NCBI RefSeq assembly: GCF_039634785.1
Contig: NZ_JBBIAB010000034.1
Location: forward strand, 1-34,462
Source: Tistrella mobilis
GTDB taxonomy: Bacteria > Pseudomonadota > Alphaproteobacteria > Tistrellales > Tistrellaceae
Direction: 5' to 3'
DNA: 34,462 nucleotides
How positions within the stretch are numbered: the first letter of the stretch is position 1; each line of letters starts with the position of its first letter. The notes beneath the pieces were generated by a model that ran no database searches, was not told where the DNA came from, and worked only from the letters and a program-made list of their open reading frames with translations. Shown piece by piece: positions 1-34,462 of the stretch. The position numbers were made by a program, and so were the translations under genes.

Positions 1-1
1 C

Positions 2-121
2 GCAGGTCGACGGAAAGAGCTTTCGCCATACAGGCTGGCCTCCTTCTCCAGCCTCTATCTTGAATCACAACTGACGGCTGAGGGGAATCCCCTGATTCCT
101 ATGCTGGGTAATTTGCTCTAA
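2..121 (+). CDS. possible C-terminal end of a truncated hypothetical gene (partial at left edge)
   Basis: Reading from base 2, a frame stays open for 39 codons and ends at a TAA at 119-121, about 30 bases before the start of the DUF5615 gene. The visible peptide ends with residues PLIPMLGNLL and matches nothing I recognise. The short spacing and same strand would suit an upstream operon partner, since PIN-like DUF5615 proteins often follow a small antitoxin-like gene. A 39-codon open frame can also arise by chance, and no start is visible in the window, so this is a weak call. Confidence 0.25.
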   Translation, partial: AGRRKELSPYRLASFSSLYLESQLTAEGNPLIPMLGNLL

Positions 122-133
122 CCGCCGTGTCGT

Positions 134-150
134 CCGCCGCAGGACGGCGG
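134..150 (+). promoter_or_regulatory. hairpin with the Shine-Dalgarno sequence in its loop
   Basis: A perfect 6-bp inverted repeat (CCGCCG at 134-139, CGGCGG at 145-150) closes a 5-nt loop, CAGGA. The AGGA in the loop is the only good ribosome-binding site for the ATG at 152. The stem ends one base before that ATG. An alternative register pairs CGTCC with GGACG and would bury the AGGA. Sequence shows the dyad; a role in translation control is inference. Confidence 0.4.
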
Positions 151-151
151 G

Positions 152-568
152 ATGAAATTTCTGATTGATGAATGCCTCAGTCCGGTCCTGGCGAGAACCG
201 CCCATGAGAAGGGACATGGCGAGGCCAGTCATATCGTCTGGATGGGGTGGGCTGGCCTGAAGGATTGGGAGCTGAAACCGATGATCCTTGAGGGCGACTG
301 GATCTTTGTCACCAAGAACTCAGTGGATTTCAGGGGGCCGAAGGACGCTCCCGGTTCGAAAGGCCAGTATGCGGACGTCGCGATCCATGCCGGGCTGATC
401 TGCCTTAACGGCCCACCCGGCATGGACCTGAATATGCAGATAGAGCTTTTCGAGCAGGCGCTCGAAGAACTGGAGGTCAAGCCGGACCTGATCAACCAGG
501 TGCTCGAAGTCTCCCTTGAGGACGAGGACGCGTTTCACGTGCTCCGTTACGCGCTGCCAAAGGATTAG
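152..568 (+). CDS. DUF5615 / Mut7-C-type PIN-like protein
   Basis: This 138-residue protein opens with MKFLIDECLSP, the typical N-terminus of DUF5615 proteins. These have a PIN-like nuclease fold and are often the putative toxin of a toxin-antitoxin pair. The first acidic pair (Asp6, Glu7) is present. The second family motif, normally T-[RK]-D-x-D-F, reads TKNSVDF near residue 54, so the first acidic residue is replaced by Asn and the spacing is one residue longer. The C-terminal half is acidic and longer than in minimal family members. The ATG at 152 has an AGGA seven bases upstream. GC is visibly lower than in the following genes, which suits an acquired gene. The family is reasonably clear; nuclease or toxin activity is not shown, and the altered motif argues for caution. 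Confidence 0.7.
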   Translation: MKFLIDECLSPVLARTAHEKGHGEASHIVWMGWAGLKDWELKPMILEGDWIFVTKNSVDFRGPKDAPGSKGQYADVAIHAGLICLNGPPGMDLNMQIELFEQALEELEVKPDLINQVLEVSLEDEDAFHVLRYALPKD

Positions 569-608
569 TGAGAAAGGCCACAAGGTTCGGTGACCTGGCG
601 TCATCCCC

Positions 609-1061
609 TCACAACCACCTCTCCATCACCACCCGCGGCACCGCGTTATACCCCACCCTTTCATAAAACGCCTTCACCGCCGTATTCGTCTCGCGGATCA
701 TCAGCAGCACCTTGCGCACGCCGTGGCGGCGCAGCCAGTCTTCGCCGGCGGTGACGATGTCGGCGCCGAGACCCTGGTGGCGGTGGGCCGGGTCGACGGC
801 GACGTAATAGAGCCAGCCGCGGTGGCCGTCATGGCCGGCCATGACCGAGGCGACCGGCCGGCCGTCCAACCGCCCGACCAGCACCTCGGAATGCGAACGG
901 CCGCGGGCGAAGGCGATGTCGTCCAGCGGGTCGTTATAGGGCATCACCAGATTGCAGGCCTGCCAGAGCGCCACCAGCGCCGGCAGTTCGGCATCCAGGA
1001 CAGGGCCGATGGTCAGGCGGGGCGGGGCGGGCTGGTCCGGTTGGTCTGTCGTGGCCGTCAT
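609..1061 (-). CDS. ypeA: GNAT acetyltransferase, YpeA family
   Basis: This 150-residue cytoplasmic protein is predicted to transfer an acetyl group from acetyl-CoA to an unknown amine. The YpeA subgroup features are visible: an N-terminal ALWQACNL..PYNDP segment (about residues 32-46), VMAGHDGHRGWLYYVAV on beta-strand 4, and the acetyl-CoA pyrophosphate loop PAHRHQGLG (about 91-99). The usual AFYERVGY motif lies near residues 130-137. The first ~17 residues are Pro/Thr-rich and lie outside the domain. The ATG at 1061 has an AGGA about eight bases upstream on the minus strand. It stands alone, facing away from the TRAP operon, so context says nothing about its substrate. Confidence 0.85.
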   Translation of the reverse strand: MTATTDQPDQPAPPRLTIGPVLDAELPALVALWQACNLVMPYNDPLDDIAFARGRSHSEVLVGRLDGRPVASVMAGHDGHRGWLYYVAVDPAHRHQGLGADIVTAGEDWLRRHGVRKVLLMIRETNTAVKAFYERVGYNAVPRVVMERWL

Positions 1062-1372
1062 CGGGTGATCCTTTCGTTCCGGGATGGCGGGCGGGTGGCG
1101 ATGCTGCGCCGTGGCCGCAGATCAGCAGAGATCCATGACGACAGAATGACAAAACCGCAGCGCCGAGGGCCAGCCTGCGGACCAGCCGCTTGACTCGTCG
1201 GTAACCAGCTATTACGGATGGAAAACCCACGAGTTTTCCTTTCGGCCAATCCGGTTTCCGTTTGCGTCACCCCTATGCCGGGTGGCGTGACGTCCGGGGC
1301 CGGGCCGGAGGGAAAGCCGGGGCAAGCCCGGCGGCGGAATCAGACCGGGCGGAACCGAACGGGAGGAAGCCC
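1062..1372. other. 311-base intergenic region between ypeA and the TRAP operon
   Basis: No gene is supported here. It holds a possible promoter for the TRAP operon (TTGACT at 1190-1195, then a weak TACGGA at 1213-1218 after 17 bases). A perfect 7-bp inverted repeat follows at 1220-1239. The rest is GC-rich leader with an imperfect dyad of GTCACC/GGTGGCGTGAC around 1265-1291. Reading frames through it lack family resemblance. Confidence 0.5.
1190..1239 (+). promoter_or_regulatory. candidate promoter and operator of the TRAP/CoA-ligase operon
   Basis: TTGACT at 1190-1195 is one base from the sigma-70 -35 consensus. The hexamer 17 bases downstream (1213-1218, TACGGA) is a poor -10. Immediately after it lies GGAAAAC (1220-1226), a 6-base spacer and GTTTTCC (1233-1239), a perfect 20-bp inverted repeat. 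Its position just past the putative -10 suits a repressor operator. No dedicated regulator gene for this operon lies nearby, so the cognate factor is unknown. Confidence 0.35.
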
Positions 1373-1420
1373 ATGTCGATGGATGTCGCGGGCCCCGCCA
1401 TCAGGGCGGTGCCGGCATGA
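1373..1420 (+). CDS. 15-codon leader reading frame coupled to the TRAP small permease
   Basis: An ATG at 1373 follows a strong ribosome-binding site (GGGAGGAAG) and opens a 15-residue frame whose TGA at 1418-1420 overlaps the ATG at 1417 (ATGA). The downstream permease start itself has no good Shine-Dalgarno sequence. This suggests the permease is translated by coupling to the short frame. The peptide has no recognisable features. It could also be a remnant of an out-of-frame true start caused by an indel. Confidence 0.4.
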   Translation: MSMDVAGPAIRAVPA

Positions 1421-1947
1421 CGGGCGAGGTGCGGGCACGGGCGGGGGGCCTGCTCCGCCTGGCCGATCTGCTGAACACGGTCGTCGCCCGGATCGTGGTC
1501 TGGCTGGTGCCGGTGATGGTGGTGGTGACCATCATGGATGTGGCGCTGCGCCTGTTTGCCGGGCGGGCCACGCTCTGGGCCTTTGATGCCACGGTGCAGT
1601 TCTACGCCGCCCATTTCCTGCTGCTCGGCGGTTTCACCCTGCTGCGCGGCGGCCATGTCGGGGTCGATATCCTGCGCGAGCAGGCGGGGCCGCGCACCGG
1701 GCTGGTGATGGACGTGGCGTCCTGGATCGCCTTCTTCTTCCCCTTCGCCATCGTGATGGTGCTGTGGAGCTGGGATTTCATGATCGCCTCGTGGGCGATC
1801 CATGAAACCTCGCCCGGGGTGGCGGCGCTGCCGGTCTATCCGATCAAGACCCTGTTCTTCGCCGGCAATCTGCTGCTGCTGATCCAGGGCGTGGCGGCGT
1901 TCCTGCGGGTGCTCGCCGGCGGTTTCAGCCGGCTGAAGGGGGTGTGA
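1417..1947 (+). CDS. TRAP transporter small permease subunit (DctQ-like)
   Basis: This 176-residue protein has four hydrophobic spans (roughly residues 24-45, 60-80, 98-122 and 145-168), the DctQ/YiaM topology. In TRAP transporters it joins the large permease to form the sodium-driven inner-membrane channel fed by a periplasmic binding protein. The LRGGHVGVDIL segment between spans 2 and 3 is typical of the family. It is followed after 4 bases by the large permease, then by the binding protein, giving a complete Q-M-P set. The start at 1417 overlaps the stop of a short leader frame. Downstream acyl-CoA ligase and crotonase genes suggest that the imported substrate is a carboxylic acid. Confidence 0.88.
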   Translation: MTGEVRARAGGLLRLADLLNTVVARIVVWLVPVMVVVTIMDVALRLFAGRATLWAFDATVQFYAAHFLLLGGFTLLRGGHVGVDILREQAGPRTGLVMDVASWIAFFFPFAIVMVLWSWDFMIASWAIHETSPGVAALPVYPIKTLFFAGNLLLLIQGVAAFLRVLAGGFSRLKGV

Positions 1948-1951
1948 CGCC

Positions 1952-3277
1952 ATGCATCTCTCCCCCGAAATCTTCACCATCCTGATGTTCGCCGGCCTGC
2001 TGGTCGGGCTGCTGCTCGGCCATCCGCTCGCCTTCGTGCTGGGCGGGCTGTCGGTGATCTTCGCCATGCTCGGCCCCGGCATTCCCGCTTTCGGCATCGT
2101 GATCAACCGGGTCTGGGGTCTGGCCGACAATTACGTGATGGTCGCGATCCCGATCTTCGTGTTCATGGCCCGGCTGCTCAGCGACAGCGGCATCACCGAC
2201 CGGCTGTTCCACACGTTGCGCCTGCTGTTCGGGCCGGTGCCGGGCGGGCTGAACTTCGCGGTGATCATCATTTCGGTGCTGCTGGCCGCCACCACCGGCA
2301 TGGTCGGCGCGTCGCTCGCCGTGATGGGCGTGCTGGCCCTGCCGGCGATGATCTCTTACGGCTATCGCAAGGAAACCAGCACCGGCGCCATCGCCGCCGG
2401 CGGCAGCCTGGGCATTCTGATCCCGCCCAGCATCATGCTGGTGGTGATGGGCGGCTATGCTCAGTTGTCGGTCGGCAAGCTGTTCGCGGCGGCGCTGGTG
2501 CCGGGCCTGCTGCTGGCGGTGTGCTATGCGCTCTATACCGGCATCCTGTGCTGGATGAAGCCGCAATACGGGCCCCCGGTCACGGCCGAGGAACGCGCGC
2601 AGACCTCTACCGGCACCCTGCTGCTGATGCTGCTGAAAGAGGTGGCGCCCACCCTGGCGCTGATCCTGGGGGTGCTCGGCTCCATCTTCACCGGCATCGC
2701 CACGGTCACCGAGGCGGCCTCGATCGGTGCCGCCATCGCCTTCCTGATCATCCTGGCCTATCGCCGCTTTTCATGGGCGATGCTGCGCACCGCGGTGATC
2801 GAAACCGGCATCACCACCGCCATGGTCATGTTCGTGGCGATCGGCGCCACCGCCTTCACCGGCATCTTCGTCGCCGGCGGCGGCATGGGGGTGGTGCAGT
2901 CCTTCTTCACCGGGCTGGAGATCGGCCGCTGGGGCACCTTCGCCCTGCTGATGTTCGCGGTGTTCATCGCCGGCATGTTCCTCGACTGGCTCGGCGTGAT
3001 CATGATCTGCTTCCCGATCTTCCTGCCGATCGCCGCCGCCCTCGGTTTCGACAAGCTGTGGTTCGTGATGATGATCGCGGTCTGCCTGCAGACCTCGTTC
3101 CTGACCCCCCCGGTCGGCTATGCCCTGTTCTACCTGAAGGGCGTGGCGCCGAAGGGGGTCACCACCATGCACATCTATCGCGGCGTCGTGCCCTTCGTGC
3201 TCATCATCCTGGGCGTGATCGGGCTGTGCGCGCTGTTCCCCGGCATCGTCACCTGGCTGCCCTCTCGCCTGGGCTGA
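1952..3277 (+). CDS. TRAP transporter large permease subunit (DctM-like)
   Basis: This 441-residue, very hydrophobic protein has about 12 predicted spans, the normal size and make-up of DctM, the ion-transporter superfamily subunit that translocates the substrate with sodium. Family signatures visible include GHPLAFVLGGLSVI near the start, GSLGILIPPSIMLVV (about residues 151-165) and FLTPPVGYALFYLKGVAP (about 385-402). The start lies 4 bases after the small-permease stop, so the two are probably coupled. The next gene, the binding protein, follows after about 70 bases. The substrate cannot be read from this subunit. Confidence 0.92.
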   Translation: MHLSPEIFTILMFAGLLVGLLLGHPLAFVLGGLSVIFAMLGPGIPAFGIVINRVWGLADNYVMVAIPIFVFMARLLSDSGITDRLFHTLRLLFGPVPGGLNFAVIIISVLLAATTGMVGASLAVMGVLALPAMISYGYRKETSTGAIAAGGSLGILIPPSIMLVVMGGYAQLSVGKLFAAALVPGLLLAVCYALYTGILCWMKPQYGPPVTAEERAQTSTGTLLLMLLKEVAPTLALILGVLGSIFTGIATVTEAASIGAAIAFLIILAYRRFSWAMLRTAVIETGITTAMVMFVAIGATAFTGIFVAGGGMGVVQSFFTGLEIGRWGTFALLMFAVFIAGMFLDWLGVIMICFPIFLPIAAALGFDKLWFVMMIAVCLQTSFLTPPVGYALFYLKGVAPKGVTTMHIYRGVVPFVLIILGVIGLCALFPGIVTWLPSRLG

Positions 3278-3349
3278 TACCGGCCAGGCCGAAGAAACAC
3301 CCCAACGACCAGACACGTCCGCATGAACGGACGGCGCGGAGGAAACATC

Positions 3350-4462
3350 ATGCCCAGTATCACCATATCCGGGATGGCCAGGGTCGCCGGTCTCGCGGCC
3401 GGCCTGACGCTCGCAACCGGTACCGCCCTTGCGGCCGATGCCACCATGCGCATGACCACCACCTGGACCAGCGGCATCAACCTGATGGAGGGTGACAAGA
3501 AATTCGTCGAGATCGCCAATGCGATCACCGGCGATGCGCTCAAGATCGAGTTCTTCGAGGGCGGCACGCTGGTGCCGCCGACCCAGGTCTTCGACGCGGT
3601 GCAGAGCAACACCGTCCAGGCCTCGGCCGACTGGCCGGGCTATTGGGCGGGCAAGAATTCGGCCTTCGGCCTGCTCGGCAGCTATCCCATGCTGTTCACC
3701 GCCGCCGACTATATCCTCTGGACCAAGCAGTGGGGCGGGTTCGAGGCCTTCCAGGAGGCCTATGGCCAGTTCGGCATGGTCTATCTGCCCTATGCCGTGG
3801 TCTCGATGGAATCGGGGCTGCGCGGCCGCAAGCCGATCCCGACGCTGGCGGAGATGGATGGCAAGCGCATCCGCATGTCCGGCCGCGCCCAGGGCGAGAT
3901 CCTGAAGCGGCTGGGCGCCGCCCAGACCCAGATCGCCGGCGGTGAGGTCTATCAGGCGCTGGAGCGCGGCGTGGTCGACGCCGCCGAATTCTCCGGCCCC
4001 GGCGTCGATTGGGGCATGGGGCTGCAGGAGGTGTCCAAATACTGGATGACCCCGGGCTGGCACCAGCCGGGCTCGATGAGCGGGGTGATGATCAACAAGA
4101 AGTTCTGGGACGGGCTGCCCGAAGAGGTCCGCACCAAACTGAAGATCGCCGCCGACGCCACCCTGTCCTGGTCCATCGCCTATTACGAGCATGACGCGGT
4201 CGAGGCGGTGCGCAAGTTCAAGGAGGCCGGGACCGAAGTCGTTCAGCTGCCGGCCGAGGACGTGGCGAAGCTGCAGGAGATTTCCAACCAGGCACTGGTC
4301 GACGAGGCCTGCGCCAACCCGCTCTTTGCGAAGATCGCCGCTTCGCAGGTCGAATACATGGCAGACTATGCCGAATGGCGCGGCATGGCCGGGGATTTCG
4401 CCATGGGGCGCAATCTTTCCAAACTGCCTGATGTCGCGAAGCTGAAATCCTGCGCCGGCTGA
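3350..4462 (+). CDS. TRAP transporter periplasmic solute-binding protein (DctP family, TakP-like)
   Basis: This 370-residue secreted protein captures the ligand in the periplasm for the adjacent TRAP permease. A Sec signal peptide ends near residue 28 (TALA/ADATMRM). GKRIRMSG around residue 167 carries the conserved ligand-binding arginine of the family. The motif GGEVYQALERGVVDAAE is typical of DctP proteins. The segment PGWHQPGSMSG resembles the TakP/mannitol-chloroaromatic branch, whose characterised member binds 2-oxo acids. I chose the ATG at 3350 because GGAGG lies just upstream; an in-frame ATG at 3323 would place nine non-signal residues first. The CoA-ligase neighbour suggests a monocarboxylate ligand, which is inference. 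Confidence 0.88.
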   Translation: MPSITISGMARVAGLAAGLTLATGTALAADATMRMTTTWTSGINLMEGDKKFVEIANAITGDALKIEFFEGGTLVPPTQVFDAVQSNTVQASADWPGYWAGKNSAFGLLGSYPMLFTAADYILWTKQWGGFEAFQEAYGQFGMVYLPYAVVSMESGLRGRKPIPTLAEMDGKRIRMSGRAQGEILKRLGAAQTQIAGGEVYQALERGVVDAAEFSGPGVDWGMGLQEVSKYWMTPGWHQPGSMSGVMINKKFWDGLPEEVRTKLKIAADATLSWSIAYYEHDAVEAVRKFKEAGTEVVQLPAEDVAKLQEISNQALVDEACANPLFAKIAASQVEYMADYAEWRGMAGDFAMGRNLSKLPDVAKLKSCAG

Positions 4463-4484
4463 CATCGCCTCCGGAGGCTGCCCG

Positions 4485-6068
4485 ATGACCACCGACACGC
4501 CGTCCTCTCCCATCCTTCCGGAGGTGACCGCCGCGGGCGGCCTCACCATCGACCTGCTGTTCGCACGTCAGGCCCGCACCACCCCCCGGGCACCGGCCCT
4601 GGCCGATGCCGGGGGCGAGGTCGCCTTCACCTATGACGCGCTCTTCGCCCGGGTGTCGCGGCTGGCCGCCTGGCTGACCGGGCCGGCCGGGCTGAAGCCG
4701 GGCGACCGTTTCGCGGTGCTGGCCGAAAACCGCACCGAATATGTCGAACTGCTGCTCGCGGCCGCGATGAGCGGCACGATCCTGGCCGCGATCAACTGGC
4801 GTCTGGCACCGCCCGAGGTCGCCCATTGCCTGCGCCTGGTCGAACCCGGGCTGATCGTGGCGAGCCCGCGCCATGAGGGCCTTTTGCGTGACGCGGACTG
4901 CGGCGACCTGCCGCATCTGCTCTTCGGCCCGGATTTCGAGGCGATCGCCATGGCGGGGCCGGTGCCGGATCTGCCCGCGGTCACCGGCCCGGAAAGCGGG
5001 CTGGTCATTCTCTACACCAGCGGCACCACCGGTCTGCCCAAGGGCGCGCTGATCAGCCACCGGGCCGAGATCTCCCGGGCGCAGGTGATGGCGATCGACC
5101 ATGCCATTCCGCCCGGGCGCGGCTTCGTCGCCTGGGCGCCGCTCTTCCACATGGTTTCGGCCGATCAGGTGCTGGGCACGCTGATCCGCGGCGGCAAGGT
5201 GACGGTGGTCGACGGCTACGACCCCGAGGCCATCATCCGGGTCGTGGCGCGCGAAAAGATCGGCTGGCTGGTGCTGATGCCCGGCATGATCGAGGATTTC
5301 CTGAACCATCTGGCGGCGGCGGGCCCGATCGAGCCCGATGTGATGGTGATGGGCTGCATGGCCGATCTGGTGCCGCTGGCCCAGATCCAGGCGGTGACCC
5401 GGGCGCTGAACGCCCCCTATCTCAACAGCTTCGGGTCGACCGAGACCGGTGCCGCCCCCGCCTCTGCCGCGGTGATCGGCGTGGGGGAGCTGCCCGCCGG
5501 CCTGTCCAAGCGCCAGAGTTCCGGCTGTGCGGTGCGCCTGGTCGACTGGGACGATACGGAAGTGCCCGACGGCGTGCCGGGCGAGGCGACGATCCGCTCG
5601 CCCTCGCTGTTCTCGGGCTATTGGAACAATCCCAAGGCCACCGCCGAGGATTTCCGCGGCGGCTGGTTCCACATGGGCGACATGTTCGTCCGCAATCCCG
5701 ATGGCAGCCTGGATTTCGTCGACCGGCGCAAATACCTGATCAAATCGGGTGGCGAGAACGTCTATCCGGCCGAAATCGAGCGGCTGATCCTGGCCGGGGC
5801 CGATATCCGCGAGGCGGTGGTGGTGCGTGCGCCCGATGCGCGCTGGGGCGAGGTGCCGGTGGCGGTCGTCGCAGCCGCACCCCACGTAACGCGCGAAGAC
5901 GTGCTCGGCCGCTTGCATGGCCGGCTCGCCCGGTACAAGCTGCCCAAGGCGGTGGTGTTCCTGGATTACGACGCCTTTCCCCGCTCGACCACCGGCAAGA
6001 TCAAGCGCCACGACGTCGAAACCCTGCTCGACAGTCGGGGCCAGCTCAAGGGAGATCCCGCCCCATGA
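4485..6068 (+). CDS. acyl-CoA ligase (AMP-forming, ANL superfamily)
   Basis: This 527-residue cytoplasmic enzyme should activate a carboxylic acid with ATP and CoA to an acyl-CoA. The ATP-binding P-loop LYTSGTTGLPKG lies near residues 174-185. GYWNNPKATAEDFRGGWFHM with the GD motif follows near 376-397. The hinge region KSGGENVYPAEIE is near 420, and the adenylation lysine is in STTGKIKRH near residue 502. All catalytic motifs are intact and the length is normal. GGAGG lies seven bases before the ATG. It follows a TRAP binding protein by 22 bases and overlaps the next gene by four bases (ATGA), so import and activation are probably co-expressed. The substrate (fatty, aromatic or other acid) cannot be told from sequence by eye. 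Confidence 0.9.
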   Translation: MTTDTPSSPILPEVTAAGGLTIDLLFARQARTTPRAPALADAGGEVAFTYDALFARVSRLAAWLTGPAGLKPGDRFAVLAENRTEYVELLLAAAMSGTILAAINWRLAPPEVAHCLRLVEPGLIVASPRHEGLLRDADCGDLPHLLFGPDFEAIAMAGPVPDLPAVTGPESGLVILYTSGTTGLPKGALISHRAEISRAQVMAIDHAIPPGRGFVAWAPLFHMVSADQVLGTLIRGGKVTVVDGYDPEAIIRVVAREKIGWLVLMPGMIEDFLNHLAAAGPIEPDVMVMGCMADLVPLAQIQAVTRALNAPYLNSFGSTETGAAPASAAVIGVGELPAGLSKRQSSGCAVRLVDWDDTEVPDGVPGEATIRSPSLFSGYWNNPKATAEDFRGGWFHMGDMFVRNPDGSLDFVDRRKYLIKSGGENVYPAEIERLILAGADIREAVVVRAPDARWGEVPVAVVAAAPHVTREDVLGRLHGRLARYKLPKAVVFLDYDAFPRSTTGKIKRHDVETLLDSRGQLKGDPAP

Positions 6069-6907
6069 CCACAGCATTCGGATCCGCAGCCGACGTCTCA
6101 ACCAATGGTTATGTCGACGGCTTCGCCGAAGGCGCCGTGCTGCTGGAGCGCCGCGGCCCCGTCGCCTGGGTGCGGATGAACATGGCCGAGAAGCGCAATG
6201 CCATGTCGGAAGCGCTGGTGCAGGGTCTTGCCCGCGCCGTCGATGCGGTGGAGGCCGATCCGGGCTTCCGGGTGATGGTCATCACCGGCTCCGGGCCCGC
6301 CTTTTCGGCCGGCGGTGACCTCGCCCTGTTCCAGCGGCTGGTGGGCAGCGGCACGCTCGACACCTTCGACACCTATCTTGAGCGTGGCCGGGCGATGTTC
6401 ACCCGGATCGAGCAGTTCCGCCGCCCGGTGATCGCCGCGGTCAACGGCGTTACCGTCGCCGGCGGGCTGGAGCTGATGCTGACCGCCGACCTGGTCTATG
6501 CGGCGGAAACTGCCCGGATCGGCGACGGCCATGTGAAGTTCGGCGTGATGCCCGGCGGCGGCTCCACCGCCCGGCTGTCGCGGCGGCTGCCCTTCAATGT
6601 GGCGAGCGAGCTGCTGCTGACCGGCCGTCTCGCCGACCCCCGCGAACTCGCCGCCCATGGCCTGGTCAATGCCGTGCTGGCCGACGACGCGCTGGAAGCC
6701 CATGTCCAGCAGGTGGCCGAAACCATCGCCCGCCACAGCGCCGACGGCATCGCCCGGATCAAGGCCCTGCATGCCCGCGCCCGCGATCGCAGCCTGGACG
6801 ACGCGCTCGCGACCGAGGTCCGCGCCCTGCTGGACTATGCCCGCGGCCCCGATCTGCTCGAAGGGCTGACCGCCTTCGTGGAAAAGCGGGCGCCGCGGTT
6901 CAGGTAA
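6065..6907 (+). CDS. enoyl-CoA hydratase/isomerase (crotonase) family protein
   Basis: This 280-residue protein acts on a CoA thioester. The two oxyanion-hole segments, AFSAGGDLALF (from residue 79) and AAVNGVTVAGGLELM (from residue 124), are intact. Aligned by eye to rat crotonase without gaps, the first catalytic glutamate is kept (Glu136, equivalent to Glu144). The position of Glu164 is His156 in the sequence GDGHVKFG. Loss of the second glutamate argues against a standard enoyl-CoA hydratase and leaves isomerase, hydrolase, dehalogenase or another crotonase chemistry open. The ATG overlaps the ligase stop (ATGA), so the two are coupled. The product of the upstream ligase is the likely substrate. 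Confidence 0.88.
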   Translation: MTTAFGSAADVSTNGYVDGFAEGAVLLERRGPVAWVRMNMAEKRNAMSEALVQGLARAVDAVEADPGFRVMVITGSGPAFSAGGDLALFQRLVGSGTLDTFDTYLERGRAMFTRIEQFRRPVIAAVNGVTVAGGLELMLTADLVYAAETARIGDGHVKFGVMPGGGSTARLSRRLPFNVASELLLTGRLADPRELAAHGLVNAVLADDALEAHVQQVAETIARHSADGIARIKALHARARDRSLDDALATEVRALLDYARGPDLLEGLTAFVEKRAPRFR

Positions 6908-6927
6908 GCCCGTGCTCTCTGGTGGCC

Positions 6928-7809
6928 CTACGCTCTATGATGCTTGGGTGACAGGCCATAGGTCTTCTTGAACGCGGCGGTGAAGCTGGTCGGGCTGGTA
7001 TAGCCGGCGATCCAGGCCGCCTGGGCGATCGGCACGCCGTCGCGTTCAAGCGCCGCCCGGGCGGCCTCCAGCCGCTTCAGGCGGATGAATTCATAGACCG
7101 TCATCCCCAGATGTTCCTTGAAATGCCGCTGGATCGACGAGGTGCTGAGGCCCATTTCGCGGGCGATGCCCTCGACGGTCAGCGGCCGGCCCAGATTCTC
7201 AAGAATATGGTCGTGGATACGGGCGATCTGCCGGCGGCTCATCTCCACCGGTTTCGGCGTATCGTCGCCGGTGGCGTCCAGCATCTGCAGGCAGGCTTCG
7301 CACATCAATTGCAGGGCGTGCGACTTGCGATAAAGCGTGCGTAGCTCGCCCTGCATCGGCACCGGCGGTTCCAGAATGCGCTCGGCTAGCTGGATCAGCG
7401 CCCGGCCGGGCTCGAAGCTGAACCGGTTCAGATGGCCGGCGAAGAAGCGGCGCAGCGCCGGCATGCCGTCTTCGGGGCAGCTGCGCATCAGATCCTGCAT
7501 CCAGGGCAGGGGCGCCGAAACCATCACCTTGCGCATCTCCACATCGCTGTCGTTCACGAAGCGGACCAGGCAGGGCCGGGCGACGTTGAGCATGAAGACC
7601 TGCGGCACCGAGATGTCGGCATCGCCGGCATCCAGGCGGAAATGCTCGCCATCCATCACGAAATGCTGCGCGCCCTGCAACAGCAGGATCACCATGAATT
7701 TCGGCCAGACCTGATGCAGCTCCTCGTCGGGCGTGCAGGTCGCAAGGCCGGTCATCGTGCCGACGAACAGATCGTTGGGAATGCCCAGGGCGGGCGCAGT
7801 CTCCTGCAT
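6928..7809 (-). CDS. AraC-family transcriptional regulator of the siderophore receptor locus
   Basis: This 293-residue DNA-binding regulator has an N-terminal ligand-sensing region and a C-terminal pair of helix-turn-helix motifs (about residues 190-293). The first HTH is RPLTVEGIAREMGLSTSSIQRHFK. The second is in the conserved PIAQAAWIAGYTSPTSFTAAFKK, ending with the usual YGLSP. It is divergent from the TonB-dependent receptor, with a ~200-base shared control region. This is the arrangement of PchR-type activators, which bind a ferric siderophore and switch on the matching receptor. Effector and targets are inferred from position. The ATG at 7809 starts a protein of normal AraC length. Confidence 0.88.
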   Translation of the reverse strand: MQETAPALGIPNDLFVGTMTGLATCTPDEELHQVWPKFMVILLLQGAQHFVMDGEHFRLDAGDADISVPQVFMLNVARPCLVRFVNDSDVEMRKVMVSAPLPWMQDLMRSCPEDGMPALRRFFAGHLNRFSFEPGRALIQLAERILEPPVPMQGELRTLYRKSHALQLMCEACLQMLDATGDDTPKPVEMSRRQIARIHDHILENLGRPLTVEGIAREMGLSTSSIQRHFKEHLGMTVYEFIRLKRLEAARAALERDGVPIAQAAWIAGYTSPTSFTAAFKKTYGLSPKHHRA

Positions 7810-7939
7810 GTGAACACCTTGATCACGCTTGGGTCGGGTCAGGTGTCCTCACGACGCTGCCGTCGTGCCTGCGCAGGTCTTTGCCGCTTTTGAAGAGGTC
7901 ATGTCGCACGACAGCTCCGACACCCTAGCCCTAAACATC

Positions 7940-7958
7940 GGAAAGTCAATGGACTTCC
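7940..7958. promoter_or_regulatory. imperfect inverted repeat in the AraC/receptor control region
   Basis: GGAAAGTC (7940-7947) and GACTTCC (7952-7958) are inverted apart from one extra A in the left arm, separated by AATG. A second bulged GC-rich dyad (CGCCCTG/CAGGGGGCG) follows at about 7961-7978 and would form a leader hairpin. The first dyad lies about 50-70 bases before the receptor ATG and is the best operator candidate. I saw no convincing Fur box here. Confidence 0.3.
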
Positions 7959-8009
7959 ACCGCCCTGGCAGGGGGCGGAGGGGCGTTCGCGTATGTCGGA
8001 GAACAACGG

Positions 8010-10202
8010 ATGGCAAGCATGGCGTATCGGGCACTGGCTGGAAAATGGGCGTTTTCCGTGTCCTGGGCAGCACTTCTGGTCGCAGGGCCGGCCGCGGCGG
8101 AAGACGCGGTCCGGCTCGATGCCCTGAAGGTGGAGGAACGGGCGACCGAAAACGGCACCGGACCGGTGGGCGGCTATGTTGCCCGGCAGAGTCGCACCGG
8201 CACCAAAACCGACAGCCCGATCGCCAGAACGCCGCAGAGCGTGTCGGTCGTCGGCCGGGAGCAGATGCAGGCCCAGCAGGTGGAAAGCGTCGCCGAGGCG
8301 CTGCGCTACACCCCGGGCGTCTTCGCCGAGTATCGCGGCGCCTCCAATCTGCGCGACGAAATTTTCGTCCGCGGCTTCTATTACGTGCCGAAATATCTGG
8401 ACGGGCTGTTTCTGGGCGGTGACCTCTCCTACGCCAGGATCGAACCCTATCTTCTGGAGCGGGTGGAACTGCTCGCCGGCCCGTCCTCGGTGCTTTACGG
8501 CCAGGCCAATCCGGGCGGGCTGGTCAACATGGTCAGCAAGACGCCGACCGACACGCCCCTTTACGAAACCGAGGTGTCGATCGGCACCGGCCATCACTAT
8601 GGTGCCGCCTTCGACCTTTCCGACCGGCTGACGGCCGATGGCCGCTGGGCGGGACGGCTGGCGGTGACCGGGCTCAACCGCGATCTTCAGGAGGACGGCG
8701 CCGAACGCCGTGCCTTTGCCGTGGCGCCCTCGCTGCGCTGGACCGATCACGAGGCAACCAGTCTCACCATCCTCGGCGGCTATCAGAACGAGCCCGATGC
8801 CGGCTATCGCAACTTTCTGGATGCGGCCGGTACCATCACGCCGATCCCGGGCTATGGCTATGTCCCGCGCGATTTCTTCGTCTCGGACACCGGGTTCGAG
8901 AAGTTCGAGCGCGAACAGCTCTGGATCGGCTATCAGCTGGAGTATGCGGTCTCGGACGCGCTGAGCCTGCGCCAGAACGCCCGTTATCATCAGGTCGAGA
9001 CCACGCACCACACCCTGATCTATGGCAGCGCCAGTGCCAGCCCGATCACCGGGGCCGATACCATCTACAGCCGCAGCCTGACCGGCGGGACCGACGACTG
9101 GCGACAGTTTGCGATCGACAACCAGGCCGAATACCGCTTCGGCACCGGTGCGGCGGCCCATACCCTGCTGGCCGGCCTGGATTATCGCCACCGCACCCGC
9201 GACTACATCTGGGGCCGCAACCGCAATGTGCCGTCGATCGATGTCGCCAACCCGGTCTATGGCGGTTTCGATTTCTCGTCCCTCGATCTCACCACCACCG
9301 ACGATCAGGATCTGACCGCGGACCAGTTCGGGCTCTATCTGCAGGACCAGATCGAGATCGGCGGGTTCAGCCTGCTCGCCGGGCTGCGGTATGATCGCGC
9401 CTCGACCGATATCGACGACAACTTCAACAGCCTGTCCTATTCCTACGACGACAACGCGCTGACCTGGCGGGTGGGCGCGCTCTACACCTTCGCCAACGGC
9501 ATCGCGCCTTACGTCTCGTATTCCACCTCGTTCGAGCCGTCGCTCTACGCCCCCGAAGCGAGTGCGCCCGCCTTCGACCCCACCACCGCCCGACAGGTCG
9601 AACTCGGCGTCAAATATGCGCCCGAGGGGACCGGCCTGCTGCTGACCGCCGCGGTCTATGATCTGCGCCAGAAGGATGTGGTGATGAGCGCCTGGGATCC
9701 CGGCCTCGGCCGGTCGGTCTATTCCCAGGTCGGCGAGGTCCATAATCAGGGGCTGGAGCTGTCGGCCAAGGCCGAGCTGGACGAGAATCTCTCGATGGTG
9801 GCGAGCTATTCCTATATCGACTCGACCATCGAGGACTCGGTGACCGCGGCCGAGATCGGCCGGACGCCGGCGCGGGTGCCTGCCCATACTGCATCGCTCT
9901 GGGCCGATTACCGCTTCACCGACGGTGCCGTCCAGGGGCTGGGCCTTGGCGCGGGTGTGCGCTATATCGGCACCAGCCAGGGCAACAACACCAATGACTT
10001 CGAGGTGCCGGCCGTGACCCTGTTCGACGCCTCGGCGAGCTACGATTTCTCGGGCCTGGGTGGCAGCTGGCAGGGCGTGTCGGTGCAGGTCAATGCCAAG
10101 AACCTGACCGACGAGACCTATGTCGCCTCCTGCGCCAGCGCCTATGCCTGTTTCTACGGCGAGGGCCGGACGGTGGTCGCCACCCTGAAGAAGCGCTGGT
10201 GA
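8010..10202 (+). CDS. TonB-dependent siderophore receptor
   Basis: This 730-residue outer-membrane protein takes up a ferric siderophore using TonB energy. A signal peptide ends near residue 30 (GPAAA/EDAV). The plug domain (about residues 60-170) contains RTPQSVSVVGREQM, RYTPGVFAEYRG, DEIFVRGF and YGQANPGGLVNMVSK, hallmarks of the FhuA/FpvA siderophore-receptor group. The rest is beta-barrel, and the protein ends with an aromatic residue (KKRW), as outer-membrane barrels do. No N-terminal signalling domain is present, so surface signalling through an anti-sigma factor is unlikely, in line with control by the divergent AraC regulator. GGAG lies eight bases before the ATG at 8010. The next gene, a Fes-like esterase, overlaps by four bases. 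The ligand is unknown. Confidence 0.92.
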   Translation: MASMAYRALAGKWAFSVSWAALLVAGPAAAEDAVRLDALKVEERATENGTGPVGGYVARQSRTGTKTDSPIARTPQSVSVVGREQMQAQQVESVAEALRYTPGVFAEYRGASNLRDEIFVRGFYYVPKYLDGLFLGGDLSYARIEPYLLERVELLAGPSSVLYGQANPGGLVNMVSKTPTDTPLYETEVSIGTGHHYGAAFDLSDRLTADGRWAGRLAVTGLNRDLQEDGAERRAFAVAPSLRWTDHEATSLTILGGYQNEPDAGYRNFLDAAGTITPIPGYGYVPRDFFVSDTGFEKFEREQLWIGYQLEYAVSDALSLRQNARYHQVETTHHTLIYGSASASPITGADTIYSRSLTGGTDDWRQFAIDNQAEYRFGTGAAAHTLLAGLDYRHRTRDYIWGRNRNVPSIDVANPVYGGFDFSSLDLTTTDDQDLTADQFGLYLQDQIEIGGFSLLAGLRYDRASTDIDDNFNSLSYSYDDNALTWRVGALYTFANGIAPYVSYSTSFEPSLYAPEASAPAFDPTTARQVELGVKYAPEGTGLLLTAAVYDLRQKDVVMSAWDPGLGRSVYSQVGEVHNQGLELSAKAELDENLSMVASYSYIDSTIEDSVTAAEIGRTPARVPAHTASLWADYRFTDGAVQGLGLGAGVRYIGTSQGNNTNDFEVPAVTLFDASASYDFSGLGGSWQGVSVQVNAKNLTDETYVASCASAYACFYGEGRTVVATLKKRW

Positions 10203-11806
10203 GCCGGCCGATGATCCGTCGGGCACTCACCCTTATGCTTCCCCTTCTGGTCCTGCTCGCCATCCCGGCCGCCGATGCGGCCGGGATGCGCGAGACCGGC
10301 GGCACGCTCGCCACCGGCGGGACCGCGCTCATCGACCTCGGGGCGGCGCCGGGCGACTATCTCCGCGGTCGTCTGACCGTCGAAAGCGGCCGCTTCGATC
10401 TCGATCTGGTCGATGGCGCGGGTGTGCCGCTCCGCCGTTTCGGCAGCGACATTCCGACCGCCCGGAGCTTCCACCATGTCGTGGGCGCCGCGGATGAACG
10501 CCTGCAACTCCGCGCGGTCGAGGCCGGACGCTGGCGGATCGACCTGGAACCGCCCATCCCCATGGCGGAACAGCGGGTCCCTGAACCGGAACCGCTGAGC
10601 CCGGCCATCGCGGCCCTTGCGCGCGATCTCGCCCGCGGTGGCGATACCGCCGGCTTCTGGGCGGACATGGCCGCGCGCGGCACGCCGCTGGTCGAGCCGG
10701 CCGACCGCCCCGACCGGCGGATCGTCACCTTCCTCGCCCGCGGGGCCCGGCACAATGTCCGGCTGTTCGGCGGGCCCGGCACCGGCCATGACGAGTTGCA
10801 GCGTCTGGGCAACGCCGATGTCTGGTATCGCAGCTATGTCCTGCCCTCGGACACGCGGCTCGCCTATCAGCTGGCCCCGGATGTGCCGGAATTTGCCGGC
10901 ACGGCGCGTGAACGCCGGGTCGCGGTTCTGGCGACGGCGGCGGCCGATCCGCTCAACCGCCATCCCTGGCCGGCGGATGCCCCCGATATCTGGGCGCGCG
11001 ACTCCCTCCTGGTGCTGGATGATGCGCCGGCCCAGCCCTGGGCGGATGCCGATGCCTCCGTGCCGCAGGGCCGGCTCGATCAGCTGCGGCTGACCAGCCG
11101 CAGTCTCGGCAATACCCGTGACGTCACCCTCTACCGTCCGGCCGGGTTTGATCCGGCGCGGCCCGATACCGTCCTGCTGATCCTGTTCGACGGCCGGGAC
11201 TATCGGCAGAAGGTGCCGGTGCCGCGGATCCTGGATGCGATGATCGCCGCCGGGGTGATCCCGCCGGTGGTGGCGGTGCTGGTCGACAGCCTGGACCAGG
11301 ACACCCGCGGCCGCGAACTGCCGGGCAATCCGGATTTCGCTGACATGCTGGCCCATGAATTGCTGCCGATGGTGCGCGCCGCGGCCGGGTTCGATCCCGA
11401 TCCGGCCCGCACCGTGCTCTCGGGGTCGAGCTTCGGCGGCCTGGCCGCGATGACCGCGGCACTCCGCCATCCGGGGGCCTTCGGCAATGTGCTCTCGATG
11501 TCGGGCTCGTTCTGGTGGAGCCCGCCGGACACGCCCGAAACCGGGCGGGAATGGGTGGCAGGCCGGGTCGCGGCGGCGGCCATGCCGCCGCCGCTCCGGG
11601 TTTTCCTCGCCGCCGGGATCTACGAAACCTCGGGCGACGGGGTGACGGCCTCGATCCTCGACACCAACCGCCATCTGCGCGATGTGCTGATGGCGAAGGG
11701 CGTCTGGGTGCGCCATCGCGAATACGCCACCGGCCATGACTACGTCGCCTGGCAGGGGGTGCTTTCCGACGGGCTGGTGGCGCTGTTCGGGCGCGACCAG
11801 CCCTGA
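10199..11806 (+). CDS. secreted Fes/IroE-like siderophore esterase
   Basis: This 535-residue alpha/beta hydrolase resembles enterochelin esterase. The N-terminal half is a Fes-type beta-sandwich region. The C-terminal half carries the esterase signature VLSGSSFGGLAAM (nucleophile near Ser411), the family segment SMSGSFWWSPP, and the catalytic histidine in TGHDYVAW near residue 511. Unlike cytoplasmic Fes it starts with a hydrophobic signal peptide (ending ADAAG), so it is probably periplasmic, like IroE. The GTG at 10199 overlaps the receptor stop (GTGA); an in-frame ATG at 10211 is also possible and keeps the signal peptide. The operon suggests it trims or opens the siderophore brought in by the receptor. 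A catecholate ester substrate is inference. Confidence 0.83.
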   Translation: MSRPMIRRALTLMLPLLVLLAIPAADAAGMRETGGTLATGGTALIDLGAAPGDYLRGRLTVESGRFDLDLVDGAGVPLRRFGSDIPTARSFHHVVGAADERLQLRAVEAGRWRIDLEPPIPMAEQRVPEPEPLSPAIAALARDLARGGDTAGFWADMAARGTPLVEPADRPDRRIVTFLARGARHNVRLFGGPGTGHDELQRLGNADVWYRSYVLPSDTRLAYQLAPDVPEFAGTARERRVAVLATAAADPLNRHPWPADAPDIWARDSLLVLDDAPAQPWADADASVPQGRLDQLRLTSRSLGNTRDVTLYRPAGFDPARPDTVLLILFDGRDYRQKVPVPRILDAMIAAGVIPPVVAVLVDSLDQDTRGRELPGNPDFADMLAHELLPMVRAAAGFDPDPARTVLSGSSFGGLAAMTAALRHPGAFGNVLSMSGSFWWSPPDTPETGREWVAGRVAAAAMPPPLRVFLAAGIYETSGDGVTASILDTNRHLRDVLMAKGVWVRHREYATGHDYVAWQGVLSDGLVALFGRDQP

Positions 11807-11811
11807 CCGGT

Positions 11812-12759
11812 TCAGCGGCCGACCGGCTCCCAGCCATAGGCCGCACCATCGCTGCCCGGCGTCACCCGGCCGATGCCGGGGAAGGTGATATGGGCGCCGG
11901 CCACCAGATAGCCTTTGGCGGCGGCGTCTTCCATCGCCGCCAGGCGGCTCTGGCGGGCGGCGTCCTGGTCGACGTCGAAGTCGATGGTGACCTCGGGCTC
12001 GGCGAACTGGACGAATTCGCCATGGGTGATGTCGCCCCAGACCACCAGCTTTTCGCCCCCATCGCTGACCACGATCGAGGAATGGCCCGGGGTATGGCCG
12101 GCGCGCAGGATCGACTGCAGCCCCGGCACCGGGTCGGCGCCGTCGGCGAAGGTCGCGAAACGGCCGGTTTCGCGATAGGGGGCCGTCATGGCGATCGCCT
12201 CGTCGAAGCCGCGCCGGGCGGCCTCGGGGGCGGCGGCGCGGGCCGCGTCGCTCAGCCAGTAGGCGGCGTCGCGTTCGGCCACATGCAGCCGCGCCTTCGG
12301 GAACACGGCCTTGCCGTTGCGGGTCAGCCCGCCCGAATGGTCGGCATGGATATGGGTCAGCACGATGTCGTCGATCTCGTCCGGCGTATGGCCGGCGGCC
12401 TTCAGGCTTTCGGCCAGATGGCCGAGCTTCGGCCCCAGCAGATCGCCGGTGCCGGTATCGATCAGCACCAGCCGGCCATCGGGCATGGCGACCAGATAGG
12501 TGTTCACCGCCAGCGTCACCGGCGACTGCTTGCCGGCGCGGGCCAGCGCCGCTTCGATCTGGGGCCTGGGCTCGCCGCGCATGATATCGGCCAGCGGCAC
12601 CGGGATCTGACCGTCGGACAGGGCGGTGACGCTGATCCGGCCGATGTCGATGTGATAGGGGGCGGAAAGCGGGTCATCCGCGGCGGCGGGGCCCGCGAGA
12701 ACCGAAAGGCCGAGCAGGCTGGCGAAGGCGAGCGAGGCGGCGAGGGGGGTCTTCGACAT
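11812..12759 (-). CDS. secreted metallo-beta-lactamase-fold hydrolase (methyl-parathion-hydrolase-like)
   Basis: This 315-residue protein has a signal peptide ending near residue 27 (GPAAA/DDPL), so it acts in the periplasm or outside the cell. The zinc ligands are complete: HIHADH at residues 136-141, His222 in AGHTPGH, Asp243 in WGDITHG and His290 in AHITFPG. The H-x-x-FPG-x-G ending resembles methyl parathion hydrolase and related lactonase or esterase enzymes more than true beta-lactamases. The natural substrate is unknown. It is divergent from a LysR regulator that probably controls it, and ends tail-to-tail six bases from the esterase gene. Confidence 0.85.
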   Translation of the reverse strand: MSKTPLAASLAFASLLGLSVLAGPAAADDPLSAPYHIDIGRISVTALSDGQIPVPLADIMRGEPRPQIEAALARAGKQSPVTLAVNTYLVAMPDGRLVLIDTGTGDLLGPKLGHLAESLKAAGHTPDEIDDIVLTHIHADHSGGLTRNGKAVFPKARLHVAERDAAYWLSDAARAAAPEAARRGFDEAIAMTAPYRETGRFATFADGADPVPGLQSILRAGHTPGHSSIVVSDGGEKLVVWGDITHGEFVQFAEPEVTIDFDVDQDAARQSRLAAMEDAAAKGYLVAGAHITFPGIGRVTPGSDGAAYGWEPVGR

Positions 12760-12842
12760 GGGGAGGGGTCTCCGTGATGATCGGGACGGGCTTGCCCCGG
12801 ACGCCGCTTCAGGTATCTATGGTCAGGTCAGCAATCAAATCG

Positions 12843-13796
12843 ATGCGGATCATGGAGACTATCGATCATTTCAATCTGCGCGCCTTCGACCTCAACCTTC
12901 TGGTCGCCTTCGACGCCCTGATGGAAGAGGGCAGCGTCACCCGGGCGGCCCGGCGGCTGAAGATCGGCCAGCCGGCGATGAGCCATGCGCTGTCGACCCT
13001 GCGCATGCTGCTGGATGACGAGCTGTTCGTGCGGGTGGGCCAGGCGATGCAGCCCACCGCACGTGCCGTCGCCGTGGCCGGCCCGGTGCGCACGGCGCTG
13101 ATGCAGGCCCAGGCGGCGCTGGGGGCGCGGGAAAGCTTCCGCCCCGAAACCGAACGCCGCATCTTCCGCCTGGGCATGTCGAGCGAGCTGGAACTGCTGC
13201 TTCTGCCCGCGCTCACCGCGCGTCTGGCGACCGAGGCGCCGGGCATCCGCCTGCATGCGCGCATGGCGCCGTCCACGCAGGTCGAGACGATGATCGACAC
13301 CGGCGTGATCGATCTTGCGGTCGGCTGCTCGCTGGAACCGGCCAGCCGGCATCGCGGGCTGGATCTCTTCCCGGCCGGCGTGTCGTGCTGCTTCAACCCG
13401 CAGCGCCTGGCGCTGGATGTGCCGGTCGGGCTGGACGCCTATCTGGCCGGCCGCCATGCCGTCGTCTCGCAAAGCGAGAGCCTGCATGGCTGCGTGCACG
13501 AGGCGCTGGAGCGGATCCGCACCGATCTCGACGTGGTGATGGCGGCGCCGGATTTCCTGACCGTGCTGTCGGCCGCGGTCGAGGCGCCGGTGATCGCCAC
13601 CATCTCCACCCGCGTCGCCCGGCGCTTCGCCCCGCCGCTGGGCCTGACCGTCTCTCCGGTGCCGCTGGATCTGGTCTTCCCGCCGGTGCGCATGGTCTGG
13701 CCGGTGCGGCTGGATCGCGACCCGGCGGCGGCCTGGCTGCGCGACCGGATCATCGAGACGCTGGGCCTCGATGTGGTGCATGATCGGGCGGCATGA
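12843..13796 (+). CDS. LysR-family transcriptional regulator
   Basis: This 317-residue regulator (from the ATG at 12843) has the LysR N-terminal winged helix: FDLNLLVAFDALMEEGSVTR and the recognition stretch KIGQPAMSHALSTLR, followed by LLDDELFVR. The C-terminal effector domain starts near residue 95. The NLRAFDLNLL opening is typical of the NodD/NahR-like branch. No strong Shine-Dalgarno sequence decides between the ATGs at 12843 and 12852; an in-frame ATG further up (12774) would lie in the upstream promoter region. It is divergent from the metallo-hydrolase with an ~80-base gap, the usual LysR layout, so that gene is the likely target. The inducer is unknown. Confidence 0.88.
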   Translation: MRIMETIDHFNLRAFDLNLLVAFDALMEEGSVTRAARRLKIGQPAMSHALSTLRMLLDDELFVRVGQAMQPTARAVAVAGPVRTALMQAQAALGARESFRPETERRIFRLGMSSELELLLLPALTARLATEAPGIRLHARMAPSTQVETMIDTGVIDLAVGCSLEPASRHRGLDLFPAGVSCCFNPQRLALDVPVGLDAYLAGRHAVVSQSESLHGCVHEALERIRTDLDVVMAAPDFLTVLSAAVEAPVIATISTRVARRFAPPLGLTVSPVPLDLVFPPVRMVWPVRLDRDPAAAWLRDRIIETLGLDVVHDRAA

Positions 13797-13823
13797 CGAC
13801 GACCGTCACCGGGGGGAGACATC

Positions 13824-14504
13824 ATGACATCCTTCGCCGCGATCCTGGACCGGACCGCCCGCCATCATGGCGGGCCCGAGGGGTTGGAGGCCCGCCTTGC
13901 CGCCGCGCCCTGGACGGCGCGCACGGCCGAAGAGCTGCGCGCGGTGCTCGACGACCGCTTCCTGGCCGAGGCCACCCGGGTGATCTTCCAGGCCGGTTTC
14001 GACTGGGCGGCGATCGATCGCCGCTGGCCGGATTTCGAGGCGGCCTTCGAGGGCTTCGATCCCGCCCGCTGGTCGCTGATGTCGGATGACGATCTGGACC
14101 GGCTGATGGCCGCGCCGGGCATCGTGCGCAATGCCGCCAAGCTGCGCGCGGTCGGCGGCAATGCCGCCTTCTTCTCCGACGTCGCCCGCAGCCATGGCTC
14201 GGTCGCGGCCTGGATCCTGACCTTCCCGGCCGGGCGCTATATGGAGCTGGTGCGCGAGCTGAAGACGCGCGGCGACCGTCTGGGCGGCAAGACCGGTCAG
14301 CTGCTGCTGCGCCGCATGGGCGTGCCCTCGCTCATCTGCTCCGATGACGTGGTCAAGGCACTGATCACGGCGGATGTGGTGTCGAAAGCCCCGTCATCGG
14401 CAAAGGATTTCGCCGCGGTCCAGGCCGCCCTGGACCGCTGGCAGGCGGAAACCGGCTTCGATCTCACCCGGATCAGCCGCATTCTGGCGTTGTCGGTGGG
14501 CTGA
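13824..14504 (+). CDS. divergent DNA-3-methyladenine glycosylase I (Tag)-like protein
   Basis: This 226-residue protein matches the helix-hairpin-helix core of the Tag/adenine-glycosylase family: FQAGFDWAAIDRRWPDFEAAF, then the lines ...DLDRLMAAPGIVRNAAKL around residues 90-108. Tag removes 3-methyladenine from alkylated DNA. Several features of the E. coli enzyme are missing here. The N-terminal Cys and the C-terminal zinc ligands have no equivalents, and the base-contacting Glu38 (in EGQQAGLSW) aligns with Val. It may therefore have altered specificity or activity. A strong GGGGGGAGA ribosome site precedes the ATG. It follows the LysR gene by 27 bases and converges on the HugZ-like gene, with no functional link evident. 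Confidence 0.72.
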   Translation: MTSFAAILDRTARHHGGPEGLEARLAAAPWTARTAEELRAVLDDRFLAEATRVIFQAGFDWAAIDRRWPDFEAAFEGFDPARWSLMSDDDLDRLMAAPGIVRNAAKLRAVGGNAAFFSDVARSHGSVAAWILTFPAGRYMELVRELKTRGDRLGGKTGQLLLRRMGVPSLICSDDVVKALITADVVSKAPSSAKDFAAVQAALDRWQAETGFDLTRISRILALSVG

Positions 14505-14516
14505 TCTCCCGACGCT

Positions 14517-15341
14517 TCATTTACCGCCGACGATCGCCGGCCGGACCAGCGCCGCCAGCGCCGATCGCATCGCCTGGGGGTCGGTCACCCGGCGGGGGAA
14601 GCGGATGCGCAGATCGCTTTGGGGCGAGGTGAGGTCGATGCCCTCGGGGTCGAGACCCGCCGCGCGCCAGCGCCCGGCATCGCCGCCGCCATGCAGCCGG
14701 GCCAGGCGCCCGGGCAGGTCCTCGCCCCAGGGGCCGTTCAGCCGCTCGACCTCGTCGGCCTCGGCGGCGAGCAGGGCCTCGGCGCCGGAAAGATCGGTCA
14801 GGAAATGCGCGACCTGCGGCTCGCCGGCATTGCGCCGCGGCCCGCCGGCCACGCGCAGATCCGCCATCTCCAGCCGGTAGAGGCCGATATCCGGCAGGGT
14901 CATATAGAGCTTCGTCTTCGGATGCCGGGCGAGATAGCGCCGGCGGACGGCCTCCAGCCGGGCCTGGTCGGTCACCTGCACCACCCGTCCGACGATGGTC
15001 ATCCGCACCCCCGCCAGCACATCGGCAAGCCCCGGCTCGATCAGGGTCAGCGACGCGCGCGGATCGGCCGCCAGATTGCGGGCATGCAGCGCCAGCCCGG
15101 CCATGATGAAGACCGGGCTGCCGTCGTGATCGGTCGCCAGATTGGTGGCCGCGCCATAGGGATAGCCGCTTTCCGGGTCGAGCGTCGACAGGGTGCCGAA
15201 CCGCGCGGTGCGCAGCAGCCGTCGGCCGTGATCTTCGGCATCGAAGGGCAGGGCGGCATCCAGGCGCAGCTCCCGGCCGCGCGGGGTGATGACGGGGGCG
15301 CCGTGGGTCGGCGTGTCGACAGAGGGGGCGGGCGTGGTCAT
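14517..15341 (-). CDS. HugZ-like haem-utilisation protein (pyridoxamine-phosphate-oxidase fold plus DUF2470)
   Basis: This 274-residue cytoplasmic protein has an N-terminal split-barrel flavin/haem-binding domain (about residues 25-175: RTARFGTLSTL, ATNLATDHDGSPVF, LAADPRASLTLIEPG) and a C-terminal DUF2470 domain (about 185-270). This is the architecture of HugZ/HutZ haem-degrading or haem-storage proteins. I chose the ATG at 15341 because GGAGA lies just upstream on the minus strand; a longer in-frame reading to 15494 adds 51 residues without family resemblance. A candidate Fur-type site lies 53-73 bases upstream, in keeping with an iron-related role. Haem binding itself cannot be confirmed from sequence. 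Confidence 0.8.
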   Translation of the reverse strand: MTTPAPSVDTPTHGAPVITPRGRELRLDAALPFDAEDHGRRLLRTARFGTLSTLDPESGYPYGAATNLATDHDGSPVFIMAGLALHARNLAADPRASLTLIEPGLADVLAGVRMTIVGRVVQVTDQARLEAVRRRYLARHPKTKLYMTLPDIGLYRLEMADLRVAGGPRRNAGEPQVAHFLTDLSGAEALLAAEADEVERLNGPWGEDLPGRLARLHGGGDAGRWRAAGLDPEGIDLTSPQSDLRIRFPRRVTDPQAMRSALAALVRPAIVGGK

Positions 15342-15393
15342 GGCGGTCTCTCCGGGCTGGCGGTCGCGCAGCCGAAGGATGGGCTTCCTATTA

Positions 15394-15414
15394 TGAGAAT
15401 GCAAGTCAATCGCA
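15394..15414. promoter_or_regulatory. candidate Fur-type iron box upstream of the HugZ-like gene
   Basis: TGAGAATGCAAGTCA (15394-15408) matches the 7-1-7 Fur consensus at about 10 of 15 positions. An overlapping TGCAAGTCAATCGCA begins six bases later, the offset expected for overlapping Fur dimers. The site lies 53-73 bases before the minus-strand ATG in a locally AT-rich stretch. Irr or RirA sites are alternatives in alphaproteobacteria. Confidence 0.4.
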
Positions 15415-15549
15415 ATTGAGGAGTCGTGCAGCGCCGCCCGCATCTTTTCCGCCACCCGGCCTTTCCAGCCGCGGGGCCGTACCGTAGCATCCAATCCCGA
15501 AAACAGGCCCCTCGCGGCCGTCTCTTATGTGCCAGTACGAGGAAGATCG

Positions 15550-16254
15550 ATGGCCGATCCGAAGCCCACTGCACTGCCCGAACGCCGGCGCGGCTCTGGC
15601 GTCAAGATGGTGTACGACCTTCTGCGCGATGAAATTCTCGATCTGAAACTGGCACCGGGCAGCACGATCGACGAGGCGCAGCTGGCCGAGCGGTTCAAGA
15701 TGTCGCGCACGCCGATCCGCGAGGCGCTGGTCCGCCTTGCCGGCGAGGGGTTGATCGAGACGCTGCCCAACCGATCGACCATGGTGTCGAACATCGATTT
15801 TCTCAACCTCAGCACCTTCTTCGATGCCCTGGTGCTGATGTACCGGGTCACCACGCGGCTGGCCGCGCAGAACCATCGGCCGGAAGATCTGCCGGTCATC
15901 CGCCGTCATCACCAGGATTATGCCGCCGCCGTCGAGGCGCGCGACGCGCTGGCGATGATCGCAACCAACGCCGCCTTCCACGCCGCCATCGCCGAGGCCG
16001 GCCGCAACCCCTATTTCACCAGCCTTTTCATAAGGCTGCTGAGCGAGGGGCGGCGCATCCTGCGGCTTTATTACCGGTCCTATGAGGAGCAGTTTCCCCA
16101 GCGCTTCGTGGATGAACATGCCGGGATGATCGCCACGATCGAAGCGCGCGACGTGGAGCGGGCCGACCAGCTGGGCAAGGCTCATGCCGAGCAGATCGTG
16201 GCCCAGGTGCAGAAGCTGTTCACCCGCAATGGCGGGCTCGACATCCCGCTCTGA
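15550..16254 (+). CDS. GntR-family (FadR/FCD-type) regulator of hydroxyproline catabolism
   Basis: This 234-residue repressor-type regulator has an N-terminal winged helix-turn-helix (IDEAQLAERFKMSRTPIREA, about residues 37-56) and an all-helical C-terminal FCD domain with the metal-binding histidine pattern (NAAFHAAIAEAGRNPY, later DEHAGMI). FCD-type GntR proteins bind small carboxylates. The ATG at 15550 has AGGA nine bases upstream; an in-frame GTG at 15529 lacks one. Its stop codon overlaps the edge of a 38-bp palindrome directly upstream of hypD, which is very probably its own operator. Position makes 4-hydroxyproline or a breakdown product the likely inducer. That is inference. Confidence 0.88.
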   Translation: MADPKPTALPERRRGSGVKMVYDLLRDEILDLKLAPGSTIDEAQLAERFKMSRTPIREALVRLAGEGLIETLPNRSTMVSNIDFLNLSTFFDALVLMYRVTTRLAAQNHRPEDLPVIRRHHQDYAAAVEARDALAMIATNAAFHAAIAEAGRNPYFTSLFIRLLSEGRRILRLYYRSYEEQFPQRFVDEHAGMIATIEARDVERADQLGKAHAEQIVAQVQKLFTRNGGLDIPL

Positions 16255-16291
16255 GTTTGCATTTTCGTTGTCGACAACAAAAATGCAAACT
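16254..16291. promoter_or_regulatory. 38-bp near-perfect palindrome, probable GntR operator
   Basis: Bases 16254-16291 form an inverted repeat centred between 16272 and 16273 with a single mismatched pair (C16266 against A16279). The core is GTTGTCGACAAC, a perfect 12-bp palindrome like FCD/GntR operators, flanked by TTTGCATTTT and AAAATGCAAA. It begins at the last base of the regulator's TGA and lies 82 bases before the hypD start. It is AT-rich in a GC-rich region. Operator use is inferred from symmetry and position; it could also act as a hairpin in RNA reading through from the regulator gene. Confidence 0.7.
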
Positions 16292-16372
16292 GCCATCATG
16301 ACCATGGCAGAGGGGGAGGACAGCTGCGTCCTGCCGGCGGACTGCCGATCGAACGGCTGGAAGGAAACGAAG

Positions 16373-17335
16373 GTGAAGGCGACGATTTTCTCCGGTGTGA
16401 TCCCCGCCCTGATGACCCCCTGCAAGCCCGACCGGACCCCGGATTTCGATGCGCTGGTCCGCAAGGCCCGGCAGCTGATCGATGCCGGCATGTCGGCGGT
16501 GGTCTATTGCGGTTCCATGGGCGACTGGCCGCTGCTGACCGATGCACAGCGCATGGAAGGTGTCGAGCGCCTGGTCGCGGCCGGGATTCCGGTGATCGCC
16601 GGCACCGGCGCCGTCAACACGGCCTCTGCGGTTGCACACGCCGCCCATGCGCAGAAGGTGGGCGCGCAGGGGCTGATGGTCATTCCCCGCGTGCTGTCGC
16701 GCGGCACGGTCGTCGCGGCGCAGCGGAACCATTTCAAGGCCATTCTGTCCGCGGCACCGGATCTGCCGGCGGTGATCTATAACAGCCCCTATTACGGCTT
16801 CGCCACGCGTGCCGATCTGTTCTTCGCCCTGCGTGCCGAACATCCCAATCTCGTCGGCTTCAAGGAATTCGGCGGCCCCGACGACATGCGCTATGCGGCC
16901 GAGAACATCACCAGCTGCGACGACGACGTCTCCCTGATGATCGGCGTCGATACCTGCGTGTTCCATGGCTTCGTGAATTGCGGTGCCACCGGTGCCATCA
17001 CCGGCATCGGCTGTGTGCTGCCGAAGGAAGTGCTGCACCTCAGCAACCTTGCCCAGGCCGCCGCCCAGGGCGATGCCGATGCCCGACAGCGCGCGCTGGA
17101 ACTGGAATCGGCGCTGGGCGTGCTCTCGTCCTTCGATGCGGGGCCGGATCTCGTTCTGTATTTCAAGTACATGATGGTCCTGAAGGGCGACGGCGAATAC
17201 GCGCTGCATTTCAACGAAACCGACGAACTCACCGAAAGCCAGCGCGGCTACGTCACCACCCAGCTGAAACTGTTCGACACCTGGTATGCGGCGTGGAGCC
17301 GGCTTCCGGGGGCCGTGCAGACATACAAGGCGTAA
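16373..17335 (+). CDS. hypD: 1-pyrroline-4-hydroxy-2-carboxylate deaminase (DapA/DHDPS family)
   Basis: This 320-residue enzyme of the dihydrodipicolinate-synthase fold converts pyrroline-4-hydroxy-2-carboxylate to 2-oxoglutarate semialdehyde with loss of ammonia and water. The Schiff-base lysine is Lys164 in GFKEFGG, and the family tyrosine is Tyr136 in YNSPYYG. CGSMGDWPLLT replaces the GTTGE motif of true DapA and marks the hydroxyproline-type deaminases. From memory, the sequence follows the Sinorhizobium HypD protein closely along its whole length (SGVIPALMTPC, NCGATGAITGIG, YFKYMMVLKGD). I chose the GTG at 16373 because of AAGGAAACGAAG just upstream and because homology starts there. The frame is open further up, through the operator, but that part is not protein-like. 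It forms its own short transcription unit ending in a terminator. Confidence 0.92.
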   Translation: MKATIFSGVIPALMTPCKPDRTPDFDALVRKARQLIDAGMSAVVYCGSMGDWPLLTDAQRMEGVERLVAAGIPVIAGTGAVNTASAVAHAAHAQKVGAQGLMVIPRVLSRGTVVAAQRNHFKAILSAAPDLPAVIYNSPYYGFATRADLFFALRAEHPNLVGFKEFGGPDDMRYAAENITSCDDDVSLMIGVDTCVFHGFVNCGATGAITGIGCVLPKEVLHLSNLAQAAAQGDADARQRALELESALGVLSSFDAGPDLVLYFKYMMVLKGDGEYALHFNETDELTESQRGYVTTQLKLFDTWYAAWSRLPGAVQTYKA

Positions 17336-17359
17336 GGCAGAACCGTCAGGCCTGCAAAC

Positions 17360-17385
17360 GGCCCTCCCTCCGGAGGGCCTTTTTT
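17360..17385 (+). terminator. rho-independent terminator after hypD
   Basis: GGCCCTCC (17360-17367) and GGAGGGCC (17372-17379) form a perfect 8-bp GC-rich stem with a 4-base loop, followed by six T residues (17380-17385). It lies 24 bases after the hypD stop. This is a textbook intrinsic terminator and separates hypD from the transporter operon. Confidence 0.9.
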
Positions 17386-17492
17386 ATGGACCCGTCGCCA
17401 TCGTCGCCAGGTCCGCGCGCAGGTGCAGCCTGTCCGGTGATGCGGCACAAGTGCCTGTTCTGCCAGCCGGATTTTTTCTCGAAGCTTATATA

Positions 17493-17513
17493 TTTTTTGT
17501 ATTTTTCTTGTAT
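17493..17513 (+). promoter_or_regulatory. AT-rich control region with TTGTAT direct repeats
   Basis: In the 250-base gap before the ABC transporter operon, bases about 17480-17520 are strongly AT-rich. They hold two TTGTAT elements (17497-17502 and 17508-17513) exactly 11 bases apart, each preceded by a T run. This is the likely promoter or activator-binding region of the hydroxyproline transport operon. The rest of the gap (17386-17480) shows nothing I recognise, and the hypD-type palindrome is not repeated here. Confidence 0.35.
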
Positions 17514-17589
17514 CCTGAATAGGGGGTTTTCGCCGTTCGGCGTGGGAGGGGCCTTCGCCGGCGAGGATCACTGCTGATGGGAGACAACA

Positions 17590-18399
17590 GTGAACAAGGC
17601 TTCAATTTTCGCTGTCGGACTGATGGCCGCTACCGTCCTGGGGGGCACGGCGCATGCGGACAAGCTGGACGACATCATCGGCTCGGGCACGCTGCGCTGT
17701 GCGGTGGTGCTGGACTTCCCGCCGATGGGTTCGCGCGATGCGAACAACACGCCGATCGGCTTCGACGTCGACTATTGCAACGATCTGGCGAAGGCGCTGG
17801 GCGTGACCGCCGAGATCGTCGAGACGCCGTTTCCTGAGCGGATTCCGGCCCTGATGTCGGGCCGTGTCGATGTCGGCGTCGCCTCGACCTCGGATACGCT
17901 GGAACGGGCGAAGACCGTGGGCATGACCATTCCCTATTTCGCCTTCGAGATGGTGGTCACCGCGAACGAAAAATCGGGCGTGACGTCCTATGACGGCATG
18001 AAGGGCAAGGTGGTGGGCGCCACCGCCGGCACCTACGAGGCGATCGCGCTTGAGAACCAGGTGAAGGCCTGGGGGGAAGGATCCTTCCGGCCCTATCAGA
18101 CCCAGGCCGATGTTTTCCTGGCGCTGGCCCAGGGCCAGATCGACGCCACGGTTTCCACCTCCACGGTGGCACAGGCGAATGTGAAATCGGGCAAGTTTGC
18201 CGGGCTGTCGGTGGTCGGCAGCGCGCCCTTCGACACCGATTACGTCGCGCTGTTCACCAACCGCGAGGAATACGGCCTGATCAACTACCTGAACCTGTTC
18301 ATCAATCAGCAGGTCCGCACCGGCCGCTATGCCGACCTCTACGAAAAATGGGTGGGCGGCAAGGCGCCGGATCTCACCGTCGGCAGCGTCTATCGCTGA
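17590..18399 (+). CDS. amino-acid ABC transporter periplasmic binding protein (SBP family 3)
   Basis: This 269-residue secreted protein binds a polar amino acid for the following permease-ATPase genes. A signal peptide ends at about residue 23 (TAHA/DKLDDI). The SBP_bac_3 pattern follows: SGTLRCAVVLDFPPMG, then the family signature GFDVDYCNDLAKALGV (residues about 57-72), where the conserved aspartates of polar amino-acid binders are visible. The GTG at 17590 has GGGAG eight bases upstream. The neighbours hypD, hypO and hypRE make 4-hydroxyproline the likely ligand, as for HypM in Sinorhizobium, but ligand identity is inference. Confidence 0.88.
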   Translation: MNKASIFAVGLMAATVLGGTAHADKLDDIIGSGTLRCAVVLDFPPMGSRDANNTPIGFDVDYCNDLAKALGVTAEIVETPFPERIPALMSGRVDVGVASTSDTLERAKTVGMTIPYFAFEMVVTANEKSGVTSYDGMKGKVVGATAGTYEAIALENQVKAWGEGSFRPYQTQADVFLALAQGQIDATVSTSTVAQANVKSGKFAGLSVVGSAPFDTDYVALFTNREEYGLINYLNLFINQQVRTGRYADLYEKWVGGKAPDLTVGSVYR

Positions 18400-18487
18400 T
18401 TGACCCGGCCCGGCCGTGGCGGCCGGCAGATGCCGGCGCCACGGCTTCCGTCAGGAATGTGACCTGCCTCGGGTCCGGGAGACGGGG

Positions 18488-19153
18488 ATGTTCAACTATA
18501 CTTTCCACTGGAATCAAGCGCTTAAAGCGCTGCCACAGATGCTCGACGGCGCGCTGGTCACCCTTCAGATCGCCGTGCTGTCGATGGCGATCGGTCTGGT
18601 CTGTGCCATCGCGCTGACGGCCTTTCGCCTGTCGGGCAACCGGTCGCTGTCGGCGGTGGCGGCGGTCTGGGTGGAGATTGCCCGCAACACGCCGGCGCTG
18701 TTTCAGATCTATATGGCGCATTTCGGCCTGGGCAATTTCGGCATCCATCTCAGCCCCTATGCAGCGCTTCTGGCCGGCATCGCCTTCAACAATGCGGGCT
18801 ATCTGGCCGAGAATTTCCGCGGCGCGCTGAAGGCGATCCCCGACACCCAGACGCGCACCGGCCGTTCCCTGGGCATGACCCGGCTGCAGACCTTCCGCTT
18901 CATCGTGCTGCCGCAGATGCTGCGCATCGGCTATCTGCCTGCGACCAATCAGATGATCTGGGCGATCCTGATGACCTCGCTGGGCGTCACGGTCGGGATG
19001 AACACCGATCTGGCCGGTGTGACCCAGGATCTGAACGCGCGATCCTTCCGGACCTTCGAATTCTTCGCCATCGCCGCGGTGATCTACTACCTGATCGCCA
19101 AACTCGTGACCCTGGCCGCGCGGGCGCTCGCCTGGCGCCTGTTCCGCTACTAG
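18488..19153 (+). CDS. amino-acid ABC transporter permease 1 (HisM/GlnP type)
   Basis: This 221-residue inner-membrane protein has about five spans and the polar-amino-acid permease domain. The opening MLDGALVTLQIAVLSM, the segment ARNTPALFQIY and the ATPase-contact EAA-type loop (about residues 120-145, GYLAENFRGALKAIPDTQTR through RSLGMT) are visible. I chose the ATG at 18488, which follows GGGAGACGGGG; a longer in-frame reading from 18416 adds 24 non-hydrophobic residues. The gap to the binding-protein stop is 88 bases. It pairs with the next permease in a heterodimer, as in HisQM. Confidence 0.88.
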   Translation: MFNYTFHWNQALKALPQMLDGALVTLQIAVLSMAIGLVCAIALTAFRLSGNRSLSAVAAVWVEIARNTPALFQIYMAHFGLGNFGIHLSPYAALLAGIAFNNAGYLAENFRGALKAIPDTQTRTGRSLGMTRLQTFRFIVLPQMLRIGYLPATNQMIWAILMTSLGVTVGMNTDLAGVTQDLNARSFRTFEFFAIAAVIYYLIAKLVTLAARALAWRLFRY

Positions 19154-19164
19154 GAGGGCCGGAG

Positions 19165-19818
19165 ATGTTCGATACCGCCCTGACCTGGAACGATCTGGCC
19201 TTCCTCGGCCAGGGGGCCCTGATGACCCTGGCCGTGACCGCCGTCTCCGTGGCCGCGGGTACGGTGATGGGGATCGTCTTCGGCGTGATCCGCTTTCAGG
19301 CCGGACCGGTCTGGTCCCTGCCGCTGACGGTCTTTCTCGACATCTTCCGGTCGGTGCCGCTGCTGATCCAGCTGGTGCTGGGCAATGCCCTGCAGTCGAT
19401 CGCAAAGCTGGGCTGGCCGCCGTTTACCACCTCCTGCGTGGTGCTGTCGCTCTATACCGCCGCCTATTGTACCGAAATCGTCCGCGGCGGCATCGCGGCC
19501 GTGCCCGTCACCACCCGCCGCGCCAGCCGGTCGCTGGGGATGACCTGGTGGCAGGATATGCGCCACATCGTGGCGCCGCTGGCGGTGCGGGTGTCGATCC
19601 CGGCCTGGATCGGGCTCACGCTCGGCGTCATGAAGGATTCGGCGCTGGTGCTGTGGCTTGGCCTGATCGAACTGCTGCGCGCCTCGCAGATCCTGGTGAC
19701 CCGCCTGCAGGAACCGCTGTTCATCCTGCTGATCTGCGGCGTCATCTACTTCATCATAAGCTTCCCGATTGCCCGGCTCGGCGGCTATCTCGAAAGACGG
19801 TGGTCCCCCTATGATTGA
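19165..19818 (+). CDS. amino-acid ABC transporter permease 2 (HisQ type)
   Basis: This 217-residue inner-membrane permease has about five spans. [20 protein letters not shown] opens the transport domain, [10 protein letters not shown] is the conserved segment, and [19 protein letters not shown] with SLGMT (about residues 105-130) is the EAA loop that docks on the ATPase. AGGAGGGCCGGAG precedes the ATG, 11 bases after the first permease. The ATPase gene starts inside its last codons (8-base overlap), so the two are probably translationally coupled. Confidence 0.9.
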
Positions 19819-20533
19819 GATTGAAAACGTCCGGAAGTCCTTCGGCAGTCTGGAGGTGCTGAAGGGCATCGACCTCACCGTCGACAAGGGCGAGGTGGTG
19901 ACGATCATCGGGGGGTCGGGCTCGGGCAAATCCACCCTTCTCGCCTGCATCAATGGTCTGGAGCCGATCAATGCGGGCGTGATCCGCATCGACGGCACCC
20001 GGGTTCATGACCGGTCGACGGATCTGAACCGGCTGCGCCGCAAGGTCGGGATCGTCTTCCAGCAATGGAACGCTTTCCCGCATCTGACGGTGCTGGAGAA
20101 TGTGATGCTGGCGCCGCGCAAGGTTCTGGGCCTGTCCCGGCAGCAGGCCGAAGAGATCGCGGTCCGGCAGCTCACCCATGTCGGGCTTGGGGAAAAGCTG
20201 TCGGTCTATCCGAACCGCATGTCCGGCGGGCAGCAGCAGCGCATGGCCATTGCCCGCGCGCTGGCCATGTCGCCCGAATACATGCTGTTCGACGAGGTGA
20301 CCTCGGCGCTCGATCCCATGCTGGTCGGCGAGGTGCTCGACACGCTCAAGATGCTGGCCGAAGAGGGGATGACGATGATCTGCGTCACCCACGAGATGGG
20401 GTTTGCGCGCGACGTCTCGGATCGGGTCGCCTTCTTCCATCAGGGGGTGATGGCGGAGATCGGCCCCCCCGATCAGATCTTCGGCGCGCCCCGGCAGCCC
20501 GAAACCCAGGCCTTTCTGGGGAGTGTGCGCTGA
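19811..20533 (+). CDS. amino-acid ABC transporter ATP-binding protein (HisP/GlnQ type)
   Basis: This 240-residue ATPase powers the adjacent importer from the cytoplasmic side. All nucleotide-binding motifs are intact: Walker [10 protein letters not shown] (about residues 34-42), Q-loop [12 protein letters not shown], signature [15 protein letters not shown], Walker [14 protein letters not shown] (about 157-169) and the switch histidine in [16 protein letters not shown]. Size and motifs are those of polar amino-acid transporters. The ATG at 19811 overlaps the end of the permease gene, and its stop overlaps the hypO start by one base. Confidence 0.93.
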
Positions 20534-21774
20534 TGACCGGGCCGGAGGTCGTCGTCATCGGGGCGGGGGTGATCGGCCTCTCGGCGGCGATTGCCGTTCA
20601 GGCGCGGGGTTTTCCGGTCACGGTGCTCGATCGCGAGGGGCCGGCGGCCGGTGCCTCGGCCGGCAATGCCGGCGCCTTCGCCTTCACCGACATTCTGCCG
20701 CTCGCCTCGCCCGGCATTCTGCGCAAGGCGCCCGGATGGCTGCTCGATCCGCTCGGGCCGCTGTCGGTGCCGCCGGCCTACGCGCTCAAGATCGCGCCCT
20801 GGATGTACCGTTTCTGGCGGGCCTGCGCGCCCGCCCGCGTCGCCGCCGCCACCGATGCGCAGGCGGCCCTGATGGATCTGTCCCGGGCCGAGCTGGAACC
20901 CTTCCTGCAACAGACCGGCACGCGCAGCATGTTGCGCAAGGACGGCAACCTCCAGGTCTATGAAAGCCGCGCGGAGTTCGAGGCAGCACTGTCCGGCTGG
21001 GCGGCACGCGAACGCCATGGCATCGACTTCCATCATCTGGATGCGGCGGGGATGGCGGCGCTCCAGCCGGGGCTCTCGTCGCGCTTCACCCACGGAACCT
21101 TCACCCCCGGCTGGTACTCCATCGCCGATCCCAGGCTCTACACCCTGGCGCTTGCCGATCATCTTAAGGAGCGGGGCGGCCGGATCGAGCGGGCCGAGGT
21201 CACCGCACTCCGGCCCGAGGCGGCGGGTGTCGGGATCGTCACGGCCGACGGGGTGTCGCGGCGCGCGGCCCGGGTGGTGCTTGCCGCCGGCGCCTTCTCG
21301 CACCGCATCGCCCGCACCCTCGGCGATGTTATCCCGCTTGAAACCGAGCGCGGCTACAACACCACCCTGCCGCCCGGCGCCTTCGATCTCAGAACCCAGA
21401 TCACCTTCGGCGGGCATGGGTTCGTGATCAGCCGCCTGTCCACCGGCATCCGCGTCGGCGGTGCGGTCGAACTCGGCGGGCTGGATCTGCCGCCCGATTA
21501 CCGGCGCTCGCGGGCCATGCTCGGCAAGGCGCAGGCCTTTCTCCCCGGGCTCGTCGCACAAGGGGGCGTCGAATGGATGGGCTTCCGGCCGTCCTTGCCC
21601 GACAGCCTGCCGGCGATCGGCAGGGCCGGCAGCGAACCGCGCGTGATCTATGCCTTCGGCCACGGCCATCTCGGCCTCACCCAATCGGCCGGGACCGCCC
21701 GGCTGGTCGCCGACCTGCTGACCGACGAACCACCGCCGATCGATCTCTCGCCCTTTTCGCCCCACCGCTTCTGA
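20533..21774 (+). CDS. hypO: cis-4-hydroxy-D-proline oxidase/dehydrogenase (DAO-family FAD enzyme)
   Basis: This 413-residue flavoprotein is predicted to oxidise cis-4-hydroxy-D-proline to pyrroline-4-hydroxy-2-carboxylate, the substrate of HypD. The FAD-binding dinucleotide fold VVVIGAGVIGLSAAIA is at residues 6-21. SAGNAGAFAFTDILPLASPG follows, as in DadA and HypO-type D-amino-acid dehydrogenases. The C-terminal flavin segment FGHGHLGLTQSAGTARLVADL is present. The ATG at 20533 shares a base with the ATPase stop (TGATG). Position between an importer and the hydroxyproline epimerase supports the assignment over a general D-amino-acid dehydrogenase; the family alone would not decide it. Confidence 0.83.
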   Translation: MTGPEVVVIGAGVIGLSAAIAVQARGFPVTVLDREGPAAGASAGNAGAFAFTDILPLASPGILRKAPGWLLDPLGPLSVPPAYALKIAPWMYRFWRACAPARVAAATDAQAALMDLSRAELEPFLQQTGTRSMLRKDGNLQVYESRAEFEAALSGWAARERHGIDFHHLDAAGMAALQPGLSSRFTHGTFTPGWYSIADPRLYTLALADHLKERGGRIERAEVTALRPEAAGVGIVTADGVSRRAARVVLAAGAFSHRIARTLGDVIPLETERGYNTTLPPGAFDLRTQITFGGHGFVISRLSTGIRVGGAVELGGLDLPPDYRRSRAMLGKAQAFLPGLVAQGGVEWMGFRPSLPDSLPAIGRAGSEPRVIYAFGHGHLGLTQSAGTARLVADLLTDEPPPIDLSPFSPHRF

Positions 21775-21787
21775 CAGAGTGAACGCC

Positions 21788-22789
21788 ATGGCCTGCTTCA
21801 CATTCTCGTGCATCGACGGGCATACCTGCGGCAACCCGGTCCGCCTGGTCTCGGGCGGCGGCCCGCGCCTCGAAGGGGCGACCATGCTTGAAAAGCGGGC
21901 GCATTTCGTCAGGGACTACGACTGGATCCGCACCGGGCTGATGTACGAGCCGCGCGGCCACGACATGATGTCGGGCGCGATCCTCTACCCGCCGACCCGG
22001 CCGGATTGCGATGTCGCGGTGCTGTTCATCGAAACCTCGGGCTGCCTGCCCATGTGTGGCCATGGGACGATCGGCACCATCACCATGGGTGTCGAGAACG
22101 GCCTGATCACGCCGCGGGCGCCGGGCCGGCTGTCGATCGATGCCCCGGCCGGCAAGGTCGACATCACCTACCGGCAGGAGGGGCGTTTCGTCGAAGAGGT
22201 GCGGCTGACCAATGTCCCGGCCTTCCTCCATGCCGAAGGCCTGACGGCAGAGGTCGAGGGGCTGGGCGAGGTGGTGGTCGACATTGCCTATGGCGGCAAT
22301 TTCTACGCCATCGTCGAGCCGCAGAAGGCCTTCCGCGACATCGCCGATCACACCGCCGGAGAGCTGATCGGCTGGAGCCCGAAGCTCAGGGCCGCGCTCA
22401 ACGAGAAGTACGACGTCGTCCATCCCGAACATGCCGAGATCCGCGGCCTCAGCCACATCCTGTGGACGGGGGCGCCGACGCAGCCGGGGGCCCATGCGCG
22501 CAACGCCGTCTTCTATGGCGAGAAGGCCATCGACCGGTCGCCCTGCGGCACCGGCACATCGGCGCGGATGGCCCAGCTCGTCGCGAAGGGCAGGCTGAAG
22601 GTCGGCGACGATTTCGTCCATGAATCGATCATCGGCTCGCTGTTCAACGGCCGGGTGGAAGCGGCGGCCACGGTTGCCGGGCGTGATGCCATCATCCCCT
22701 CGATCGCCGGCTGGGCGCGCATGACCGGCATCAACACGATCTTCATCGACGACCGCGACCCCTTCGCCCATGGCTTCGTCGTCAGATGA
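21788..22789 (+). CDS. hypRE: 4-hydroxyproline 2-epimerase (proline racemase family)
   Basis: This 333-residue PLP-independent enzyme should interconvert trans-4-hydroxy-L-proline and cis-4-hydroxy-D-proline. Both catalytic cysteines are present: Cys90 in MCGHGTIG and Cys253 in SPCGTGTSARMA. This excludes the trans-3-hydroxyproline dehydratase branch, which has threonine at the second site. The start FTFSCIDGHTCGNPVRLV is typical of 4-hydroxyproline epimerases. I prefer the ATG at 21788; an in-frame GTG at 21779 would add three residues. It follows hypO by 13 bases and precedes a TRAP transporter by about 70 bases, as in other bacterial hydroxyproline clusters. Confidence 0.92.
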   Translation: MACFTFSCIDGHTCGNPVRLVSGGGPRLEGATMLEKRAHFVRDYDWIRTGLMYEPRGHDMMSGAILYPPTRPDCDVAVLFIETSGCLPMCGHGTIGTITMGVENGLITPRAPGRLSIDAPAGKVDITYRQEGRFVEEVRLTNVPAFLHAEGLTAEVEGLGEVVVDIAYGGNFYAIVEPQKAFRDIADHTAGELIGWSPKLRAALNEKYDVVHPEHAEIRGLSHILWTGAPTQPGAHARNAVFYGEKAIDRSPCGTGTSARMAQLVAKGRLKVGDDFVHESIIGSLFNGRVEAAATVAGRDAIIPSIAGWARMTGINTIFIDDRDPFAHGFVVR

Positions 22790-22859
22790 CGGGGAGGGGG
22801 CAGGGATGCGTCTGCGATCGAGGATGAATCTCTCGGCCTGACAACAGGGAAGCTGACTG

Positions 22860-23489
22860 ATGGTGAAACCCGCATCCAGGGCCGGGGCGCGCCCGCCTGT
22901 GCGCTCCGCCGTCGTCCGGGCGATCGTGGCTGCCTCGGAAGGCGTGCTCGTGGTTGAGAAGGTGCTGGTCGCGATGCTGATGGCATTGCTTCTCGGGCTG
23001 ATCCTTCTGAACGTCGGCACCCGCTATGCGGGATCGTCGCTCTACTGGGTCGACGAGGCTGCGGTCTATGCAATGGTCTGGCTGACCTTCCTCGGCGGGT
23101 CGGCCCTGACCCGGCTGCGGCTCGATTTCGCCATGACCCTGGTCAGCGACAGGCTGTCGGCGGCGAATGCGACACGGCTGAAGGCGCTCGCCCATGTCAT
23201 CGCCTGCCTGTTTTCGCTCGGCCTCGCGGTCATGTGCTGGAACTGGATGGATCCGCCGGGTATTGCCGCGGCCGGTTTCGATGCGCGGAGCTATGCCGGC
23301 GACAGCTTCAATTTCCTCTACACCGAATACACCCAGACGCTCGAATGGCCGGTATGGCTGATCAGCCTGGTTATTCCGATCTTCTCCGTGACCATGACCC
23401 TCCATACGCTGGCCAATATCGTGGAGGAAATCGGGCTGTCGCCGAAGAGACTGCACCCCGGCTTCGGCTCGGCGGAAGGGGTCAATTGA
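22860..23489 (+). CDS. TRAP transporter small permease (second system)
   Basis: This 209-residue DctQ-like protein has four hydrophobic spans (about residues 35-58, 68-88, 108-130 and 160-182). Family landmarks YWVDEAAVYAMVWLTFLGGS and LRLDFAM are visible. The N-terminal ~25 residues are basic and lie outside the domain. It starts 70 bases after hypRE and is followed one base after its stop by the large permease. Being in the hydroxyproline operon, it probably imports hydroxyproline, its betaine or a related imino acid. This would make the operon's second importer. Confidence 0.87.
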   Translation: MVKPASRAGARPPVRSAVVRAIVAASEGVLVVEKVLVAMLMALLLGLILLNVGTRYAGSSLYWVDEAAVYAMVWLTFLGGSALTRLRLDFAMTLVSDRLSAANATRLKALAHVIACLFSLGLAVMCWNWMDPPGIAAAGFDARSYAGDSFNFLYTEYTQTLEWPVWLISLVIPIFSVTMTLHTLANIVEEIGLSPKRLHPGFGSAEGVN

Positions 23490-23490
23490 G

Positions 23491-24759
23491 ATGATCACAT
23501 CCGCGGCCTTTCTTCTCGTCATGCTCGTCGGCGTTCCCATCGGGCTGTGCCTGTGCATTGCCGCCGCCGTCTATATCTGGGCCAGCGGCGACACGCTGCT
23601 GTTTCAGACCTTTCCCGCACAGCTCTTCGGGGGCGTCGACAATTACGGTCTGATTTCGATCCCGCTGTTCGTCTTCATCGGCGAGGTGATGAATGGCGGC
23701 GGGATCACGCGACGCATCATCAACATGACGATGGCGATGATCGGGGCGATGAAGGGCGGCCTCGCCTATGTGAACCTGATCGCCAACATGTTCGTCTCCT
23801 CGATCCTGGGCTCGGCCACGGCCCAGGTCGCCATCATGGCGCAGATGATGGTGCCGGAGATGGAAAAGACCGGCTATGACAAGACCTTCGCCGCGGGGCT
23901 GACCGCCTATGCCGGCATGCTCGGGCCGATCATTCCGCCGTCGATCATGTTCGTGGTCTATTCGGTTCTGGCGCAGGTGCCGGTGGGCGACATGCTGGCG
24001 GCCGGCATGGTGCCGGGCATTCTGCTGACCATCATCTTCTGCACCGTCATCGCCGGCATGGGCTGGTTCGTCTACGACTATCCGAGAGGCGAGCGTCTCA
24101 CGGTCCGCGCGCGGCTGCGGATCATCCTCGGCGCCTTGCCGACGCTCTCGATCCCCATCGTCATCGTGGGGTCGATCCTGTCCGGCATCGCCAATCCGAC
24201 CGAAGCGGCGGCCGTCGGCGCGGTCGCGGCGATCCTGGTCGGGCGGTTCTGGATCGGCGAACTCTCCGTCGCTCAGCTGCCGCGGATGCTGCTGCGTGCC
24301 GGCATCTATTCGGCGGTCGTGCTGATGCTGGTCGCTGCGGCTGCGGTTTTCTCGTGGGTGCTCGTCTACGGCATGGTGCCGCAGCGCGTGGCGGCATGGG
24401 TGCAGACGATCGCCACCGACCCGATCACCTTCATGCTGCTCGTCAACGTCATCCTGCTGGTCATCGGCACGGTCATCGACGGCGCGCCGGGGCTGATCAT
24501 GACGGTGCCGATCCTTCTGCCGATCGCGACCGGGATCTATGGCATCGATCCGGTCCATTTCGGCGTGGTCGTCGTCATCAATCTCGTGCTGGGTTTCCTG
24601 TCCCCGCCCGTCGGTCTCAGCTTCTTCGTCGCCTCGGCAGTCACGGGGGCGAAGCCCGGCCGGATGTTCGTCGTGACACTGCCCTTCTTCTTCGCGGCCT
24701 GCAGCCTGCTGATCCTGCTGTCGATCTTCCCCGCCATCTCCACCGCCTTCGTCAAGTAG
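23491..24759 (+). CDS. TRAP transporter large permease (second system)
   Basis: This 422-residue DctM-type protein with about 12 spans is of normal length. Signatures visible: LVGVPIGLCLCIAAAVY, NYGLISIPLFVFIGEVMN, GPIIPPSIMFVVY (about residues 146-158) and GFLSPPVGLSFFVASAVTG near the C-terminus. It forms the sodium-coupled translocation channel with the small permease. The start lies one base after the preceding stop, so the pair is tightly coupled. It is clearly distinct from the first large permease of the window and is not a recent duplicate. Confidence 0.92.
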   Translation: MITSAAFLLVMLVGVPIGLCLCIAAAVYIWASGDTLLFQTFPAQLFGGVDNYGLISIPLFVFIGEVMNGGGITRRIINMTMAMIGAMKGGLAYVNLIANMFVSSILGSATAQVAIMAQMMVPEMEKTGYDKTFAAGLTAYAGMLGPIIPPSIMFVVYSVLAQVPVGDMLAAGMVPGILLTIIFCTVIAGMGWFVYDYPRGERLTVRARLRIILGALPTLSIPIVIVGSILSGIANPTEAAAVGAVAAILVGRFWIGELSVAQLPRMLLRAGIYSAVVLMLVAAAAVFSWVLVYGMVPQRVAAWVQTIATDPITFMLLVNVILLVIGTVIDGAPGLIMTVPILLPIATGIYGIDPVHFGVVVVINLVLGFLSPPVGLSFFVASAVTGAKPGRMFVVTLPFFFAACSLLILLSIFPAISTAFVK

Positions 24760-24793
24760 CCGCCGCCCCATCATGCCTCCAGAGGACAGACCC

Positions 24794-25801
24794 ATGACGA
24801 TCTCGCGCAGGACATTCCTCCGTAACACGACGCTTGCGGCTGCCGGTGCGGCCTCCCTCGGCACGCTGGCGGCGCCCAACATCCTGCGGGCGCAGGAGAC
24901 GAAGACCTTCCGTCTCGGCATCACGACGCCGCCCGGCCATCCGTGGAACAATGCGGCCCTGAAGGTCGGGGAGATGCTGAAGGCCGAAACGAAGGGCCGG
25001 CTGGATCTTGCCGTCTTCCCCGCAAATCAGCTGGGCACGGAAGCGGTGATGTTGCAGCAGATGCAGGCCGGTTCGCTCGATTTCGGCTGGATCATGACGG
25101 CGGAACTCGGCTCCCGCATCCCGTCGATCGCCGCGATCAACGCGCCCTATATCGTTGATTCCACCGCCAAGGTGGCGAAGCTGGTGCGCGATCCCCTGGT
25201 GATGAAGATGCTCGACGTCCTGCCGAGGGAGACCGGCACGCTGGGGCTGGCCTGGGGCATCACCACCATGCGTGTCGTGTTCTCGGCCAGGGAAATCGGC
25301 GGGCTCGACGATCTGAAGGGCATGAAGCTGAGGATCAACACCACCCCAGCCTATCGCGATTTCTATCAGCTGCTCGGCGCCGCGCCGACGCCGATCCCGA
25401 CGCCGCAGGTGTTTGATGCGATGTCCAACGGCCAGGTGGACGGGCTTGAGGCCGATCTCGATTTCTCGTGGAATCAGCGCTTCGACAAGGTGTCGAAGAC
25501 CATGCTGAAGATGAACGCCATCTTCATGCCCTGTGTCGCGCTTGCCTCCGGCCGGGTCTGGAAGGATGTGCCGGCTTCCGACCGCGAGCTCGTCACCCGG
25601 CTGACGCGCGAGGCGCTCGACGCCCAGATCGATGCCACCGTCGCCAACGAGGCGCGGCTGCTCGAAGAGTTCCGGAAGGTCATCACGGTGAAGGACGTCC
25701 AGGTCGCGGATGCCGGCAAGGTCATTGCCGAATACGACCAGATCTGGCTGCCGAAGGCCCCGGTTCTGGCCGATCTGCGCGCGCTCGGCGCCACGCTCTG
25801 A
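24794..25801 (+). CDS. TRAP transporter solute-binding protein with Tat-type signal (second system)
   Basis: This 335-residue periplasmic DctP-family protein belongs to the preceding permeases. The N-terminus SRRTFLRN followed by a mildly hydrophobic stretch and AAPNILRAQ looks like a twin-arginine (Tat) signal, so it may be exported folded. The family core is clear: GHPWNNAALKVGEMLKAET, LAVFPANQLGTEAVMLQQM, and LKGMKLRINTTPAYRDFY carrying the conserved ligand arginine. GGQVDGLE appears here as SNGQVDGLEADL. I chose the ATG at 24794, with AGAGGACAG just upstream, over an in-frame ATG at 24773. Ligand probably hydroxyproline-related, from context only. Confidence 0.9.
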   Translation: MTISRRTFLRNTTLAAAGAASLGTLAAPNILRAQETKTFRLGITTPPGHPWNNAALKVGEMLKAETKGRLDLAVFPANQLGTEAVMLQQMQAGSLDFGWIMTAELGSRIPSIAAINAPYIVDSTAKVAKLVRDPLVMKMLDVLPRETGTLGLAWGITTMRVVFSAREIGGLDDLKGMKLRINTTPAYRDFYQLLGAAPTPIPTPQVFDAMSNGQVDGLEADLDFSWNQRFDKVSKTMLKMNAIFMPCVALASGRVWKDVPASDRELVTRLTREALDAQIDATVANEARLLEEFRKVITVKDVQVADAGKVIAEYDQIWLPKAPVLADLRALGATL

Positions 25802-25860
25802 GGCGCCGGCCCCAGCCATCGGCCCAGCGCATCCGCCACAAAATAAACAGGGCATCCGCC

Positions 25861-25896
25861 TGAAAATAAAGGGGGCCACCCTTCCGGATGGCCCCC
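25861..25896 (-). terminator. terminator of the glycerol operon
   Basis: GGGGGCCA (25871-25878) pairs perfectly with TGGCCCCC (25889-25896), extended by two more pairs after one mismatch around a TTCC loop. On the minus strand it is followed by TTTATTTTCA, so it terminates the minus-strand glp operon about 60 bases after glpV. On the plus strand it is followed by TCTCC only, so it would be a weak stop for the TRAP operon. Confidence 0.8.
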
Positions 25897-25954
25897 TCTC
25901 CGTCACACCCCCTTCCCCCGAAGGCGATGTATCGGTCCGGCGGTCACGCGCGCA

Positions 25955-27694
<1,740 letters not shown>

Positions 27695-27805
27695 AAGCTA
27701 CCTCCCTCTTGATCAGCCGCGGATGCCGGCACGGGGCATCCGTCGTTCGAAGCAAGCCTCGATTGGTCTTCAGTCACCCGCCGCGCAGGGCCCCGGGCAG
27801 TGGGG

Positions 27806-28093
27806 TCACACGAAGCGGAACACAAGGAATGCGTAGATCACCGACAGCCCCGTCGCCCACCACAGGCTGGCATCCACAAGCCCCAGCCAGCCCAGATGGA
27901 TGAAGGCGCTGCCCAGCAGCGAGATGAACAGGCGGTCGCCGCGCGTGGTTTCGAAGCGCAGCAGGCCGACCTTCGGCGCCCCGCCGGGACGGGCGTATTC
28001 CCAGACCCCCATGCCCAGCAGCAGACAGGCGATGACGACGAAGAAGATGACCGTGGGCCAGGTCCAGGCCATCCACGAGAAGTCGAACGACAT
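27806..28093 (-). CDS. glpU: glycerol transporter accessory membrane protein (DUF2160)
   Basis: This 95-residue protein has two or three hydrophobic segments (about residues 10-30, 55-75 and 78-95) and the DUF2160 pattern WTWPTVIFFVVI, WEYARPGG, RGDRLFISLLGSAFIHL. It is found only with GlpSTPQV-type transporters, where it is a small membrane component of unknown detailed role. GGGAGG lies about nine bases upstream of the ATG at 28093 on the minus strand. It sits between the second permease and the binding protein. Confidence 0.9.
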   Translation of the reverse strand: MSFDFSWMAWTWPTVIFFVVIACLLLGMGVWEYARPGGAPKVGLLRFETTRGDRLFISLLGSAFIHLGWLGLVDASLWWATGLSVIYAFLVFRFV

Positions 28094-28107
28094 CGGTGCG
28101 GCCTCCC

Positions 28108-28989
<882 letters not shown>

Positions 28990-28990
28990 G

Positions 28991-29857
<867 letters not shown>

Positions 29858-29861
29858 GGGC

Positions 29862-30932
29862 TCAGGCTCCCGTGTCGACGCGCCAGGCGTCGGCATAGAG
29901 GTTGATGCCGCGCGGGTCGAAGGTGATCCGCGCCTCGGCCGGGATCTCATCGTCTTCCGGCACCACCGCCGCGATCTCGTGCCCGGCCAGATCGGCATGC
30001 ACGATGCGGTGGCGGCCGATATCCTCGACCTTGGTGATGGTCGCGGGCAGGCCCGTGCGACCCAGGCGGACGAATTCCGGCCGCACGCCCAGCTCCAGCT
30101 TCGCACCCGGCTTCGTCGCCGGTGCGGCGCCGATGCCGATCGCATGCGTGCCAAGTCGTGCCGTCGCCCCATCCAGGGTCACCGGCAGCACGTTCATGCC
30201 GGGCGATCCGATGAAATAGCCCACAAAAGTATGGGCCGGGCGCTCGAACAGCTCGTCCGGCGTGCCGATCTGCACGATCTGGCCCTGATACATCACCACC
30301 ACCTTGTCGGCGAAGGTCAGCGCCTCGGTCTGGTCGTGGGTGACGTAGATCATGGTGTGGCCGAAGCGCTTGTGCAGCTGCTTCAGCTGGGTGCGCAGCA
30401 TCCACTTCATATGCGGGTCGATCACGGTCAGCGGTTCGTCGAACAGGATGGCGCTGACGTCGTTGCGCACCAGGCCGCGGCCCAGCGAGATTTTCTGCTT
30501 CAGGTCGGCGGTCAGGCCGCGCGCCTTCTTCTTCGCCCGGTCGGCCAGGTCGATCATCTCCAGGATCTCGCGGACCCGGGCATCGACCTCCCGTTCGGGC
30601 ACGCCGCGATTGCGCAGCGGGAAGGCGAGGTTGTCGTAGACCGTCATGGTGTCGTAGACCACGGGGAACTGGAACACCTGGGCGATGTTGCGTTCCTCGG
30701 TCGAAAGCCCGGTGACGTCGCGGCCGTCGAACAGGATCCGGCCTTCCGACGGGCGCAAGAGCCCTGAGATGATGTTGAGCAGCGTGGTCTTGCCGCAGCC
30801 CGACGGGCCGAGCAGCGCATAGGCGCCGCCGTCATCCCAGCGGTGGTGCACTTCCTTCAGCGCGTAATCATCGTCCGACTTGGGCGCCGGGCCATAGGAA
30901 TGGCGGATATGGTCTAGGTCGATCAGGGCCAT
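29862..30932 (-). CDS. glpT: glycerol ABC transporter ATP-binding protein with degenerate signature motif
   Basis: This 356-residue MalK-like ATPase has a C-terminal OB-type regulatory domain (about residues 235-356). Walker A GPSGCGKTT (42-50), Walker B AILFDEP (160-166) and the switch histidine His198 in YVTHDQTEA are intact. The ABC signature is not LSGGQ: the equivalent position (about 139-146) reads LTADLKQK. Family knowledge says GlpS and GlpT form a heterodimer, so GlpT's own Walker site would pair with the intact signature of GlpS. GGGGAGG lies nine bases before the ATG at 30932. The gap to glpS is about 20 bases. Confidence 0.91.
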   Translation of the reverse strand: MALIDLDHIRHSYGPAPKSDDDYALKEVHHRWDDGGAYALLGPSGCGKTTLLNIISGLLRPSEGRILFDGRDVTGLSTEERNIAQVFQFPVVYDTMTVYDNLAFPLRNRGVPEREVDARVREILEMIDLADRAKKKARGLTADLKQKISLGRGLVRNDVSAILFDEPLTVIDPHMKWMLRTQLKQLHKRFGHTMIYVTHDQTEALTFADKVVVMYQGQIVQIGTPDELFERPAHTFVGYFIGSPGMNVLPVTLDGATARLGTHAIGIGAAPATKPGAKLELGVRPEFVRLGRTGLPATITKVEDIGRHRIVHADLAGHEIAAVVPEDDEIPAEARITFDPRGINLYADAWRVDTGA

Positions 30933-30951
30933 GTGTTCCGTCCTCCCCGGC

Positions 30952-32043
30952 TCAGACCGCTTGCGCCCGGGTGGCGGCGGCAAGCTGCACCGCGCGGCCC
31001 GTGGCGTCGAAGAACATCAGGTGACGGGGTTCCAGATACACGTCCAGCGTCTCGCCGATATCGTGATCATGGATGCCGGGGGCGATCATCACCCAGCGTT
31101 CCCCGGCGAAATCGACATGCACGAAGCTCTCCGACCCGTTGAACTCGGTTACGAAGGCGCGGGCGGCGAAGTGAACCGCGCCGCTGCCCCCCGGGGTCAC
31201 CGTCAGGTGATGCGGCCGGAAGCCCGCGGTATAGCTGCCGTCGGGCAGCCGGGTCATGTCGCCCGGCACCGCCAGCGTCTGGCCGTCGGCCAGGCGGAAG
31301 ACCGCGCCAGCCTTGGTCAGCGCCAGCGTGTTCAGCGGCGGGTCCGAGAAGGTGGTGGCGGTGATCAGGTCGGCGGGGTTGCGGAACACCTCGATCGTCG
31401 GGCCGAACTGGGTGATGCGGCCCTCGTGCAGGGTGGCCGTATTGCCGCCCAGCAGCAGCGCTTCCGAGGGTTCGGTGGTCGCATAGACGAAGATCGCGCC
31501 CGATTCCTGGAAGATCTTGGGCAGTTCGGTGCGCAACTCCTCGCGCAGCTTGTAGTCCAGATTGGCCAGCGGCTCGTCCAGCAGCACCAGCCCCGCCTTC
31601 TTCACGATCGCGCGGGCCAGCGCCGTGCGCTGCTGCTGGCCGCCCGACAGGTTCAGCGGCTGGCGGTCCAGATAGGGGGTCAGCTTCAGCAGCTCGGCGG
31701 CCTGGCGGACCTCGCGGTCGATGGTCGCGCGATCGGCACCGGCCAGACGCATCGGCGAGGCGATGTTGTCATAGACCGTCATCATCGGATAGTTGATGAA
31801 CTGCTGGTAGACCATCGCGATGTTGCGCTTCTGCACGGGCACGCCGGTCACGTCGCGGCCGTCGAACCAGAGCGTGCCGCGGGTCGGGCGGTCCAGCCCG
31901 GCCATCAGCCGCATCAGCGTGGTCTTGCCCGAGAGGGTGGGGCCGAGAAGCACGTTCAGCGTACCGCGCTCCAGTGTAAGCGTGGCCTCGCCGATGTGGG
32001 TCTCGTCGCCCACCTGTTTGGAAACGCCTTTGAGTTCAAGCAT
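30952..32043 (-). CDS. glpS: glycerol ABC transporter ATP-binding protein
   Basis: This 363-residue MalK-like ATPase is the partner of GlpT. Walker A GPTLSGKTT (34-42), signature LSGGQQQRTALARA (132-145) and Walker B GLVLLDEP (151-158) are intact. The switch region reads VYATTEPSEA, so the usual histidine is Thr190. This fits an asymmetric heterodimer in which the GlpS Walker site (no switch histidine) meets the degenerate GlpT signature. The C-terminal regulatory domain runs from about residue 240. It follows glpD by about 60 bases. Confidence 0.91.
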   Translation of the reverse strand: MLELKGVSKQVGDETHIGEATLTLERGTLNVLLGPTLSGKTTLMRLMAGLDRPTRGTLWFDGRDVTGVPVQKRNIAMVYQQFINYPMMTVYDNIASPMRLAGADRATIDREVRQAAELLKLTPYLDRQPLNLSGGQQQRTALARAIVKKAGLVLLDEPLANLDYKLREELRTELPKIFQESGAIFVYATTEPSEALLLGGNTATLHEGRITQFGPTIEVFRNPADLITATTFSDPPLNTLALTKAGAVFRLADGQTLAVPGDMTRLPDGSYTAGFRPHHLTVTPGGSGAVHFAARAFVTEFNGSESFVHVDFAGERWVMIAPGIHDHDIGETLDVYLEPRHLMFFDATGRAVQLAAATRAQAV

Positions 32044-32106
32044 CGCGGTGTTCCATGTCTCGCGGTCGGCTCGCTTTCGGGACGATGTGGGTCCGGGCTC
32101 GGGTCG

Positions 32107-33648
32107 TCATTCTGCGGCGGCAATGCCGGTGACGGGCAGGCTGTGCATGAAGTCGTCCACGGCTGCCCGCTGGTCTTCCGACAGATGCAGGCCGCGCTTG
32201 GTGCGCCGCCACAGAACATCGTCGGCCGTCCGCGCCCATTCGTGGGTCACCAGATAGCGGATTTCGCTTTCGGTCAGATCCGCACCGAAATCGCGCCCCA
32301 GATCCGCCTTGCTTCGCGCGGATCCAAGGATCATCCGCGCCCGTGTGCCATACAGCCTCACCAGTCTGCGGCCAAAACCGTCGTCCAGGAAGCCGTATTC
32401 GGCACGCAGCCGGGCGACCTCTGACTCGAAACCGGTGGCGGGGAAGTCGCCGCCGGGCAGGGTGGCGGTGGCGGTCCATGCCGGGCCGCGGGCGCCCAGC
32501 TCCGCCTCGATCTTCTCCAGCGCCGCCTCGGCCAGGCGCCGATAGGTGGTGATCTTGCCGCCGAAGACGTTCAGCATCGGCGCGCCGTTGCCGGGCGCGT
32601 CCGGCCCGTGCTCCACCTTCAGCACATAGTCGCGCGTGGCTTCCTGCGCCTTCGACGCACCGTCGTCATAAAGCGGCCGCACGCCGGAATAGGTCCAGAC
32701 GATGTCCTCGCGCCGCACCGGCTCGGCGAAATACTCGCTGGCCGCGGCACACAGATAGTCGATCTCGCCTTCGGTGATCCGGATGTCCTTCGGGTCACCC
32801 TTGAAATCCTGGTCGGTGGTGCCGATCAGGGTGAAGTCGTCTTCATAGGGGATGGCGAAGATGATCCGGCCGTCGGAATTCTGGAAGAAGAAGGCGCGCG
32901 GATCGTTGAACTTCGCCCGCACCACGATGTGGCTGCCCTGAACCAGGCGGACATTGCGGACGTCGTTGCGGGCCAGCGTGCCCTGCAGCACCTGATCGAC
33001 CCAGGGGCCGGCGGCATTGATCAGCATGCGCGCCCGGAAGCTGCGGGTGACGTCGGGGTGGTCGACGCTCTGCACCGTCACCGCCCAAAGCTCACCCTCG
33101 CGCCGCGCCGAGGTCACCCGGGTGCGGACCATCAGCTCCACGCCGCGGGCAGCGGCATCCATGGCGTTCAGCACCACCAGCCGGGCATCATTCACCCAGC
33201 AGTCGGAATATTCGAAAGCGGTTCGGAACAGCGGCTTCAGCGGTTTCGCGGCCGGATCGTTCCGAAGATCCAGCGTGCGCGTGGCCGGCAGCTGCTTGCG
33301 GCCGCCGATGTGATCGTAGAGGAACAGGCCCAGCCGCAGCAGCCAGCGCGGTCTCAGCCCCTTGTGATGGGGCAGCACGAAGCGCATCGGCCAGATGATG
33401 TGCGGGGCATTGCGCCACAGCACCTCGCGCTCCATCAGCGCCTCGCGCACCAGCCGGAATTCATAATGTTCCAGATAGCGCAGGCCGCCATGGATCAGCT
33501 TGGTGGAGCCGGAAGAGGTGCCCGAGGCGAGATCGTTCATCTCGGCCAGCGCGACCGAATACCCGCGCCCGGCAGCATCACGCGCGATGCCGCAGCCGTT
33601 TATGCCGCCGCCGATGACGAAAATGTCATGGACCGGATCGCCCGTCAC
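32107..33648 (-). CDS. glpD: glycerol-3-phosphate dehydrogenase (FAD-dependent)
   Basis: This 513-residue membrane-associated flavoenzyme oxidises sn-glycerol-3-phosphate to dihydroxyacetone phosphate and passes electrons to quinone. The FAD fold DIFVIGGGINGCGIARDAAG lies at the N-terminus, followed by the GlpD signature SSGSTKLIHGGLRYLEHYEF (about residues 45-64). The substrate-site segment GVRPLYDDGA and the C-terminal DAO_C domain with HEWARTADDVLWRRTKRGL are intact. I chose the GTG at 33648 because GGGGAGGGAAGA lies just upstream on the minus strand; the frame opens nine codons earlier at a TTG. It is the first gene of the glycerol import operon. glpK and glpR are not in the window. Confidence 0.93.
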   Translation of the reverse strand: MTGDPVHDIFVIGGGINGCGIARDAAGRGYSVALAEMNDLASGTSSGSTKLIHGGLRYLEHYEFRLVREALMEREVLWRNAPHIIWPMRFVLPHHKGLRPRWLLRLGLFLYDHIGGRKQLPATRTLDLRNDPAAKPLKPLFRTAFEYSDCWVNDARLVVLNAMDAAARGVELMVRTRVTSARREGELWAVTVQSVDHPDVTRSFRARMLINAAGPWVDQVLQGTLARNDVRNVRLVQGSHIVVRAKFNDPRAFFFQNSDGRIIFAIPYEDDFTLIGTTDQDFKGDPKDIRITEGEIDYLCAAASEYFAEPVRREDIVWTYSGVRPLYDDGASKAQEATRDYVLKVEHGPDAPGNGAPMLNVFGGKITTYRRLAEAALEKIEAELGARGPAWTATATLPGGDFPATGFESEVARLRAEYGFLDDGFGRRLVRLYGTRARMILGSARSKADLGRDFGADLTESEIRYLVTHEWARTADDVLWRRTKRGLHLSEDQRAAVDDFMHSLPVTGIAAAE

Positions 33649-33709
33649 CCGTCTTCCCTCCCCAGGCTTTCGCAACGCAGCATTCTCTGTGCCGCTCGAA
33701 AGTCTGTGA

Positions 33710-33744
33710 AGCGTAATGTGAAGGTAATACGAATGTCAAACGAA
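33710..33744 (-). promoter_or_regulatory. candidate glp promoter with TTCG direct repeats
   Basis: On the minus strand TTGACA (33734-33739), a perfect -35 match, is followed after 18 bases by TACGCT (33710-33715), a weak -10. Overlapping it are TTCGTTT (33738-33744) and TTCGTAT (33727-33733), an 11-base direct repeat. DeoR-family GlpR repressors recognise TTCG-containing half-sites, so this may be the GlpR operator. The remaining bases to 33893 also serve the divergent cmr1 gene and show no other clear element. Confidence 0.35.
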
Positions 33745-33893
33745 ACTCGCGGCGCGCCGGCCGCGTGTGCAGGTCGGTGCGATATGCGCGTTAGTGATGA
33801 CAGGCGCGCAAACCCATGCAACCATCCGGCATATGTCACGTCATTTTCGGGCGAGAGCCGCCCGGACATGACCGTTTCGCGGGAAAGTCGTCC

Positions 33894-34202
33894 ATGTCAG
33901 CCGCCTTCAGACCGTCCGACGTCATCACTGCCCGTTTCGAACTCTCGGCGCCGATGTTCTCGGGCCAGGAGGGCGACAAGGGCCCGGCCGAAATCCGCCC
34001 GACCGAAATCAAGGCCGCGCTGCGCTTCTGGTGGCGCGCGCTCGCCTGGGGACGCGGCGTGCGCACGCCTCAGGCGCTGAAAGAGCAGGAAGACATCCTG
34101 TTCGGCGCGGCGGCGGATGAGGGCCGGAACGGCGCCGGCGGGCGGGGGCAGGGGGCGTTTCTGTTGAGAGTAATACCAATCTGCAATAATCAGAACCCAT
34201 GA
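33894..34202 (+). pseudogene. cmr1: cmr1, N-terminal fragment (type III-B CRISPR RAMP protein) truncated by an IS element
   Basis: About 92 native codons match the N-terminal RAMP domain of Cmr1, a subunit of the type III-B (Cmr) RNA-guided effector complex: FELSAPMFSGQEGDKGPAEI, then RPTEIKAALRFWWRAL, then a conserved EDILFG. Cmr1 is normally about 300-450 residues, so roughly three quarters are missing. At 34171-34172 (TA) the gene runs into an IS630-type end; the frame continues ten codons into the element and stops at 34200-34202. GGGAAAG lies upstream of the ATG at 33894. The product is almost certainly non-functional as it stands. No other cmr gene or repeat array is in the window. Confidence 0.82.
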
Positions 34203-34333
34203 GCCCAGCACCTCAACCCGATGGACATGATCTTCCATGGCTGGCTGATGAGCTTGTTCCAGACATGGCAGCACAGGCGATGATCTGGTCGTAGGATTCG
34301 AAGATGCGGTTGGACAGCCAGTTGCCACGCATA
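34171..34333 (-). mobile_element. IS630-family element A (end plus transposase C-terminal fragment), interrupted
   Basis: The element's end begins ATACCAAT directly after a TA at 34171-34172 inside cmr1, as expected for IS630, which duplicates TA. Its transposase runs on the minus strand towards this end, and only its last ~48 codons are in place. At 34332-34333 another TA is followed by the end of a second element, so element A is split, and its other part should lie to the right of the window. Confidence 0.75.
34190..34332 (-). pseudogene. IS630-family transposase, C-terminal fragment with frameshift
   Basis: On the minus strand the sequence reads RGNWLSNRIFESYDQIIA, then after an apparent one-base deletion near 34277-34284 continues in another frame as CCHVWNKLISQPWKIMSIG and ends RCWAHGF. 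This is the typical C-terminus of IS630-type transposases. The stop is at 34190-34192. The upstream part is removed by element B at 34332-34333. It cannot make an active transposase. Confidence 0.75.
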
Positions 34334-34462
34334 ATACCAATGAGCGCTGACCCCGACTCACGATAGGGGATTCCCAAGACCCGCGGATTGTGAGTCACTC
34401 TGGCAAACAGCCGGAGCGATCCCCATGGCAGCACCGATCCCCCTTCGCCCTGATTATGACGG
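34334..34462 (+). mobile_element. IS630-family element B, left end (runs off the window)
   Basis: After a TA at 34332-34333 the sequence restarts with ATACCAAT, the same end as element A, then diverges. A 7-bp inverted repeat (GACTCAC 34355-34361, GTGAGTC 34390-34396) lies inside the end. A transposase start follows at 34425. The insertion splits the transposase of element A, so B arrived later. Confidence 0.65.
34425..34462 (+). CDS. IS630-family transposase, first 12 codons (partial at right edge)
   Basis: The ATG at 34425 follows GGAG by eight bases and opens MAAPIPLRPDYD, which resembles the N-terminus of IS630-type transposases. Only 12 full codons are in the window, so this call rests mainly on its position about 90 bases inside an IS630-type end. 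Confidence 0.5.
   Translation, partial: MAAPIPLRPDYD

Follow-up and report, generated by a model that had tools for sequence, protein, structure and literature searches.

A probable remnant of a type III-B CRISPR locus, cut by IS630-family elements, in Tistrella mobilis and its intact counterpart in a sister species

The right end of the stretch of DNA analysed here (the window; 34,462 nucleotides, the entire contig C34 of a draft genome of 62 contigs, G000) very probably carries the left stump of a type III-B CRISPR locus that has decayed through IS630 insertion and loss, and whose remnants have no CRISPR function. The stump lies at the edge of a variable slot that has glpD on one side and cydB on the other and is carried on a large replicon in this Tistrella strain. 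The features of the window that bear on this reading are:

32107..33675, minus strand: glpD, bordering the CRISPR slot on its left (Pfam DAO, 1.5e-64)
33773..33893, no strand: left boundary of the variable slot, with the 5′ flank of cmr1 (limits of homology to G001/pTM2 and G002)
33894..34169, plus strand: cmr1 stump, first 92 codons, type III-B RAMP, broken gene (Pfam, NCBIfam, PADLOC, tblastn, comparison with G002)
34170..34202, plus strand: tail of the stump reading frame, running through into IS sequence up to the stop (comparison of IS boundaries)
34171..34333, minus strand: outer IS630-family element, end fragment, with its TA boundary at 34171-34172 (comparison with other copies)
34332..34462, plus strand: second copy of the outer IS, start only, inserted at TA 34332-34333 in opposite orientation (comparison of copies)

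The reading frame of the stump starts with an ATG at 33894 and its stop ends at 34202; codons 1-92 are cmr1 and the remainder is IS sequence. An earlier reading made from the sequence alone had proposed that the first ~92 codons of cmr1 survive with their own start, and had named a profile search of residues 1-92 as a test that could refute this. In that search RAMP and Cmr1 models were matched: Pfam RAMPs with E = 1.2e-6 and 29.6 bits (cut-off 22.1), NCBIfam Cmr1 with E = 3.5e-6 and 27.3 bits, slightly below the cut-off of 28.65, and PADLOC Cmr1 with 3.4e-9, with Csm3, another RAMP, nearly as good at 1.6e-8. The best proof of identity, at the level of sequence, is the full-length Cmr1 of a sister species (G002), whose beginning equals the stump at 91 of 92 residues (269 of 276 bases in the DNA); tblastn gave an identity of 98.9% along 94 residues. 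The proposal thus holds. A complete cmr1 is absent from the window strain, with residues 1-92 of about 401 present. Among viral contigs and plasmids no close relative of the stump was found; genome contigs yielded one, an Acidobacteriota contig with a cmr1-like stretch followed by a cmr2-like stretch.

We compared the slot in three Tistrella genomes: the window strain, a second strain of the same species (G001, Tistrella mobilis KA081020-065, where the slot lies on pTM2, NC_017966) and the sister species G002. glpD is found at the equivalent place in all three, and the content of the slot differs in each. Homology to pTM2 stops near 33773-33776, while homology to G002 continues through 33773..33893. 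In G001 the slot holds an annotated ImmA/IrrE gene (the gene table of pTM2 is incomplete), and neither stump nor any match to cmr genes was found there. Short 17-base tandem repeats adjoin the ImmA/IrrE gene in this slot (L021 3334-3414).

The sister comparison proposed earlier revealed a complete cmr locus in the equivalent glpD-cydB slot of G002, which together with the matching stump bears out the claim that a type III-B locus once stood in the window. The order in G002 is glpD, cmr1, cmr2/cas10, cmr3, cmr4, cmr5, cmr6, nucC and then cydB on the opposite strand, with these positions (L019):

5344-6549: cmr1 (start chosen manually)
6542-8569: cmr2/cas10
up to 9630: cmr3 (start chosen manually)
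9627-10475: cmr4
about 10475-10870: cmr5 (start chosen manually)
10830-11771: cmr6
11785-12501: nucC

Each of the seven proteins is hit by the PADLOC model expected for it and by a suitable Pfam family (NucC as DUF6602), and five of them score above the NCBIfam cut-off; Cmr3 remains under it (86.1 vs 100.4 bits) and NucC has no NCBIfam match. The Cas10 protein shows the Cmr2_N and palm2 domains of Pfam, its translation contains the GGDD motif, and no HD domain was matched. With cmr1-6 and a Cas10 palm domain the locus classifies as type III-B. No array of at least three repeats was found in the 40 kb around it (L019, L020), and no adaptation gene is among the genes recognised beside it; repeat arrays of G002 are located elsewhere on the contig that carries the intact locus. 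The same genome harbours a second, diverged type III-B locus (G002:C4:3605184-3612027, within L047), whose six cmr proteins are 36-53% identical to those of the first and which gave no nucC match.

In the window, cmr1 breaks off at TA 34171-34172, where an end of an IS630-family element follows. This element is itself interrupted at TA 34332-34333 by the opposite end of a second copy, which runs past the end of contig C34. TA is the target of the IS630 family. Because the window contains only end fragments, the domains were read in other copies: the one on C23 encodes HTH and DDE_3 domains, so that assignment to the IS630 family is based on the DDE_3 transposase of other copies and on the TA boundaries. 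The outer fragment is 89-100% identical to at least 10 other places in the same genome, among the best 40 of 157 candidates. The attribution of the break to an IS630-type element in the sequence-only reading was correct; the single insertion assumed there turned out to be two nested copies.

The cydB flank of the slot is found on another contig, C31, and its adjacency to C34 is suggested by synteny. The first ~120 bases of C31 are the end of a different IS630-family element; in G001 this element has a copy whose protein contains an HTH domain of IS630 type. The same IS630-type end is present at the left end of the window (3-121). Next on C31 comes a reading frame that stays open for 151 codons, up to a stop ending at 576, and encodes a C-terminal CARF domain. 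About 15 bases beyond its end, at C31:592, homology to G002 restarts, at a point that in G002 comes shortly after nucC. The CARF stump is best matched, as judged by its sequence, by membrane (TM-CARF) effectors and not by NucC: PADLOC CARF_2M (the two-TM class) scored 3e-15 and CARF8 TM 6.4e-14, CARF-HEPN models were weaker (from 4.4e-9), and the Csm6 CARF of Pfam, at 0.0024, was below its cut-off. No credible sequence match was found in the PDB (best E 0.33), and a structure predicted from the single sequence had a mean pLDDT of 46.2, too poor for a structure search.

A search of 385 genomes of the class with the CARF stump matched only the window strain and one further genome (G247); there was no match except itself in 142 relatives and none among plasmids. 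Counted from its likely ATG, the relative in G247 has 310 residues; two segments near its N-terminus are hydrophobic, and its CARF domain is C-terminal. The N-terminal membrane part is missing from the stump, and the helices it would have contained are predicted from this relative (L105). In G247 the TM-CARF gene has a type III RAMP gene and one for CARF-RelE as neighbours (L105, L106), so that two different CARF effectors are adjacent in this type III locus, and a regularly spaced repeat, present 48 times, is at most about 5 kb away.

The CARF stump could also have reached the slot in an unrelated insertion, outside the Cmr operon. The slot accepts other cargo, such as the ImmA/IrrE gene of pTM2, and the stump has no match in G001 or G002. 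We nevertheless consider this unlikely: the stump occupies the position that nucC has in G002, directly before the shared right flank, it belongs to a class of type III effectors, and the one relative that the class search yielded adjoins type III genes, with a repeat array about 5 kb away at most. No searched genome pairs a Cmr operon with this CARF gene, and its membership in the Cmr operon is proposed from its position.

The sequence-only reading had further expected the other cmr genes to continue to the right. Of the slot's cargo the right flank has only the CARF stump, and the searches proposed for the Cmr1 C-terminus, Cas10, Cmr3 and RAMPs returned nothing beyond the cmr1 stump in the readable genome, i.e. 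outside ten contigs of 1.0-2.5 kb that read as N. The RAMP profile has one match, the stump itself, and thus none for cmr4 or cmr6; the Cas10 palm (PF22335; 2/2 candidates scored), Cmr3 (PF09700) and the Cmr1 C-terminus (14/14 candidates scored) were not found in this genome. The Cas10 palm profile does match in G001 and G002. With the DNA of the G002 locus as query, only the two flanks matched among the best 40 of 575 candidates; neither cmr5 nor nucC appeared there or in a search of selected stretches (tblastn for cmr5). C49, a short contig that carries one end of an IS, was considered as a possible bridge and contains no cmr gene.

Since the ten small contigs read as N, cmr fragments could be hidden there, and both C34 and C31 end in repeats. 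It is conceivable that cmr2-6 persist in interrupted form between the IS elements, either missing from the draft or scattered over these contigs; we regard this as improbable. Uninterrupted, cmr2-6 measure ~5.2 kb in G002, which would not fit one contig of 1.0-2.5 kb and would be expected to yield a longer, readable one, and neither the profile searches nor, among the best 40 of 575 candidates, the search with the G002 DNA pointed to further pieces. A working type III-B complex that dispenses with Cmr1, an option of the sequence-only reading, is hardly credible: neither a Cas10 palm domain nor another RAMP gene was found in the genome, which contradicts such a complex everywhere but in the small contigs read as N. 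Its other option, a system inactivated by transposition, agrees with the results.

Between the stump and G002 we counted six synonymous differences and one non-synonymous difference (dS 0.091, dN 0.005); the chance of at most one non-synonymous change in seven without selection is 0.0015. The dS of the stump is not above that of cydB (0.113) or glpD (0.202). The low dN and a dS no higher than that of the neighbours indicate that selection acted on cmr1 for the greater part of the period after the two lineages parted. With so low a dS, nothing points to recent acquisition from another genus. Judged from these substitutions, the break of cmr1 is probably recent.

Decay of the type III-B locus probably proceeded as follows. 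By comparison with G002, the intact operon would have encoded Cmr1-6, including a Cas10 with palm domain and GGDD motif and no matched HD. Binding of target RNA would have led to cyclic oligoadenylates and these would have switched on an effector, NucC in G002 and apparently a TM-CARF protein in the lineage of the window strain. An IS630-family element entered cmr1 at the TA that follows codon 92 and was itself hit by another copy, probably in this order; at the other side, a further member of the family cut the effector gene. The genes between the elements would have been deleted or broken up; an IS-mediated deletion is not directly visible because the assembly breaks within the IS.

CRISPR loci wrecked by insertion sequences are ordinary, and the present case is the ordinary decay of a known system, in which the effector difference alone is mildly unusual. 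It is a clear-cut example of decay in a type III CRISPR locus, with the sister species intact at the equivalent site. Tentatively, one Cmr operon, occupying the equivalent slot in both sister species, may have been linked to different cyclic oligoadenylate effectors, NucC and TM-CARF; the effector behind cmr6 would have been swapped, or an ancestral pair of effectors reduced to one, before the window strain lost the system to IS630. Three genomes cannot tell a swap from a loss. The two cmr-bearing slots hint at an exchangeable signalling effector downstream of a Cmr operon that stays the same; if so, a change of effector may require a matching change in the product of Cas10. Judged by titles, we found no paper on CRISPR in Tistrella.

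Other traces of CRISPR are present in the genome of the window strain. A leftover of another locus (G000:C2:162726-163227; L090 2727-3228) comprises two copies of a repeat found in the arrays of G001 and G002 and an apparently truncated beginning of rt-cas1. Separately, G000:C2:187146-188978 (L083 11147-12979) encodes an open RT-Cas1 fusion of 610 aa matched by RT and Cas1 models. Fusion and leftover coexist with no Cas10 palm match in their own genome. At G000:C6:152919-160662 (L085 2920-10663) a Cas1 gene lies downstream of ORFs that by eye resemble a CRISPR operon, presumably of type I-C; no repeat array was found in the downstream stretch searched.

Compared with known systems, the elements at the break share TA boundaries, DDE_3 and HTH domains and many copies in the genome with IS630-family insertion sequences; they differ in the nesting of two copies and are otherwise ordinary. 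Cam1 is described as a TM-CARF protein that binds cA4 (PMC10808066). The C31 stump resembles it, by sequence, in having a membrane-class CARF domain at the C-terminus, as does the G247 relative with its two hydrophobic N-terminal segments followed by CARF; it differs in that the membrane part is missing, and it is a putative effector. VmeCmr of Vibrio metoecus is described as an HD-less III-B complex paired with NucC through cA3, encoded on a prophage by a locus that has cas6 (PMC8682760). From this system the window strain differs in having kept only a stump, and G002 in that its locus occupies the glpD-cydB slot and showed no array of at least three repeats in 40 kb; G002 resembles it in cmr1-6 with an adjacent nucC, in lacking an adaptation gene among its recognised neighbours and in a Cas10 in which no HD domain is matched.
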